Positions 1 to 64,000 are shown, counted from the first letter of the stretch. The stretch is 64,000 bases of DNA from Opitutales bacterium (GCA_021772565.1 JAJFLR010000110.1:1-64000); one strand, 5' to 3'. Translations and numbers: made by a program. Notes: generated by a model from the sequence alone, not told the origin.

Positions 1-134
1 TTCAGGAAAAATATCGTATAAAGTGCCCTGCTTGCAGGGTTGAGCAAAGCGAGTTTATGCCGTTATTTTTATTGACATTTTCTTGCCTGTATGGGACGTC
101 TATTTTCTTAATTTACCCACTGATTCTTCTGTAG
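1..134 (+). CDS. 3' end of a possible small membrane protein (partial)
   Basis: The frame whose codons begin at base 3 is open from the window edge to a TAG at 132-134, giving 43 residues. It contains a CPAC pair of the kind found in zinc ribbons, followed by about 25 hydrophobic residues that could be a membrane segment and then a short tail. The start lies outside the window, so family and function cannot be named. The stretch is short, so it could be chance, although the composition (CPxC plus a clean hydrophobic helix) looks protein-like. The next gene starts 62 bases downstream on the same strand. Confidence 0.33.
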   Translation, partial: QEKYRIKCPACRVEQSEFMPLFLLTFSCLYGTSIFLIYPLILL

Positions 135-196
135 ACCCTAATGTTTTAACAGAGTAGTTATAAGACTGTTTTGTTTACCATTAATTTTATTGCGCT

Positions 197-2122
197 ATGA
201 AGAAGATTCAAATTGTTACTCCAAATATTTTAATAACGCTTTTATTAATTTCAATCAATAATTTTATTTTAGCGAAATCAACTGTACCGTTTGACAAAGC
301 CACAATTACTAAAGTTGTAAAAAAAGTTGATATTGTTCAAGTACCATCATTAAGGAGAAGCCCGGCGAATATTAACGATGTTTTTCAAGCTCCCAATCTT
401 ATTCAAACCGGTAGAAAATCGCAGGCCCAATTGACATTTCCCGATGGAACGTTGGCCCGAGTAGGTTCCAATACAGTTTGCTCATTTGAATCTGCAATGC
501 GCCAAATAAACCTTGAGCAAGGAAGCATATTATTTAATTCTAAAACCGGCAGAGGCGGTGGTCGTATCGTTACTGCGGCAGCAACTGCATCCGTTTTAGG
601 AACGACTATCATCGTCGCCACAACTCCTGATGGTGGATTTAAACTACTGGTAATTGAAGGAACCGCAAAAGTAGTTTTTTCAGATAATACTCAAAATATT
701 CTAAGTGCCGGCCAAATGACATTTATTTTACCTGGTACAAAAAATCAGTCAGGTGTTAAGAATAGTCCAAATAACAAGGCAGCTCCTCCTCCTGGCACAC
801 CTCCTAACGGATCAGTAAATAATCGCGATAGACCCGGCAAGCCAGGACCCATTCTAAATTTTGATCTAAAAAGGCAAACATCAAACTCTAATTTAGTGCA
901 AGGGTATGGCGTACCGCTACCATCTAGTGAAAAAATCGAAATGGCAGTAAACAAACAAAATAATAAAATTAAAAAAGGTAAATTTGAAGAAACTGACTTA
1001 CTGGTTCTGGATGCTAACGGAGAAGGAGAATTAAAAGTACTTGATCCGACAGTAGTCGAAAATGGCATGCCAACTAGAGAAGAAATTGATCAGGCATTGG
1101 ACAGTGCACTTAAAAGCACAGTTGTATTTAATGACAATGTATTTCCAATGGAAAACATATTTATGAGGGAAAAAATAAGGCCGGAAATGAGTTCTTTTTT
1201 AGCATCAGCCGGAGATGGAGAATATGAGGGATTTATCGGTGGTGATGTAACTATTAACTTTAACGAACTTAATTTTAATACATTAGATGGTCCCAATACA
1301 CTTGATTTTGCCGTCAATAATATGCTTACCATCAATAATAATGTAGCGTTTACAGGATTCAATCAAACTAGAGAGTTTAATATTACCTACGATCAGTTAG
1401 CTTTTAAAACTGACACTGGAATTTCTGTCAATTTCACTCCCCTGCAACAAATGGATCAAATACCAACAGGAATGGGAATGGGGCAAATGCCAACTACCCA
1501 GCAAACTTCTATCTTTAAGTTTATTTCTTCAGGAATTACCAACCTGAATCAAAATAATTTTAATGTGGATAACGGTAGTTTTACTATGCAAAATATTGAT
1601 GGAGATTTGAATTGGAATACTGGTAATGTAAATTTGAATGGTAGTGGTGGTGATTTTGAAATAGCCGCTGATAATTCAATCAATGTCGATAACCTAGGTG
1701 TTAATTCATCAATTCCCAACTCAACTCCTACAGCAATAGTACGACTTTTTTCTAAAGTAATTAATCTCACTAATTCTAACATTAATACAGTAAATATAGA
1801 GGCCAAGAGACCAATGAATAGACAGCAAGCTACAGATATTGCTTTTAGAAATATTACCCTGGCTAACACAATGAATGTAAATCTGGAAGCTAATACGATT
1901 ACACTATTAAATATTAATTTCCTGCAAGGATCTATGGTAAATTTAAGATCTGTACAAGGACAACTTGCGGCAAATCCTAACACAAATGCTACAGTTCAAC
2001 CGGGATTTGTTAATTTTGTAAATAACGTTACCTATAATAACGAACCTGCGCAAAACCATGTTTCAATTGCTAATGGTGGCACTGGGTTACAAGCAGAAAA
2101 TATCATTATTGGCACATTATAA
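197..2122 (+). CDS. secreted FecR-domain protein with long Asn-rich C-terminal region
   Basis: 641 residues. Residues 1-26 form a signal peptide (KK, hydrophobic core, cleavage near ILA-KS). Residues of about 55-165 match a FecR-type domain: an 'F-P-D-G-T-x-A-R-V-G' strand, 'Q-G-S-I-L-F' and an 'I-E-G-T-A-K-V' strand are recognisable. A Pro/Gly/Asn linker follows, and the last 300 residues are Asn-rich and beta-prone (many N-x-x-N/D strands), resembling adhesin-like helical surface proteins but with no named domain. FecR domains in Gram-negatives often sit in anti-sigma factors. In this standalone secreted form, without a transmembrane helix or sigma partner, an envelope-structural or ligand-binding role is more likely. 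It stands alone, convergent with the reductase gene that ends at 2148. Confidence 0.72.
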   Translation: MKKIQIVTPNILITLLLISINNFILAKSTVPFDKATITKVVKKVDIVQVPSLRRSPANINDVFQAPNLIQTGRKSQAQLTFPDGTLARVGSNTVCSFESAMRQINLEQGSILFNSKTGRGGGRIVTAAATASVLGTTIIVATTPDGGFKLLVIEGTAKVVFSDNTQNILSAGQMTFILPGTKNQSGVKNSPNNKAAPPPGTPPNGSVNNRDRPGKPGPILNFDLKRQTSNSNLVQGYGVPLPSSEKIEMAVNKQNNKIKKGKFEETDLLVLDANGEGELKVLDPTVVENGMPTREEIDQALDSALKSTVVFNDNVFPMENIFMREKIRPEMSSFLASAGDGEYEGFIGGDVTINFNELNFNTLDGPNTLDFAVNNMLTINNNVAFTGFNQTREFNITYDQLAFKTDTGISVNFTPLQQMDQIPTGMGMGQMPTTQQTSIFKFISSGITNLNQNNFNVDNGSFTMQNIDGDLNWNTGNVNLNGSGGDFEIAADNSINVDNLGVNSSIPNSTPTAIVRLFSKVINLTNSNINTVNIEAKRPMNRQQATDIAFRNITLANTMNVNLEANTITLLNINFLQGSMVNLRSVQGQLAANPNTNATVQPGFVNFVNNVTYNNEPAQNHVSIANGGTGLQAENIIIGTL

Positions 2123-2147
2123 AATTTCCGGCACTGAAAATAATTTA

Positions 2148-3389
2148 TTAAGCGTCAATAATGATATCAGTCTTGGGGGCTGAAATACATGTCAGACAAG
2201 TTCCGGTTTCTACATCAATACTCGGTTCGTTGCAATATTTTACCTCCCCCTTTTGAATTGCCGTGATACATGTGCCACAGCTTCCGGCTCGACATCCCGA
2301 GGCGATACTGACATCATTTGCTTCAGCGAATTCTAATAAAGTCTCATGGGCACCATCCCAAATTAATTCTTTGGCGGAACGTTTAAAAGTAACGTCAAAC
2401 TTTTTGGTCACCGACTTATTATTTGGAAAGGGAACTCTTGTTGCTGAAGCTACTTTTTTAACACTCGATGGACCAAACGTTTCAAAGTGAATACGATTAT
2501 CCGGCACACTCCATTCTTTCAACCCGACTGCTAATGACTCCATCATTGGTCCGGGTCCGCAAAAATAGAAATCAAAATTATTGGTCGGTAGAATTTTTTT
2601 CAATAAATTTACGTCAGCTCTTGCACTGTGATTGAAGCAATTATCCTCAATACATTTTTCAGTTGGCTTACTATAACAAACATGAAGATGGATGTTTGAA
2701 TTTTGACGTGCAACATTTTCCATATGTTCTTTCATCACATGTTCTGAGCCGTCTCTAACACCATAAAAAAAATAAATTTCCTGCGTGGAATTATTTTCAG
2801 CCAAATAATTGAGCATGCTCATGACAGGGGTAACTCCGATGCCACCACCAATTAATACAACACCACTTTTACGATTTGAATCCAAATAAAATCTTCCGGA
2901 CGGAGCTTTGACATCAAGAATATCTCCTTCATTTATTTTATCATGAAAATGACTCGATATTCTGCCATTAGGTAATCGCTTTATACTGACACGATAATAA
3001 TCCGGATGCGGTCCATCAGATAAACTGTAACACCTAATCAAGGGTCTGTTCTCCCCCGGGTATTCAATGCTGAAAGTCAAGTATTGTCCGGGTAAAAAAT
3101 TCGGGATTGGTTTTTTATCATGAGGTGCCAAATAAAATGAACAAATATCTTTTGATTCCATAACCTTTTGTTTGACGACAAATTTTCTAACACCTGCCCA
3201 AGCTGCTCCAAATGAATCAGACTTTTTTTGCTCTGAACGAATGTATTCAATTTCAGATTTGAGAAGATCGACTTCCAACGCGTTAACATTTCTGGCAAAA
3301 ATAAAACGATTGATTTGTCCCAATGTAAATAGAGCTAATTGAAAAAATACAATTAGAAGAATAGCCAATCCTATCATTTGCCAGATCAT
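2148..3389 (-). CDS. membrane-anchored FAD/NAD(P) reductase with C-terminal 2Fe-2S ferredoxin domain
   Basis: 413 residues. An N-terminal hydrophobic helix (about 3-25) anchors the protein. An FNR-type FAD domain follows with R-C-Y-S-L-S-D at 119-125, then the NAD(P) domain with G-G-G-I-G-V-T-P at 181-188 and C-G-P-G-P-M-M at 277-283. The C-terminal plant-type 2Fe-2S domain has Cys366, Cys371, Cys374 and a fourth ligand at Cys398 or Cys401. The order anchor-FAD-NAD-2Fe2S is that of class IA oxygenase reductases and the Hcr type; NqrF has the ferredoxin domain first, so this is not NqrF. It would pass electrons from NAD(P)H through FAD to the iron-sulfur cluster and an unknown acceptor. It lies 114 bases upstream, in transcription order, of a position occupied by the barrel gene on the same strand, suggesting a shared redox role. 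Confidence 0.85.
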   Translation of the reverse strand: MIWQMIGLAILLIVFFQLALFTLGQINRFIFARNVNALEVDLLKSEIEYIRSEQKKSDSFGAAWAGVRKFVVKQKVMESKDICSFYLAPHDKKPIPNFLPGQYLTFSIEYPGENRPLIRCYSLSDGPHPDYYRVSIKRLPNGRISSHFHDKINEGDILDVKAPSGRFYLDSNRKSGVVLIGGGIGVTPVMSMLNYLAENNSTQEIYFFYGVRDGSEHVMKEHMENVARQNSNIHLHVCYSKPTEKCIEDNCFNHSARADVNLLKKILPTNNFDFYFCGPGPMMESLAVGLKEWSVPDNRIHFETFGPSSVKKVASATRVPFPNNKSVTKKFDVTFKRSAKELIWDGAHETLLEFAEANDVSIASGCRAGSCGTCITAIQKGEVKYCNEPSIDVETGTCLTCISAPKTDIIIDA

Positions 3390-3503
3390 TTGTGCTTGAA
3401 ATTCGAAATTTGAAATTGGTGATTGGATGACTGATTCATGTTATTAATTCTGTTATGATCATTCCAATCCTAATCTTCCGTGTCAATTTGCAATTTCTAT
3501 TAA

Positions 3504-4883
3504 CTAAAACTTAAACCTTAGCTCCGTTCTCAAGCCAAATGTTTCATCGACTCTCTGACGATAGCCGCCAAATGCATCGATGACTAAAATCATGTGCTGG
3601 TCAAACGCATGTTGAAAGCGAGTTCCGATTGCGGTCGCAGCACCATCAGATCCATCAGTATCTGACCGGGCACCGAATTCAAAAATTACCTGACTTTTGC
3701 GATCGTTGAAAATTTTTTGATAACCTATTGCAGCACCGACTGCTCTGTCTGCTCGATTTCCCAATGCTGCCCCATAATTTCCCAATCCAACTGAGGCAAA
3801 CAATATTCCGGTTTGCCCTAATGGCCCACCTGCTGTAGGTGCTCGTGCTAATGATGAGTATTCATCAACTCCCCAAAATGCATTGAAGTACAATAAATCG
3901 TGAGTGTACGGGGGTGTAAGGGAAAACCGGCCAAAAAACAGTGTTCCATCACTTATGGCAGTCGACTCATTATCTAGCGCAATAGAAGAATTTATGCTCA
4001 ACGTAGTGTTTATATGGCCAAATCTGCGAGTCCCACTCAAGCCAGCATAAAAACCGTCGCCGCCGGTATCGATTGATGCATCAACATAACCGATATCCAA
4101 ATCATATGACCAAACATTGTAATCAGCTGATGTAAGCAAGGCGAATAATTTGGCATTTCTGTCTCGGACATTATTATCGCGGTGAACTTCGTTGAAACCA
4201 AATAGCGCAGTCACTCGAGATGCATTTGAGCCTGCGGCAAAGAGTGAACTTCTGGTGATACCGATTGCATCGATGGTATCGTTAATCATAATCCCGTTCT
4301 GAAAAACTAACTGTTGTCGGCCAACAGAAAACCCATAATCAAAATGTTTGAAATCTTGTAAATCGAGTAATGGAAAAATTTCTCCAAAATCACCTTCAAA
4401 AAATAACGTCTGGACAGATTCATTAAATCCATTGACGTATTCATCTTTTTCAAAATCATAACCACTAAATGTTCCCTCTTCCAGTAAAGGAGTAAAGCCA
4501 ACCAAAATTCTCTCAGTTGGTGTCAAATAAAGATTTCCAAAAACATTGAGATTGTTGACCCACTCAGAATTTGAACCGCTACCGTTATCAAAAGTTTGAA
4601 CAGCAGTTCTATAATCACCGTAAACTATAAAAACCGGCTGCCAGATTGCCCCAGTCATTGTTTCAAACCCAGGATCAATCGGGCCGTTGCCGAGAAATGG
4701 ATTTTGGCCGATCTCAATGATTGGTTTCGGGCGTTCAGGAAATCCTTCGAGTTGTAGTGGTATCGGTTCATCGCTGAATCGACTGGCAGCTCCTCCGGCA
4801 AATAGAGACGAATATACAATTAATATTAATAATGGAATTAATAGAAAAATTCTTTTAAAATAATTATGTATTTTAAATTTCAA
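3504..4883 (-). CDS. predicted outer-membrane beta-barrel protein (porin-like)
   Basis: 459 residues with a signal peptide (1-29, ending around LFA-GG). The remainder is built of alternating polar/aromatic strands (for example 'L-G-N-Y-G-A-A-L-G', 'A-I-G-T-R-F-Q-H') and ends in R-F-K-F. A terminal Phe is the usual BAM recognition signature of outer-membrane barrels. No named porin family is recognised. The gene follows the pentaheme cytochrome gene on the same strand with only 9 bases between them, so the two are almost certainly co-transcribed. A barrel coupled to a multiheme cytochrome suggests either a conduit for electrons or a channel for the cytochrome's substrate. The MtrB family usually has about 25 strands and 650 or more residues, so this is at best a different type. 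Confidence 0.7.
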   Translation of the reverse strand: MKFKIHNYFKRIFLLIPLLILIVYSSLFAGGAASRFSDEPIPLQLEGFPERPKPIIEIGQNPFLGNGPIDPGFETMTGAIWQPVFIVYGDYRTAVQTFDNGSGSNSEWVNNLNVFGNLYLTPTERILVGFTPLLEEGTFSGYDFEKDEYVNGFNESVQTLFFEGDFGEIFPLLDLQDFKHFDYGFSVGRQQLVFQNGIMINDTIDAIGITRSSLFAAGSNASRVTALFGFNEVHRDNNVRDRNAKLFALLTSADYNVWSYDLDIGYVDASIDTGGDGFYAGLSGTRRFGHINTTLSINSSIALDNESTAISDGTLFFGRFSLTPPYTHDLLYFNAFWGVDEYSSLARAPTAGGPLGQTGILFASVGLGNYGAALGNRADRAVGAAIGYQKIFNDRKSQVIFEFGARSDTDGSDGAATAIGTRFQHAFDQHMILVIDAFGGYRQRVDETFGLRTELRFKF

Positions 4884-4892
4884 AATATTTAC

Positions 4893-6980
4893 CTATCGAT
4901 TGTAAGTTAGAGTTCCTTTTTCTTCTCCCGTTATGGTCTTAACTTTTTTACTGGGTGGTGCCATAATTTCTTCTTCTGTCGGTTTTAATTTGATTGATTT
5001 ATCTTCTCCATTTAATGGAAGATCAATGTTCCAGATGAGTTGTGCTCCATTGACTACGCCTTCAGCCACTTCACGCGTTGACATACCGTAATCAAAACCG
5101 ACTCCTTCAATTTCTTTGACTAAATTTACCGGAACCATCTGACAGTAAAATTTTAAATTTACTTTGTATGGACCTTTTGTCAGCTGGCTCTTTTTAATTT
5201 TATAATTTGCCCAACGATGAGATCCAGGTGGTAGTCCACGTGATTGTTTACGCGCTGCAAACGGACGTGCAGTTAGAATTGTCGATCTTGAATCCGGTCT
5301 GATATACGGTAATGGATCGAGAGAATAATTGACGGCTAAAACCTGTTCACGCTCTCCACCTCTGACATTCAATGTTAAAAATTTTGATTGCAGATTAAAT
5401 AAATATTTATCGATTGGTAGTTCCCAATTGTGAACATAAGAAGAATGTATGTCTCTGACGTCACCATTTGGATCGCGATCACCCGAGCGGAAAACCACTT
5501 TACCGGATGCATCGGTTACTGTGACTTCCAATACCATTAGGCGTTCAGCATCAAATCCGGTTGGCGCACCATGGCCATCCGTTCCATTAACAACTTTTAC
5601 GCCGAATTTAATGCCACGATCATTATACTGCTTAACGACAAACTCATTTAACTGAATGGCTCGTCGTAAAATTTGATAACGTTGTAATTCGATTTCACGT
5701 AAAAGTTCAAATTGTCCATCTAGAATTTTTCTGGCTTCATAGCGGTCATCAATATATTTCCAGCTTTGGGGGAATTTATAATCATCCGGTGCATTATTTT
5801 CAAATTCATCTGTTCCCCAACCGGCTTCGACATCAAACTCCAACCAATTTGCCAACGATGCCAACTCCTGAGCTTTGGTGTTGTGAGGAAATATTCCAGG
5901 GTGCACGATTGAATAGTCCGGGCCGGCAAACATATGATTCGTTCGCTTGCGTTCCGGTGTCGGATTCCCGCCGATAATCGCTGCAGGGGCCTTGTCATAA
6001 CCGGATTTCAATCCTGGGATTTTGCCCATGTGACAATCCTGACAGCTTTCACCTCTGGCGGCGGCTGGCGAATTTTTAAATTGAGAAAATGCTTCCTCCA
6101 ATCGAAATCCATTTAACAGATTAACATCGTGACAAGTACCGCAAAATCCCGATGTCGTCATTGCATCAAGTTTGACAACTTCAGTGTGAATATTGCGTCC
6201 CGCTTTACTGCGATCGGTGTTAACTTTATATTTGCTGACCTCTTCCAAAACTTCCTTGAGAACAGTGTTGCCACTCGGCCCGTAAACCGGCTCAAAAATA
6301 TCACCTTCGACAATCGCAGTTCGCCCACTAACTTTTCCATAATTTTGATTCACTCGATGACAAACTATACAAGTAATCCCTTCACGACTTGTAGGATGGC
6401 GATCAAGATTACTCATAAATACCGGTTCTTCTAACTGCATACCAACTTGCGTGTGGCATCGTATACAAAAGTCACCATTTGTTCCGGTTGTTTGTTTTAC
6501 TATAGTCGCATGCATTGCATTAAAAACCGGACTGAGTTGAGCATATGCATGTGCGGAAACAGACCATTCGCGATAATGATCAGGATGACACGTTGCACAA
6601 GTAGTAGCAGATGGAAATTTATTTTCTAAAAACAATGCTTCGTGCGCATCGGCCCCAACTTCTTTTGGTGTAGCTTCTTTTTTAGGTTCATCTTCCGTGG
6701 CGAGCAGATCATTTACAGATTCATCACCGCCCAATAAACTATCGCTATCGCCGCTCAATAAATCATCAGATTCACCACCGAGTAAGTCGTCGCCACTAGA
6801 TTTTAATAAACTGTCATCACTATCTCCACCTAGAAGGTCATTAGAATTGCTGTCACTGAGTAAGTCGTTACTGCCGTCATCGAGTAGCAAATCGTCGGAG
6901 TCAGAGTATACATTCTTCAGTACAGCCGTAATTGCTATGAGGGTTACGAGAAAAACTAAAAATAAGTTATTTTTAAACAT
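4893..6980 (-). CDS. pentaheme c-type cytochrome with acidic DLL-repeat N-terminus
   Basis: 695 residues. A signal peptide (1-26) is followed at residues 27-97 by an acidic low-complexity stretch with eight Asp/Asn/Ser-x-Leu-Leu units (SDDLL, SNDLL, GDDLL, DSLL and similar) separated by Gly/Ser. Five CxxCH heme sites follow: CATCH (from Cys128), CIRCH, CIVCH, CGTCH and CQDCH, the last near residue 315. The spacing and the 'H-x-x-W' after the first site resemble the cytochrome c554-like families. Residues of about 420-695 carry no heme site and look beta-rich. It is expected to be periplasmic or surface-attached. It is first of a minus-strand unit with the barrel gene 9 bases downstream, and diverges from the tetraheme cytochrome at 7251. 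The repeats recur in the decaheme protein at 11350. Enzymatic activity is unknown. Confidence 0.86.
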   Translation of the reverse strand: MFKNNLFLVFLVTLIAITAVLKNVYSDSDDLLLDDGSNDLLSDSNSNDLLGGDSDDSLLKSSGDDLLGGESDDLLSGDSDSLLGGDESVNDLLATEDEPKKEATPKEVGADAHEALFLENKFPSATTCATCHPDHYREWSVSAHAYAQLSPVFNAMHATIVKQTTGTNGDFCIRCHTQVGMQLEEPVFMSNLDRHPTSREGITCIVCHRVNQNYGKVSGRTAIVEGDIFEPVYGPSGNTVLKEVLEEVSKYKVNTDRSKAGRNIHTEVVKLDAMTTSGFCGTCHDVNLLNGFRLEEAFSQFKNSPAAARGESCQDCHMGKIPGLKSGYDKAPAAIIGGNPTPERKRTNHMFAGPDYSIVHPGIFPHNTKAQELASLANWLEFDVEAGWGTDEFENNAPDDYKFPQSWKYIDDRYEARKILDGQFELLREIELQRYQILRRAIQLNEFVVKQYNDRGIKFGVKVVNGTDGHGAPTGFDAERLMVLEVTVTDASGKVVFRSGDRDPNGDVRDIHSSYVHNWELPIDKYLFNLQSKFLTLNVRGGEREQVLAVNYSLDPLPYIRPDSRSTILTARPFAARKQSRGLPPGSHRWANYKIKKSQLTKGPYKVNLKFYCQMVPVNLVKEIEGVGFDYGMSTREVAEGVVNGAQLIWNIDLPLNGEDKSIKLKPTEEEIMAPPSKKVKTITGEEKGTLTYNR

Positions 6981-7092
6981 TCAACCTATTTAAGACTAGA
7001 TAGCACAATTATTAATTAGTGATGCATATGTAATGATAATAATTTCATAATTTGCAAGTGCATAGTAAATCAAATTATATAATCTCTATCCC

Positions 7093-7152
7093 TATCGGTA
7101 TCGCAATCGGAATCGGTGCCGAATTTAATCGAATGTGAATGCGATACAGATA
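7093..7152. repeat. TATCGGTATCG inverted repeat, copy 1
   Basis: The 11-mer TATCGGTATCG at 7093-7103 is matched by CGATACAGATA at 7142-7152, which is its reverse complement with one mismatch. The loop between carries further ATCGG-like units. The same 11-mer, with a perfect partner arm, occurs at 22583-22616. The copy here lies in the 270-base region between two divergent cytochrome genes, so it could overlap a control region. Confidence 0.6.
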
Positions 7153-7250
7153 TCCAAACCGATTCAAATATTTATCAATAGTTTTTTATTGAAAAAAAAA
7201 TTGAAAGCCAAGATATTGTAACTTTCTTAAAAAATTTAAACCGAATTGTC

Positions 7251-8261
7251 ATGAAAGTTTCAGATAAAATTAAATTTCTCTTGTCGTTTATAGCTCTTTT
7301 CAACCTTACCTATGCCGGACCAAATTTGGATCAATCAAAAGTAATGGGGCCGGAATCATGCGGCGAATGTCACACCAATGAAGTTGAAGTCTGGAAAAAG
7401 ACCCATCATGCAACAACTATTGATCGTATGCACCGGACTGATGCGGCCAAAGAAATCGCGGAAAAAATGGGCATTCGCAGAATTAAGTCTGAGAGTTTAT
7501 GCGTCGAGTGTCATTATACCAATAAACAGACCACTGATTTAAAATCTGAATTAATTGCAGGTATTTCTTGCGAATCATGTCACGGAGAGGCCAGAGATTG
7601 GATTGATATTCATAATGACTACGGAGACGGGGCAAAAAAAGAAACAGAATCTGCTGAACATAAAGCAGCTCGTATTGAAAAAGCGATTTTAGGGGGCATG
7701 AAAAATCCGAGAGATTTACACGAAGTTGCTTCCAATTGTTTTCAATGTCACCTTGTTCCCAACGAAAAATTAGTCAATGTCGGTGGGCACACAGCAGGAA
7801 GTGCCGGCTTCGATTTAGTTGCCTGGTTGCACGGTGAAGTCAGACATAATTTCCTACGCACAGGGGATAAAGCGAATGCTGACAATAGTATCGAGAGTAA
7901 ACGTGAACTCTTCGTTTTGGGAATTATATTAGATTTGGAAAACAGTTTACGAGGCACAGCAATTGCGACGCAAAAAGCCACTTATGGTATAACGATGGCC
8001 AAGCGTTCTGCCAAAGTTTTAGCTAAACTCGGACAGATACAACAAATTGCCCCGACAAAAGAAGTCGAAGCAATTTTAGGTATTGTCGATAAAAGCATGC
8101 TAAAATTAAATAACAAAGAGCAATTGACCAGTGTCGCTGAAAAAGTTGCGGTGCAAGGAAAATTGTTCGCCAAGAATGGTAGTGGTAAATCACTGGCAGC
8201 TCTAGATAAATATGTCCCTAAAGCTGAGAAGTACAAGGGCGAAGTTTTTGGGGCAGAGTGA
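7251..8261 (+). CDS. tetraheme cytochrome c554-like protein
   Basis: 336 residues. A signal peptide (about 1-22, ending T-Y-A-G) is followed by four CxxCH sites: CGECH, CVECH, CESCH and CFQCH. Extra conserved His residues (K-T-H-H-A-T after the first site and G-G-H-T after the fourth) are likely distal ligands. Heme number, spacing and length resemble the cytochrome c554 family, whose founding member takes electrons from hydroxylamine oxidoreductase in Nitrosomonas; no such oxidoreductase is visible here. The C-terminal 120 residues are helical and lack heme sites. It is probably a soluble periplasmic electron carrier serving the neighbouring redox genes. It diverges from the pentaheme gene and lies 443 bases before the ferredoxin-fusion gene. 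Confidence 0.85.
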   Translation: MKVSDKIKFLLSFIALFNLTYAGPNLDQSKVMGPESCGECHTNEVEVWKKTHHATTIDRMHRTDAAKEIAEKMGIRRIKSESLCVECHYTNKQTTDLKSELIAGISCESCHGEARDWIDIHNDYGDGAKKETESAEHKAARIEKAILGGMKNPRDLHEVASNCFQCHLVPNEKLVNVGGHTAGSAGFDLVAWLHGEVRHNFLRTGDKANADNSIESKRELFVLGIILDLENSLRGTAIATQKATYGITMAKRSAKVLAKLGQIQQIAPTKEVEAILGIVDKSMLKLNNKEQLTSVAEKVAVQGKLFAKNGSGKSLAALDKYVPKAEKYKGEVFGAE

Positions 8262-8704
8262 TTGTGTTTTGAAGTAGCTTGTAGGTTGTAGGTGTGAATA
8301 CAAAATAATACTGTTGGCTAAGTAGAGATTGTTTAAATACCCGTTGCAAAAATATTTGAGGCGTCAGCACTATTTGGAGTGCGGCGACATGGCTCCGCTT
8401 TTCGAACAAATTGAATGAATCGTTGGATTCAAAATACAACTTTGAAATTTAGAGAAGTGTAACCCGTATCGTTAAAAAGCGGTGCTAAATCACGCAATCC
8501 AAGGAAGCTGCGCTTCGGAAAAATCATTTCCCTATTCCCTACCCGCTACAACCGACAAATTACTACCTAAAAAGCGTCTCTGCGCGAGATAAAAATCTTT
8601 GTAGTTAACAATCATCACTTAAGATAAATATCTTTGACTTCATGTTCGGCTGCAACTTAGATAGAACTCAAAAGCAAGGTTAACTTATTTTTATCAATTA
8701 GGAT
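8262..8704. other. 443-base intergenic region with repeat-like islands
   Basis: No convincing gene is present. The region holds a GC-richer composite element at about 8360-8520 (listed separately) and, near 8571-8600, a segment reading 'gcgtctctgcgcgag' that resembles the 'ctctgcgcctctgg' segment at about 21229-21243. The last 100 bases before the ferredoxin-fusion gene are AT-rich and presumably contain its promoter, but no clear -35/-10 pair could be picked. Confidence 0.5.
8360..8520. repeat. composite dispersed-repeat-like element
   Basis: This island is GC-richer than its flanks. It contains the hairpin GCACT-ATTTGG-AGTGC (8367-8382) and a distant inverted pair CCGCTTTT (8395-8402) / AAAAGCGG (8475-8482). 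The two half-units ('cagcactatttggagtgcgg' and 'agcggtgctaaatcacgc') resemble, from memory, halves of dispersed repeats found in Verrucomicrobiota-type genomes. Only one copy is in this window, so the repeat status is inferred. Confidence 0.4.
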
Positions 8705-10444
8705 ATGGTCGAAACAGGAGATGGATCAAATAACGTAACTCGAATACCCCGACCGCAAAGGTGGGATGATCCTTTCTCTAGTGAAATGACTAATGAGGAT
8801 GTCGATAAAGTTCTCGAAACAACTTACTTCTCCGCAATAGATCCAAATCGATTTCCGCAGAATATAACATTGCGAGATGTTGTACTCAATGATTGTCGAG
8901 TTTGCGAATTTGATAAAGGGGAAATTATAGTTCGTGAAGGTGACTACGGCAGCTCAGCTTTTTATATTTTATCAGGGAAAGTAAAAGTCTTATTCAAAGA
9001 TTTGCCTGCAGAAATGCTGGGTCGAAGTAAGCCGAGGAAAAAAAGTCTTATGCAAGCCATTACTCAAAGTTTAAAAAAATCGCCTTACCCTGAAAGTAGA
9101 GATTATGAAAACAAACAAAGTCGTTCATCATCTGATGGATCTCAGGGATCAATTACGAAACAAACTGGCTTTAATATTTTTCTACAAGATATACCCGGAG
9201 TCCTTGATGAGGAACATACTGATACAATGATTGAGGGTGAAGTATTTGGAGAACTGGGTGCCCTCGCCCGCACACCCAGAACGGCAACAATTATAGCAGA
9301 AGAACAATCGACACTTTTAGAAATTCGCTGGCAAGGATTGAGAGAATTAAGAAATTATGCTCCGGAACTCAAAAAGCATATCGATTCCCTTTATCGCGAC
9401 AGGAGCCTGGTAACTCATTTTCGCAATACTCATTTTTTAGCTAATCTACCAGATGATGCTCTTCAAAAAGTTGCTGATGAAACACAGTTCTTAACTATCG
9501 GAAATTTTGACTGGTATTCTCAATACAAATCAAAAATGAATGCGACATCTAGTGAACGATTAAAAATTGAACCTGTAATTGCCGCAGAAGGTGATTATCC
9601 CAATGGTATATACCTAATTCGTAATGGATTCGCCCGTGTGAGCAAAAAATATAATCATGGGGAAAGAACTATTAGTTATCTGGGTAAAGGTGATTTATTT
9701 GGTCTTCCGGAGCTATTGAAAAATTGGCTCAAAAATGATACAACTACAATGCAGCAAACGCTAAGAGCAGTTGGATATGTTGATGTTCTTTTTATCCCCA
9801 CATCGACAGTCGAACAATATATTTTAAACTATTGGGATAGAAATGAACTTGAGCAATTGGTGGAACAAACAATGACATCTGTTACGGCTGATTTAGAAAA
9901 AGGAAAGTTAAACGACGAAACGTTAGAATTTTTAGTTGAAAACAGGTTTATTAATGGAAGCGCAACAATGCTGATTGATATGAATCGATGCACACAATGC
10001 GATGACTGCGTACGAGCATGTGCCTCAACTCATGATAGCAACCCAAGATTTGTTCGTAATGGCCCGGTTGTAGATCATGTCATGATAGCAAATGCCTGTA
10101 TGCATTGTATAGATCCGGTGTGCATGATTGGTTGCCCGACCGGAGCAATTCATAGAAATTCTGCTGAAGGACAAGTCGTAATCAACGATGACACGTGTAT
10201 CGGTTGTTCAACGTGCGCTAACAGCTGTCCCTATCATAATATTCAGATGGTCTCTATCCAGGACAGAAAGGGGCAATTAATACTGAGCGAAGAATCCGGG
10301 GTACCTATTCAAAAAGCAACAAAATGTGATCTATGCGTTGAACAGTTAGGTGGCCCGGCTTGTGCCAGAGCTTGTCCACACGATGCAATGATTAGAGCTG
10401 ACATGAAAGATTTTTCCAGTCTAACTCGCTTCTTCAATCGATAA
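8705..10444 (+). CDS. two cyclic-nucleotide-binding domains fused to a four-cluster ferredoxin
   Basis: 579 residues, no signal peptide, so cytoplasmic. The first CNB-like domain spans about 60-225 and is interrupted by a charged insert of roughly 75 residues; its phosphate-binding-cassette-like segment reads G-E-V-F-G-E-L-G-A-L-A-R. A second, more degenerate CNB domain spans about 245-390 (E-G-D-Y-P-N-G-I-Y near its start). From Cys429 a ferredoxin of the HybA/DmsB type follows with CxxCxxCxxxC, CxxCxxxxCxxxC, CxxCxxCxxxC and CxxCx7CxxxC sets, enough for four 4Fe-4S clusters. CNB domains gate or allosterically control partner domains, so electron flow could respond to cNMP or another small ligand. 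Its stop codon abuts the start of the membrane-protein gene, suggesting the ferredoxin docks on that partner. Confidence 0.88.
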   Translation: MVETGDGSNNVTRIPRPQRWDDPFSSEMTNEDVDKVLETTYFSAIDPNRFPQNITLRDVVLNDCRVCEFDKGEIIVREGDYGSSAFYILSGKVKVLFKDLPAEMLGRSKPRKKSLMQAITQSLKKSPYPESRDYENKQSRSSSDGSQGSITKQTGFNIFLQDIPGVLDEEHTDTMIEGEVFGELGALARTPRTATIIAEEQSTLLEIRWQGLRELRNYAPELKKHIDSLYRDRSLVTHFRNTHFLANLPDDALQKVADETQFLTIGNFDWYSQYKSKMNATSSERLKIEPVIAAEGDYPNGIYLIRNGFARVSKKYNHGERTISYLGKGDLFGLPELLKNWLKNDTTTMQQTLRAVGYVDVLFIPTSTVEQYILNYWDRNELEQLVEQTMTSVTADLEKGKLNDETLEFLVENRFINGSATMLIDMNRCTQCDDCVRACASTHDSNPRFVRNGPVVDHVMIANACMHCIDPVCMIGCPTGAIHRNSAEGQVVINDDTCIGCSTCANSCPYHNIQMVSIQDRKGQLILSEESGVPIQKATKCDLCVEQLGGPACARACPHDAMIRADMKDFSSLTRFFNR

Positions 10445-11253
10445 TGAGTATAAAAAAACGACGCATAATAAATTCTATTATTTTAATTGGATCTTCGATT
10501 ATTGTTTATCTCATTAACAAGATTTTTAAAATATCATTAGTAGATGCAGCTCGTTATTCGGGATTCTTACTGATCGGGTTAGTCTTTTTTCTGACATTAT
10601 TTAATGCGCGAAAAAAATTTCCCGGAATCCCGTTATTAAAAGTTTCAACGTGGACCCAAATCCATATTTATCTGGGATTTTTTTGTGTCTTTATTTTTTT
10701 TCTGCATATCGACTTTTCTTTGCCAAACGGAATCTTTGAAATATCACTTGCTCTAATTTTTTTAGCGGTAGCGGTCAGTGGAGTCATAGGATTGATAATT
10801 ACACGATGGTTACCGCGACACATGATTGATGCAGGAGAACCTCTTATTTACGAAATGATCCCAACCTACCGCAGAAAAGTGCTTGAGGAAGTAAAAGAAT
10901 TAGTTCTACAAGCAGAACGAGAGCTGAAATCATCAACAATTGGTGATCTTTATGTTAATTCATTAATTACCTATTTTCAAAATACACCGGGAATATTGCA
11001 GGCATTTTTTCTAAAGGCTGCGAATTATCGCAATGCGATTGAAAGTGTAAGATCCAATCAACGTTACATGGATACTGATGAAACTAAATATTCTACCAAG
11101 CTACTTGAATTATTAAAAATAAAAAGGAATATCGATATACAAGATTCGAGCCAACGGTTATTAAAAAAGTGGCTGTTTATACATATTCCACTGTCATACT
11201 CATTGATTATACTCAGTCTAGTACATGCTTTTTTTGCACTAAGATATAGCTAA
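10444..11253 (+). CDS. polytopic membrane protein, likely di-heme cytochrome b-type subunit
   Basis: 269 residues with about five membrane helices (near 8-28, 36-54, 74-92, 97-118 and 244-264). Two helices carry paired His residues 14 apart: H-I-Y-L...F-L-H in the third, and H-I-P-L...L-V-H in the last. This spacing is that of bis-His b-heme ligands on one helix, so it may hold two b hemes across the inner membrane. A soluble charged segment (about 125-235) separates the pairs. No named family is recognised. It starts one base before the end of the ferredoxin-fusion stop codon and precedes the decaheme gene by 96 bases, so it could link cytoplasmic iron-sulfur clusters or the quinone pool to periplasmic hemes. 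The heme assignment is inferred from the His spacing only. Confidence 0.68.
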   Translation: MSIKKRRIINSIILIGSSIIVYLINKIFKISLVDAARYSGFLLIGLVFFLTLFNARKKFPGIPLLKVSTWTQIHIYLGFFCVFIFFLHIDFSLPNGIFEISLALIFLAVAVSGVIGLIITRWLPRHMIDAGEPLIYEMIPTYRRKVLEEVKELVLQAERELKSSTIGDLYVNSLITYFQNTPGILQAFFLKAANYRNAIESVRSNQRYMDTDETKYSTKLLELLKIKRNIDIQDSSQRLLKKWLFIHIPLSYSLIILSLVHAFFALRYS

Positions 11254-11349
11254 ATTTAGTTTAATAAAACCAATGACCGCTGTAATAACAAAATGGAGAA
11301 ATAGATTATCAAGATAATGTAATATCAATATTAATTTTCTAAACGATAA

Positions 11350-13734
11350 GTGAAAAAATTTCAACCAGTCAATCATCAGGAAACAACTTACAATCGACCC
11401 AATGACAAATGGTTATGCGGGCGATTAAAAGACGGTTGCCCATGTAGATTTGGCCCGAGTCAGGATGGTAAATGCCGCTCGACAACAGAATGTGTACCCA
11501 TAATAAAAAATGGTGAGTGGTTTTGCACACGAAATAAAAATGATGGTGGTAAATGCCCAAACGGCCCTACTCCAGACGGGAAATGCTGTATCAATAAAGC
11601 ACCGTGCAATCCAACACGCAACCTTAGAAGCTTTAGGGGACTATTAACTATAGGGTGTATAATTGCTACAGTCGCTATGCTCTTGGTAATTTTAAATATT
11701 AGACAGAATAATAAATATATTAATCCGGGTCCATTAACTTACGCGCATGCTCAAACCGAACAACAGTGTAGCGCATGTCACATATTTCAAGCAGATGATG
11801 TTCATTTTAATAGTAACAATCATGCTGATGGCCAACGTTGTTTAAGTTGCCATGATATAGGATCCAATGCATTTCATGCACATGGGTTACCAAAAGAAAA
11901 ACTGAGTGAATTAAATTCTAGTAGAACTCAAAATACTGATTCACAAACGGCTTCATTATTTCTCAAATTGGCGAAGAATGAAAATTTGATAGAACAGGGA
12001 TTGTCAGGAGATTTATCATGTAACACCTGTCATAAAGAGCATCATGGACGTAATAATAATTTATCGAATCTAACCAACCAGCAATGCCAAATTTGCCATG
12101 AACAACAGTTTGAAAGTTTAGCAAATGGCCATCCTGAATTTACTCAATATCCCTATCAAAAAAGAACGGCAATTATTTTTGACCATGATTCTCATTTGAA
12201 TGAGCATTTTTTAAATGATAAGAATAAGGAGCTGGCACCGACGTCTTGTGCAAGTTGTCACAGTCTGGATATTAGTGGCCGCTCAATGTTGACACAAAGT
12301 TTTGAGCGGAGTTGTGCCTCATGTCATGCAGATCAAATAAGTGGTGCAGGACGTGCAGGTGAGCTGGGGTTAGAGTTTTTCAAAGTACCCAGCCTGGATG
12401 TCGTAACACTGAAAGAAAATGGGATATCAATTGGTGATTGGCCAGAATATGCAGAAGGAACAATAACGCCATTTATGATATTTTTATTAAAAGATAAATA
12501 TATTGACCAAAAGAATTTAAATAAAATTGGTAAACTAGATATGCTTGATTTACGAAATGCTTCTAATGAAGAATTATTAGTTGCTGAAAAATATGCCTGG
12601 GCTATTAAAGAATTATTATTTGATCTATTGGTCAATGGCCATGAGTTACTGGCAGACAGAATTTCAAAAAATAACCCAATTAGAAATAGTAAAGATTTTT
12701 TGGATAATAGAATGGCTGCTAGTTTATCGTTTGAAATTATATCTGCTGTTCAGAAAAATTGGTTTCCTGACTTGGTTGAAGAAGTTCCAAATTATAGAAA
12801 AGGAATAAAACCAATATTAAAGAATGCTAAAGACTTAACAGAAAATTCTCCAATAGAGAGTGAAACTGTAAATCTGGATTTAAATTCCGAGAATATTGAA
12901 AACAACGATAGTCTAATCGATTTAAATGATAGTACTAGCGATCTGTTGGAACTGGATGAGTCGAATAACGATTCTAATTTATTGGGTGAGAGTTCAACTG
13001 AAAATTCTGATTTATTGCTAAATGATAATCTTGATGAAAATTTATTAACCGAAATTGACGATGATAATACCTTATTAGATGAGAATAAATTATTGGATAC
13101 AGATTTAGATTCTGAGGAATTGACCACTAATAATAGCGACAGTAATTTCTCAACTCAAGCAACAGACAATGTAGAAATAAAGCCAAATGACTCATGGGTT
13201 TCGTTCGGTGGCTGGTATAGAAATGACAGTAACTATACATTACATTATCGACCAACAGGACACGAGGACACATTTATAAAATCCTGGGTAGATATTAGTA
13301 TGCAAAATAAATCAAATTATAAAATGTTTAGTAAACTGATGAATAAAGATTCAGTTGGGCAATGCTCAAAATGTCATTCAGTCGATAAAATTAATGATGA
13401 AACTTTTAAGGTAAACTGGTTGGCAGCAAGTATTCAAAAAAATAGTTATGATTTTAATAAATTTAAGCATGCTCCTCATATCAAAAGTGCTAACAATAAT
13501 ACATGCGTTACTTGCCATAAAATTGATTCTCAAATTAACTATGCAAAATCATTTCAGAAAAATAATGATCCACATAAGTTTTTGAGTAATTTTAGTCCAA
13601 TGCTTAAAAACGCATGCACCGAATGTCATAAACCAGATGTCACTTCAGATAGTTGCTTGCAGTGCCATAAATACCATGCCGGAAATTTTATTGCAAATTT
13701 TGCCAGGAACGCTGAATTATTAAAAGGTAATTAA
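11350..13734 (+). CDS. membrane-anchored decaheme c-type cytochrome with Cys-rich N-terminus and DLL spacer
   Basis: 794 residues, GTG start. Residues 20-95 hold a Cys-rich cytoplasmic-side domain made of two related units of the form W/F-x-C-x-R-(x)n-C-P-x-G-P-x-x-D-G-K-C. A membrane helix follows at about 97-118. Six CxxCH sites lie from Cys140 to about residue 326, then a helical region, then an acidic spacer (about 515-600) rich in S/D/N-x-L-L units, and four more sites from Cys672 to Cys769, giving ten hemes. The N-in topology places the hemes in the periplasm. The spacer resembles the N-terminal repeats of the pentaheme protein at 4893. It lies between the cytochrome-b-like gene and an outer-membrane barrel gene 24 bases downstream, suggesting it carries electrons across the periplasm. 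It is an electron carrier; the partner and substrate are unknown. Confidence 0.87.
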   Translation: MKKFQPVNHQETTYNRPNDKWLCGRLKDGCPCRFGPSQDGKCRSTTECVPIIKNGEWFCTRNKNDGGKCPNGPTPDGKCCINKAPCNPTRNLRSFRGLLTIGCIIATVAMLLVILNIRQNNKYINPGPLTYAHAQTEQQCSACHIFQADDVHFNSNNHADGQRCLSCHDIGSNAFHAHGLPKEKLSELNSSRTQNTDSQTASLFLKLAKNENLIEQGLSGDLSCNTCHKEHHGRNNNLSNLTNQQCQICHEQQFESLANGHPEFTQYPYQKRTAIIFDHDSHLNEHFLNDKNKELAPTSCASCHSLDISGRSMLTQSFERSCASCHADQISGAGRAGELGLEFFKVPSLDVVTLKENGISIGDWPEYAEGTITPFMIFLLKDKYIDQKNLNKIGKLDMLDLRNASNEELLVAEKYAWAIKELLFDLLVNGHELLADRISKNNPIRNSKDFLDNRMAASLSFEIISAVQKNWFPDLVEEVPNYRKGIKPILKNAKDLTENSPIESETVNLDLNSENIENNDSLIDLNDSTSDLLELDESNNDSNLLGESSTENSDLLLNDNLDENLLTEIDDDNTLLDENKLLDTDLDSEELTTNNSDSNFSTQATDNVEIKPNDSWVSFGGWYRNDSNYTLHYRPTGHEDTFIKSWVDISMQNKSNYKMFSKLMNKDSVGQCSKCHSVDKINDETFKVNWLAASIQKNSYDFNKFKHAPHIKSANNNTCVTCHKIDSQINYAKSFQKNNDPHKFLSNFSPMLKNACTECHKPDVTSDSCLQCHKYHAGNFIANFARNAELLKGN

Positions 13735-13758
13735 ATTACCTAATTATTAAAAAGCGCT

Positions 13759-14757
13759 ATGAAAATTCTGATTATATTAATAACGGTAAGTTATTTTTCT
13801 ATCCAAATGGTTGGCCAGGTAGAATCATCGATAGATAATGTGGACAAAGAACTTCGAAACGATTCTCAAAAATTACCATTAATCAATCAGACCATCGAAG
13901 AAACTGCACCCCAAATCCTGGAAGATGAATTATTTGATTTAGGTCCTCAATTTTTGCTAAAGGAAAAACAAAAGCGTTTTAATTTTTTATTTGAATCAGA
14001 ACTTAGATTTTCAGTCTCAAGTAATACCACTTTCGTAGAAGATGATCCGGATTCCTCAACATTAACTATTTTCTCTAATACTCTCTCAATTGCTCCATCA
14101 GCTACAAAGAGCTGGAATAGTGGAAATTTGTCCCTGAAAGCTGGACTTCGATATCAATTTTTCAGATATGGATTATTAAGCGATGATAATAAACTTGTAA
14201 GCAATTTAGCTGTCGACAGTAACGACTTTGACACATTTGTCCCTTTCGCTAACATTAATTATTTAAGAAAGAACTTTTTTTCATCATTGTCTTTACGCTA
14301 TCTCAATATTGAAAATCGAGCTACTGATTCACATTCCTATAACGAAATTGTTCCATACTGGACGGCCGGATTATTTTACAATCTATCAATAAACCAAAGT
14401 CTATTGATAAAATATGATGGAAACTGGAGAGAAACTGATACCGAGTCAGCAGGCTTACAAGCAGATGGCTGGAATGATCGATCAGATCACGCAATTTCAT
14501 TAATCTATAGAATATCAAAAGGTAAATTAATATTTGAGCCGTCAATCCGTTTTCAATATTCCAAGTACACATATTCAACCAGAGATAGAGATGATTATTA
14601 TGCCGGAATTTCAGGAAGTGCTTATTACAGTATAAACCAATTTTTAACATTGAGAGTATTTTCTACCTATGAGTTTAGAGAAAGTAGTGAAACCACAACA
14701 GCAGATTATGAGTTGGGTGAAATTGGATTAAATCTAAATGCAAATTTTCGCTTCTAA
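13759..14757 (+). CDS. predicted outer-membrane beta-barrel protein
   Basis: 332 residues with a signal peptide (about 1-20). After an acidic linker, the protein is a series of amphipathic strands ('F-L-F-E-S-E-L-R-F-S-V', 'L-S-L-K-A-G-L-R-Y-Q-F') ending in N-A-N-F-R-F, with the terminal Phe typical of outer-membrane barrels. By length it would have 12-14 strands. It resembles the TIGR/DUF-type outer-membrane beta-barrel proteins found in Verrucomicrobiota, but no specific family is certain. It follows the decaheme gene by 24 bases and is probably in its operon, making a second cytochrome-plus-barrel pair in this block. Confidence 0.7.
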   Translation: MKILIILITVSYFSIQMVGQVESSIDNVDKELRNDSQKLPLINQTIEETAPQILEDELFDLGPQFLLKEKQKRFNFLFESELRFSVSSNTTFVEDDPDSSTLTIFSNTLSIAPSATKSWNSGNLSLKAGLRYQFFRYGLLSDDNKLVSNLAVDSNDFDTFVPFANINYLRKNFFSSLSLRYLNIENRATDSHSYNEIVPYWTAGLFYNLSINQSLLIKYDGNWRETDTESAGLQADGWNDRSDHAISLIYRISKGKLIFEPSIRFQYSKYTYSTRDRDDYYAGISGSAYYSINQFLTLRVFSTYEFRESSETTTADYELGEIGLNLNANFRF

Positions 14758-14790
14758 TAGATTTATTTTGCTGTGTTCAATAACTGATAA

Positions 14791-15723
14791 ATGATTGAAA
14801 ATGATTTAATTCTTAATACCGCCAATCAGCAGTTAGATCAATTTATTAATTTTCTTTCATTGGAACGCAGATTGTCAAAATACACTACGCGAAATTACAA
14901 ACATGCGATTGAAGTATTTTTCATCTGGTTATTAAAACAGTATGACTGGCAAGGCAACACTAACGACATACCTCTAAGAGCCCCGCGTGATTATTTAATA
15001 GAACAACAGCGAATGCTTTCACGAAGAACAATCCATAACCATTTATCAGCCCTTCGAATGTTTTATAAATATTTAATTAAACATAACAGTGTGGCCAGGA
15101 ATCCTTTTAGCGGACTCATCCTGCCCAAACTAAATAAACCACTACCCAAATTTATGACTGAACAGCAAATAATTGATTTATTGAGTGGCCCGATTAAATT
15201 GCTGGAGAAAAAATCAATCAAATCCTTTCAAGCATGGAGAGATAAACTTATGTTGGAATTACTTTATGGAGGTGGATTAAGAGTAAGTGAACTCTCCGAT
15301 TTAAATTATGGCATGATCGATTTCAAATCGGGTGTTGCTCGTATCTATGGTAAAGGAAAAAAAGAAAGGCTATGTCCGTTGGGAAAAGCCTCAATGATTT
15401 GTTTAAATCATTTTCAAAAAAATCATGCAAAGCTTACAGGCATTGATGATCCGGTATTAATCAATAATCAATTTAGGCGCTTAAGTGTAAGACAAATTCA
15501 ATTAATATTAAAAAAATATTTAGCATTATCCGAATTACCGATGGACATGTCACCTCATAAAATCAGGCATTCGTATGCAACACATCTATTAAATAACGGT
15601 GCTGATCTCAGGCTAGTGCAGGATTTACTGGGGCATGAAAGTTTATCAACAACACAAGTCTATACTCACGTTAGTGTTGCTCGCTTAAAAGAAGCGCATA
15701 AAAAAGCTCACCCACGAGCCTAA
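14791..15723 (+). CDS. xerC: tyrosine recombinase XerC/XerD
   Basis: 310 residues, the normal Xer length. The N-terminal SAM-like DNA-binding domain covers about 12-105. The catalytic domain has all expected residues: Arg in G-G-L-R-V-S-E-L, Lys in G-K-G-K-K-E-R, His/Arg in [12 protein letters not shown], His in L-L-G-H-E-S and the nucleophile Tyr in Q-V-Y-T-H-V. It resolves chromosome dimers at dif with a partner Xer protein and FtsK, and an FtsK is encoded at 36130. XerC versus XerD cannot be decided from one copy. The TAA stop overlaps the stop codon of the convergent gene at 15720. No dif-like site or prophage genes surround it. Confidence 0.92.
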
Positions 15724-17366
15724 TAGGGTTTATAGTAATAAACAGATCTTCCATCTTGAAAAATTAGCTCGTGTGAATCATCGTCAATACCGACAAATCG
15801 TATACCGAGTTCACGATTAACAATACCATTTATCGGATAAATAGTATTATTAATTATTAATCGCCGATCTTCTGCTCTATCGACAACGACGTTTATTTGT
15901 AATGTGTCCACGAAATCGGCAATTCGCTTGTTGCGAGGTATTTTTTTCTCCTTAGTTACTTTTTTTGGAGCCGTAGGTTTCTTAACATTATTTTGAATAT
16001 AATCGACAACATCATTACGCTTAATCGGATTTATTTTTTGAGGAATCGCTCTTTCCGTTAATGGATTAACTGATTCTATTGTACCAGGTTCCACATCCTC
16101 ACCAATCGGCGGTAAATTAGCTTCCTCTTCTGCAGTTGTATTGTTTGCAAATGATATCCAAAGAAATACAGCTGCGGCACCCAACGCTGATATCAAAGCA
16201 AAAACAACAAAAGCAATAACGATTATAGACTTTTGGGATTCCTTTTTAGGTTCTTCAGTTTGTGGTCCAACAGATTGTGAACCTGCAACTTGTGAAATCG
16301 GTTGTAGAACAGGATGTTGCACAGGAGAATTATCTGCAGGTTTAAGTATCCCACGAGTGACACTCTGACTGGCATCAGCTCCTGCGAGATTTAGACTTCT
16401 CCTTGCAGCCGGAGGCGGCTTTGGCCGCTCACCGCCAGTAACTGTGGTTTGAGGCTCATCAGGATCTGAAGGCGGTGGAACTCCACCACCAGATTTAGCA
16501 AAAGGTACCCGGGTGACACCGACAAAATGACCTCCTCTTGCAGCAGGCCTTGCAGGAGTCGGATTTGTGTATTGAGCCGGAGCTGTTGGTTGTGTAGATG
16601 AATCAATATTAGTCTCCTGATTTGGAATTTGCGCTGACCGTCCCTTATTTAGAAATGGAACATTAGTTAAATGTCCACCTGATTTAGTCTTATTTGAAAA
16701 GGGTGTTTTGGCTGGTGAACTTTGAGGATTATGTGAATCAGGTTTTAGCACTGAATTATCTATGACCGGTTCATTGGGTTGTTGAACTGATTGATCGTCT
16801 CTGGTAATTCCAGTAGTTTCAGTTAGATTTTCAGTGGATTGATCAGTTGAGGGCTCAGGCTCGGTGTTTTGAGCAACCGGTCTGTTAGCAGCAGCAAAAG
16901 ATGAACGCTTTGAAGGACCAACTGCATCAGATGATCTATTAGGTTTTTTCGGTGCATTAACTTTTTGACCATGAGATTTAAACGGGGTGTTAACAGTAGA
17001 ACTGTCTTTTGCCAAATTATCAGTAGGTAGACCTGAGGTTGGAGCATTTTGAGGAATTGAAATTGATCTTCTAACTGGTGCACGGGTGGTTCCAGGACCG
17101 TGTCCTTCATGGTCAAATGCATTGGCATTAAATCCTTCGTTATCACCTACAGTTGGTTTAGGTGCTTCCTTTTTCTTTAAAATAAATTTTGTTTTAGAGG
17201 CTTCATGTTCAGGTTTCCATTTTTCTTTAGCGATTGTTTCAGTATCAATTGGAGAAACCTCTTCAACTTTTTTTTCAAGTTTTCCGGTTTTTAGATTCTT
17301 TTTTAAGCTCAATTTAATTTTTGGCTTACTCTCAGAAACGTCATTATTCTGTTCTGCAGATTCCAT
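15720..17366 (-). CDS. membrane protein with long disordered N-terminus and GspB-like C-terminal domain
   Basis: 548 residues. Residues 1-370 are Pro/Ser/Thr/Lys-rich, predicted disordered, and contain several degenerate 'P-F-x-x-x-G' units (N-T-P-F-K-S, K-T-P-F-S-N, N-V-P-F-L-N, R-V-P-F-A-K). One membrane helix lies near 380-405. The C-terminal ~70 residues ('L-Q-I-N-V-V...I-I-N-N-T-I-Y...V-Y-Y-Y-K-P-Y') resemble the C-terminal domain of type II secretion protein GspB. The next gene upstream on the same strand encodes a paralogous C-terminus. The topology (long cytoplasmic tail, one helix, small periplasmic domain) suits an assembly or secretion accessory. Function is inferred from a distant match only. 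Confidence 0.6.
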
Positions 17367-17407
17367 ATATAAAACAGATTCTCTATAATAATGAGTATTT
17401 TTACAAT

Positions 17408-18394
17408 TTAAAAATGTTTTATATAAGTAACTTTTTTACTATCAATAAAAATTATTTCATGTGAACTAATTCTGGCAACTTTTAATTTATGTTCATTATT
17501 GACAGTTGCCCCTTCACGATATGCTTTATTACTTATAAGCACTTTACTATTTTCTCCACCGAGTTTGACTCCATTTATTTCCAACTGTTCTAAAAAGTGG
17601 ATAACCTTGGGGTTGGGAGGTGCATTAGATTCAGAAATTATCGATAATTTCTGCTTACTAGGAACAATAGTATTTTTTGATTTATTTACGGTAATCCAAG
17701 AATTATCAGAAAAATCTTCAGTTACTTTATGATCTGTTTTCTCATCGACATATGAATTTAAGCCATTCAGACCATGTGTAGCTGTAAATGGATTTATTGG
17801 ATTTTTCATTTCTGCATCTTCAGATTTACTCAAGACACCTTCAGATCCTTCATCTTGCTTTGTTTTATCAAGATTATTAGCTAAATCTGATTTTTCATCT
17901 GCATTTTCTAAAATAATATTTTCATCAGGGTTTTTAATATCATCCATAATAGAGTCTACGCTTGATGCATTTTCTCTGGCCAAAAGTACCACTTTTTTTG
18001 CACTAATAATTGCATCTTCTCTTTTAATTGGTAAAGACAACTTTTTAACAACTGGTTCTTTAGTTAGCTCAGTTTCCAATTTAGGATCAGCTGGAATTTT
18101 TTTTCCAGTTTCAGCAATCACCTCTTTATTAGTGTTAATTTCGGGTTCCTTTGAATTTAATAATTCATCTTTTGATTTTTTTTCAACATTTTCCACGACC
18201 TGCTTTTCTTCATTTTTTACCTTATTTACTACAGGATCAGCGGTTTCATTATTTACAAAAAAAGCGAAATACAATAATCCAAATGCACTACTAACTATAA
18301 AAATAAACAAGGATACACCTATAATTATCTTTAAAGTTGTAGAGTCCTTTTTGGGAGTATTTTTTTCTGCTTCAGGGGTATTCATACTATTCAA
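17408..18394 (-). CDS. membrane protein with GspB-like C-terminal domain (paralogue of the next gene)
   Basis: 328 residues. A short cytoplasmic N-terminus, one membrane helix at about 23-46, a charged Lys/Glu/Asp-rich periplasmic linker (about 50-250), and a C-terminal domain ('L-E-Q-L-E-I-N-G-V...V-L-I-S-N-K-A-Y...V-T-Y-I-K-H-F') aligning by eye with the last 70 residues of the neighbour at 15720. Both resemble the GspB C-terminal fold (I-N-G-x-x-Y-x-x-G pattern). It lies 41 bases upstream of that gene on the same strand, so they are probably co-transcribed duplicates whose linkers have diverged. No other type II secretion genes are in the window. Confidence 0.6.
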   Translation of the reverse strand: MNSMNTPEAEKNTPKKDSTTLKIIIGVSLFIFIVSSAFGLLYFAFFVNNETADPVVNKVKNEEKQVVENVEKKSKDELLNSKEPEINTNKEVIAETGKKIPADPKLETELTKEPVVKKLSLPIKREDAIISAKKVVLLARENASSVDSIMDDIKNPDENIILENADEKSDLANNLDKTKQDEGSEGVLSKSEDAEMKNPINPFTATHGLNGLNSYVDEKTDHKVTEDFSDNSWITVNKSKNTIVPSKQKLSIISESNAPPNPKVIHFLEQLEINGVKLGGENSKVLISNKAYREGATVNNEHKLKVARISSHEIIFIDSKKVTYIKHF

Positions 18395-18576
18395 ATAACA
18401 TTGTATCTACAAATGATTATGTAGAGTTAGATTCTGAAAAATTCACAACACTAACATATTCAAATATATTTGCAAATTATACATTATTAATAATTTAAGT
18501 AGTGGATTAGAAATTAAGTGTTGTATAACTATAGATAAATTAAAATTAGTGAAGCAATTTTATTGCTAAATCATAA

Positions 18577-19122
18577 ATGTCTAAAAAAAAATTACGAATA
18601 GCAGTTTATATGACAGGAGTTACATTGGGCTGTCTAATTTTATTAATTATTCCGAGACCTAAAAAAGATACAGAGCAAAAACCATGGATTAAAAATCCAC
18701 CCCCAATAAATTATTATCCACTAACTTATTCAGATTCTTATCAAAGAAATGTTATAATAATAAAACAACCGTGGAGAATTGTTACTCTTCATCAAAACAT
18801 TTTAGAAGTTTTTTATCAATTTGACGAAATTGATCGTATCATCGCAACTACTATTACATCTAAAAATAATGGTACACCCAACAACTTTTTTAAAATTGGT
18901 AGCAGTGAAAATCCTAACATAAATTCTATTATTGAATTAAAACCGGATTTAGTCATTGGAACTACAATCACCAGCATAGAATTTTATCAAAAACTCACTA
19001 AAAATAATATACCGGCAATATCATTCGATTCAAATACAACTGACACTAAATACATACGTGATACTGCAAACATATTAGCTTTACCGGGAAAAGCACTCAC
19101 ACTGATAAAATTAAAAAATTAA
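18577..19122 (+). CDS. short BtuF/FhuD-like periplasmic binding protein (apparently one lobe only)
   Basis: 181 residues. An N-terminal signal anchor (about 8-25) is followed by a segment typical of class III periplasmic binding proteins: 'R-I-V-T-L-H-Q-N-I-L-E-V...D-R-I-I-A-T-T', 'I-G-S-S-E-N-P-N-I-N-S-I-I-E-L-K-P-D-L-V-I-G', and 'I-P-A-I-S-F-D'. Family members bind ferric siderophores or cobalamin and are normally 270-370 residues with two lobes; this one stops right after the first lobe. It may be a truncation or a one-lobe variant. The stop codon overlaps that of the convergent fur gene (TTAA). No ABC permease or ATPase gene is adjacent. Confidence 0.62.
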   Translation: MSKKKLRIAVYMTGVTLGCLILLIIPRPKKDTEQKPWIKNPPPINYYPLTYSDSYQRNVIIIKQPWRIVTLHQNILEVFYQFDEIDRIIATTITSKNNGTPNNFFKIGSSENPNINSIIELKPDLVIGTTITSIEFYQKLTKNNIPAISFDSNTTDTKYIRDTANILALPGKALTLIKLKN

Positions 19123-19517
19123 GGATTACTTGTTGCAGTGCTGTGACAATCAGGACATCGACCATAAAAAACAATTTCCTCACCCTCAATTTTGAATCCT
19201 GCCGGGGGGACATATTTTATATCGGGGATTTCATCATGAAAATCAAAAACTTTTTTACAGTAGTAACAAATAAAATGTGAGTGATGCCCATCAGGTGTAA
19301 TTAATTCATAACGTATCGGTTGCCCAGGATAATCCAAACTGACAATTTTGCCTTCATATTGTAATTCATTAATATTGCGATAGACAGTTCTTAATCCAAG
19401 ACGTGATGTAAACTTTTTTCCGATATCATAAATTTCAATCGAACTAAGAGGTCGATTTTCAGATTTAAGAGCATTTAAAATTGCTGAGCGCTGCTTCGTC
19501 TTTCTGATCATTTCCAA
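19119..19517 (-). CDS. fur: Fur-family metalloregulator
   Basis: 132 residues. A winged-helix N-terminal domain (about 1-80; 'T-K-Q-R-S-A-I-L-N-A-L' and 'L-R-T-V-Y-R-N-I-N-E-L') is followed by the dimerisation/metal domain with H-H-S-H-F-I-C, a C-Y-Y-C pair and a C-P-D-C pair that would hold a structural zinc. Fur, Zur and PerR cannot be separated by eye; the adjacent iron-carrier-like gene favours iron. It is 8 bases downstream of the deformylase gene and probably transcribed with it. Confidence 0.88.
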   Translation of the reverse strand: MEMIRKTKQRSAILNALKSENRPLSSIEIYDIGKKFTSRLGLRTVYRNINELQYEGKIVSLDYPGQPIRYELITPDGHHSHFICYYCKKVFDFHDEIPDIKYVPPAGFKIEGEEIVFYGRCPDCHSTATSNP

Positions 19518-19525
19518 TTAATTAC

Positions 19526-20107
19526 TTAACTTAAATTTTCCTTCAGCCAAAGCCTGGTTTTCTTTCTTAATTTTTTAACGTTAGCTTCAACAGCTTGATA
19601 TTCCGACTTACTCATTCGTTCAGTAAATAATTTTCCATTTAGATGATCAACTTCGTGTTGTATAACACGACTAAATAATCCATCACATTCGAGAAAATGT
19701 TTTGCCCCTTTTAAATCCTGATATTCGACTTCTATTTGATCAGGCCGTTCAACCTCACCAGTAATTTCAGGAAAAGAAAGGCACCCTTCTTCATATAAAG
19801 TAGTGTGACTGGATATAAAATTAATCGTTGGATTTATCAATACCATGGGCATTATTAATTCTAACGGAGGTTGTTTCCCATCTAACCTAAAATTAAATTT
19901 TATCGAATTATCATTAAAAATTACAGTTACGACACAAATTTGCAGTTTTACGCCAACTTGTTGAGCTGCCAGACCAATACCATTAGCATCGTACATAGTA
20001 TCAATCATGTTACCAGCGAGGTCTATTAAATCTTCATTGAACTCTGTAACATTATCACCTTTTTCTGTTAAAATATTCTCTCCAAACTGAGTTATTCTTA
20101 ATAACAT
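19526..20107 (-). CDS. def: peptide deformylase
   Basis: 193 residues. All three diagnostic motifs are present: G-I-G-L-A-A-Q-Q-V-G, E-G-C-L-S-F-P (metal-binding Cys) and Q-H-E-V-D-H-L-N-G (HExxH). It removes the formyl group from nascent protein N-termini, using Fe2+ or a similar metal. An insertion of about 12 residues lies between motifs 1 and 2. The fur gene follows 8 bases downstream on the same strand, an arrangement that would couple an iron enzyme to a metal regulator. Confidence 0.95.
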   Translation of the reverse strand: MLLRITQFGENILTEKGDNVTEFNEDLIDLAGNMIDTMYDANGIGLAAQQVGVKLQICVVTVIFNDNSIKFNFRLDGKQPPLELIMPMVLINPTINFISSHTTLYEEGCLSFPEITGEVERPDQIEVEYQDLKGAKHFLECDGLFSRVIQHEVDHLNGKLFTERMSKSEYQAVEANVKKLRKKTRLWLKENLS

Positions 20108-20216
20108 TTTAAAATTATTATTATATAATTAACTCACATCAATATAAATAATATCAAATGTTTGATTAGAGATAGATTTATAATTATATATCTGATGTTT
20201 GGAATTAATATAATTT

Positions 20217-21035
20217 TTGATGACAAATTCACTTAAACATTCTGTACTGGTTTTGATAATATTTGGCTCTATCTTAAAAGGTCAGTATCAAAATTTGTTA
20301 TCAATTAATAATTTTGAAAAAAAAATTTCTGAAACTGAATCAGTAAATCAACTAGCCAAACGTTACAATGAAAATAAAATCACAGTATATTTTGATACAT
20401 TGACAAAAGGACTATTCGGGCCGAGCTATCGTAAATTTTTTATCCCGGCAATTGTATTTTCTAAAAACAAACAGTACTACACTATTTTAAATTCAAAAAA
20501 TACACCGTTTGATCTAAGTAACGAAACAAAAAACATACTCCTCATTAAAGGATTTGTTGTCATTAATCAGAGTCGATATACGATTAAGGGAATTTATTTT
20601 TTGGCTATCGATCCGAGATATATACTAATCCCTATTCCAATTGAAATTTTGGATGTTCACAAAATCAAACCATTTAAGCTGGAAGAAAAAATTTCAGTTA
20701 CTAATAACGCTTTCATCATCAACTCTGAAGAGAAATATTTTGGAAGAACCCAATATCAGTTCGATGAACATTCCGAAAACTATATTAAGATGAATTCTAA
20801 TATTATAACAGATGAATTTGGTGAAATTACCTCAACATACAGTGATTTAGTATTTTCCGATAGTGGAAATTTAATTGGCATTATGACTAACGACATATAT
20901 TGTTTTATAATAAAAAATCTATCTACTAATCACAAATTATCATTAGATAATAAAATTATATCTAAAAAATCTACTAAACAACTGAGACGATTGAAAAATA
21001 ATTTTATTAAAAATAGCCCAATTGAAATTAGATAA
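20217..21035 (+). CDS. secreted protein of unknown function
   Basis: 272 residues with a signal peptide (about 1-22, ending I-L-K-G-Q). The mature part is beta-rich with Lys/Asn/Ile bias; segments such as 'F-V-V-I-N-Q-S-R-Y-T-I-K-G-I' and 'V-F-S-D-S-G-N-L-I-G-I-M-T-N' suggest a periplasmic beta-barrel or protease-like fold (the latter is reminiscent of the 'S-G-G-P-L/N-x-x-G-x-V/I' end of trypsin-like domains, but no catalytic triad can be placed). It is not recognised. It diverges from def across 109 bases. Confidence 0.5.
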   Translation: MMTNSLKHSVLVLIIFGSILKGQYQNLLSINNFEKKISETESVNQLAKRYNENKITVYFDTLTKGLFGPSYRKFFIPAIVFSKNKQYYTILNSKNTPFDLSNETKNILLIKGFVVINQSRYTIKGIYFLAIDPRYILIPIPIEILDVHKIKPFKLEEKISVTNNAFIINSEEKYFGRTQYQFDEHSENYIKMNSNIITDEFGEITSTYSDLVFSDSGNLIGIMTNDIYCFIIKNLSTNHKLSLDNKIISKKSTKQLRRLKNNFIKNSPIEIR

Positions 21036-21342
21036 TTTTTTGGAACTACCTACCTATTAGAGGTAAAGTAGTTACTTCAACAAATCGATTATCTCAACAA
21101 AAACAGGGGTTGCCGGAGACAGTATTAAATAATGCAATAAAAAATATGCAATCCTGAAAATGGAATTAAGGAATTCAATCAAAAAGAATTAGGTCTAATT
21201 GCAGATTAAAAACATCAGATAAATATCTCTGCGCCTCTGGTGCCACTACACGAGAAAAAACTTAGACTTAAAATTTTAATAAAATTTGGCGGGAAGTTGC
21301 TTGCAGATTTATAAAAATAGGCCTTAATAACAGTCAAATTGA
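21036..21342. other. 307-base intergenic region without a gene
   Basis: No gene is seen. A 'ctctgcgcctctggtgccactacacgag' stretch near 21229 resembles the 'gcgtctctgcgcgag' stretch at about 8571 and looks like a small dispersed sequence. The final 60 bases upstream of the PEP-CTERM-like gene contain 'tataaa' near 21311 without a convincing -35. Confidence 0.4.
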
Positions 21343-22080
21343 ATGATAGTACAAATGAGCAGAACCAAAATATATTCCTTTATTTCCTTAATTATATTTC
21401 CCGCTTTAGTTTCGGCTGGTGTGATATCACTACAAAACGGCACTGCCACTTTTAGTCAAACTTGTTGTGGCACGCACAGCCCTGATTTGTCAGTTGATGG
21501 AGATTTAAATAATAACGGTTGGGCAATCGCGACATTTGGCTCATCTGGAGATTCATCATCAGGCCAAACGGCAGTTTGGGAAACGTCGACAGATTTTGAT
21601 GCAGCGCAAATGGATATTAGCTTAATGCAAATTTTTGGCACACAACATATATTGGGAACATTTCGATTTTCGGTAACATCAGATGATCGCTCGACTTTTG
21701 CAGATGGTTTGGATAATGGTGGTGATGTTACGGCTAACTGGACAGTGCTAACCAATCCTAGCGTATCGGGCCCTGCCGGTGTGACGTTTTCTACTTTGAG
21801 TGACAGTACTGTATTAGTAGGAGGATCAACACCGGAAACAGCGACTTATGATGTACAGTATACAGGAAATTTTTTCAATATCACCGGGATCAGACTTGAG
21901 GTTATCGAAAATGCAAGTTTACCGTTTAATGGTCCAGGACGTCAGCCCTCTAATGGTAATTTTGTGCTTTCAGATTTGACGGTGACATCATCGGGAACAC
22001 CGATTCCAGAATCTTCTTCTTATGGATTAATCTTGTCAGGGGTTCTTGGTTTTATGATAATAATTATCAAACTTCGTTGA
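21343..22080 (+). CDS. PEP-CTERM-like sorted secreted protein
   Basis: 245 residues; a second ATG at 21355 (M-S-R-T-K-I) gives a more usual signal peptide and is the likelier start. The mature protein is Gly/Ser/Thr-rich and beta-prone. It ends with I-P-E-S-S-S-Y, a hydrophobic helix and a basic K-L-R tail. This is the layout of the PEP-CTERM exosortase signal, with Pro-Glu-Ser replacing Pro-Glu-Pro. Such proteins are cleaved by exosortase and linked to exopolysaccharide production in Verrucomicrobiota and others. No exosortase gene is in the window. It is a single gene ahead of the tRNA. Confidence 0.72.
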   Translation: MIVQMSRTKIYSFISLIIFPALVSAGVISLQNGTATFSQTCCGTHSPDLSVDGDLNNNGWAIATFGSSGDSSSGQTAVWETSTDFDAAQMDISLMQIFGTQHILGTFRFSVTSDDRSTFADGLDNGGDVTANWTVLTNPSVSGPAGVTFSTLSDSTVLVGGSTPETATYDVQYTGNFFNITGIRLEVIENASLPFNGPGRQPSNGNFVLSDLTVTSSGTPIPESSSYGLILSGVLGFMIIIIKLR

Positions 22081-22209
22081 TAGAGCTAGTCCCAATCACA
22101 TAACTAGTTGAGTCGAAAAAGATTGAGGCAAAATAAAAATTACGGGTGCAAATATTTAAACTTGCATGATGTTAAAAATAATAAGTAATGAGTCCTAGTT
22201 AGAGGATTT

Positions 22210-22285
<76 letters not shown>

Positions 22286-22816
22286 TATCTAAACAAACAA
22301 AATATTCTGTATCAGTTAGATTAAAAGAATGATTTAAAATATTTACCGGAAAACCGAGAGCAATACGCTCAGCACAAGGATCAACTGCAGATCCAAACAA
22401 TACGGTAATGCAAGTCTTACTCTGTGATAAAAATGAGTTTTTTTTAAGCTGTCTTTCAGTGCATTTCGATTTTGAGATGTACATCGATTCATAAGTTTTG
22501 TTAAGTTTTTTGTAACTACATAGCATGACAAAAATGTTTAATTCAGCTCGCTATCAGCATGGTGAAGCCGTGCGGTTATCGGTATCGGTATCGAATGATC
22601 GATTGCGATACCGATAAATATCATTTTTTTAATTGTCCTAAGTAATTACAGTTTTTTTTTGATGAATATAAATAGTAAGTTCACTAAAACTAACACATTA
22701 AGATAAGTAAATTTGAAATCCACTCTATCCCGAAAATTAATGAACTAAAATTATTTTATATATATTCAGAGTAATTATTGATAAATGGGAAACAATTACT
22801 TTATGAATAAAAGAAT
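22286..22816. other. 531-base intergenic region with inverted repeat
   Basis: Between the tRNA and murA no supported gene is present. A minus-strand open frame (22248-22526) runs into the tRNA and has no family resemblance. The only structured part is the TATCGG hairpin near 22583-22616 (separate entry). The last 150 bases are AT-rich and presumably contain the murA promoter. Confidence 0.5.
22577..22616. repeat. TATCGGTATCG inverted repeat, copy 2
   Basis: TATCGGTATCG at 22583-22593 and CGATACCGATA at 22606-22616 form a perfect 11-bp stem around a 12-base loop; an extra TATCGG unit precedes it at 22577-22582. The same 11-mer occurs at 7093-7103 with a nearly matching right arm. There is no T-run after it, so it is not an intrinsic terminator. 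Confidence 0.7.
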
Positions 22817-24112
22817 ATGGATGTAGTAAAAATAAAAGGTGGAATCCCGCTCTCTGGAACAGTTCAAATTGAAGGTTCAAAAAATGCTTCATTGCCCATC
22901 TTTGCTGCGACTTTGCTGACAGATGAACCGTGTATCATAAATAATGTTCCAGACCTGAGTGATGTGCGCTATATGACAGAAATCCTGGAGCACCTCGGTG
23001 CTGAAATTGAACAGCTTGGTAAAAACAGTTGGAAAATTGTCGCTAAAAATATTACTTCACACGCACCCTATGAAATTGTGCGTAAAATGCGTGCATCAAT
23101 TTGCCTCTTGGGACCGTTAATCGCTAGACTACGAAAAGCTAAAATTTCATTACCTGGCGGATGTGTAATCGGACATCGCCCTATCGACCTTCATCTCAAA
23201 GGGTTAAGTAAACTTAACTGCGACATCGAAATTAGTAAAGGCTACATAATTGCAGACGGAAAAAATATTCGAGGTAGAGATTTATTTTTGGGAGGTCGTC
23301 ACGGCAGCACTGTAACTGGTACAGCTAACTTGGTCATGGCTGCTACATTAACTCCAGGTGTAACTCAGATTGAAAGTGCGTCATGTGAACCGGAAATAAT
23401 TGATCTCTGTAATTTTCTGAAAGCTATGGGAGCTGATATTGAGGGAATTGGTGCACACCATCTTAAAATTACCGGTGTAGATAAACTTCATGGATGCCAA
23501 TATGATGTAATTTCTGACAGAATTGAAGCTGGATCAATGATTATTGCCGGAATTATCACACGTGGAAATCTGTGTATTAAAGGAGCAAACTTACACCATT
23601 TACGTGCTTTTGTAGATAAATTAGAAGAGGCTGGTATAAACATAACTTGTCCTGAAAACGGCCAAATTATTGTTGACGGGACTAATATTAATCGAAATCC
23701 GGTTGATATTATTACGTTGCCGTACCCTGGATTTCCTACCGATTTACAAGCTCAAATGTGCTCTTTACTCAGCCTAACTCCAGGTTTGAGCATAATTACG
23801 GAGCGTATTTATCCCAACAGATTTATGCATGTTCCTGAATTAGTCCGAATGGGTGCAGATATTTCTATCGAAGGAAACAGTGCTATTATAAACGGCAAAG
23901 AAAAATTATCTGGTTCACCTGTGATGGCATCGGATTTAAGAGCAAGCTTTGCACTAATTCTGGCCGGCCTGGCCTCTGAAGGAGAAACTTGGGTTCAACG
24001 GATATATCATATTGACCGCGGTTATGAAAAAATTGATCAGAAGCTAAATTCTTTAGGCGCAAATATTGTCCGCATGTCAGATAAAGAGATGCCTCCTGAA
24101 GTACTTTATTAA
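22817..24112 (+). CDS. murA: UDP-N-acetylglucosamine 1-carboxyvinyltransferase
   Basis: 431 residues, normal length. It adds enolpyruvate from PEP to UDP-GlcNAc, the first committed step of peptidoglycan synthesis. Visible are the N-terminal G-S-K-N-A-S-L-P (catalytic Lys), R-A-S-I-C-L-L-G-P-L, and the active-site loop P-G-G-C-V-I-G-H-R-P-I-D-L-H with the Cys that fosfomycin alkylates, so the enzyme should be of the sensitive type. A D-x-x-A-x-F-A-L segment near the C-terminus is also present. It lies upstream of a RodA/FtsW gene on the same strand, consistent with a cell-wall cluster. Confidence 0.95.
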   Translation: MDVVKIKGGIPLSGTVQIEGSKNASLPIFAATLLTDEPCIINNVPDLSDVRYMTEILEHLGAEIEQLGKNSWKIVAKNITSHAPYEIVRKMRASICLLGPLIARLRKAKISLPGGCVIGHRPIDLHLKGLSKLNCDIEISKGYIIADGKNIRGRDLFLGGRHGSTVTGTANLVMAATLTPGVTQIESASCEPEIIDLCNFLKAMGADIEGIGAHHLKITGVDKLHGCQYDVISDRIEAGSMIIAGIITRGNLCIKGANLHHLRAFVDKLEEAGINITCPENGQIIVDGTNINRNPVDIITLPYPGFPTDLQAQMCSLLSLTPGLSIITERIYPNRFMHVPELVRMGADISIEGNSAIINGKEKLSGSPVMASDLRASFALILAGLASEGETWVQRIYHIDRGYEKIDQKLNSLGANIVRMSDKEMPPEVLY

Positions 24113-24137
24113 TTTCACTGCTCTAGCACTTTTAAAA

Positions 24138-25397
24138 TTGGTTAATGTACTCAAAAACATACTACCGGAATATTTAACGGACACCAATAGATTGGCGATA
24201 TTAGTCAAATCATTATTTAAGGGTTTTGATTGGGTTCAGGCTGTTTGTCTACTGATACTTGGAATTGTTGGAGTATTTTTTATTTACTCAGCTCAATTGT
24301 ATAATTCTGGCACATTATGGAAAAAACAAATAATTTGGTTGGTTGTTGGCGGATTGGTTTATATTGGCGTGTCATTGTCGAATTATAAAATTCTACTTGA
24401 AAAAGGACATTTAATTTACTATGCAAGTCTCCTTTTATTATTATTACTCTGGACACCATTAGGTGAGACACGATACAATTCTACAAGATGGATAGATCTT
24501 AAGTTTTTTTCTTTTCAACCATCAGAGGCAGCAAAAATTGGGGTACTAATTATGGTATCAAATGTTTTAGCTCGATCTGAAATTGGAAATGTGCGTGACT
24601 CATTTAAAGTACTCATAAAAGTATTATTAATTTTATTGATTCCAATTTGGTTAATATTCAAACAACCGGATTTGGGATCTGCATTAGTATTTCCGCCAAT
24701 GGTATTTTCATTATTATACATATCAAAATTATCAGAACGATTTTTTATATCGGTTTTGGTATTTTTTATGTTCGTAGCGGGAATAGTTGCACACGACATA
24801 TATAGTTATCACCGATTCCTATCAAAAAACAATCTGTCTGCATACGAAAATAGAGGAATGTATGAAAAACATTCAATACTTCCACTAAAAGATTATCAAA
24901 GAAATCGAATACTTGCATTCGTAGCACCAGAGTCTATTGATCCAAAAGGAATAGGAGTAAGCTGGAACTTACGCCAATCATTATTGGCTGCGGGATCCGG
25001 TGGGCTAACAGGAAAAGGTTGGCAAAAAAGTACACAAGCAAAACTGGGTTATCTACCGCGCTCAGTTGCGCATAATGATTTTATTTTCTCTGTGATTGCA
25101 GAGGAAAAAGGGTTCATGGGAAGCCTGATTATCATCAGTTTATTCGCGGTCATTCTCGGAAATGGAATTCGAATAGCGGGCAAAGCGCGCGATCGATTTG
25201 GAATGCTGCTGGCAGTGGGTGTCAGTGTTATTTTCATGGTCCATATATTTGTGAATATCGGAATGACTATTGGACTGATGCCAATCACCGGACTACCACT
25301 GCCCTTTATTAGTTATGGCGGTTCCTTTATTTTTAGTTGTTGTATACTACAAGGACTTATACAGAGCGTCTATCGTTACAGAAAGGATTATTCATGA
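24138..25397 (+). CDS. rodA: SEDS-family peptidoglycan polymerase RodA/FtsW
   Basis: About 420 residues from a TTG at 24138; the frame stays open back to a TTG at 24066 inside murA, but the later start avoids a 47-base overlap and places about 30 residues before the first helix. About ten membrane helices are seen. SEDS signatures include the conserved 'R-W-I-D-L...F-Q-P-S-E-A-A-K' and 'H-N-D-F-I-F-S-V-I-A-E-E-K-G' segments and the 'G-L-P-L-P-F-I-S-Y-G-G-S' end. It polymerises glycan strands from lipid II with a class B PBP. Proximity to an RNase E/G gene downstream resembles the mre/rodA/rng arrangement and favours RodA over FtsW. No mreBCD genes are here. Confidence 0.88.
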   Translation: MVNVLKNILPEYLTDTNRLAILVKSLFKGFDWVQAVCLLILGIVGVFFIYSAQLYNSGTLWKKQIIWLVVGGLVYIGVSLSNYKILLEKGHLIYYASLLLLLLLWTPLGETRYNSTRWIDLKFFSFQPSEAAKIGVLIMVSNVLARSEIGNVRDSFKVLIKVLLILLIPIWLIFKQPDLGSALVFPPMVFSLLYISKLSERFFISVLVFFMFVAGIVAHDIYSYHRFLSKNNLSAYENRGMYEKHSILPLKDYQRNRILAFVAPESIDPKGIGVSWNLRQSLLAAGSGGLTGKGWQKSTQAKLGYLPRSVAHNDFIFSVIAEEKGFMGSLIIISLFAVILGNGIRIAGKARDRFGMLLAVGVSVIFMVHIFVNIGMTIGLMPITGLPLPFISYGGSFIFSCCILQGLIQSVYRYRKDYS

Positions 25398-25481
25398 TGA
25401 CGACAATTTATAGTCTAATTTCCAGTATAAACATTAATCAAAAAATAAAGGTTAATATTAAACCTTATAAATTGATGAACA

Positions 25482-27227
25482 ATGAGCACACATACAAATT
25501 CTGGAAAAAAAATTCTTACAAAAAAACAAGAACGGGAATTAACTACACCGCCTTCTGAAAAGATAACTACTGCAGTTAAAGTCGACGAATTAAAAGCAGC
25601 TGCTGAGAGCAGAGCCAAGCAATTGCCTTTACCGCAGAGAATTATCCGAGCAATTAAAAAAGTTAAGACTCCATTTAAGGAGATTATAATTAATTCTGAG
25701 TATCTCGAAAAACGCATGGCTCTGTTGGTCGATGGTGTTCTAGAAAAATTCGATATTGAGCGAGTCGGTGATGATAGCTTGGTTGGTAGTATTTTTAAGG
25801 GGAAAATTCAAAATCTTGAGCCGGGCTTAAAGGCTGCGTTTGTAGATATCGCAATGCCCAAAAATGCATTTTTACATTACTGGGACATCTTGCCTGCAGC
25901 AAATGACAACTCAATTGAGATTGTTCGAGATACTCGATCTGAAGAACAAAAAAGAAAGAAAAAGAGAATCAGTTTACGTGATATTCCAAAATTGTATCCG
26001 AGTGGAAGTAATATAGTCGTTCAAGTAACTAAAGCGCAAATAGGAACAAAGGGACCGCGAACCACGACTAATATATCATTGCCTGGTCGTTTTTTAGTTT
26101 TTATGCCTTATAGTGGCCAGTGCGGTATTTCTCGAAAAATTGCCAATACCAAGGAACGCCAACGCTTAAAGAAAATTCTACAATTGCTAACTATCCCAGA
26201 AGGCATGGGTGTCATTATAAGAACCGCTGGTGAAGGAATGAACATCCGATACTTCATACGCGATCTTCATATTCTTCTCAAGACATGGGAGGAAATCCAA
26301 AATAAAATTGAAGCAAATGATGACCCGGAAAGATTGTATGAAGAGCCAGATTTGATCGAGCTTACAGTTCGAGATTTTTTAACAGAAGGAATTGATCGGG
26401 TATTGATTGATAATAAAGATGACTACGAAAAAATAATCAGGCATGTAGGACGCATATCACCACGTTCCAAATCAAAAATACAATTGTACGAAGAAAGTAT
26501 TCCTATATTTGAGCGTTTCAATATAGATAAGCAAATTGACCAAACTTTTCAAAGAAAAGTGTCTTTGCCATCAGGTGGTGAAATTGTAATCGAAGAAACA
26601 GAAGCACTAGTTTCAATTGATGTAAACACTGGATCACATAAACAAAAAAATGGTGACAGTAAAAATTTTATTTTACATGTAAATCTGGAAGCTGTTGCTG
26701 AAATTGCCAGACAGATAAGATTGAGAAATATCGGGGGGCTAATTATGGTTGATTTCATTGATATGAAATTCCCTCGAGACAAAAGAGATGTTCATAAAAA
26801 GATGCGCGAAGAGATGGCTAAAGATAAGGCTCGCTGTCAGGTTTTACCAATTTCTCTACTTGGGATATTGCAAATGACCAGACAAAGACAAGAAGAAAGT
26901 ATGGCTTCGTCTTTATATACAGGATGTCCTTATTGCCATGAAAGAGGTTCAGTAAAGTCACCTCGAACCATCAGTGTAGAAATTCAGCGACGCTTAACAA
27001 ACGTCATCAAAAGATTACAGGCACTCGCTGAATATAAAGGGAAAAAAATATCTTTAAGAGTATATTGCCATCCTCATGTATTAGAACGTCTCCGCCTGGA
27101 AGATGAAAAATATCTTATTGATATAGAGGAAAAATATAACGTTTTATTGGCATTTAGAGCTGATCAAAATTATCATGTCGAAAATTTCAAAATTCTCGAT
27201 ATGGAAACTGAAAAAGAAATTCGTTAA
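25482..27227 (+). CDS. rng: ribonuclease E/G family endoribonuclease
   Basis: 581 residues. A short charged N-terminus (1-70) precedes the S1 RNA-binding domain (about 80-200; '[19 protein letters not shown]'). The catalytic core has S-I-D-V-N-T-G and I-M-V-D-F-I-D-M with the Mg2+-binding Asp residues, and a zinc-link-like C-P-Y-C-H-E-R-G. The S1 domain carries an insert of about 45 residues ([10 protein letters not shown] region). There is no long C-terminal degradosome scaffold, so it is closer to RNase G than to E. coli RNase E. Role: 5'-end-dependent cleavage in rRNA and mRNA processing. Confidence 0.92.
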
Positions 27228-27245
27228 ATTTTCTAAATAAACTTA

Positions 27246-28313
27246 CTAATATAAATCAGGATAGCTTCCCAACCATTTTATGTAGGGACAATTTTTTTCC
27301 AGATCCTTAATGGCATCTTGAATTGATTGATCGTCTATATGACCAATTACATCGACAAAAAAATAGTAGTCCCACAATTTTTGCCTGCTGGGTCTTGATT
27401 CGATTTTGCATAAATTAATTCCCCGATCACTGAAAGTTTTGAGTGCTTTCAACAAAGCACCCACTTCATCCTTCAGTGAAAAAACAAAACTGGATTTATC
27501 TTTGCCATTACCCAAAGCCCCGGAAGAACTTTTCCCGATAACTAAAAAACGCGTTATATTTTCAACTTTATCCTGAATATTTTTTGCCACAATCGGAACA
27601 TCATTTAATTCAGCAGCTATAGATCCGGCTATTGCCGCTATTTCTGGATTTTCTTTGGCAAACAAAACTGCCTTGGAAGTACTGGCGCACTCGACTACTT
27701 CTGCATTGGGAAGATTTTTACTCAACCAATTCCGACATTGTCCCAATGCATTATCTTTTGAATGCACTTCCGTAATATTATTTAAATCTGATTGTGAAAT
27801 TAAACAATGTGAGATTTTTAAATAAACTTGGGAAACAATTTTTAATTCAGTTTCAGCAAGCATATCAAGTGAATGTGAAACAACTCCCTCAGTTGAATTT
27901 TCAACAGGAATAACACCATAATCAGCATCTCCACGCAAGACTGAGGAAAACACATCCGGAATTGTTCCGGCTGGAGTAGACTGAATACTTGAACCAAATT
28001 TTTGGAGGGCGGCTTGATGTGTGTAAGTTGCTTCCGGCCCAAGATATGCAATATTTAATTTTTTTTGTAAATTAATCGATGCAGAAATTATCTGCCTATA
28101 AATAGCACGTATAGCTTTTTCATCCAACGGCCCTTTACTAAGTGATACTAATCGCTGAAAAACTTCCTCTTCCCTACTCGGCACAAAAATATTTTCACCC
28201 GAATCAACTTTAATTTTCCCAATCTCACTGGCAAGGATTACCCGTTCATTCAATTTTTCAATAATACCTTGATCGATATCATCAATTTGCAGCCGAAGTT
28301 TTTCAATATTCAT
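27246..28313 (-). CDS. pheA: bifunctional chorismate mutase/prephenate dehydratase (P-protein)
   Basis: 355 residues. Residues 1-90 are an AroQ-type chorismate mutase (L-R-x-x-I-D-D-I-D, R...K...E-x-x-V). Residues of about 95-270 are prephenate dehydratase ('I-A-Y-L-G-P-E-A-T-Y-T', 'V-E-N-S-T-E-G', and the catalytic N-I-T-R-F-L-V-I-G). The C-terminal ACT domain contains the Phe-binding I-E-S-R-P motif. It converts chorismate to phenylpyruvate and should be inhibited by phenylalanine. It follows scpB by 55 bases on the same strand and is convergent with rng. Confidence 0.95.
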   Translation of the reverse strand: MNIEKLRLQIDDIDQGIIEKLNERVILASEIGKIKVDSGENIFVPSREEEVFQRLVSLSKGPLDEKAIRAIYRQIISASINLQKKLNIAYLGPEATYTHQAALQKFGSSIQSTPAGTIPDVFSSVLRGDADYGVIPVENSTEGVVSHSLDMLAETELKIVSQVYLKISHCLISQSDLNNITEVHSKDNALGQCRNWLSKNLPNAEVVECASTSKAVLFAKENPEIAAIAGSIAAELNDVPIVAKNIQDKVENITRFLVIGKSSSGALGNGKDKSSFVFSLKDEVGALLKALKTFSDRGINLCKIESRPSRQKLWDYYFFVDVIGHIDDQSIQDAIKDLEKNCPYIKWLGSYPDLY

Positions 28314-28368
28314 TATAAATTATCAATTAAAAATATGTCGCAAATCAAACAGGTAATAATTTTCAATT

Positions 28369-29115
28369 TCATTCTTCAAAATTTCCGTCTTCCTCAGGCA
28401 ACCCCACTTCTGAATCACTCACTTCAATTTCTTTTTTTGAAGCATTCTGAATTAATTCAGTTAGTTGGTTGGGAGCCAATACATCAGATGCAGGTAATTC
28501 GTCAGTCGACTTAATACCGCAGTAATCAAGAAATTTATCAGTCGTACTAAATTGCGTTGGCCTACCGGGTAACTCAGCGCGCCCTGATACATAAATAAAT
28601 TCATGTTCCAATAATTTAGTTACAGCACTATCAGAAGAGACCCCTCGTATTGATTCTATTTCAGCTCGGGTGACCGGTTGCCTGTAGCCAATAATAGCTA
28701 ACGTTTCCATTACAACCTGACTGAGTTTTTGAGGTTTTGGCTCATCTCGCAATAGCCTTACCCAAACAGCATAGTCTGGTTTTAATACCATTTTATAACC
28801 ATTCACGCCCTCATCAATTAGAAAAACATCATTCTGACTCGTAACATCAATTGATAATTCTTCCATTGCATTTCGGATTTGCGATGCCGTTAACATTGTT
28901 GGAACCAAACTATCAGAATTATTATTTTCATCCGAAATGTCGTTTGTCGATTCCATCCTGTCTTTTAATATAGGATTAATTTCCTCCGATCTGTCCTGTA
29001 GGTGATAGCGTTCAATAACCTTTTGAATATCACGAATCGATATCGGCTCGGTTGTTGAAAAGAGTAATGATTTTAAAAAATTTTTTATTTCAAAGGATGA
29101 ACTTAAACTAACCAT
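28369..29115 (-). CDS. scpB: segregation and condensation protein ScpB
   Basis: 248 residues. Two winged-helix domains are visible: the first begins at 'I-K-N-F-L-K-S-L-L-F-S-T-T-E-P-I', and the core family segment 'L-S-Q-V-V-M-E-T-L-A-I-I-G-Y-R-Q-P-V-T' is near the middle, followed by 'I-R-G-V-S-S-D-S-A-V-T-K-L-L'. ScpB forms a condensin complex with ScpA and SMC (not in this window). It carries an extra insert of about 40 residues between the two N-terminal helices, rich in Asn/Asp/Ser, and an acidic tail. Confidence 0.92.
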   Translation of the reverse strand: MVSLSSSFEIKNFLKSLLFSTTEPISIRDIQKVIERYHLQDRSEEINPILKDRMESTNDISDENNNSDSLVPTMLTASQIRNAMEELSIDVTSQNDVFLIDEGVNGYKMVLKPDYAVWVRLLRDEPKPQKLSQVVMETLAIIGYRQPVTRAEIESIRGVSSDSAVTKLLEHEFIYVSGRAELPGRPTQFSTTDKFLDYCGIKSTDELPASDVLAPNQLTELIQNASKKEIEVSDSEVGLPEEDGNFEE

Positions 29116-29261
29116 TTCGATAAATAATTCGGATTACAACAATTACTGTTAAAAATTTGGAATGTACTTGATTTAAATAAAATTAATAAGATTAGATATT
29201 GAGATATACCTTTTATAACAGGTAATTAAAGACAAATAACTTTTATTCACATTTACTCACT

Positions 29262-30962
29262 ATGACTAAATCAAAAGATAATGATAATACCAGAGAGCAT
29301 TCTTCAATAATTGTTGACGGTAGTGATCGCTCACCGAGCCGAGCTATGCTGAGAGCTGTCGGATTCAATGATGATGATTTTAAAAAACCTATTGTTGGTG
29401 TCGCATCAACGTGGAGTATGGTCACCCCATGTAACATGCATATCGATGAACTTGCCAGAGAGTCAGCTGCCGGTGTCGATAATGCAAATGGCAAATCGAT
29501 TATTTTTGGCACAATCACCGTATCCGACGGAATTTCTATGGGAACACAAGGCATGCGCTATTCCCTGGTCTCTAGAGAAGTAATTGCAGATTCAATAGAA
29601 ACAGTAGCCGGTGGAGAAGGTTTTGATGGCCTGGTTGCAATTGGTGGATGTGATAAAAATATGCCCGGTTGCATGATTGCTATTGCTCGTCTTAATCGTC
29701 CAGCTGTTTTTGTTTATGGAGGAACAATTTTACCCGGATTCCACAATGAAAAACCGATCGACGTTGTCTCAGTATTTGAAGCTGTCGGCCAACATGCCCA
29801 GGGAAATATTGATGATGAAGAACTAAAAAAAGTTGAATCGTGTGCAATCCCTGGAGCAGGTTCCTGTAGTGGAATGTACACAGCCAACACTATGGCCTCG
29901 GCAATTGAAGCTTTGGGAATGAGTTTGCCCAACAGTTCTGCTCAACTGGCAATTTCCAAAGACAAACGGCAAGATTGTCGTATGGCAGGTGAAGCTGTTT
30001 TAAATTTGCTCAGTAAAGGAATTCGGCCAAAAGATATCATGACTCGCAAAGCATTTGAAAATGCGATTACCGTTGTCATTGCACTGGGCGGGTCGACAAA
30101 TGCTGTGCTGCATCTTTTAGCAATGGCACACTCTGCGGACGTCGATCTCAAACTCGATGATTTTACAGTTATCGGAAAAAAAGTTCCGGTTCTGTGTGAC
30201 CTGAAGCCCAGTGGTAAATATAACATGAGTCATCTTGTTCGAATCGGTGGTATTAGGCCGTTGATGAAAATATTATTAGATGAAGGATTACTGCATGGCG
30301 ATTGTTTAACCGTAACCGGAAAAACAATAGCTGAAAATTTAGCAAATGTTACCCCATACCCATCCGATCAGGATATCGTTATGCCATTTGATAAACCGAT
30401 TAAACCGGACAGTCATCTTTGTGTTCTCTACGGAAATTTGGCACCGAAAGGTTCGGTTGCAAAAATTACCGGCAAAGAAGGCTTACACTTTAATGGTAAG
30501 GCTATCGTTTTTGAATCTGAAGAAAGGGCACTGAAGGGAATACTTGATAAAACGGTTCAGCCCGGTCACGTTATTGTTATCCGCAACGAAGGCCCAAAAG
30601 GTGGACCTGGAATGCGCGAGATGCTAGCACCGACATCTGCAGTCATGGGACGTGGAATTGGCAAAGAAGTCGCATTGATTACTGACGGAAGATTTTCCGG
30701 CGGCAGTCACGGATTTGTTGTTGGACACATCACACCTGAAGCTAAAACAGGTGGGCCGATAGCGATTATTCAAAACGAAGATTCAATCACAATCGACGCC
30801 GAAAAATCAGAAATAAATTTGGATATTTCAGACGAAGAATTAAAACAACGTTTGACTGAGTGGAAATCAACTCCGCCCAAAGAGACAAGAGGTGTGTTGG
30901 CCAAGTATGCAAAGTTAGTGAATACAGCGTCCGAGGGTGCAGTGACGGATGCGATATTGTAG
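29262..30962 (+). CDS. ilvD: dihydroxy-acid dehydratase
   Basis: 566 residues, normal length. It dehydrates 2,3-dihydroxy-3-methylbutanoate and its homologue in branched-chain amino acid synthesis. Cluster-ligand contexts are seen in [17 protein letters not shown] and [11 protein letters not shown]; the C-terminal [11 protein letters not shown] segment is also diagnostic. It stands alone, divergent from scpB, with a strong terminator hairpin 35 bases beyond its stop. No other ilv genes are here. Confidence 0.96.
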
Positions 30963-30996
30963 TTGTAGTAACAAAATGATTATTTTTGCTTTCGAT

Positions 30997-31044
30997 ATAT
31001 TCAGATAATAGGCTTAATTGCCTATTAACTGAATATTAAATTTT
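30997..31044 (+). terminator. intrinsic terminator-like hairpin after ilvD
   Basis: Arms at 30997-31013 and 31020-31036 form a 17-bp stem with one mismatch around the loop TTAATT. A TAAATTTT stretch follows directly. It lies 35 bases after the ilvD stop. Confidence 0.72.
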
Positions 31045-31140
31045 CTGCAAAAACATTAACTTCTATCTGTATACGTTTTTGCTACATCGAAAATCATTAT
31101 ACTGGTATCTTGGATTGACTCAGCGCCATCAATATAACCA

Positions 31141-31160
31141 GTCATTTAAAATTAAATGAC
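31141..31160. repeat. AT-rich inverted repeat
   Basis: GTCATTTAA and TTAAATGAC flank two central bases. It lies about 50 bases beyond the stop of the minus-strand toxin gene and could act as a weak bidirectional stop, but no T-run follows on either side. Confidence 0.35.
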
Positions 31161-31211
31161 AAGCGTGAATAATGAAATAGATTAACTTATATTAATTAAG
31201 AAATAGAAGTT

Positions 31212-31502
31212 TTAACGTTCTCTCCAAAAATACGGTTTTTTGCGTAGTGCAGCTACTGCCTTAATGTATATAGATTGCCCGCTACATTCATACACAATTG
31301 CAAATGGAAAACGGACAAGATTTAGTCTGCGTGATTCATGATAAAATCTTCGGTAGACTCCACTATGCTTAAAGATTTTTTGCAGTGTATTATCATACTC
31401 AATTAAAAATTTCTCACCACAACCCATTTCTTCTTTTTCATAATAACAAACGGCTTCGGCCAGATCCTCTTTTACTTCAGGATGAAACTTTACGTGTATC
31501 AT
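31212..31502 (-). CDS. RelE/ParE-superfamily toxin
   Basis: About 96 residues from the ATG at 31502 (M-I-H-V-K-F-H-P-E-V); an in-frame ATG six codons earlier is possible. The 'A-x-x-Y-Y-E' helix, 'R-R-F-P/Y-H-E...R-F-P-F-A-I-V-Y-E' and the terminal 'A-x-x-x-K-K-P-Y-F-W-R-E-R' are characteristic of the ParE/RelE-like plasmid-stabilisation family. Members cut mRNA on the ribosome or poison gyrase; which applies here is unknown. It overlaps the 3' end of the antitoxin gene upstream (31477-31746), a typical TA arrangement. Confidence 0.82.
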   Translation of the reverse strand: MIHVKFHPEVKEDLAEAVCYYEKEEMGCGEKFLIEYDNTLQKIFKHSGVYRRFYHESRRLNLVRFPFAIVYECSGQSIYIKAVAALRKKPYFWRER

Positions 31503-31746
31503 CGAGTTTTTTACGAGCATAGGCCTTTACTTCTTCAGATGTGATCGTTTCTACAGTTCCTTCGTGTAATTCTTGTGATCGACGATCAATGGTTTCTTTC
31601 CACTCTACATGAATCTTATTACTCTCGTTGGATTCTTGTTCTTTGAAGTTTTCCAAATAGTCAATTACTTGACTCTGCTCTTTGATTGGGAGGTTTTTAA
31701 ATTCTTCTATAACTTCTACAGCTGTCATGTCTATGTAAACTCTCAT
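31477..31746 (-). CDS. antitoxin of the addiction-module component type
   Basis: 89 residues; the second ATG (31728, M-T-A-V-E-V) is an alternative start. An N-terminal helix with 'I-E-E-F-K-N-L-P-I-K-E-Q-S-Q-V-I-D-Y-L' precedes a C-terminal 'R-R-S-Q-E-L-H-E-G...T-S-E-E-V-K-A' segment, which matches the small antitoxin family paired with ParE/RelE toxins. Its 3' end overlaps the toxin gene by at least 26 bases. Confidence 0.75.
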   Translation of the reverse strand: MRVYIDMTAVEVIEEFKNLPIKEQSQVIDYLENFKEQESNESNKIHVEWKETIDRRSQELHEGTVETITSEEVKAYARKKLDDTRKVSS

Positions 31747-31785
31747 ATGTATTTAAATTTTTCAAGCCTAGCTTATCAATATTTC

Positions 31786-32058
31786 TCAATAGAAAATCAT
31801 GGGGAAATTTTTAGTTTGAAACTGGAGTAGAAATAAAAAATAAAATTTGGGATTTCCCGCCTGCTGTTTTTGTATCAATTTGTGAAATGGTTTGAGCAGA
31901 ACTCCAACCATTGTGTCTTCAACTATTTGAAAGTATGTCTGAACTGCAGGAGATGAAACTCCTATTTGATCAGCAATTTTTGAATAATTAATATCCTGCC
32001 CATTCATTTGTGCTGCGACTGACAAAAAACGCAGAAAAAACTCCACCATTCGAAACAA
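31786..32058 (-). pseudogene. remnant of a DUF4143-type AAA ATPase gene
   Basis: This 90-residue frame reads like an internal piece of the archaeal-type AAA ATPase/DUF4143 family: 'F-L-S-V-A-A-Q-M-N-G-Q-D-I-N-Y-S-K-I-A' followed by 'V-S-S-P-A-V-Q-T-Y-F-Q-I-V-E-D-T-M-V-G' and 'G-N-P-K-F-Y-F'. Full members are about 380-450 residues with an N-terminal Walker A domain that is absent here. After K-F-Y-F the expected F-D-x-G continuation is lost, pointing to a frameshift or truncation. It is located between two TA pairs. Confidence 0.7.
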
Positions 32059-32071
32059 ACAAAACAGCAGC

Positions 32072-32099
32072 TTGACGATAGAAAAAAAATTAATATGGT
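32072..32099 (+). promoter_or_regulatory. candidate promoter of the plus-strand RelE-type TA pair
   Basis: TTGACG at 32072-32077 and TATGGT at 32094-32099 are 16 bases apart. Transcription would start seven or eight bases downstream, at or next to the third ATG (32107), implying a leaderless message. The -10 is weak. Confidence 0.4.
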
Positions 32100-32106
32100 T
32101 ATGAAC

Positions 32107-32343
32107 ATGGAAGTATCATTACAACAAGCTTCAGAAGTAGCGTTGTCATTGTCACTGAAAGATCGTGCAGCGTTAGCACATAGCTTAATCGAAAGTCTTG
32201 ATGATGTTATTCCTGATCAGCAAGGCTTAGAAGAAGCTTGGGATAGAGAGATAAAATTGCGCATAGAGCGATTTGAGTCAGGGCACACCACAGATCATGA
32301 TGCCTTTGAAGTAATTGATGAAATAAGAGATAAATACTCGTGA
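32107..32343 (+). CDS. antitoxin of the addiction-module component type
   Basis: 78 residues from the third ATG (32107, M-E-V-S-L-Q); two earlier in-frame ATGs at 32095 and 32101 exist. This start fits the family's usual N-terminus and the candidate promoter just upstream. The body 'L-S-L-K-D-R-A-A-L-A-H-S-L-I-E-S-L' is diagnostic of the small antitoxins partnering RelE/ParE toxins. The stop overlaps the toxin start (GTGA). Confidence 0.8.
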   Translation: MEVSLQQASEVALSLSLKDRAALAHSLIESLDDVIPDQQGLEEAWDREIKLRIERFESGHTTDHDAFEVIDEIRDKYS

Positions 32344-32636
32344 AAAAATTACGTTTGCTCGATGAAGTCAAAATAGAGCTTTGGCAAACAGTAGTTTATT
32401 ATGAGGAGCGTGTTCAAAAACTTGGTATAGATTTTGTATCAGAATTACGCTTAGCTTTAAAAAATATTCGAAAGAATCCTGAAATGTTTTCTGCTCGAAA
32501 ATTTAAAGTACGCCAAATGTTGTTGAGTCGTTTTCCTTATATAGTCCACTATCGAATCGATAAAGATGCAATACGAGTTTATGCAATAGCCCATGTAAAG
32601 CAATATCCATACTATTGGGGTATTCGACTAAAGTAG
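32340..32636 (+). CDS. RelE/ParE-superfamily toxin
   Basis: 98 residues, GTG start overlapping the antitoxin stop by 4 bases. It has the 'V-Y-Y-E-E-R' helix, 'F-V-S-E-L-R-L-A-L-K-N-I-R-K-N-P-E-M-F', 'L-L-S-R-F-P-Y-I-V-H-Y-R-I-D' and an end 'Y-P-Y-Y-W-G-I-R' typical of ParE/RelE-like toxins. It is similar in layout to the minus-strand toxin at 31212, but not a near-identical copy. Confidence 0.85.
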   Translation: MKKLRLLDEVKIELWQTVVYYEERVQKLGIDFVSELRLALKNIRKNPEMFSARKFKVRQMLLSRFPYIVHYRIDKDAIRVYAIAHVKQYPYYWGIRLK

Positions 32637-32988
32637 AACAAACAAATTATAGCAATTGCCATAAATCTTTTCAATTATAAAAAAATAATCATGGATCACC
32701 GCGTCAATCATTCCTCGTGACGACAAAATGGTTGTCATTGCGAGCCCTGTGAATACAGGGCGCGGCAATCTATCTGAATTAAATTGCTCAATTACTGCAT
32801 ACAACTATCAGACTATATATTTTCATTTAAATACGAAAACATTTATGGTAATCACTATATCTTTTTTTTAGACTGTGTTCGTCACTTCACCAAAAAAATT
32901 AGGTTAAAGACAACTTAAGAGTCTGAAGTTTCAAAAAAATAAATGATAAAGATTATTATGTCTTTAATTTATTGCGATTGCTATAATA
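32637..32988. other. 352-base intergenic region with a REP-like palindrome
   Basis: Between two TA pairs. No gene is seen. The only structured part is the palindromic element at 32733-32775 (separate entry); the rest is AT-rich and unremarkable. Confidence 0.5.
32733..32775. repeat. REP-like palindromic element
   Basis: GCCCTGT (32744-32750) and ACAGGGC (32755-32761) form a perfect 7-bp stem with loop GAAT, and ATTGC (32737-32741) pairs with GCAAT (32765-32769) outside it. The 'ttgtcattgcgag...gcggcaatct' frame is, from general knowledge, a widespread bacterial interspersed palindrome. One copy is in this window. Confidence 0.6.
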
Positions 32989-33390
32989 TCACAAAATTTC
33001 GTAATCAATTACATCAAGGTTAGGAATATTTAAAAAGTGTTTGGGATTTCTCGTTATTAAAGGAATATTTTTCTCTAACGCAGAAGCTGATATCCATAAA
33101 TCCGGGTAATCGACTACTTTACCACTACGAGCTAAATCTCCCCATAGATTACAATAAATATTAATCGCTACCTGTGTGAGATATTGAACCTGGAATTCAG
33201 TATAAAATTGTATTAAATCATCGTTTGATACGCCTTGAAATATCGCACCCCTTGAAAATTCCGCCTGTGTAATCCAGGGAACAATTAATGCTGATTCAGC
33301 TAATTTATTTTTTAAGTCAGAGAGCTTTTTAGGTTTTCTTTGATAACGCCAAATATCAATCAGCACTGTAGTATCCGCTATAACTTCCAT
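32989..33390 (-). CDS. vapC: PIN-domain ribonuclease toxin (VapC)
   Basis: 133 residues. Acidic catalytic residues are visible in order: I-A-D-T-T-V-L-I-D, Q-A-E-F-S-R, Y-P-D-L-W-I-S-A-S-A, and T-R-N near the end. PIN toxins cut specific RNAs (tRNA-fMet, rRNA or mRNA). Its start overlaps the antitoxin gene's end by 13 bases. Its closest architecture is the VapC type paired with DUF217-family antitoxins. Confidence 0.85.
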   Translation of the reverse strand: MEVIADTTVLIDIWRYQRKPKKLSDLKNKLAESALIVPWITQAEFSRGAIFQGVSNDDLIQFYTEFQVQYLTQVAINIYCNLWGDLARSGKVVDYPDLWISASALEKNIPLITRNPKHFLNIPNLDVIDYEIL

Positions 33391-33611
33391 GGCTCTGATA
33401 TAGATTGACGCGTTGCATCCAATGCTTTCTCCATATCGTTAATTTTATTTTCAGTTAATTCGGGGAGATGTTTTGCAGCCCGGACAGCTGATTCAAAAGT
33501 TCCCTTTGGAGGAATTAATCGTTCAATTACTTTAGAAAAGGAGTCACGCTTACCTGTTTTCCAACTATTGAGTCGCTCATAGGCAGATTCTGATACTGCA
33601 ATATTTTTCAT
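33378..33611 (-). CDS. vapB: VapB-type antitoxin (DUF217-like)
   Basis: 77 residues from the ATG at 33611 (M-K-N-I-A-V-S); a longer frame would begin with TTG at 33629 and overlap the promoter, so it is rejected. 'A-V-S-E-S-A-Y-E-R-L-N-S-W-K' and 'S-F-S-K-V-I-E-R-L-I-P-P-K-G-T-F' are typical of the short VapB/UPF0330-like antitoxins. It precedes the toxin gene and overlaps it. Confidence 0.82.
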   Translation of the reverse strand: MKNIAVSESAYERLNSWKTGKRDSFSKVIERLIPPKGTFESAVRAAKHLPELTENKINDMEKALDATRQSISEPWKL

Positions 33612-33618
33612 ATATAAC

Positions 33619-33646
33619 ACAATACGCAATCTGTGTCTTGTGTCAA
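33619..33646 (-). promoter_or_regulatory. candidate leaderless promoter of the minus-strand vapBC pair
   Basis: On the minus strand TTGACA (33641-33646) and TATTGT (33619-33624) are 16 bases apart. The predicted transcription start falls at about 33611-33612, which is the A of the vapB ATG or one base before, so the message would lack a leader. Confidence 0.55.
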
Positions 33647-33845
33647 TTAATCATTTTTAATCACAGTCCTCCCACTTTTACCAAATAATTGACCATAACT
33701 GCATAAATCGTCCCACCACAACTCTCTTTTATAAATCTTATTTATTCTGCGACACAACTCTATCTCTTCAGCCAGAGACCCTTTGGCAAAGCCACATAAA
33801 GTTACAATTCAACTTATAATATAAAAATAACTTCAATTCTCAATC

Positions 33846-33874
33846 TTGACAGAACAAAAATTTCATAATATATA
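33846..33874 (+). promoter_or_regulatory. candidate leaderless promoter of the plus-strand antitoxin/PIN pair
   Basis: TTGACA at 33846-33851 is 17 bases from TATATA at 33869-33874. The predicted start is about 33881, the A of the ATG. The -10 lies inside a long palindrome (next entry), so a repressor bound there would block it. Confidence 0.55.
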
Positions 33875-33887
33875 TATATTATGAAAT
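33860..33887. promoter_or_regulatory. 28-bp palindromic operator candidate covering -10 and start codon
   Basis: Positions 33860-33887 are a perfect palindrome: the left half runs from ATTTCATAATATAT and the right half is its reverse complement. It includes the -10 box and the ATG at 33881-33883. Antitoxins commonly autoregulate through palindromes at this place. Confidence 0.6.
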
Positions 33888-34087
33888 CATATATCAGTGC
33901 TACAATTGAAGAAAATCTGGTAAATAAAGCCAAAAAATATTCTAAATCAGAAAATAGATCATTTAGTAATGTTTTAGAACTGGCATTGCTAAAGTTCTTT
34001 GAGCAAAAAAACCAGACATCTATAGTGACATCATCAACCGCTTTTATAGATAAATTTAATCGAGCAGATACATATGAGAGGGATTAA
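33881..34087 (+). CDS. small ribbon-helix-helix-like antitoxin
   Basis: 68 residues. The N-terminal 'Y-I-S-A-T-I-E-E-N-L-V-N-K-A-K-K-Y-S' strand plus helix, then 'R-S-F-S-N-V-L-E-L-A-L-L-K-F', fit the MetJ/Arc DNA-binding fold. The C-terminal 25 residues would wrap the toxin. It overlaps the PIN toxin gene by 14 bases. Its start is inside a palindrome, consistent with autorepression. Confidence 0.78.
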   Translation: MKSYISATIEENLVNKAKKYSKSENRSFSNVLELALLKFFEQKNQTSIVTSSTAFIDKFNRADTYERD

Positions 34088-34514
34088 TGGCAGATGTCTA
34101 GTGGATACAAATATATTAATATATGCCACATTAAGTTCTGATGATCGGTTTAGTATCGCCCAAAATATTTTATTAAAGAGTAAGAAGGCCGATTTATGCA
34201 TATCTGTACAAAACCTCGCCGAAATGTATCCAAATCTTACAGGGCCAAAAATGAAAGTATCTGATGACGCGTCAACTGCTCATGCCAAAATTGAATCAAT
34301 CGCCAGTCTAGATCATTTGACCGTATTTCCAATAACTTTATCAATTATTCAAGAAGCACTGAAAATTTGTAGCCAGTATAATATAACCCGTCAAAATTAT
34401 TTTGATGCACAATTAGCAGCCACAATGCTGATTAATAATATTAGCACAATAATTACAGAAAACGAAAAGGATTTTCGGTTGTATAAAAATATTAAAGTTG
34501 TAAACCCCTTTTGA
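34074..34514 (+). CDS. vapC: PIN-domain ribonuclease toxin
   Basis: 146 residues. The PIN core is visible as L-V-D-T-N-I-L-I-Y-A, Q-N-L-A-E-M-Y, and N-Y-F-D-A-Q-L-A-A-T-M with the expected acidic residues. It forms a pair with the overlapping small antitoxin upstream. It is a distinct PIN subfamily from the toxin at 32989. Confidence 0.86.
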   Translation: MRGINGRCLVDTNILIYATLSSDDRFSIAQNILLKSKKADLCISVQNLAEMYPNLTGPKMKVSDDASTAHAKIESIASLDHLTVFPITLSIIQEALKICSQYNITRQNYFDAQLAATMLINNISTIITENEKDFRLYKNIKVVNPF

Positions 34515-34536
34515 ATTAAACAACGAATCAAAAATT

Positions 34537-35028
34537 CTATAAATATTTCACATGCTCAATTAAACAGACAGCCTGAGCAGCGATTCCTGCACCACGACCA
34601 ATATCTCCTATAGTTTCGTTAGTAGTCGCTTTTATGCCGATGCAGTCAGTTGAGACTTTTAGCGTTTTGCTAATTTCTTCTTTCATCAATTTAATGTACG
34701 GAGCAATCTTTGGCTCTTCGGCAATTATTACACTATCAATATTGATAACAACATAGCCTTTTTTTTCGGCTTCTTCGACTGCAATTTTTAGAATTTCCAT
34801 CGAATCCATACCTTTAATTTTAGGATCTGTGTTTGGGAAGTAATGACCAATATCTGAAAGTCCCGTGGCTCCTAAAATTGAATCGGCAATTGCGTGCAAT
34901 AAACAATCCGCATCAGAGTGACCTTCTAAACCCTTATTGTGCGGAATTTTAACACCACCCAATACTAGATCCAGTCCTTCAACCAAACGATGAATATCAT
35001 ATCCTGTGCCAATGCGATAAGGTAACAT
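34537..35028 (-). CDS. ispF: 2-C-methyl-D-erythritol 2,4-cyclodiphosphate synthase
   Basis: 163 residues, standard length. The metal-binding G-T-G-Y-D-I-H and the G-H-S-D-A-D-C/H-A-I-A-D-S segments are clear, as is the D-I-G-x-x-F-P-N-T-D motif. It makes the cyclic diphosphate in the non-mevalonate isoprenoid pathway. It is probably last in a minus-strand run (ftsK, rodZ-like, ispF), 103 bases after the RodZ-like gene. It closes the TA island on its left. Confidence 0.95.
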   Translation of the reverse strand: MLPYRIGTGYDIHRLVEGLDLVLGGVKIPHNKGLEGHSDADCLLHAIADSILGATGLSDIGHYFPNTDPKIKGMDSMEILKIAVEEAEKKGYVVINIDSVIIAEEPKIAPYIKLMKEEISKTLKVSTDCIGIKATTNETIGDIGRGAGIAAQAVCLIEHVKYL

Positions 35029-35131
35029 TTAGTTTAAAAATTTATAATTTAATTCTAACTAATGCTAGTTAACTGCATTACGGTAATGATGGCAAAGTCT
35101 TTTTTTTGTAAGAGTGCGCTAACTAACAGCA

Positions 35132-35902
35132 CTACTCTAAAACATTAATACCATGTCCGGACTTGGCCATTTTAAACTTCTTGCCGTTTTTTGTGACAAC
35201 CAAATTTTTCCCGACTGAATAGCTAATTTCAATAGGGCCTGTTTTAGTAATCATAATTTGCTCACCTTTAGCTAACCGTCTTGAAAAAAGAGATTTTTTA
35301 TCGACAAGTTGTGTGACAATAACCGTTACATCATCTATGGCGACTAATGAAATTTCTTCTGAGCTCATAGCCTCTCCTCCATCTGTCTGTGAAGTAAGAT
35401 TATTAGTATTGTTTAATTCAGGATTAATTTCCGGTTTATCTTTGGAGAACATTGAAATGACAAAAATAACGATCACCACAAATAATGCAACGATAGCTGA
35501 AATCACAAAAATTTTTATATAAAGAGTTTTGTTTTCATCATTATCCTGAGTAACGGGCTCAGGCTCTTTTTGTGGTTTTTCAATTGGCGTATTTTTGTCT
35601 AATTCATTCTCTGGAAGAGTTAGTCTCCCGAGTGATTCCTTATCTTCGACTCCACCCTGCTTGCCTTTCATTCTAAACAAGGCATCAAAATCGGTAATGA
35701 TTTTTTCCTTATCTAATTTTAAATATCTAGCATAGTTTTTAACAAATCCTCTAACGTAAACTTCGGGTAGCGGAATATCCAATGAATTATCCTCAATGCT
35801 ATTCAAATAATCTTCACGTATTTTTGTTTCCTCTGCGGCTTCCCTAATGGAAATTCCTTGTTTGTTTCGAGCTTCCTGAAATTTTTCTCCTAAGGTCATC
35901 AT
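35132..35902 (-). CDS. RodZ-like helix-turn-helix membrane protein
   Basis: 256 residues. An XRE-type HTH at about 5-70 (L-G-E-K-F-Q-E-A-R, G-I-S-I-R-E-A-A-E-E-T-K-I, I-P-L-P-E-V-Y-V-R-G-F) is followed by a charged linker, one membrane helix at about 127-150, and a C-terminal periplasmic beta domain of the RodZ/DUF4115 type. RodZ links MreB to the wall synthesis machinery and helps keep rod shape; RodA is encoded at 24138. MreB is not in this window. Confidence 0.8.
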   Translation of the reverse strand: MMTLGEKFQEARNKQGISIREAAEETKIREDYLNSIEDNSLDIPLPEVYVRGFVKNYARYLKLDKEKIITDFDALFRMKGKQGGVEDKESLGRLTLPENELDKNTPIEKPQKEPEPVTQDNDENKTLYIKIFVISAIVALFVVIVIFVISMFSKDKPEINPELNNTNNLTSQTDGGEAMSSEEISLVAIDDVTVIVTQLVDKKSLFSRRLAKGEQIMITKTGPIEISYSVGKNLVVTKNGKKFKMAKSGHGINVLE

Positions 35903-36129
35903 ATAGTATTTTGTAATTTTCCTATGACAAAAATGAAAGAATCAATATACAATCAAGATAATGCAAATTAAAATAATGTTTTGTTATTCACACAGAAACC
36001 AAAAATAGGTGAGTTAGATTGACAATTTCTATATCAAACTTTTTGGCAATTGTCGTCGATAAATGTCATATTCATGAAAAGGTGTCATAGATTACTGTTC
36101 TATAATGGCATTGGCCTAAAATAATTTAT

Positions 36130-38619
36130 TCACAATGAAAGTGAATCGAGATCTTTCAATATTTCTCTAGGTTGTGCCCCATTTTCGGGACCCACAATGC
36201 CTTTATCTTCCAGTAGTTCCATTATCCTGGCCGCTCTGTTATAGCCTATGCGTAATCGACGCTGTAGCATAGATGTAGAGGCTCGTTTACTCGCTCGGAG
36301 AACCTCTATTGCATCGGGCACCAACTCATCTTCAAATTCTTCCGGACCTCCGGAATCTGCACCATCGCCATCACTTTCCTCTTCAATACTTCTTTGAAAC
36401 TTCGAATCAAAATCCGGTGGTCCATTTTGTTTAAGAAATTTAACAATATCTGTTATTTCATCGTCATCAACAAATGCACCTTGAGCACGGACCAAGTCAG
36501 ATGTCCCAGGTGGCAAAAATAACATGTCCCCCCGCCCGATTAAATGATCTGCACCATTCGCATCTAGAATTGTTCTACTATCAATTTTCGAGGCAACTTT
36601 AAAGGCAATTCTACTTGGTAAATTAGCTTTAATAACACCTGTAATAACATTAACTGATGGTCGCTGTGTAGCTATTATTAAATGTATACCAGCAGCCCGG
36701 GCAAGTTGTGCAAGTCTGGCAATACAAGTTTCGACATCCGCCGGTGCAACCATCATAAGGTCAGCCAACTCATCAACGATACAGACAATGTAAGGTAATT
36801 TTTCAGGGATTTCAATCTCTTCATCGCGTCTCACTTCGATAGTGCTCACAGCTGCTCTTTCTTCAGCAGACAATTCTGCTTCAAGTTTTTCAGCCTGAGC
36901 GGCTTCCTCCTTGTTTTTACTCTGTTTGGCATTAAACCCGACAATATTTCTAACCCCGATTTTGGCAAAAATTTTGTACCTTTTTTCCATTTCATTTATC
37001 AAATACTTGAGTGCCGCCGGTACTTTTTTTGGATCAGTGACAACCGGAATAAGCATATGGGGTAAATCATTAAAAACCTGCATCTCGACAATTTTTGGAT
37101 CGACCATGACAAATCTTAAATTTTCCGGACTTGAATGAAATAACAGCGAAGTAATAATCGTATTGATACAAACTGTTTTCCCGGCACCGGTAGATCCGGC
37201 AATAAGCAAATGCGGCATTCTTGCCAGATCAGCAATCAATGGTTTACCACTAACATCTTTTCCAAGTACAATCGGTATTTCAGATTTGCAGTTCCCCCAG
37301 TTTTCAGACTCAATAATATCTCTCACTTTTACTGATAATGAAGTTTTGTTGGGAACTTCAACTCCGACACATCCTTTACCTGGAACAGGAGCAAGAATTC
37401 GAACAGAAATTGCTTTTAATCCCAGCGCAATGTTCTTGTCTAAATTCATTATTTTTTCTACACGCACACCCGGGGCAGGATGAATATCATAACGTGTGAT
37501 AACAGGACCCGTGTGTACTTCACCCATAGTGACTTTAACCCCAAATTCTCCCAAAGTCCTAACTAGTGTCTCAGCCGTCTCCTGATGATTCTCGTTATCA
37601 GACACATTTGAAGTAATTTCTATTTCATTCAACATACTTAGGGGAGGGAAATGATAATTTCCAGATTTCTCAGGCAATGGAACGGATGCTTTTTTTGTTT
37701 CTTCAGTTGCAATAATTTTTAGTGCATCTTCAACTTTTGATCTTGTTTTCTTACCGAGTTGAAATTTATTGCTGGATTTAGATGTACCAATTTTCATCTT
37801 ACTAGTATCAAGCATTCCGCCCTCCACCGCTGGCTCAGGATCATCCATTAAAGTTTCAGATTTAAATGTAGATTCATCGTCCTCATCCTTCGGAGAAGTT
37901 TTACCTATCCTTAGTGGGTTTGATAATACTTTTGGTTTCTTTCCTTGTTTGATGACTGGTGGCGGTTGACTCGCTTTCTTTTTTTCCTTCCTGACATCAT
38001 TTCTTCTAGTTAACCAAGCTTTAAATTTATCATAAATAGTGTGTGATGCACTGCCCAAATTATCATGAAAAATAATCAATGCCCCTATTACAAAAGTTCC
38101 AATGAGCACTACAATAGTCCCAAAGCTACCAAAATTTTCACTGAGAAATTTTTTATATAATATAGTGCCAACTGCACCACCAATACCATTGGTATAATAA
38201 TCATTAGAGAAAACGTTATCTGCCCTGCTTCCAAAAAATTCTGTTTCAATGAGATTTAAAGCAATACAAGCAGCTACAATACAAACAACAATGCAGATAT
38301 ATTTACCTGCACTCAACTTATCCCAGTGGGAAAATAAAAACATATACGACTGCCAAAGCAAATAAAGACTGACAAGCCAACACGCCATTCCCAAATATCT
38401 TAAAGTCCAAAATGCAATTTCAGCACCCACTATACCAACCATATTATGATTAACTACATCCGTAGTTATTCGTGCGCTCTGCATCGGATCAAAATCAAAT
38501 ATAGAAACAAAAGTAAGAACTGCCATTATCAGAAAGAAAATACCCCACAATAATCTATCGCCCTCGTTCTTTCTTCTAACGGGGTTCATTTTTCTGCCTT
38601 TTTTCTTTACGGTTGCCAT
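36130..38619 (-). CDS. ftsK: DNA translocase FtsK/SpoIIIE
   Basis: 829 residues. Four N-terminal membrane helices (about 25-185) and a charged linker (200-330) precede the motor domain with Walker A 'A-G-S-T-G-A-G-K-T' and Walker B 'I-V-C-I-V-D-E-L-A-D-L'. The C-terminal ~65 residues are the winged-helix gamma domain that reads KOPS sites ('A-S-T-S-M-L-Q-R-R-L-R-I-G-Y-N-R-A'). It pumps DNA at the division septum and activates Xer recombination (Xer gene at 14791). An insert of about 40 Glu/Ala-rich residues lies within the motor ('A-E-K-L-E-A-E-L-S-A-E-E'). Confidence 0.95.
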   Translation of the reverse strand: MATVKKKGRKMNPVRRKNEGDRLLWGIFFLIMAVLTFVSIFDFDPMQSARITTDVVNHNMVGIVGAEIAFWTLRYLGMACWLVSLYLLWQSYMFLFSHWDKLSAGKYICIVVCIVAACIALNLIETEFFGSRADNVFSNDYYTNGIGGAVGTILYKKFLSENFGSFGTIVVLIGTFVIGALIIFHDNLGSASHTIYDKFKAWLTRRNDVRKEKKKASQPPPVIKQGKKPKVLSNPLRIGKTSPKDEDDESTFKSETLMDDPEPAVEGGMLDTSKMKIGTSKSSNKFQLGKKTRSKVEDALKIIATEETKKASVPLPEKSGNYHFPPLSMLNEIEITSNVSDNENHQETAETLVRTLGEFGVKVTMGEVHTGPVITRYDIHPAPGVRVEKIMNLDKNIALGLKAISVRILAPVPGKGCVGVEVPNKTSLSVKVRDIIESENWGNCKSEIPIVLGKDVSGKPLIADLARMPHLLIAGSTGAGKTVCINTIITSLLFHSSPENLRFVMVDPKIVEMQVFNDLPHMLIPVVTDPKKVPAALKYLINEMEKRYKIFAKIGVRNIVGFNAKQSKNKEEAAQAEKLEAELSAEERAAVSTIEVRRDEEIEIPEKLPYIVCIVDELADLMMVAPADVETCIARLAQLARAAGIHLIIATQRPSVNVITGVIKANLPSRIAFKVASKIDSRTILDANGADHLIGRGDMLFLPPGTSDLVRAQGAFVDDDEITDIVKFLKQNGPPDFDSKFQRSIEEESDGDGADSGGPEEFEDELVPDAIEVLRASKRASTSMLQRRLRIGYNRAARIMELLEDKGIVGPENGAQPREILKDLDSLSL

Positions 38620-38670
38620 GTCAGTTAATCCATATATTCAAGTAAAAATATAAGAATAAAATTAAAAAAA

Positions 38671-39630
38671 ATGCACTATATTTGTTTTCAACCAATTTAT
38701 CAAGAACGTGTTTGGGGGGGTAGAGATTTCGAAAAAAAGCTGGGGCGAACATTACCGTCTGAAAAAATAATAGGTGAAAGTTGGGAGATAGTAGACAGAG
38801 CTGAAGCTCAGTCAACAATCAAAGAGGGTAAGTTTGAAGGCCTTACAATTCGCCAGGCGATAAAAGATCACTCAGGTTCTATCATGGGACCAGATTATCC
38901 CCCGGAGAGACCTTTTCCAGTATTGGTAAAGTGGCTTGATTGCCAACAGAAATTAAGTCTGCAAGTTCACCCACCTGCTGATATTGCACCCTTATTAAAT
39001 GGAGAACCCAAAACAGAAAATTGGTACATTGCAGATGCCACATCTACTGCTGCTCTTATGGCCGGTTTAAAAAATGGTGTCACTCGCAAACAATTTGAAA
39101 AAGCCCTGAATGAAAATAAATTAAGTGATTTAGTTCACCGAATTTCATCAAAAAAAGGTGATTCTCTTTTTGTACCAAGTGGCCGAATTCATGCCATTGA
39201 TGCAGGAAATTTAATTTTGGAGATACAACAAAACTCTGATACAACTTACCGTGTCTATGATTGGGGACGTGTCGGGATTGATGGTAAACCGCGACAATTG
39301 CATGTTGAAGAATCCATGAAATCTATTGATTTTGACGATTTTGAACCAAACTTAATTACATCTACTTTAGAAAAAGAGACATTGTTGGCAGATTGTGAAA
39401 ATTTTCGTTTAAGAAAATTGACTCTTAATAAAAACGAAACTGTGAACTTTAATGCTTTGGAACAACCCAGGCTATTCCATGTCGTTGAAGGCCATTTGGT
39501 TGAAAATTCAACCGATTATAAAACATTAATAACAGGAGATAATATATTATTGCCATATGATTCTGAATTTGTTTTTCAAGCAAAGTGTAAAACTACTGTT
39601 TTAATAACTGATAATTTTATTAGTTATTAA
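38671..39630 (+). CDS. manA: mannose-6-phosphate isomerase, class I (short type)
   Basis: 319 residues, the length of the Bacillus-type short ManA. Zinc-ligand contexts are seen: L-Q-V-H-P-P, K-T-E-N-W-Y and G-R-I-H-A-I-D-A-G. It interconverts mannose-6-P and fructose-6-P, giving precursors for GDP-mannose and glycans. It diverges from ftsK across 51 bases. Confidence 0.93.
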   Translation: MHYICFQPIYQERVWGGRDFEKKLGRTLPSEKIIGESWEIVDRAEAQSTIKEGKFEGLTIRQAIKDHSGSIMGPDYPPERPFPVLVKWLDCQQKLSLQVHPPADIAPLLNGEPKTENWYIADATSTAALMAGLKNGVTRKQFEKALNENKLSDLVHRISSKKGDSLFVPSGRIHAIDAGNLILEIQQNSDTTYRVYDWGRVGIDGKPRQLHVEESMKSIDFDDFEPNLITSTLEKETLLADCENFRLRKLTLNKNETVNFNALEQPRLFHVVEGHLVENSTDYKTLITGDNILLPYDSEFVFQAKCKTTVLITDNFISY

Positions 39631-39795
39631 AAGTGAAAATAAGTGAGTTGAATAATCTATTGCCACCGATTTTCACATAGAGCTTGAAAGCTTCGGCAGT
39701 TTACACAGTCATTCCATCAACTGATAGGTTGATATATTGACTCCTATACAACAAATATTATTTACATAATTTAATTTTAATAAAATAAAGATACT

Positions 39796-40434
39796 ATGAA
39801 AACTGATTCGATTGAAAATGATTCACAAAAGGAAGTTATTGACGATGTTTCTGAAGAAGAGGCAGAGTCTGGCTTTGGTCCAACAAATGAGTCCGATAAA
39901 TGCGATTCATGTGAGAATTGTGATTGTGAAAACAAAAATAATAATTCTGATAATCCGGAAGAGGTTTTATTTAAAAAACTGAATGAAGCACAGACGGCAG
40001 CTGAGGAAAATAAAAATAGATACCTTCGATCTGTTGCTGATCTGGAAAATTATAAAAAACGAACACTTAGAGAAAAAGATGACCTTAGGAAATACGCAAT
40101 CTCCGGATTGATCGAAGACTTAATCCCGGTTATTGATCATCTAATTTTAGGACTTGATGCCGGCAAGGATACTGAGGAAGCAAAACCAATAACAGATGGC
40201 ATTTCTATGGTTTTAGTTCAATTCCTCAAAGTTCTAGATCAATATGGCGTAACAAAACTTGACCCTGTTGGAGAAGATTTTGACCCGAATTTTCATGATT
40301 GTCAAAAACATGATCCAAGTGATGAATTTGATGAAGGAAAGATAATTTCAGTTAGTAGATCCGGATATCTGTTACATGATCGTCTATTGAGACCAGCATC
40401 CGTCATAGTCTCTAAAGGCCCTGAAAGTAAATAA
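39796..40434 (+). CDS. grpE: nucleotide exchange factor GrpE
   Basis: 212 residues. An acidic, Cys-containing N-terminus ([10 protein letters not shown] near 32-42) precedes the long helix and the family core '[14 protein letters not shown]' and 'F-D-P-N-F-H-D'. It releases ADP from DnaK. The dnaJ gene follows 7 bases downstream; dnaK is elsewhere. No CIRCE operator is visible upstream. The CxxCxxCxC cluster at the N-terminus is unusual for GrpE. Confidence 0.93.
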
Positions 40435-40441
40435 GCAGATA

Positions 40442-41596
40442 ATGGAAAAAGAAGATTATTATAAATTACTCGATGTCACCCGAGAGGCATCATCTGATGA
40501 AATCAAGAAGGCTTATCGGAAAAAAGCACTCAAATATCACCCTGATAAAAATAAAGGAGATAAAGGTGCTGAAGAAAAATTCAAGCAAGTCTCTGAAGCA
40601 TATGAAATTTTGATGGATACCAATAAGCGTGCAGCTTACGATCGATTTGGACATCAGGCATTTCAACAAGGTGGCGTTGGCAAAGGCGGATCACAAGGCT
40701 TTGGTGGATTTCATGATCCAATGGATATTTTCCGTGATTTTTTTGGTGGGGCTCAAGGAAACTCTGGAGGTAGTATTTTTGACGATCTTTTTGGTGGTCA
40801 GGGCGGAGGCTCCAGCGGAGGAGCAACCCGTGGTTCGGATTTACGATACGATTTAGAAATAACTCTTGAAGAAGCAGCAAGTGGTATCGAAAAAGAAATC
40901 TCGTTTCGACGTGCTGCTGAATGCGAGGGTTGTAATGGATCTGGAGCTGCAGCCGGTTCCAGTAAAGTCAGGTGCAATACCTGCAACGGATCCGGGCAAG
41001 TCACCATGACACAAGGGTTTTTTAGTGTACGCCAAAAATGCCATAAGTGTAATGGCAATGGAGTTACGATTGATAAACCTTGTCCCAAATGCAGTGGTGA
41101 AGGACGCATAATGAAAACTTCAAAAGTATTTTTAAAAATACCTGCTGGAGTAGACACAGGTTCAAAATTGCGTTCAACAGGTCAAGGCGAAGCTGGTGTA
41201 ATGGGTGGCCCTTCGGGAGATCTTTATGTGATTATTCATGTAAAAGAACATAAAATATTTGAACGACATGAGGATGATCTCTATTGCGAAATTTCTATCA
41301 AATTCACTTTAGCTACATTGGGAGGATCCATCACAGTTCCCACACTCACAAAAAGTGCTACATTAAAAATTCCTGAGGGAACACAAACCGGAACGCTTTT
41401 CAGAGTTCGCAATCAAGGAATAAAAAACCTTCGATCTGGAAGAGCAGGTGATCAGTTAGTCAGAGTACAAATTGAAGTACCCAAAAAATTATCCAGTAAA
41501 CAAAGAAAAATTTTAGAAGAATTTGCGAAAGAATGTGGAGATGCAGATTCTGATTCTGATAGTAGTGTATTTAAAAAAGCTAAACGCTTTTTCTAA
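40442..41596 (+). CDS. dnaJ: chaperone DnaJ
   Basis: 384 residues. The J domain has Y-H-P-D-K; a Gly/Phe-rich region follows; then four CxxCxGxG-type repeats ([32 protein letters not shown]) bind two zincs; then the C-terminal substrate-binding domains. It is a full-length type I DnaJ and forms an operon with grpE upstream and the cytidylyltransferase gene 12 bases downstream. Confidence 0.96.
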
Positions 41597-41608
41597 TTAA
41601 TAAATTAA

Positions 41609-42109
41609 GTGTTATTATCAAATTCAAAATTACACAGTCTTGAGGAGACTATTGAAATTCGGCATCAACTTAAATTAAATAATAAAACACTTGTCCTCAC
41701 AAATGGCTGTTTTGACCTATTACATCCAGGTCATATTTCTTATTTAATTGAGGCAAAAAAACTGGGAGACTATTTAATGATAGCTCTCAATAGTGATGAA
41801 AGTGTCAATAAATTAAAAGGTCCACATCGACCTGTGCAAAATGAAATTGAACGAGCATATGCTATCGCAGCTCTATATTTCGTGGACGGTATTTTTATTT
41901 TTAATAGTGAAAGACTCACTGAGGAAATAAAACAAATTAAACCTGATATTTATACCAAAGCCGGAGATTATACAGTTGATTCATTAAATAGTGAAGAGCG
42001 ACAGGCTCTTGATGATGTCTATGCAAAGATTAAAATACTTCCTTTTTTAAAAGGTTATAGCACAACTTTATTAATTAAAAAAATTTCGCAAGCCGCTGAA
42101 ACATTTTAA
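41609..42109 (+). CDS. rfaE2: RfaE2/HldE-type nucleotidyltransferase (cytidylyltransferase fold)
   Basis: 166 residues, GTG start. The T-N-G-C-F-D-L-L-H-P-G-H signature and K-x-x-G-D-Y-L-M-I-A-L-N-S-D match the ADP-glyceromanno-heptose/glycerol-3-P cytidylyltransferase group, and the length equals the C-terminal half of HldE. It would activate a phosphosugar (D-glycero-beta-D-manno-heptose 1-P) for LPS core synthesis. It lies between dnaJ and an MsbA-type exporter, whose role in lipid A transport fits. Confidence 0.88.
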   Translation: MLLSNSKLHSLEETIEIRHQLKLNNKTLVLTNGCFDLLHPGHISYLIEAKKLGDYLMIALNSDESVNKLKGPHRPVQNEIERAYAIAALYFVDGIFIFNSERLTEEIKQIKPDIYTKAGDYTVDSLNSEERQALDDVYAKIKILPFLKGYSTTLLIKKISQAAETF

Positions 42110-42177
42110 ATATTTACTCAATTTGAGTATAAAAATTTTAGTGGGCAAATAAGTTTAGAATTGATAACAATTATATC

Positions 42178-43911
42178 GTGAAAAAATTTTTGCCTTATTT
42201 TGCATTACTAAAAAATGTAAAGGTTCAATTTATTGGAGCATTAATTTGCGCTGTAATATATGGAATCACTAGCGGATTTGGACTGCCAATTTTAACAACC
42301 AAACTTTTTCCTCAACTGTTCGGTGAAGAAAATCCATCTCAAATGGTTTTACTTATTGCTGTCGCTTATTTACCTGTTGTTTTTTTGATCAGAAATATCT
42401 CGGGTTTTGCCAACGAATATTTAATATCTTTTTGTGGGATAAAAATTTTGGAAGATATTAGAATTAAAGTATTCTCAAAAATTCAGGCTCTACCCATATC
42501 GTATTTTCAAAATAAAAATCACGGTGATTTAATTAGCCGTATTATGAATGATACCGAGCAAGTCAAAGCGACTATCATTGCAACATCTAACGATTTGCTT
42601 AAACAGCCTGTAACCTTTCTTGGTGCAATGGGAGCTTTAATCTATTTATCACTTCGTAATGAACAGATGATGTTTATACTGTTCAGTCTATCAGTAATTC
42701 CAATTTGTATTTTCCCAATTCGCTATGTGGGTAAAAAAATTCATGCACGTGCCAAATCTATGCAGCAGGAAATGGGCGTAGTCACTGAAGTAGTCAGTGA
42801 AAACTTAAGTGCTATTAGAGAAATTCGTGCGTTTTCCATGGAAGAATCTCAAATCAATAAATTTTTAATAACAATAAAAAGTCTTTTCAAACTACAGCTC
42901 AAAGTAGTGAAATATACGAAAATTTTATCTCCCATTATTGAGTTTGTATCATCAATCGGTGTCGCTGTAGCAATCTACTATGCAGCTAAATCAAGAGTTG
43001 GGTTAGAAGAAGTCATAGCACTGATAATTGCACTCCACATGTCATATGATCCCATTAAAAAAATGGGGGGGATACATAACCAAATTAAAAAAGGACTCGG
43101 AGCTCTCGGTCGAATTGAAGAAATTCTCGATGAACCTGTTTCAATAAAAGATAAACCCAATGCAGTGACATTGGATAATTTTAACAAGCAAATTGAATTT
43201 AAAAATGTGAGTTTTAATTACGATAAAACACCGGCCCTGAGATCAGTTGATTGTCTATTGGCAACGGGACAAACACATGCTCTGGTCGGCCCCAGTGGAG
43301 CTGGCAAAACTACTTTTGCAAATTTATTAATGCGATTTTATGATTCGAGAGAAGGATCTATATTATTAGATGATATATCAATTGATGAAATAAAAATTAA
43401 GAGTTTAAGAAAAAATATTTCTATAGTTCCTCAAGCTCCGATGTTATTTAATGATACAATATTAAATAATATTAAAATTAGTAAACCAGATGCCAGTGAA
43501 GATGAAATTAAGCAAGCGGCAAAAAAAGCATTTGCAGATCAGTTTATTGAATCACTGCAAAATGGTTATAATACAGTAGTGGGTGAAGACGGCACTAACT
43601 TATCGGGCGGACAAAAACAACGTATTGCTATTGCCAGAGCATTTCTAAAAAATTCTCCGATACTTATACTTGACGAAGCGACCTCAGCACTAGATTCAGA
43701 AAGTGAAAACAAAATTCAAAGTGCACTTAAAGAACTCATCAAAGGAAAAACAGTAATTATTATCGCACATCGATTCAGTACAATACAAATGGCAAATCAA
43801 ATACTGGTTTTTGATGAAGGAAAAATCATACAATCTGGAAATCATCAAAGTTTATATCAATCATGTGATCTATATAAAAGTTTATATGACAGACAAACTG
43901 TTCTAAAATAA
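42178..43911 (+). CDS. MsbA-type ABC transporter (fused permease-ATPase)
   Basis: 577 residues, GTG start. Six membrane helices (about 15-300) are followed by the ATPase with Walker A G-P-S-G-A-G-K-T-T, signature L-S-G-G-Q-K-Q-R and Walker B L-I-L-D-E-A-T-S. The homodimeric exporter layout and its neighbour, a heptose-activating enzyme, suggest a lipid A-core flippase; peptide or drug export is possible. Confidence 0.9.
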   Translation: MKKFLPYFALLKNVKVQFIGALICAVIYGITSGFGLPILTTKLFPQLFGEENPSQMVLLIAVAYLPVVFLIRNISGFANEYLISFCGIKILEDIRIKVFSKIQALPISYFQNKNHGDLISRIMNDTEQVKATIIATSNDLLKQPVTFLGAMGALIYLSLRNEQMMFILFSLSVIPICIFPIRYVGKKIHARAKSMQQEMGVVTEVVSENLSAIREIRAFSMEESQINKFLITIKSLFKLQLKVVKYTKILSPIIEFVSSIGVAVAIYYAAKSRVGLEEVIALIIALHMSYDPIKKMGGIHNQIKKGLGALGRIEEILDEPVSIKDKPNAVTLDNFNKQIEFKNVSFNYDKTPALRSVDCLLATGQTHALVGPSGAGKTTFANLLMRFYDSREGSILLDDISIDEIKIKSLRKNISIVPQAPMLFNDTILNNIKISKPDASEDEIKQAAKKAFADQFIESLQNGYNTVVGEDGTNLSGGQKQRIAIARAFLKNSPILILDEATSALDSESENKIQSALKELIKGKTVIIIAHRFSTIQMANQILVFDEGKIIQSGNHQSLYQSCDLYKSLYDRQTVLK

Positions 43912-44168
43912 AATATTCATGCGTTCATTATTTATTTAATTAAAATACATTGGAGATACACTACTATTAAAACCCACACCTTAATATTCTAAGAAGATTC
44001 ATATTCTGTATGATATTAAGTTATATTATTTATGACGACCACCACTAGATTAATTTATATTATATCGGCTTGAAATCGATTTGGGTCAAGTAAGCATATT
44101 CCAACAATTACCCAACAATAATTCTAATCTAACAAATTTTTAGTTATCTATAATGTAAGTAAATCACA

Positions 44169-45269
44169 TTAGGAAACAATAGAGTAACTCAGGTCATCAT
44201 TGGGCTTTTCATGATTTGGGCGGGCTATTATTTTTTCAAATGGTTCGTTAGCGAAATATAATTCTGATCGTTTATTAGCAATAAGATGATCATCACAAAT
44301 ATCAAAAAATTCTTTCTTTGATTGAGCTCTTCTCATTTGATGAAGAAACTTTCCTTCTGAATCAACACTTTGACCAATAAAATTGAGAAACTTTTTTAAC
44401 CTGTTAATATGACCTTGTTCAGTAAATCTTTCCTGCCATGTTGCTTTATAAAGTTTATCGATGTAATTTCGAACATCTATAAGTTTTGGTTGATACATTT
44501 TTTTTCCTGAATATTTTTCTCTTATCTGTCGAAATATCCAGGGATTGCGAATAGCTGATCGACCCACCATTACTCCTGCTGATCCAGTATTTTCGACAAC
44601 CCATTTGGCTTTTGAAGCAGATGTAATATTTCCATTTGCTAACACGGGACAATTGATAGTCTCCACTGCTTGTTTTATTTTTTTATAGTGAACTTCACTA
44701 CGGTACATCTCTTTAACAGTTCGTCCATGCAAGCTGAGTAAATCGATTTTGTGTTTGTTTATTAAATTTAAAATGTCAGCAAAATTATCAGTGGTATCAA
44801 ATCCGATTCTCATTTTAACTGTAAATAATTTAGCCGTGGATTTACGAATAAGTTCTAAAATACTGTCAATTTTTTTGACATCACGCAATAGACCGCCTCC
44901 AACATTTTTTTTGTAAACTTTTGGCGCCGGACAACCCATATTCAAATCAATTCCAGCTATTGGATATTTGATCAGCTCGTTTACTGTTCTTTCTAAATCA
45001 GGTAAGCTTTCTCCAATTAATTGCGCAAATATTGGACGTCCCGTCTGATTTTGAGTGATCGAATTTAGAATATGTTTTTCAAGATTAGAACTTACATGTA
45101 CGCGAAAATACTCAGTAAAAAAATAATCAGGTGATCCATATTCAGAAATTACCTTCATGAATTCCAATCCGGTAACATCTTGCATTGGAGCTAAAGCAGT
45201 CATTGGTTGACCCTGTATAATTGGCTCAGGCAGATTTTTCACTGCTTTTGAATTTTCAATAACAGTCAC
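44169..45269 (-). CDS. dus: tRNA-dihydrouridine synthase
   Basis: 366 residues, GTG start. The FMN barrel shows A-P-M-Q-D-V-T, the G-I-D-L-N-M-G-C-P-A-P-K motif with the catalytic Cys, and G-V-M-V-G-R-S-A near the phosphate site. It reduces uridine in tRNA D-loops. It is 22 bases downstream of the bifunctional nuclease gene and probably co-transcribed. The DusA/B/C subtype cannot be set by eye. Confidence 0.92.
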   Translation of the reverse strand: MTVIENSKAVKNLPEPIIQGQPMTALAPMQDVTGLEFMKVISEYGSPDYFFTEYFRVHVSSNLEKHILNSITQNQTGRPIFAQLIGESLPDLERTVNELIKYPIAGIDLNMGCPAPKVYKKNVGGGLLRDVKKIDSILELIRKSTAKLFTVKMRIGFDTTDNFADILNLINKHKIDLLSLHGRTVKEMYRSEVHYKKIKQAVETINCPVLANGNITSASKAKWVVENTGSAGVMVGRSAIRNPWIFRQIREKYSGKKMYQPKLIDVRNYIDKLYKATWQERFTEQGHINRLKKFLNFIGQSVDSEGKFLHQMRRAQSKKEFFDICDDHLIANKRSELYFANEPFEKIIARPNHEKPNDDLSYSIVS

Positions 45270-45291
45270 TATATACTGTTAATAAATTAAA

Positions 45292-45735
45292 TTATTTCTG
45301 CTCATCCATTATTTTTTCAAAAATTTCCGTCATGTCGTCCACAGAGTCGATAACATTTTTAGCAACAAGTATTGGTTTCTTTTCCTGTAATGCCATGACC
45401 ATCGAATCGCTGGGGCGAGCATCCAGTTCAACAATTTTTGTTCCAAGTTCATTGGTCATTTTCAAAATAATTCGTGCGTAAAAAGTACTGTTGCTTACAT
45501 CATTAATAACAACTCGTTCGAGCGTTACCCCTAGTCCGGAAAAAATAATTCCTATGAGATCATGTGTAAGAGGACGTTCTTTTTTTACATTATTGATAAC
45601 CATGGAAATGGCATTTCCAATGAACTGGTCGACATAAATAACAAAAGTTTTTTCATCGGTTCCCAAGAAAACAGCACAGCCATTTGATGTTGGCATGACT
45701 CCTTTTATGCTGGCTTTTACAGTATCATTTTGCAT
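45292..45735 (-). CDS. bifunctional nuclease-domain protein (DUF151)
   Basis: 147 residues. 'R-P-S-D-S-M-V-M-A-L' and the 'V-F-L-G-T-D-E-K-T-F-V-I-Y-V' strand are characteristic of the bifunctional nuclease (DUF151) family, seen in Thermotoga, actinobacteria and plants (BBD proteins). The biological role in bacteria is poorly known. It heads a two-gene unit with dus and diverges from aroK. Confidence 0.88.
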   Translation of the reverse strand: MQNDTVKASIKGVMPTSNGCAVFLGTDEKTFVIYVDQFIGNAISMVINNVKKERPLTHDLIGIIFSGLGVTLERVVINDVSNSTFYARIILKMTNELGTKIVELDARPSDSMVMALQEKKPILVAKNVIDSVDDMTEIFEKIMDEQK

Positions 45736-45791
45736 CGTGGTCTATAATTAAAGCAATGATATCTCAGATCGCAAGCTGATTAAAATAATTT

Positions 45792-46343
45792 ATGGGGGAA
45801 TTTTTTCAGATGAGTAAATCAAAAAATAATAATCCTAATTTATATCTTATCGGATTCATGGGAGTTGGAAAATCAGCAGTTGGCAGAGGCTTGGCACAGC
45901 GTTTGAATATGCGTTTCATCGACTCTGATACGGCAATTTCTCATAATGAAAATATGTCAATTCAAGAAATATTTAAAAAATATGGAGAGCCTCATTTCCG
46001 ACAACTAGAGTCGGAATTTGTTGAATCGGGACATCCTGAGACTGGTTGCGTCATATCATGTGGTGGCGGTCTTATTATGCAAAACAGGAATGCTGAAATT
46101 TTAAAATCAAAGGGTATCATAATTTGCCTTTTTGCATCTGCAGATACAATTTACCAACGCACATGCAGTAATAAGAATCGACCTTTGCTCAATGTTAAAA
46201 ACCCAAAAGAGCTTATTGAGAAATTAAATTCTGAACGTGAACCTATCTATTTAAAAGTAGGTATAGGCGTCTCAACTGAAAATCGTTCTATTGACGAAGT
46301 CGCTGAGCATGTTAAGAGGATTTACCTGAGTAAAATTAAGTAA
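45792..46343 (+). CDS. aroK: shikimate kinase
   Basis: 183 residues; a second ATG at 45810 (M-S-K-S-K) would remove six residues and is equally likely. The P-loop G-F-M-G-V-G-K-S-A-V-G, the shikimate-binding F-I-D-S-D and the C-G-G-G-L-I motif are clear. It phosphorylates shikimate in aromatic amino acid synthesis. It is convergent with the thioesterase gene ending at 46364. Confidence 0.92.
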   Translation: MGEFFQMSKSKNNNPNLYLIGFMGVGKSAVGRGLAQRLNMRFIDSDTAISHNENMSIQEIFKKYGEPHFRQLESEFVESGHPETGCVISCGGGLIMQNRNAEILKSKGIIICLFASADTIYQRTCSNKNRPLLNVKNPKELIEKLNSEREPIYLKVGIGVSTENRSIDEVAEHVKRIYLSKIK

Positions 46344-46363
46344 ATCGTATTTGATTTAGTTTG

Positions 46364-46780
46364 TCACACTTCCTTCCAGCACGTGTCAACTCTATCAATA
46401 AATTCACTCGGTGGCCGCAATGGTGTTCCATCAAAATTTATGAAACCGTGACGGGTGTATCCACTACAATGAAGTTTATCATGATTATAAACTTCATAAT
46501 CAATTTTAATTTTCACACGTGGTTTTTCTCTAATTATAGTTTTTATTGTAAGCTGATAATCAAAAAGAACTGGTTTAATAAATCTGGCATTAGCTTCTAG
46601 AACCGGAAGTCTGTAACCCTTTTCCTCGATTGTTTGATAGGGTATGCCAATTTTATCTAAAAAATCTATGCGAGCCACTTCAAACCAGGCAAAATAATTT
46701 GCATGATAAGCAAACCCCATCATGTCTGTTTCTCCATAACGAACTCTAATTTCTGATTCTGTAATTATCATTTTATTCAA
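46364..46780 (-). CDS. YbgC-like acyl-CoA thioesterase (hot-dog fold)
   Basis: 138 residues. The family signature G-E-T-D-M-M-G-F-A-Y-H-A-N-Y-F-A-W-F-E is present, with the catalytic Asp and the Y-H-x-N-Y pattern. It hydrolyses acyl-CoA or similar thioesters; the exact substrate is unknown. It is last in the minus-strand run pfkB-proA-glycosyltransferase-thioesterase, 8 bases after the previous gene. Confidence 0.88.
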   Translation of the reverse strand: MNKMIITESEIRVRYGETDMMGFAYHANYFAWFEVARIDFLDKIGIPYQTIEEKGYRLPVLEANARFIKPVLFDYQLTIKTIIREKPRVKIKIDYEVYNHDKLHCSGYTRHGFINFDGTPLRPPSEFIDRVDTCWKEV

Positions 46781-46788
46781 CTATATAT

Positions 46789-48636
46789 TTAAGGTAACTG
46801 ACTGATCCATAATTCTTCAAATTTACTGATAATCTCTTTTTCGGTTAGACCCTTACTACTACTCCAAAATTCATCGTATAAATTTGAATCAGTATTAAAT
46901 GATTTTATGCGACTAATTCGCCCGATATTAAATGGTCGAAACATTCTTTCGCTGATAATTTCAAGTTCAACAGTATCAGGTAAACTATATTCCGGATAGG
47001 GCTTCAGGGTTCCATAAATATCACGTGTCAATTCCTGGTAAACATATATATTTTGAAATGTATCAGCATCCATATGAAACTTAAGTCCGGCTTTAACCTT
47101 TTTAAATCTGGCAAATGTAAGAGATGGCTTAAGATAGCATGTCCAAAGCAAACTAGAATCATCAATCATCAGAAATTTTTCATTGATACTATTGCGTAAA
47201 AAATCCCGTTTCCAGTTTATTGACTGGTTACGAATATACTGATCTGAGGGTGCATAATTGTTTAATGCGGGTATAGTCTGAGCAATAATTGAAAGTGTTG
47301 TAAGCATGAATACAGTTACCGTAATTCTTTTCTTATTAATTACTTTTCCAATAATAAATATTCCGGGAAAAATAAATAATAAGTAAACTACTAAACTCAT
47401 CCTTGCAGAGATTGGGTCATCAAACTGTGACCAGAAATAGCAAAACAAAAATGCTGTGATAAAAATTATAGTAGTTCCAAAAAAAATCATCGGAGTTAGA
47501 ACACTCCAGTCTAATTTATTTCGATAATTTTTGTTTCTTAATGCAATAATAATGCTGATTCCAAAAACTATTCCAAAAAAGCTAAGAAAAAGAGAATTTT
47601 GATGTGCATAACTCCAGTTAAAAAAAAAGTAGATCGCATGTGCGATATTATTGCCAAAATAATCGAAACTGAATAACGTCTCAACTTGCCGCGTGCTGAT
47701 AATCGATGTGAAAATGTCAACCTCCCTATCGAGCTGATCAAAGCTGATCTTGTGTTGAATCGGTCGTATAATTAATAATAGCGGAAGAACTAAAATCAAT
47801 ATTGGTAGTTGGTATTTTTTTTGTTGCGCAGATTTCAAGAAAAACAAACCGACTATCGGTAATAAAAAAAAAGCTGATTCATAACGGACTTGTGACAATA
47901 GTGCCCCACTGTATGACAATGCAATTAAAGTTGGATTGTCTGGAGATTGATAATAATTTATCGCTAGCAATACTGTTACCATGATCATCACTAAATTTAA
48001 TATTTCAAAAGAACCTCCATTTGAAATTTGTGTTAATAAAGGTATTGAAAGGAGTAACAAAGACGCCATAAAGCCACCGGTAACTCCATTAATTTTTTTT
48101 CCGAGTAAATAAGTTAATCCCAAAAGAATTAAGTAGAGGAAGAAATTTAAATAAAATACATTATCCGGACGATAACCTGTGAGATCGTGAACAACTGAAA
48201 GGCAAAAAGGAAAAAATAATGGACGCTTGTCAACGTAGCCAGCGAATATGGTAAATGTGCCGTTGATATCGTGGCCAATCATTGGTGTCAGATATTCTTT
48301 TTCCCAGTGCATTTGGAGTGAATTAGCACTTAGGACCAACTCATCCATCAATATTTTGTAATCCATTTTTTCATGAGAGGAAATGATGATTCCCACAATC
48401 AGGATTCCCAGCAAAGCCCATATATCATTTTTAGAAAAATCGTGTTTTTGAAATCGTTTCCTAACTACTATGACTGAAAAGTAGACAAAAATTCCAAATG
48501 TAATAAAAACAAACCAGTAGCCGAAATATTGGATTATCCATTTACATTGTTCCTGTGAAAAAGCAAACCAACCAAGAATGATAGAAAAAATTATCGATCC
48601 AATTAATAACAGGAACCTGAGTTTAGGTATCTCCAT
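46789..48636 (-). CDS. GT-C fold membrane glycosyltransferase (GT39/PMT-like)
   Basis: 615 residues with about 12 membrane helices in the first 460 and a soluble C-terminal part. The first extramembrane loop has D-E-L-V-L (acidic pair expected for GT-C enzymes) and 'Y-V-D-K-R-P-L-F-F-P', resembling the dolichyl-phosphate-mannose mannosyltransferase/ArnT superfamily. It uses a polyprenyl-phosphate-linked sugar; the acceptor is unknown. It is positioned between proA (15 bases) and the thioesterase gene. Confidence 0.75.
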   Translation of the reverse strand: MEIPKLRFLLLIGSIIFSIILGWFAFSQEQCKWIIQYFGYWFVFITFGIFVYFSVIVVRKRFQKHDFSKNDIWALLGILIVGIIISSHEKMDYKILMDELVLSANSLQMHWEKEYLTPMIGHDINGTFTIFAGYVDKRPLFFPFCLSVVHDLTGYRPDNVFYLNFFLYLILLGLTYLLGKKINGVTGGFMASLLLLSIPLLTQISNGGSFEILNLVMIMVTVLLAINYYQSPDNPTLIALSYSGALLSQVRYESAFFLLPIVGLFFLKSAQQKKYQLPILILVLPLLLIIRPIQHKISFDQLDREVDIFTSIISTRQVETLFSFDYFGNNIAHAIYFFFNWSYAHQNSLFLSFFGIVFGISIIIALRNKNYRNKLDWSVLTPMIFFGTTIIFITAFLFCYFWSQFDDPISARMSLVVYLLFIFPGIFIIGKVINKKRITVTVFMLTTLSIIAQTIPALNNYAPSDQYIRNQSINWKRDFLRNSINEKFLMIDDSSLLWTCYLKPSLTFARFKKVKAGLKFHMDADTFQNIYVYQELTRDIYGTLKPYPEYSLPDTVELEIISERMFRPFNIGRISRIKSFNTDSNLYDEFWSSSKGLTEKEIISKFEELWISQLP

Positions 48637-48651
48637 AATACAGGATTAATT

Positions 48652-49953
48652 CTATTTTATTTGTCCGTTGCCAAAAACAAAATATTTATAAGTGCAAAGT
48701 TCTCTTAATCCCATTGGGCCCCTGGCATGAATACGATCTGTAGAAATACCAATTTCCGCACCGAGCCCAAACTCAAACCCATCAGTAAAACGTGTACTTG
48801 CATTCCAGTAAACTGTTGATGTGTCGACACCGGACATGAATTTTCGAGCAGCATTTTCATCTTTAGTGATAATAGCATCACTGTGAGCACTGCCATAATT
48901 ATTGATTGCATCAATCGCTTTTTCGAGTGAGTCGACAATTTTGATCGATAAAATCAAATCTAGATATTCTTCATAATAATCTTCTTCAGATGCATTTTTA
49001 TAAGAAATTTTATTTTCATTTAATATTTTTGCCGTCGCCTGATCGGCTCTGATTTCAACATCATTATCGACCAAAGAATTGGCAATCTGAGGAAGAAGAT
49101 CATCAGCAACATCTCTATGAACGAATAAATTTTCAATAGCATTGCAAACACCGGGGCGTTGGCATTTTGCATTAATCGTTATTTTTTCGGCAAGATCGAA
49201 GTCAGCGGCTTTATCAATATAAAGATTACAGATTCCTTTGTAATGCTTAATAACAGGCATGCGAGCATGTTCGGCAACAAACCTAATTAAATTCTCTCCT
49301 CCTCTTGGTATGATGCAATGAACATTTTCATTCTGCTTCAATAAAATATTTAAGGCAGCGCGATCTGTTGTTGGAATTAATTGAACCGCAGCTACTGAAA
49401 CATCATTCGCTACAAGTGATTGTTGAATTATGTTTGATAATATTATATTTGAGTAATAAGCTTCTTTCCCACCTCTGAGAATTGCTGCATTTCCCGATTT
49501 TAAGCAAAGTATCGCACAGTCAATTGTAACATTTGGTCTGGATTCATAAATTATGCCGATCACACCAATTGGCACACGAATTTTTCGGATATCCAATCCA
49601 TTAGGTCTTACTGTGCTTTCAATTTCTTCTCCAACTGGGTCGGGTAATTCAGCTACATTTTTAACACCGTCAATCATTGCATCAATTCTTTCAGGTGTAA
49701 ATTTCAATCTATCCAACAACGCTTTACTCAAGCCACTTTTTTTTCCGTCCTCAATATCTTTCTTATTTTCAGTTATTAAGGCACCTCTATTTTTTTCAAG
49801 TAGTTCTGCTAGTGATAAGAGAATTGCATTCTTCTTTTCTGTTGAAAGTACAGCAACTTCCAATGATGCTCTCCTTGCATCTTTAGTTAGTTCAATAACT
49901 AAATTTTCAAGTGAACCCCTTTTTTCCGAATTTGAATTTGTTGCTGAACTCAT
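48652..49953 (-). CDS. proA: gamma-glutamyl phosphate reductase
   Basis: 433 residues, standard length. The ALDH-fold reductase of proline synthesis shows I-Y-E-S-R-P-N-V-T-I-D, L-R-G-G-K-E-A, the catalytic-Cys region C-Q-R-P-G-V-C-N-A and the C-terminal R-G-P-M-G-L-R-E-L. It reduces glutamyl-5-P to the semialdehyde. The glutamate kinase (proB) is not adjacent. Its ATG overlaps the stop of the upstream pfkB-family gene (ATGA). Confidence 0.95.
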   Translation of the reverse strand: MSSATNSNSEKRGSLENLVIELTKDARRASLEVAVLSTEKKNAILLSLAELLEKNRGALITENKKDIEDGKKSGLSKALLDRLKFTPERIDAMIDGVKNVAELPDPVGEEIESTVRPNGLDIRKIRVPIGVIGIIYESRPNVTIDCAILCLKSGNAAILRGGKEAYYSNIILSNIIQQSLVANDVSVAAVQLIPTTDRAALNILLKQNENVHCIIPRGGENLIRFVAEHARMPVIKHYKGICNLYIDKAADFDLAEKITINAKCQRPGVCNAIENLFVHRDVADDLLPQIANSLVDNDVEIRADQATAKILNENKISYKNASEEDYYEEYLDLILSIKIVDSLEKAIDAINNYGSAHSDAIITKDENAARKFMSGVDTSTVYWNASTRFTDGFEFGLGAEIGISTDRIHARGPMGLRELCTYKYFVFGNGQIK

Positions 49954-50888
49954 AAACTGATAATATTTTTTAACTCAGCGTGACGCGATTTAATTATTTC
50001 AATTCCTGCACTTTCAAGACGATCACAACTAAACGCTTCTACTGTCAAACTTGCTGTGACTGTTGCATACAGCATGGCATTTTTAATTGATGTAAAACTA
50101 GTATCATTTATTGCCGAAAGATAACCAAGCAATGCGCCGGCGAATGAATCACCCGCACCAGTTGGGTCTTGTAAATCTATAACAGGGTAAGCGGGAAGAG
50201 CAAATATGCCTTCAGCATGAAAAAGATAAGCACCATGTAATCCTTTTTTAATTATTGTGCATTCTGGTCCCATTGATATCAATTTATTGCCGGCATTTAT
50301 TATATTAGATTCACCGGTTATAATTTCAGCTTCAGAATCATTAATCACAAATAAATTGATCCGTTTGATAAGTTCGAAAAGTTCATTTCGCTTAATCTCA
50401 ATCCATAGGTCGATCGTGTCAGCCACCACAAATGGATTCCCTGATAATTGATCCATAACATGAAGTTGTAAATCGGGACTAATATTGCCCAACATGACAT
50501 AGTCAGCAGATTTATATGAATTGGGTAAATGAGGACGAAAATTCTCAAAGACATTTAACTTTATATCTATAGTCTCGCGGTTATGGAAGTTTTCATGATA
50601 CTTACCAGTCCACATAAAAGTAGGACCTGACAAATCCTTTTGTAACCCATCAAGATTGATGCTGCGTCTATTAAATCTATTGATAAATTCTTCATCAAAA
50701 TCGTGACCCACTACACCAACCATATTGACGCCTGCGTAATAGCTGGCAGCAATACTAGCATAAGATGCCGAACCTCCCAAAATTCTTTCACCAGTATTAA
50801 GGGGGGTAATTATGTTATCGTAGGCAACTGAACCGACTACTAGAATGGAAGCGTCGACGTTTTTAGATTTTATTACTTTTTCACTCAT
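49950..50888 (-). CDS. PfkB-family carbohydrate/nucleoside kinase
   Basis: 312 residues. The C-terminal D-P-T-G-A-G-D-S-F-A-G-A signature contains the catalytic Asp; an N-terminal 'G-G-S-A-S-Y-A-S-I-A-A' segment binds substrate. Substrate (ribose, adenosine, fructose-type or nucleoside) cannot be decided; similar proteins in this position are often annotated as sugar kinases. It is first in the pfkB-proA-GT-thioesterase unit and overlaps proA by four bases. Confidence 0.88.
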   Translation of the reverse strand: MSEKVIKSKNVDASILVVGSVAYDNIITPLNTGERILGGSASYASIAASYYAGVNMVGVVGHDFDEEFINRFNRRSINLDGLQKDLSGPTFMWTGKYHENFHNRETIDIKLNVFENFRPHLPNSYKSADYVMLGNISPDLQLHVMDQLSGNPFVVADTIDLWIEIKRNELFELIKRINLFVINDSEAEIITGESNIINAGNKLISMGPECTIIKKGLHGAYLFHAEGIFALPAYPVIDLQDPTGAGDSFAGALLGYLSAINDTSFTSIKNAMLYATVTASLTVEAFSCDRLESAGIEIIKSRHAELKNIISL

Positions 50889-51009
50889 GGTTTGGAATTA
50901 TTGGAGAATTTCCAAAATTTCAAGTTTGTTTTGGTAACGTGCATAACTTCGATCAATAATCTCAAGTAAAAAACTGGAATTAAAAGATGAGAAAGCTAAT
51001 TAATACAAT

Positions 51010-51393
51010 TTATGTAAATAGTTTTATTCCTATCTTTGCTTTAGAAATAAATCTAAAATGTTTATCTAATGAGTAGACTGAGATATTGTTCTGAATAGAA
51101 TTTTGAGCAATTATTAAATCTGAAATTCCAATACCGCTTGAACCTGATTTTAAGCATAAAACCTGGAATTCTATTATTTCTTCCCAGTCAGGGCTTATGA
51201 CACATTTTTTTATCTTATTTAATAAACTAATAACTCTTTTCTGATTTCTAACCCGAAGATGCGGGATCAACTCTGCAAGAATTAAATCATTAGTACTAAC
51301 TAAATTTTCATCTATCAGAAAATCTAATTTCTGTGATTTTGCTCCTGACTGGAAATAATCGATCCACACAGAAGTATCAACCAGAACTTCCAT
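51010..51393 (-). CDS. vapC: PIN-domain ribonuclease toxin VapC
   Basis: 127 residues. L-V-D-T-S-V-W-I-D-Y-F, L-A-E-L-I-P, and G-I-S-D-L-I-I-A-Q with D-K-H-F at the end give the usual PIN acidic residues. The start shares its first base with the last base of the antitoxin gene. Confidence 0.88.
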   Translation of the reverse strand: MEVLVDTSVWIDYFQSGAKSQKLDFLIDENLVSTNDLILAELIPHLRVRNQKRVISLLNKIKKCVISPDWEEIIEFQVLCLKSGSSGIGISDLIIAQNSIQNNISVYSLDKHFRFISKAKIGIKLFT

Positions 51394-51587
51394 TATTTCC
51401 TGCCACGTAAAATAGCTGGATCAATATCTAAACTGATTTTTCCTTTAAATTTCTTAAGTTCAGAAATTTCAGCCTTTCTAATCAAATTATCCAGTGCAAC
51501 AGTGATAACTTTCGTTTTTGTTTTAATATTCGAAATAGTCATCGCTTTATGCAGTAAATCTTCAGGTAAATCTAAAGTTGTTCTCAT
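51393..51587 (-). CDS. vapB: VapB antitoxin (ribbon-helix-helix)
   Basis: 64 residues from the ATG at 51587 (M-R-T-T-L-D-L-P-E-D-L), the standard VapB N-terminus; an upstream in-frame ATG at 51617 would add ten unrelated residues and is rejected. It represses its own promoter with VapC in known systems. This is the fifth TA pair in the window, but 16.5 kb away from the island. Confidence 0.87.
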   Translation of the reverse strand: MRTTLDLPEDLLHKAMTISNIKTKTKVITVALDNLIRKAEISELKKFKGKISLDIDPAILRGRK

Positions 51588-51807
51588 GGGGCAATTTAAT
51601 AAAAGAATCGTATGCATAAAAAATATAAATCATACATATAAGTCAATGCTTAATTATTAATATTTAATAGTAATATATCCAAGAAACTAAGCAGATTGAA
51701 TGCGTGAGTAATTAAATAAAAAAATCAGTGTAAAAACCCCGTTAAATAGCTTGATTTAATTTTGAAAAATAATACTGATTAATGGTGTAACCTAAAATTT
51801 TAAAAAT

Positions 51808-52062
51808 ATGAAACGAATATTTAAACTTTGTCTAATATTACTGACCGTATCAGCAATGACTGGTTGTGTGACATCACATTACCCTGATTCTTCATTAAAA
51901 CGTTCAAATTTCGGGGGGATTGTTGAAGTGAATAGAGAGTCATATCTCAAGGTTAGCCCCAATACACTGGGAATAAGCAAAAACGATTTGGTGAATAAAC
52001 CCGATGTTACCGGCTCGCAGATAAAGATACTCTGGGGACTAATTACTTTAACTGATTATTGA
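51808..52062 (+). CDS. small lipoprotein
   Basis: 84 residues. The signal ends in S-A-M-T-G-C, a clear lipobox with lipidated Cys at residue 20. The mature 64 residues contain 'G-G-I-V-E-V-N' and end in 'I-L-W-G-L-I-T-L-T-D-Y', faintly like TRL-type small lipoproteins. Function is unknown. It is a single gene, 290 bases before rpsB. Confidence 0.72.
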   Translation: MKRIFKLCLILLTVSAMTGCVTSHYPDSSLKRSNFGGIVEVNRESYLKVSPNTLGISKNDLVNKPDVTGSQIKILWGLITLTDY

Positions 52063-52327
52063 TGTTATTTGGGCAAATTAAAGCATCCGCTAATGGCGAT
52101 TGTAGATTAAGCAATAACATTTTTGGACGACAATTTATAAATTTTAGTATTTTCTGCTTGATTTCATTGAAGGTTAAGCTATTTCTCGCTGTTCTCTTTA
52201 ATAAGTAATACAGATTTTTTCTGTTTGATTACGCAATTACTGAGAAATAAATTATTAAATTATCATTAAACATATGTATCTATTATTAAGATTTTTTGTA
52301 TTAAGTAGTCAGAGTTTAATAAATTCT

Positions 52328-52332
52328 GGAGG
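52328..52332 (+). promoter_or_regulatory. GGAGG upstream of rpsB at unusual distance
   Basis: The only clean GGAGG in front of a gene in this window ends 20 bases before the rpsB ATG (52353), too far for a normal Shine-Dalgarno contact. It may be part of a ribosomal-protein leader structure. Confidence 0.35.
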
Positions 52333-52352
52333 TAGTAATTAATTGCACGGTT

Positions 52353-53171
52353 ATGAATGTTACTGTAAAAGAATTACTCGACGCAGGTCTTCACATCGGC
52401 CATCAACTAAAACGCTTTAATCCCAAATCCAGAAAATATGTTTATGACAATCATAGTGGTATTTCTATTATTGATTTAGGAAAGACCCATACACTTTTAA
52501 GTGATGCTGTTAAATTTATTGAAGATTTAATTGTTGCTGGTAAAAATATTTTATTTGTTGGCACCAAAAAGCAAGCACAGGAGTTTATCCGTGAAGCAGC
52601 AATATCCTGTAATTCGCCCTACTGCGCAAGTCGCTGGCTAGGTGGAACACTTACAAATTTTGCTACAATTAAAAAGAGTATCGAAAAATATAAAAGATAC
52701 TTGTCTATGGAAGAAGATGGATCTCTTGAAAAACTTCCAAACAAAGAAGAGTCCTCAATTCGTAGAGAAATGAATCGAATGAATCGAAATTTTGAAGGGA
52801 TAGTTAACCTAACTCAATTACCAGCCGCATTGTTTATTGTCGATATCAACCATCAGGCTATTGCTGTTGCTGAAGCAAATAGACTCGGAATTCCAATTGT
52901 GGCTTTAGTTGACACAAATTCTAATCCTGATTTAGTCGATTATCCAATACCCGGCAATGACGACTCAACCAAATCTTTAGAGCTCATAATAAATGTTATT
53001 ATGGAAGCAGTTCAAAGTGGACAAGAGAGAAAAGAAGAAGAAAAATCTTCACTCAGTTCCTTAAAACCATTGATTAATGAAAGTATCAACGAGGGTCAGC
53101 TCCCAGTCACTACTTCAAGTTATGACGAAGATAGCGGAGTCCCAGAACATTTTTCCAGCGATAACGATTAA
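52353..53171 (+). CDS. rpsB: 30S ribosomal protein S2
   Basis: 272 residues. 'L-L-D-A-G-L-H-I-G-H-Q', 'F-V-G-T-K-K-Q-A', 'R-W-L-G-G-T-L-T-N-F' and 'V-A-L-V-D-T-N-S-N-P' are diagnostic. It has a roughly 40-residue acidic/Ser-rich C-terminal extension. It is followed by tsf after 52 bases, the standard order. Confidence 0.97.
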   Translation: MNVTVKELLDAGLHIGHQLKRFNPKSRKYVYDNHSGISIIDLGKTHTLLSDAVKFIEDLIVAGKNILFVGTKKQAQEFIREAAISCNSPYCASRWLGGTLTNFATIKKSIEKYKRYLSMEEDGSLEKLPNKEESSIRREMNRMNRNFEGIVNLTQLPAALFIVDINHQAIAVAEANRLGIPIVALVDTNSNPDLVDYPIPGNDDSTKSLELIINVIMEAVQSGQERKEEEKSSLSSLKPLINESINEGQLPVTTSSYDEDSGVPEHFSSDND

Positions 53172-53223
53172 TTTTGTTTTGAGGCTTTTAGAATTATAAT
53201 CATATAATTTTATTCTAATATTT

Positions 53224-53817
53224 ATGAGTACAAAAATTACAGCAAAAATGGTGGGTGAACTTCGTGCTGAGACAGGTGCTGGTTTACTGGATTGTAAAAA
53301 AGCTCTCGTTGAAAGTGACGGTGATTTAGAAAGCGCCTTAACCTATTTACGCAAGAAAGGTATTGCTTCAGCTGAAAAAAAAGCAGGAAGAGATGCATCT
53401 GAAGGGTTAATTGAATATTATATTCATTTAGGCGGTAAAGTGGGCGTTTTGCTTGAGCTCAATTGTGAAACTGATTTTGTTGCCAAGACCGATGATTTCA
53501 AATTATTGGCTAAAGATATCTGCATGCATATTGCCGCTTCAAATCCATTGTTCGTTAGACGAGATGAAGTCCCTGAATCATTTCTCGAAAAAGAAAGAGA
53601 AATTGCTGCAGGCCAGGTTGAAGGCAAACCGGAACATATTGTGCAAAAAATTGTTGATGGTAAAATTGAAAAAGTTTACATGGCCAACTGCTTGCTTGAA
53701 CAACCGTTTGTTAAGGATTCTGAAAAATCAATTCAGGATATGTTATCAGAAAAGATAACCAAGCTAGGTGAAAATATAATGGTAAAACGGTTTACTCGTT
53801 ATCAGCTCGGAGAATAA
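53224..53817 (+). CDS. tsf: elongation factor Ts (short form)
   Basis: 197 residues. The N-terminal UBA-like domain 'L-R-A-E-T-G-A-G-L-L-D-C-K-K-A-L' and the T-D-F-V-A-K motif, which contacts EF-Tu, are present. The length matches the short EF-Ts of Thermus and many other phyla rather than the 283-residue E. coli protein. It exchanges GDP on EF-Tu. It is co-located with rpsB. Confidence 0.96.
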   Translation: MSTKITAKMVGELRAETGAGLLDCKKALVESDGDLESALTYLRKKGIASAEKKAGRDASEGLIEYYIHLGGKVGVLLELNCETDFVAKTDDFKLLAKDICMHIAASNPLFVRRDEVPESFLEKEREIAAGQVEGKPEHIVQKIVDGKIEKVYMANCLLEQPFVKDSEKSIQDMLSEKITKLGENIMVKRFTRYQLGE

Positions 53818-53972
53818 TTTAGCCGGCAAAATTTTAAATCAATGTAGGTGTGCGTATCAGCTCGGCTGAGTTTGATGTTATTGCCCTGTATACCTGTTTA
53901 AAGTTAATAGAAATTTTCTGAACAGTGATAACTTGACTCGTTATAGAAAGAAAGTGAACTTTTAATGTTAGC

Positions 53973-55157
53973 ATGAGATACGTTTTACAACTTTTATTTG
54001 CTCTAGTCATTGTCGCAATCGCCTCGGCAATTACATATGGTTTGATTAAAATTAAAGGCACACCAGAACCTATAATTCACAGATCTAATCCTATACTCGT
54101 TGAGATAGTAAAAGTTGTTAAGCAGAATGTAACTTTTAAAGTTAAAACACAAGGCACTGTTGTTCCCAGAACTGAGACGGTTATTATCCCGGAAGTCTCC
54201 GGTAATATAATTTCTGTTTCAAAATCATTCAATGTGGGTGGATTTTTTGAAAAAGGTGATTTGTTATTAAAAATAGATACGAGTGATTACGAAGTTTCGC
54301 TCGTTCAAGCTCAAGCTGCATTGGCCAGGGCCAATCTGGCATTGGAGAATGAAAATGCCCAATCAAAACAAGCCAGAAAAGATTGGGATGCTCTAGGAAA
54401 GGGTGAAGCAAATTCGCTTGTCCTGCGAGAACTACAACTCAAAGAAGCAAAATCAAATGTTACTTCCGCACAAGCTGAAGTTGATAAAGCAAAAAGAAAT
54501 CTTCAACGAACTGAGATCAGGGCACCCTACGATGGAATGGTAAAAATTAAGCAAGTGGATGTCGGCCAATTTGTTTCGCGCGGAACGCCTATGGCAACAA
54601 TTTTTGCTGTAGATTCTGTTGAAATAAGTTTACCAATCACTTCCAGCGATACAGCTTTTTTAAATTTACCGCAAAATCATCGAGTTGAAGATACTACTCA
54701 AAAATTGTATCCAGTCGTAAAACTCAAAGCAAATATAGCTGGAATAGACCTTGAATGGATCGGTAATATAATTCGGACTGATGGAGTTATCGATAATCGA
54801 AGTCGTGTTTCTCATGCGATTGCACAAGTTCAGGATCCATATTCTATGAAGACTGAAAAGTTTAAGCCACCACTTCAAGTTGGCACTTTTGTAGAAGCTG
54901 AGATTACCGGAACTACGATGAATGACATATTTGTACTGCCAAGAGATGCAGTCCGGGTAAATAATAAAATTCTGATCGTAGATGATAAAAATACTTTAAG
55001 ATCACAATCAATTACTGTCATTAAAGCGGATGAAAAATTTGTTTACATTCAAGACAGTTTAGTAGAAGGTTCATCTGTATGTCTTACACCTTTAGAATTT
55101 GTAATTGAAGGAATGAGTGTAGAACCGATTCTTGTTGATGATAATAATAAATCTTAA
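53973..55157 (+). CDS. RND/ABC-type efflux periplasmic adaptor (HlyD family)
   Basis: 394 residues. An N-terminal membrane anchor (about 5-25) precedes a lipoyl half-motif ('V-V-P-R-T-E-T-V-I-I-P-E-V-S-G-N-I'), a helical hairpin (about 110-170, 'A-Q-A-A-L-A-R-A-N-L-A-L'), the second lipoyl half ('I-R-A-P-Y-D-G-M-V') and beta-barrel/membrane-proximal domains. It joins an inner-membrane pump to an outer-membrane channel, but neither partner gene is nearby, which is unusual. The next gene starts 9 bases downstream. Confidence 0.88.
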   Translation: MRYVLQLLFALVIVAIASAITYGLIKIKGTPEPIIHRSNPILVEIVKVVKQNVTFKVKTQGTVVPRTETVIIPEVSGNIISVSKSFNVGGFFEKGDLLLKIDTSDYEVSLVQAQAALARANLALENENAQSKQARKDWDALGKGEANSLVLRELQLKEAKSNVTSAQAEVDKAKRNLQRTEIRAPYDGMVKIKQVDVGQFVSRGTPMATIFAVDSVEISLPITSSDTAFLNLPQNHRVEDTTQKLYPVVKLKANIAGIDLEWIGNIIRTDGVIDNRSRVSHAIAQVQDPYSMKTEKFKPPLQVGTFVEAEITGTTMNDIFVLPRDAVRVNNKILIVDDKNTLRSQSITVIKADEKFVYIQDSLVEGSSVCLTPLEFVIEGMSVEPILVDDNNKS

Positions 55158-55166
55158 AATTAGATT

Positions 55167-56915
55167 ATGAAAGACAGGCGAACTGATATTTTGATCGTAT
55201 CTTCATTATTCATAATCTTTGGGTTACTCTACTTTAAAATCGCCAATGATTTCCGCTCATTACCGGGATATTCGATTTATAATAATCTATTGTTCGGTGC
55301 AGATCATGTCGAAGCCCTAAATGGTTGGGTGGCTAAGCATAAAGGAATTCATCCTTTAATATTATTATTTGTAGTTCCTGCCAGTTGGATTCTGAGTAAT
55401 ATTTGTGCGACCTATGAACTCGCAGTAGTAGTCTTAAGTGCTCTAGTTGGCGGCTTTACAGTTAGCGCTTTTTATTTATTGTGTCGAATGATTATTAGTC
55501 GCTGGCAGGCATTACCGATTACAATTTTTTGGGCACTTTCAATGAACCAAATATTTCTTGCGACGATTCCTGATTCTTACGAACTAGTAGCACTGAGTAT
55601 ATTTCCAACCATTGCGCTGACAATATTTTGCTTAAAAAATAAACAACTCTATCTTTTCGCATGGATTTTCGTCGGGCTATTATCATTTAGTATTACGATA
55701 ACAAGTGTTGTCCAAACTGTTATTTGCTTATGTGTAGTTCTTTACTCTTTGAAGCCGATTAAGGAATGGACGAAACCAATATTGGGATTTTCACTCGGCC
55801 TGATCTCTATAGCCGCTATCTTGAACTTGATTCAATATAAATTATTTCCCGGATCACAACTATTTTGGTCAACGTCAGTTTATCAACATGAAATGGATTA
55901 TGTTTACCCATTAATTTTGAGTAATCCTTGGCAGGTCATCAAAGAACTGGTGAAAAGTTTTATCCTGTTTAATTTTATTGGTGTCGAGCCGGTAATTTTA
56001 AGATTCAAATCTGAATTTCAACTAAAGTTAATTTATTTCCAGGGCCCGGTCAAATATAGTATCTTGGGAATCGGCGCACTGTTGTTCTGGTTAGGCCTTT
56101 ATTTCCGGGGAATATTTTTCACCCTGCTTGATCATAAAAGTCGATTGTTAGTAATCTCTCTATGGTTAGGTATATTATTTAATCTAATCATGCATAGCTT
56201 TTATAGCACAGATGAACTATATCTCTACACGCCGCACTTCACATTTATTGTATTACTAACATGTATAAGTGCTGCCAGTTTTCAGGCAAAATGGACAGTT
56301 TTTGCATGGTGGATTGCCGCTCTGCTAACCGGCTGTAATAATTTAATTATCCAACAAGATTTAATCAAAAAATATGGTAGTGCCCGACCGGTAAATATTA
56401 TTTCCGAAAATAGTGAATGGAAATATTGGAAAGGCAAAGAACGTCCTGGGAAAAATTGGAAAAAAGTTAATTTTGATGATAAAAAATGGGAAATTGGTAA
56501 AAATGGGTTTGGCTATGGAGATGACGATGATTCAACAATCTTAAAGGATATGAAGGGGAATTATTCGACGCTTTATATTCGCAAAGAATTTAATGTGACC
56601 AGTGAAAGTTTATACAATAATCTTTTAGTAGATGTAGATTATGACGATGGTATTGTAATTTATTTAAATGGGAAAAGTGTCTTCCGTCGGAATGCTGGTA
56701 AAAAAATTAAAAATTTCAGTAGAGCTATAAAGTCTCATGAAGCCGGCCGGCCGCGCCGCTACCGTTTGTCAAATGATTCACTGGTTGTCGGTAAAAATAT
56801 TTTGGCCGTTGTCGGTCTTAATAATAGTATTAAAAGTTCTGACTTCACATTAAAAGTAAAGCTTTGGAAAGTTGAATCCGGAGAGGAAGCTACAGCACTT
56901 TCAGAGTCTAAATGA
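55167..56915 (+). CDS. GT-C-like membrane protein with C-terminal beta-sandwich domain
   Basis: 582 residues. About ten membrane helices (10-400) have the GT39/PMT-like layout; an early loop carries 'G-A-D-H-V-E-A-L-N-G-W'. Residues of about 405-575 form a soluble domain ('W-K-Y-W-K-G', 'F-D-D-K-K-W', 'G-F-G-Y-G-D-D-D-D', 'Y-I-R-K-E-F', 'D-D-G-I-V-I-Y-L-N-G') of the galactose-binding-like type common in secreted planctomycete/verrucomicrobial proteins. Such a domain at the end of a membrane transferase is unusual. It would sit in the periplasm. The following small gene starts inside its stop codon region (4-base overlap). Confidence 0.7.
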   Translation: MKDRRTDILIVSSLFIIFGLLYFKIANDFRSLPGYSIYNNLLFGADHVEALNGWVAKHKGIHPLILLFVVPASWILSNICATYELAVVVLSALVGGFTVSAFYLLCRMIISRWQALPITIFWALSMNQIFLATIPDSYELVALSIFPTIALTIFCLKNKQLYLFAWIFVGLLSFSITITSVVQTVICLCVVLYSLKPIKEWTKPILGFSLGLISIAAILNLIQYKLFPGSQLFWSTSVYQHEMDYVYPLILSNPWQVIKELVKSFILFNFIGVEPVILRFKSEFQLKLIYFQGPVKYSILGIGALLFWLGLYFRGIFFTLLDHKSRLLVISLWLGILFNLIMHSFYSTDELYLYTPHFTFIVLLTCISAASFQAKWTVFAWWIAALLTGCNNLIIQQDLIKKYGSARPVNIISENSEWKYWKGKERPGKNWKKVNFDDKKWEIGKNGFGYGDDDDSTILKDMKGNYSTLYIRKEFNVTSESLYNNLLVDVDYDDGIVIYLNGKSVFRRNAGKKIKNFSRAIKSHEAGRPRRYRLSNDSLVVGKNILAVVGLNNSIKSSDFTLKVKLWKVESGEEATALSESK

Positions 56916-57277
56916 GTAGAGAGAACACGACTCTAATTGAAAAAATAGTCTTTGCTCTCGTTGAAGCAAATTTATTCCCAATATGTTCGAGCCAGAAAAA
57001 CATAGCTAAGAATGAAACTATTTTCGTGCTCAAACAATTTCGTTCGCTCCCTCTATTTTATTTTTATCCCTTATTCATTTTCTTATTAGGATTTAACTTT
57101 ATACTCTCATTAAGCTTTAAGCCTTTTCATAAACAAACGGTTCTGCAAAGAGAAAATTTATTGAAAAAGTATCGTCGATATTCACTGCCTTTTCTTAAGG
57201 ACTTTTTGAAATTTTTTGATACCTTAAGTATATTTGCCTACTATTTTTATTTGGACCAATCCAATTTGACAAAGTAA
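56912..57277 (+). CDS. small protein resembling the N-terminal helical region of GMC-type dehydrogenases
   Basis: 121 residues. The pattern 'F-R-S-L-P-L...R-E-N-L-L-K-K-Y-R-R-Y-S-L-P-F-L-K-D-F-L-K...Y-Y-F-Y' resembles the helical N-terminal segment that precedes the GMC oxidoreductase domain in fused proteins of other bacteria. Here it is a separate gene ending 3 bases before the GMC gene start and overlapping the GT-C gene by 4 bases. It is probably the small partner subunit. The assignment is by recollected family pattern. Confidence 0.55.
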   Translation: MSRENTTLIEKIVFALVEANLFPICSSQKNIAKNETIFVLKQFRSLPLFYFYPLFIFLLGFNFILSLSFKPFHKQTVLQRENLLKKYRRYSLPFLKDFLKFFDTLSIFAYYFYLDQSNLTK

Positions 57278-57280
57278 ATT

Positions 57281-58726
57281 ATGGATGATCACTTCCAGGT
57301 GATTTCTGGTGGAATTCAGGAATCCTCCGAATTTTTGAAGACTGAAATATTAGTTATCGGTTCCGGTCCTGGGGGTGCTATGACAGCATATACGCTAGCG
57401 GGTGCAGGCAAACAGATTCTCATGCTTGATGCGGGTGAGTTGTATAAACCGATAAAGAAACCTTCTTTTTCGCTGGATGAGTTACAGCAAAAATATTGGG
57501 GTCGTGGACTGACTTTTACCAATGGAAATCCCAAGGTGATGTACGCTATGGGGAGATGTGTCGGTGGAGGGAGTGAAGTCAACAACGGTGAATTTCCTTT
57601 GGTTCCGGAAGAAGTTTTAGACAATTGGATTAAAAGATTTCAAGTAAAAGATATCAGTTATCAGGAACTCACAAAGCATCGGGAATTTTCCGGTAACAAA
57701 CTTTCATGCGACTACGAATCAGATGAAAAAACCTTTGCCAGGAAACTGCGTAACGGTGCAGAGCATTTTGGCTGGAAGACTGAAAATGTACCGCGTTGTT
57801 TTGACACAAAATTAGATGAAAGTATTACGATGACAAAATCATTTATTCCTGATGCCATCAATTCAGGTTGTAAGTTATTGCCTTCAACAAAAGTAGATCG
57901 ACTCACTTTTGCGAATAACAAATGGACTGCCTTCGCCAACAATAAAAATAAAAAAATTCGAATTGAATGTGAAACCGTTTTCCTTTGCGCCGGTGCTGTT
58001 CAATCAGCCTTAATTTTAAAACGCAGTGGCATTGCAAAAAATTCAGGACGTTTGTTTCAGAGTCAACCAATGGTAAAAGTAACTGCTCGTTTTCCCGATC
58101 CGGTCAATGAAGTGGATGTTGGAATTCCTTCTTTACAAGTAAAAGAATTTGCGCCCAAATTCACACTCGGTTGCTCTGTTTGCACGTTGCCCTATATTGC
58201 AGTAAATTTACTCCCTCATCTTAAGAGTCATCAAAAGTTTCAAAAAGAATGGCAACATTATGTAAATTATTATGCGATGATTACTCCCGAGTCAGTTGGG
58301 AGAATTAATCGCCTGCCCGGATTTTCTGAACCGATGATAAACTACCCTTTGAATAATAATGATATCAACTCACTCGGCGAGGCCATGAGCAAGCTATGCC
58401 AGCTGCTCTGGGCTTCTGGTGCTGAAGCCTTATACCCAAGTATTGCTTCAAATTCTTATGCTATCGAAAATGAAAATTCGCTTAATAATATCCAAAAAGA
58501 AATTCCACGGCATCTCACTCAACTGACTGCGGTGCATTTAAGTTCAGCATGCCCTATGGGTGAAAATCGAAAGTTGGCAGTTGTCGATTCATTCGGAAAA
58601 GTATTTGATACTAACAACCTTTTTGTTTCAGATGTAAGCACTTTGTGTACTGCTCCATCAGTTAATCCTCAAGCAACTATTATGGCACTTGCCAGAAGAA
58701 ATGCCTTACGATTTTTAAATTTATGA
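57281..58726 (+). CDS. GMC-family FAD oxidoreductase
   Basis: 481 residues. The N-terminal dinucleotide fold G-S-G-P-G-G-A and 'L-M-L-D-A-G' bind FAD; the 'G-R-C-V-G-G-G-S-E-V-N-N' region and the C-terminal 'H-L-S-S-A-C-P-M-G' and 'N-P-Q-A-T-I-M-A-L-A' are typical of GMC oxidases/dehydrogenases (cholesterol-oxidase-like branch). It oxidises an alcohol group of an unknown substrate. Its stop overlaps the start of the DprE1-like gene by 4 bases, so the two act in the same unit. Confidence 0.88.
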   Translation: MDDHFQVISGGIQESSEFLKTEILVIGSGPGGAMTAYTLAGAGKQILMLDAGELYKPIKKPSFSLDELQQKYWGRGLTFTNGNPKVMYAMGRCVGGGSEVNNGEFPLVPEEVLDNWIKRFQVKDISYQELTKHREFSGNKLSCDYESDEKTFARKLRNGAEHFGWKTENVPRCFDTKLDESITMTKSFIPDAINSGCKLLPSTKVDRLTFANNKWTAFANNKNKKIRIECETVFLCAGAVQSALILKRSGIAKNSGRLFQSQPMVKVTARFPDPVNEVDVGIPSLQVKEFAPKFTLGCSVCTLPYIAVNLLPHLKSHQKFQKEWQHYVNYYAMITPESVGRINRLPGFSEPMINYPLNNNDINSLGEAMSKLCQLLWASGAEALYPSIASNSYAIENENSLNNIQKEIPRHLTQLTAVHLSSACPMGENRKLAVVDSFGKVFDTNNLFVSDVSTLCTAPSVNPQATIMALARRNALRFLNL

Positions 58727-60048
58727 ATACTGACTCTGATAACGATCAAATATCCGGCTGGGGCAGACAATTTGTTCCCGGCATAGAAATTTTGTCTGAT
58801 AATTTGGAATCATTAGATAAACAAATAATCTGTCGAGGCTTGGGTCGTTCCTATGGTGATGCTTCGTTACCTGCTCCAGGAAATCTTGAGGTCGTTGGTT
58901 CAAAATTATACAATAAAATTTTATCTTTTGATGAAAAAACAGGTTTGATAAAAGCGCAATGTGGGCTGTCTCAATTTGACTTAAATAAACATACGTTACC
59001 CAAAGGCTGGTTCATATCAACCAGTCCGGGCACGCAGTACGTAACGGTAGGCGGCATGGTTGCTTCAGATGTGCACGGAAAAAATCATCACGTTTCAGGA
59101 AGCTTTGGAAATCATATTAAAAACCTGACAATCAAAGTTGCTGATGGAAGTATTATCAATTGTTCACGTGAAAATGAAAAAGAATTATTTTTGGCAACTA
59201 TCGGAGGTATGGGACTAACGGGGATCATTCTCGATGTGGAATTTAAACTCGGTAAAGTATCCAGTCCATGGATCTATTGTAATACTAAAGTAGTTTCAAC
59301 TGTTCAATCATTAATAAGCGAATTGACTGCTACTGCTGAAAAATGGCCGTTTGCTGTGGGATGGATAGACAGCTTAACAACGAGTCAGGGCTTTGGTCGA
59401 GGCATTCTGAGCTACGGTCGTTGGGCTGAATCAGATGAAGCACCAGAAAATTTTCCGGAACTAAAGACTGCTCCATCACTATCGTTTGTGCCCCCTGATT
59501 GGCTGTTAAATAAATATTCTGTGGAGCTGTTTAATTTACTCTATTACTGGATGAACTCACGAAATAACAACCCAAAAATTGCTAATCCACAATCATTCTT
59601 TTATAATCTCGATGCACTCCAGAACTGGAACCGATTGTATGGGCCAAACGGGTTTGTTCAATATCAATGCGTATTACCCGACATGAGTCCAAACGGATCT
59701 GTACGCCAGTTTTTTAAACTTTTGCAGAAATATAATATCCCATCTTACCTTGGAGTTATTAAAATCTGTGGTGATGAAAGCGATGGAATTTTATCATTTC
59801 CAAAAAAAGGATTTTCTATCGCAATTGATATTCCAATGGTTTCAAATGTACAAGATATTGTCGATAAACTTAATGAATTCGTTATTGAAAATCAGGGAAG
59901 AGTATATTTGACAAAAGACGCATTAAGCAAAGCAGAACACTTTAAACGCATGGAACCTAGACTGGAAAAATGGTTGGCAGTACGAAAAAAATGGGATCCG
60001 GAATTAAAATTTAAAAGTGCTCAATCGGTTCGATTATTTGGGAAATGA
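58723..60048 (+). CDS. DprE1-like FAD-linked oxidase
   Basis: 441 residues. The VAO-type FAD domain shows C-R-G-L-G-R-S-Y-G-D-A, 'S-P-G-T-Q-Y-V-T-V-G-G-M' and V-A-S-D-V-H-G-K-N-H-H, followed by G-S-F-G-N-H. These are the hallmark segments of decaprenylphosphoryl-beta-D-ribose 2'-oxidase (DprE1) and its relatives. In mycobacteria DprE1 with reductase DprE2 makes the arabinose donor. No DprE2-like SDR is here, so the substrate could be another polyprenyl-phosphate sugar. Co-transcribed with the GMC and GT-C genes. Confidence 0.82.
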   Translation: MNTDSDNDQISGWGRQFVPGIEILSDNLESLDKQIICRGLGRSYGDASLPAPGNLEVVGSKLYNKILSFDEKTGLIKAQCGLSQFDLNKHTLPKGWFISTSPGTQYVTVGGMVASDVHGKNHHVSGSFGNHIKNLTIKVADGSIINCSRENEKELFLATIGGMGLTGIILDVEFKLGKVSSPWIYCNTKVVSTVQSLISELTATAEKWPFAVGWIDSLTTSQGFGRGILSYGRWAESDEAPENFPELKTAPSLSFVPPDWLLNKYSVELFNLLYYWMNSRNNNPKIANPQSFFYNLDALQNWNRLYGPNGFVQYQCVLPDMSPNGSVRQFFKLLQKYNIPSYLGVIKICGDESDGILSFPKKGFSIAIDIPMVSNVQDIVDKLNEFVIENQGRVYLTKDALSKAEHFKRMEPRLEKWLAVRKKWDPELKFKSAQSVRLFGK

Positions 60049-60139
60049 GGAGAAATTTGCGTTTGACATTGAGTAAACTCAAGCCCTACATACCAACCCC
60101 TACGATTGATACAATTTTGTAGTCGGATAGCCTCAGGCG

Positions 60140-60185
60140 GAATGATTTTTTTATCCTGTTAATCCTGTCCAAAAAATTTCTCCCC
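60140..60185. repeat. small tandem-like repeat 'atcctgtta/atcctgtcc'
   Basis: The sequence between two convergent genes reads 'ttatcctgttaatcctgtcc' flanked by a T-run and an A-run, so it could form a weak T-tract terminator for either side. The ATCCTGT word is repeated nine bases apart. Similar sequences are, from memory, scattered in many bacterial genomes. Confidence 0.4.
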
Positions 60186-60186
60186 C

Positions 60187-61596
60187 CTAACCTTTTATTC
60201 TGTCCTTTAAATTTCCAGTTACAAATTTTTCTACAATCCTGATAAACCCTCGATCTAATATGTCATCCAAGGCTGCAACAAACTGATCGAGCTGTTCTTT
60301 TTCAACAATCAGTGGTGGCATTATATGCAATAGATCCGGACAGGATGGATGAAAGTGTGTGAGAATATTATATTTGCTGTATAGCTCTCGAACAATGCTG
60401 ACAAGAACAACGTTATCGATGGTATTGAATACATCAATTTTTGACAGATCAATTTTGTCTTCAAAACGGCTTCTGATAAAATTAAACCGCACTCCCTGAA
60501 ATAATCCCATTCCTCTAACTTCAGTAATTTTGCTCGGATATTTTTCCTGTAAAGCCAAAAGCGCTTTATTTAAATACTCACCTTTCTCTTTTGCCTGTTC
60601 GGCTAAATTTTCGTCATGGTAAACTTTTAAAGTTTCAATACCGACGGCACACGATTCACCGAGGCCACTAAATGTTGATGTGTGCAACGTACAGTCTTTT
60701 CTCTGTCCATATGCTTTCTCAAAAACTTCCCGTGAGGAAATCATCGCACCAATAGCTCGTTTACCACCACCCAAAGCTTTCGACAATGTTGTCACGTCCG
60801 GAACTACATCTTCGCGCTGAAAGGAACAAAAGGTTCCGGTCCTTCCCATGCCAACTTTTACTTCGTCAAAAATTGTCAGGATATTATTTTTTTTGCAAAT
60901 TGCATACACTTCTTTGAGATAACCCACAGGCGGAACACGTACGCCTTCACCTTGAATCGGTTCAACAATCATTGCGATAATATCATTCGGGTTTTTTGAA
61001 ATCGCTTCTTCGACAGCTTTTGCATTACCGTACTCAACAGTGATCACATTTTCTTGAGGAATTCCGAAAAGAAAACCTCGCTGAAATCCGCCACTAGTTG
61101 TCAATGAAAGTGCACCATGTGTTTTCCCATGATAACCGCCCTCCATGCAGATAAATTTTTTCCGTTCCGGTCCCTGTGCTTTTTCACAAAGTTTCAATGC
61201 CGCTTCAACAGCTTCTGCACCTGACACCGCAAAAAATGAAATCTCCAAAGGATCGGGTAACATCTGTGCAAGATTATAAGCAAAAGCCCCGAGCAATTTG
61301 TGTGGCCCCATTTTAATACCATCAATAATTTTATTTTTATGACAAAATTGTTCGGCAGCGATAATTTTCGGATGGTTGTGCCCCAGCCCTAAAATACCAA
61401 TCGAACTGGAAAAATCGAGAACCTTTCTACCATCACTCATAGTAATTTCGACACCCTCGGCACTCTTAATATCCATCTCCAGCATTCCCATTATTTGATA
61501 AATTTTAATCAAACCGGGATTGAAATGATTTTTATAAATTTCGTTAGCCTCATTAATTCCTAACGCATTACTTTCTTCAAGTGACAATAGTTTCAT
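60187..61596 (-). CDS. class III PLP-dependent aminotransferase
   Basis: 469 residues. The PLP-binding features are the D-E-V-K-V-G-M-G-R-T-G segment, the lysine in L-S-K-A-L-G-G-G-K and the 'V-S-G-A-E-A-V-E-A-A-L-K' N-terminal helix. Ornithine/acetylornithine, GABA and putrescine aminotransferases share these, and the exact one cannot be chosen. It is convergent with the DprE1-like gene and transcribed after the RRM gene's terminator. Confidence 0.87.
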   Translation of the reverse strand: MKLLSLEESNALGINEANEIYKNHFNPGLIKIYQIMGMLEMDIKSAEGVEITMSDGRKVLDFSSSIGILGLGHNHPKIIAAEQFCHKNKIIDGIKMGPHKLLGAFAYNLAQMLPDPLEISFFAVSGAEAVEAALKLCEKAQGPERKKFICMEGGYHGKTHGALSLTTSGGFQRGFLFGIPQENVITVEYGNAKAVEEAISKNPNDIIAMIVEPIQGEGVRVPPVGYLKEVYAICKKNNILTIFDEVKVGMGRTGTFCSFQREDVVPDVTTLSKALGGGKRAIGAMISSREVFEKAYGQRKDCTLHTSTFSGLGESCAVGIETLKVYHDENLAEQAKEKGEYLNKALLALQEKYPSKITEVRGMGLFQGVRFNFIRSRFEDKIDLSKIDVFNTIDNVVLVSIVRELYSKYNILTHFHPSCPDLLHIMPPLIVEKEQLDQFVAALDDILDRGFIRIVEKFVTGNLKDRIKG

Positions 61597-61617
61597 ATTT
61601 ATAGTTTTGAGATTATC

Positions 61618-61650
61618 AAAAAAAACGGCGGCATTTATTAAATGCCGCCG
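61618..61650 (-). terminator. strong intrinsic terminator of the RRM gene
   Basis: On the minus strand the perfect 11-bp hairpin (plus-strand arms CGGCGGCATTT 61626-61636 and AAATGCCGCCG 61640-61650, loop of three) is followed by eight T residues (A at 61618-61625 on the plus strand). It lies 68 bases after the RRM gene's stop and 22 before the aminotransferase start. Confidence 0.9.
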
Positions 61651-61717
61651 CGATAAGAAATATTATATGTTCAATGTATTAAAGTACATTTAAAGTAATA
61701 TATTCTTTTATGGTCGA

Positions 61718-62020
61718 TTATCTTCTATTATAACCGCCGCCGCCGCCGCCGCCGTGGTTCCGACGTGGTGGTCTATCTTCTCTTTGACGTGCTTGATTCA
61801 CTTTGATATTACGACCATCTATTTCTGCACCGTCCAATGCTTGAATAGCATCATTGCCTTCTCTTTGATCAGGCATAGTAACAAAAGCAAAACCTTTTGC
61901 TTTTCCGGTGTACTTATCTGTGATTATATTTACTTTTTCTACTGCACCATGTTCGCTGAAGGTTTGATTCAACGTCTGCTCATCTATTGAGTATGGTAGA
62001 TTTCCTACATATATATCCAT
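61718..62020 (-). CDS. RRM-type RNA-binding protein with glycine-rich tail
   Basis: 100 residues. RNP2 (I-Y-V-G-N-L-P-Y) and RNP1 (K-G-F-A-F-V-T-M) lie in one RRM; the C-terminal 20 residues are Arg/Gly-rich (R-R-N-H-G-G-G-G-G-G-G). This is the single-RRM class common in cyanobacteria and Verrucomicrobiota, often cold-regulated. It may bind mRNA, tuning translation or stability. It ends with its own strong terminator. A 333-base AT-rich region lies upstream. Confidence 0.93.
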   Translation of the reverse strand: MDIYVGNLPYSIDEQTLNQTFSEHGAVEKVNIITDKYTGKAKGFAFVTMPDQREGNDAIQALDGAEIDGRNIKVNQARQREDRPPRRNHGGGGGGGYNRR

Positions 62021-62353
62021 TTTATTTTATCATTTATATTTCGCCATTGTAATAAGGACAGTTCGGTGAATGGCTTAACAACCTTCATCTGTCTTTGAAC
62101 TTTCATTTTTTTATTCAAATATCTAAATTTCTACATCAGTATCTACTTATACCGTAATTGTCTTGGGAAAATTGGCTATAGATTTTATACGTGTCAATCC
62201 TGAATTTGCGGTTGTTTTATATAATATATTATTTTGGAATAGCGTTAAGAATAAGATTTTATATATTTGAATAAAATTCAAAGAAATAATGATTTCAATT
62301 TTCCATGAACTCAATGTTGTAAATAATGTCAAATCATTTTTCAGTAGATACTT
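62021..62353. other. 333-base intergenic region between divergent genes
   Basis: No gene is supported (a 61-codon minus-strand frame at 62147-62332 is AT-rich noise). It must hold promoters of the RRM and the first VWA gene. No clear -35/-10 pair was found, and a long leader for the RRM gene is possible. Confidence 0.4.
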
Positions 62354-63418
62354 ATGAGAAAAAAACGAACTACATTACAACCGTTTAGCTTATCCTTTCT
62401 CGACTGTATTTGCTGTGGATTTGGGTCTGTAATATTATTGTTTGTTTTAACCAGTGGCCGAAAAGCAGAATCCCGTCAAAGCGAACTCTCAGATGTTAAC
62501 ATTGATTTGGGTGCGCTTAAAAATGAGCTGGAGGAAGTAAAAGACGAACATTTAAAAATAAATAGTAAAAATGATTCGTTAAGTGAGCTGCTGGCAAAAA
62601 TTAAAGCTAAGAAGCAAACAATTGCTCTATCGTTAGAGGACAAAAATAAAGCCCTTCAGTTGGCTCTGAAGGATCAAGCTTCACTCGATGAATCTTTGAA
62701 GAAGCTTTTAGACAAATTAGAACATATGCCCAAAACTGAAGAACCTCCAGCAATTCCATTTCCCAATCCGGTTAAAAGACAATATATGACAGATTTTAAA
62801 CTCGATGGAAACCGTGTGCTCATTCTATTGGAAGCATCCGGTGGCATGCTGGATTTAGATGTTGATTCAGTAATTGATCGACTCTCTGACGATGATGTAA
62901 AAAAAAGAGAGGCACCCAAATGGAAACGTGCTGTAAAAGCTACTGAATGGTTAATATCATCTCTGCATTCAAGTTCGCGTTATCAGGTAATGGTATTTAA
63001 TAAAAATGCCAAAACTATTCTATCTGAAAGCAATCCCGAATGGCTTGATTTAAAAGATCGAAAAACTACAACAAACGTTATTGATGCACTCAATAACCTT
63101 GTCCCTCAAGGTGGGGCAAATCTTGAACGCGCATTCAATACAATTCACAGTATGTCCGAGCGACCGGATAATATTATTTTAATAACCGACGGACTGCCCA
63201 CATTGAGTGATTCAGTTGAAAGTGGATCGACCATTGACGAAGCACGACGGATTCGAATGTACAGTGTGGCAAAAAAACGAATCTTAAATCGGGTTCCAAT
63301 AAATATTATTTTATTTCCCATGAGTGGCGATCCATCAGCAGCCGCACTCTATTGGGTATTGGCAACTAAAACCAAAGGATCATTTATTTGTCCATCTAAA
63401 AATTGGCCGGAGACATGA
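62354..63418 (+). CDS. VWA-domain membrane protein with degenerate MIDAS
   Basis: 354 residues. The N-terminus 'F-L-D-C-I-C-C-G-F-G-S-V-I-L-L-F' is a membrane segment shared with the next gene. A coiled coil (about 45-125) follows and a von Willebrand A domain from about 150. The metal-binding D-x-S-x-S is E160-A-S162-G-G164, so two positions have changed; the later L-I-T-D-G-L-P (Asp279) is intact. The pairing resembles exported MotB/ExbD-like neighbours in verrucomicrobia and planctomycetes. Its stop overlaps the next gene by 4 bases. Confidence 0.78.
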   Translation: MRKKRTTLQPFSLSFLDCICCGFGSVILLFVLTSGRKAESRQSELSDVNIDLGALKNELEEVKDEHLKINSKNDSLSELLAKIKAKKQTIALSLEDKNKALQLALKDQASLDESLKKLLDKLEHMPKTEEPPAIPFPNPVKRQYMTDFKLDGNRVLILLEASGGMLDLDVDSVIDRLSDDDVKKREAPKWKRAVKATEWLISSLHSSSRYQVMVFNKNAKTILSESNPEWLDLKDRKTTTNVIDALNNLVPQGGANLERAFNTIHSMSERPDNIILITDGLPTLSDSVESGSTIDEARRIRMYSVAKKRILNRVPINIILFPMSGDPSAAALYWVLATKTKGSFICPSKNWPET

Positions 63419-64000
63419 GAAGAAAACGTGACAGAGATATTTCCGTATTCAGTTTGTCATTTCTTGATTGTATCAGTTGTGGGTTTGGGGCGATAATTTT
63501 ATTATTTGTCATATCATTGGGATCTGAACGAATCACAGTTGATAATATTCAGGCATCGCTATTAAAAATTTATCAACAGCGGATGGGCGAAATAAAAGAT
63601 GCAAAATCTCAAAGACAAAATGTAATTATTAAAAATGATGAACTCAAAAAATTATTAGCAAAATTCGAGGCTGAAGCAGCTGCATTAGAAATCGCATTAA
63701 GCAAATTAGATAAAAAAATAAAGGACGCTAAGTCGGGCAAAGAAGCCTTGGTCGTCGATATCGAGGAAAATCAAAAAGAAATTGATTCACGAGAAAAGAA
63801 AGTTGAAATCGAACAAAAAGAAACGCCTGAACCAATTGGCGTTCCAGTCGCCAGCAATCGCATAATATTTGTCATGGATACTTCCGGCAGCATGCGCAAT
63901 CCAAGTACCGGTCAAATCTGGCCACTAGTTTACAGAAAAATAAGAGAGACGCTGAACGCCTACCCTATCGTCGAGTCGATACAATTTTTTGATGCCGATG
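63415..64000 (+). CDS. VWA-domain membrane protein (partial, cut by window end)
   Basis: 195 residues are visible from the ATG at 63415, overlapping the previous stop. The N-terminus 'S-L-S-F-L-D-C-I-S-C-G-F-G-A' and a hydrophobic helix are homologous to the previous gene; a coiled coil (about 45-140) precedes the VWA domain, which has an intact MIDAS start, D155-T-S157-G-S159. The frame is open at the window end. Together the two look like a tandem pair where only the second keeps metal binding. Confidence 0.82.
   Translation, partial: MRRKRDRDISVFSLSFLDCISCGFGAIILLFVISLGSERITVDNIQASLLKIYQQRMGEIKDAKSQRQNVIIKNDELKKLLAKFEAEAAALEIALSKLDKKIKDAKSGKEALVVDIEENQKEIDSREKKVEIEQKETPEPIGVPVASNRIIFVMDTSGSMRNPSTGQIWPLVYRKIRETLNAYPIVESIQFFDAD

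What the first reader, a model, noticed from the sequence alone, without database searches (positions are those of the whole stretch)
2148..14757. Two-strand redox block with two cytochrome-plus-outer-membrane-barrel pairs
Within 12.6 kb there are an NAD(P)H-type FAD/2Fe-2S reductase, a pentaheme and a tetraheme cytochrome, a cyclic-nucleotide-sensing ferredoxin, a b-type-like membrane protein, a decaheme cytochrome and two C-terminal-Phe barrels. Each larger cytochrome abuts a barrel gene (9 and 24 bases). Seen: heme motifs (5+4+10=19), Fe-S motifs, spacing. Known: porin-cytochrome units move electrons across the outer membrane in other bacteria. Inferred: this may be a route between cytoplasm/quinone pool and the cell surface, of a layout I do not recognise from the Mtr or Pio systems.
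Basis: partly seen in the sequence, partly recalled or inferred. Interest (0 to 1): 0.78.

Follow-up and report, generated by a model that had tools for sequence, protein, structure and literature searches.

The report
PCC4-type porin-cytochrome electron conduit
This Verrucomicrobiota genome carries a gene cluster that probably moves electrons between NAD(P)H in the cytoplasm and the cell surface; it matches "PCC4", a conduit predicted from other bacteria in 2017 but not known to me to have been tested, and its relatives add a likely cyclic-nucleotide control and swappable outer-membrane parts.

Summary
In detail: all eight ORFs, heme counts (5+4+10) and gaps (9 and 24 bases) are as described. 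The layout is not new: the 4-, 5- and 10-heme cytochromes, one porin, and a 4Fe-4S gene directly upstream of a membrane protein with two WX3HX13H motifs and an SGXXG motif are the published features of the putative cluster PCC4, subgroup II (PMC5566968). I file it as a Verrucomicrobiota member of PCC4. The order RED-C554-CNF-CYB-DECA, or the same genes with C554 divergent, recurs in about 80 loci from Verrucomicrobiota, Planctomycetota and Hydrogenedentota. Only PENTA-BAR1 behaves as an outer-membrane unit: adjacent in 14 of 14 loci, also without the rest. The second pair is doubtful: the decaheme protein is anchored in the inner membrane, and homologs of its barrel sit beside a FecR gene in all nine other loci. 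Most likely mechanism: NAD(P)H -> FAD/2Fe-2S -> cyclic-nucleotide-regulated 4x[4Fe-4S] protein -> diheme b -> decaheme -> tetraheme -> pentaheme/porin, direction unproven. Unreported as far as I found: an eight-cysteine cytoplasmic domain on the decaheme, a cyclase link, and exchange of the outer module for a porin plus a giant decaheme LVIVD protein.

The parts
2148..3389 (-). RED: membrane-anchored NAD(P)H-type FAD/NAD/2Fe-2S reductase, 413 aa
   Evidence: Pfam hits; invariant FAD/NAD motif residues and ferredoxin-domain Cys (C366, C371, C374, C401 among them) in 13 relatives
3504..4883 (-). BAR1: outer-membrane beta-barrel, 459 aa, TTG start, C-terminal Phe
   Evidence: no Pfam or PDB sequence hit; AF2 pLDDT 56, about 17 strands, Foldseek best OprD/AlgE-type channels; beside PENTA in 14 of 14 loci
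4893..6980 (-). PENTA: pentaheme cytochrome plus C-terminal Ig-like region, family of ExtKL and T. tepidum c552
   Evidence: 5 CXXCH; profile match to 5ze8 E=1e-12, second region colinear; NF040886 ExtKL 9.4e-10, below cut-off
7251..8261 (+). C554: periplasmic tetraheme cytochrome, 336 aa
   Evidence: PF13435 1.7e-15; 4 CXXCH; four heme Cys-pair motifs aligned in 14 relatives
8705..10444 (+). CNF: cyclic-nucleotide-binding protein with four [4Fe-4S] sites, 579 aa
   Evidence: PF00027 1.6e-29, PF13247 9e-10; 16 cluster Cys and the phosphate-cassette residues E183 and R192 invariant in 17 relatives
10444..11253 (+). CYB: inner-membrane diheme-b protein (PCC4 'IMP'), 269 aa
   Evidence: two WX3HX13H motifs (W70, W243) and [ST]GXXG (112) in 17 of 17 sequences
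11350..13734 (+). DECA: inner-membrane-anchored decaheme cytochrome with cytoplasmic N-terminal Cys-rich domain, 794 aa, GTG start
   Evidence: 10 CXXCH and 8 N-terminal Cys invariant in 17 relatives; N-terminal model pLDDT 82 with a helix at 92-124
11350..11640 (+). Eight-cysteine N-terminal domain of DECA, two tandem W-C...C..GP...G.C...C.P units, about residues 14-97
   Evidence: C23, C32, C42, C48, C59, C69, C79, C86 invariant in 42 sequences; no Pfam family, no PDB sequence or fold match
13759..14757 (+). BAR2: small beta-barrel (BBP2_2), 332 aa; probably part of a FecR/cyclase module rather than the decaheme's porin
   Evidence: homologs beside FecR in 9 of 9 other loci
197..2122 (+). 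FECR: FecR-domain protein at the contig end, tail to tail with RED, 25 bases apart; likely regulatory neighbour
   Evidence: PF04773 1.7e-12; FecR and CHASE2/class III cyclase genes recur beside relatives of the cluster

Best explanation
The locus is a PCC4-type (subgroup II) electron conduit. An inner-membrane module (RED, CNF, CYB, DECA) carries electrons between NAD(P)H and the periplasm through FAD, 2Fe-2S, four [4Fe-4S], two heme b and ten heme c, probably without needing quinone. C554 relays them through the periplasm, and PENTA hands them to, or takes them from, the outside at BAR1. CNF is probably switched by a cyclic nucleotide made by a CHASE2-type cyclase; FecR and BAR2 probably belong to that sensing part. 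Shown: gene content, cofactor ligands, conserved order and the PENTA-BAR1 unit. Inferred: assembly, order of carriers, gating, direction (I favour export to extracellular acceptors, weakly), and independence from quinone.
For: Every PCC4-II feature that could be tested is met, apart from helix count (inconclusive) and the position of RED (met in relatives only); see membership. Order RED-C554-CNF-CYB-DECA across three phyla. In the same 388 genomes DECA occurs in 17, PENTA in 7, both in 4 (Fisher p=8e-5, not corrected for kinship). PENTA-BAR1 adjacent in 14 of 14 loci; in G021, which lacks the core, the pair sits next to a single protein fusing a ferric-reductase transmembrane domain (PF01794 6e-14) to FAD/NAD/2Fe-2S domains, which ties NAD(P)H -> heme b directly to this outer module. 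CNF keeps its cyclic-nucleotide cassette, and cyclase-like genes lie in 20 of 91 loci against about 1.6 expected from the window genome's CHASE2 density (a rough expectation, loci not independent).
Against: No experiment exists here. BAR1 models, at low confidence, as an 18-strand channel that may be too narrow to hold a pentaheme protein. CYB could also react with quinone, as He et al. proposed. No cyclase is visible next to this copy: the contig ends at FECR, and none of the genome's four CHASE2 genes could be joined to it. Several relatives have the core with no outer-membrane module in view.
Confidence: 0.65

Rival explanations
1. Electron uptake: extracellular donors such as Fe(II) are oxidised at PENTA-BAR1 and electrons run inward to quinone or NAD(P)+, as He et al. 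proposed for PCC4. (Same conduit, opposite direction.)
For: PCC4 was found in iron-oxidiser genomes and modelled inward. This genome has three heme-copper oxidase genes above cut-off, so inward electrons could go to O2.
Against: A conserved NAD(P)H-type reductase and the fused ferric-reductase version in G021 fit outward flow more simply, and NAD+ reduction from Fe(II) is uphill (established energetics).
Confidence: 0.3
2. Periplasmic reductase with a substrate channel: PENTA is an enzyme (for oxyanions such as selenite, or sulfur species) fed by NAD(P)H, and BAR1 is the channel that lets the substrate in; nothing crosses the outer membrane as bare electrons.
For: PENTA belongs to the family of ExtKL and MccSep-like proteins; loss of the ExtKL-neighbour porin ExtI impairs selenite/tellurite reduction (PMC5877670); BAR1 looks like an OprD/AlgE-type channel.
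Against: ExtHIJKL is also treated as an outer-membrane electron conduit (PMC6148476); invariant His beyond the CXXCH motifs (H113, H144, H265, H349 and others) could serve as distal ligands of all five hemes, which does not suggest an open catalytic heme, though this is not proven. The alternative outer module has an extra decaheme protein with its own porin.
Confidence: 0.27
3. One reading: two cytochrome-barrel conduits, PENTA-BAR1 and DECA-BAR2, working side by side.
For: Tight spacing; in Opitutae a different, larger porin (BARG) directly follows DECA.
Against: DECA is anchored in the inner membrane with a cytoplasmic domain; BAR2 homologs lie in the opposite orientation beside FecR in 9 of 9 other loci and are absent from most loci with DECA.
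Confidence: 0.08

Closest known systems
PCC4 subgroup II (He et al. 2017, Front Microbiol 8:1584, PMC5566968)
   Same: porin; 4-, 5- and 10-heme cytochromes; membrane protein with two WX3HX13H and SGXXG; pfam13247 Fe-S gene directly upstream of it; redox gene upstream of the tetraheme gene in relatives
   Different: Here in Verrucomicrobiota (the paper's main text names Proteobacteria and Planctomycetes); genes split on two strands; cyclic-nucleotide domains are not mentioned in its main text; FecR and a second barrel flank it
ExtHIJKL outer-membrane conduit of Geobacter sulfurreducens
   Same: pentaheme protein of the PHC family (PMC11976967) encoded with a porin of about 45-50 kDa
   Different: ExtKL model score far below cut-off; no selenocysteine read-through needed; no ExtH/ExtJ; inner-membrane partners differ
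Verrucomicrobia porin-MHC clusters of He et al. 2017 (mSphere, PMC5615132)
   Same: porin plus multiheme cytochrome in Verrucomicrobiota
   Different: that periplasmic cytochrome has 8 hemes; a separate cluster resembling that kind (6-CXXCH membrane, 7-CXXCH and 763-aa barrel-like genes) lies elsewhere in IMCC26134, which also has the core described here (L039)
MtrCAB / PioAB / MtoAB
   Same: decaheme cytochrome and outer-membrane barrels in an electron-transfer cluster
   Different: DECA is inner-membrane anchored and scores 27 bits against 192 for the DmsE/MtrA model; no MtrB family hit
Uet of Ca. Tenderia (described in PMC10734462)
   Same: tetraheme cytochrome and a barrel
   Different: no undecaheme, triheme, NHL or isomerase genes here

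Membership tests
PCC4 subgroup II | porin plus periplasmic cytochromes with 4, 5 and 10 hemes | tested here: met
   barrel nature of BAR1 from a low-confidence model
PCC4 subgroup II | inner-membrane protein with two WX3HX13H motifs and SGXXG | tested here: met
   17 of 17 sequences, S or T accepted at the first SGXXG position
PCC4 subgroup II | inner-membrane protein has five transmembrane helices | tested here: inconclusive
   simple hydropathy gives 4-7 segments, some overlapping
PCC4 subgroup II | pfam13247 Fe-S gene directly upstream of the membrane protein gene | tested here: met
   PF13247 9e-10 in CNF; CNF and CYB overlap by one base
PCC4 subgroup II | redox gene upstream of the tetraheme gene | tested here: inconclusive
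   true in Planctomycetota and L095, L097, L098; in the window RED lies on the other strand beyond PENTA-BAR1
PCC4 subgroup II | sequence homology to the published PCC4 porins | not tested
[quoted passage not shown]
   needs experiment; I found no experimental test of PCC4
ExtKL family (NF040886) | score above the curated cut-off | tested here: not met
   37.6 bits against 250
PHC family in the wide sense (c552, ExtKL) | pentaheme domain plus Ig-like domain, colinear with c552 | tested here: met
   5ze8 E=1e-12, second region weak but colinear
MtrA/DmsE decaheme family (TIGR03508) | score above the curated cut-off | tested here: not met
   27.3 bits against 192.2
Verrucomicrobia porin-MHC (PMC5615132) | eight-heme periplasmic cytochrome next to the porin | tested here: not met
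   no eight-heme cytochrome in the locus;
Functional cyclic-nucleotide-binding domain | phosphate-cassette Glu and Arg | tested here: met
   E183 and R192 invariant in 17

The most novel reading that the evidence does not exclude
The conserved core is a previously undescribed cyclic-nucleotide-gated, quinone-independent NAD(P)H-to-periplasm electron gate. It plugs into interchangeable outer-membrane modules (PENTA-BAR1, or porin BARG plus a giant decaheme LVIVD protein), and the decaheme's eight-cysteine cytoplasmic domain is a new metal or Fe-S domain that docks it to the soluble donors.
Probability: 0.3. Interest if true: 0.75.

Novelty: new member of a known kind. Interest (0 to 1): 0.5.

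Why it matters
PCC4 has been a paper prediction since 2017. Finding its core in many Verrucomicrobiota and Planctomycetota, including the complete genome of strain IMCC26134, widens its reach, shows which parts are constant, and gives a testable idea: extracellular electron exchange drawn from NAD(P)H rather than quinol and switched by a second messenger.

Tried and rejected
(1) Uet of Ca. Tenderia as the match: gene content differs. (2) The Verrucomicrobia porin-MHC clusters of PMC5615132 as the same thing: IMCC26134 carries a separate cluster that fits that description better. (3) Joining the window contig to contig C100, whose end carries a CHASE2 cyclase: no sequence overlap. (4) The PF22678 search of the own genome gave nothing; viral contigs encode no relative of CNF. 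(5) PDB sequence searches with BAR1 and CYB profiles gave no hit. (6) The Foldseek search with the N-terminal DECA domain gave no match better than E=2. (7) DECA as an MtrA-type plug: rejected for its inner-membrane anchor.

Full report
Observation. The cytochromes carry 5, 4 and 10 CXXCH, against a mean of at most 0.05 in shuffled sequences. The window is the left end of contig C13 of a 3.57 Mb draft genome. G200, whose contig has the same length as an 'Opitutae bacterium' record (L037), is listed as same order, so the window most likely comes from an Opitutae genome of Verrucomicrobiota.

Cofactors. RED carries FAD, NAD(P)H and 2Fe-2S domains behind an N-terminal hydrophobic segment. CNF has cyclic-nucleotide domains and 16 invariant Cys, enough for four [4Fe-4S]; Glu183 and Arg192 of its first nucleotide cassette are invariant. 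CYB has four invariant His in two W-X3-H-X13-H motifs and an SGXXG-type motif in 17 of 17 sequences, the ligand set for two heme b. DECA has ten invariant heme motifs, and before its membrane helix a domain with eight invariant Cys in two similar units. The basic residues just before the helix place this domain in the cytoplasm by the positive-inside rule (inference). AF2 gives this part pLDDT 82 with a confident helix, and neither Pfam, PDB sequences nor PDB folds match it.

Conservation. A genome-contig scan with the CNF ferredoxin part (from relative G049) gave at least 556 relatives; the best 80 were kept. Of 91 loci compared, 86 had CNF, 86 DECA, 75 CYB, 74 RED and 72 C554 by BLAST; most loci were selected for CNF or DECA, so it is the co-occurrence of the others that is informative. 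The order is RED-C554-CNF-CYB-DECA in Planctomycetota, Hydrogenedentota and some Verrucomicrobiota; in most Verrucomicrobiota C554 is divergent. In an even sample of 388 genomes of the phylum, DECA was found in 17.

Outer modules. PENTA and BAR1 are neighbours in all 14 loci where PENTA was seen, including three genomes without DECA; one of these BAR1 calls is weak (L147, 41 bits). In one of the three (G021) the neighbour is one polypeptide combining a ferric-reductase membrane domain with FAD/NAD/2Fe-2S domains. About 30 other loci, mainly Opitutae and Akkermansiaceae, instead carry a porin (BARG, about 800 aa) and a protein of about 1300 aa with 10 hemes and LVIVD repeats. PENTA matches the T. 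tepidum pentaheme c552 (5ze8, E=1e-12) over the heme domain and, weakly, a following Ig-like region. That family includes Geobacter ExtKL and was linked to archaeal cytochrome nanowires (PMC11976967). BAR1's model is poor (pLDDT 56) but finds OprD/AlgE-type channels.

The second barrel. BAR2 homologs (21-27% identity) occur in nine other loci, each time beside a FecR gene, in most of them with a CHASE2-cyclase-like gene next. Cyclase-like genes lie in 20 of 91 loci against roughly 1.6 expected from the density of CHASE2 genes in this genome; kinship between loci inflates this, and one of the proteins counted carries GAF instead of CHASE2. Since CNF is a cyclic-nucleotide-binding protein, I read FecR, BAR2 and the cyclase as its sensing and control part. 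In the window FECR lies at the contig end; no cyclase could be placed next to it.

Comparison with the literature. He et al. 2017 (PMC5566968) describe PCC4: a porin, 4-, 5- and 10-heme cytochromes, a membrane protein with two WX3HX13H and SGXXG, and in subgroup II a pfam13247 Fe-S gene upstream of it, in Proteobacteria and Planctomycetes. The window fits. Their main text does not mention cyclic nucleotides or Verrucomicrobia, and they route electrons to quinone. The Verrucomicrobia clusters in PMC5615132 have an 8-heme cytochrome; strain IMCC26134 has such a cluster in addition to the core studied here (L039). The supplements of these papers were not read, so 'not described' means not in the main texts searched.

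Verdict. An ordinary-looking but well-conserved member of a putative conduit class that, as far as I found, is untested, with three leads worth testing: NAD(P)H rather than quinol as partner, cyclic-nucleotide control, and a new eight-cysteine domain.

Noticed in passing
L159:6423-11271 (strain IMCC26134): A 498-aa membrane cytochrome with 6 CXXCH, a 269-aa one with 7 CXXCH and a 763-aa barrel-like gene in a row: probably the porin-MHC cluster type of PMC5615132, separate from the cluster studied.
   Followed up: partly
L149:2-1654 and L150:4254-5450: In genome G169 the CNF homolog carries an extra N-terminal FHA domain; in G358 a Ser/Thr kinase gene lies next to PENTA, hinting at phospho-control.
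   Followed up: no
L024:14639-16600 and 22 other loci: HbpS-like (PF03928) proteins recur near the core cluster in Verrucomicrobiota.
   Followed up: no
window 12850-13170 and 4893-6980 (N-terminal part of PENTA): DECA's middle linker and PENTA's N-terminus both hold acidic 'DDLLGGD'-like repeats; similar repeats occur in L095 and L100.
   Followed up: no
window 62354-63418 and the gene after it (L128:2355-4414): Two tandem related genes whose products hold an 'SFLDCICCGFG'-like motif near the N-terminus.
   Followed up: no
window 14791-15723: A XerC/D-like tyrosine recombinase gene follows BAR2 by 33 bases on the same strand.
   Followed up: no
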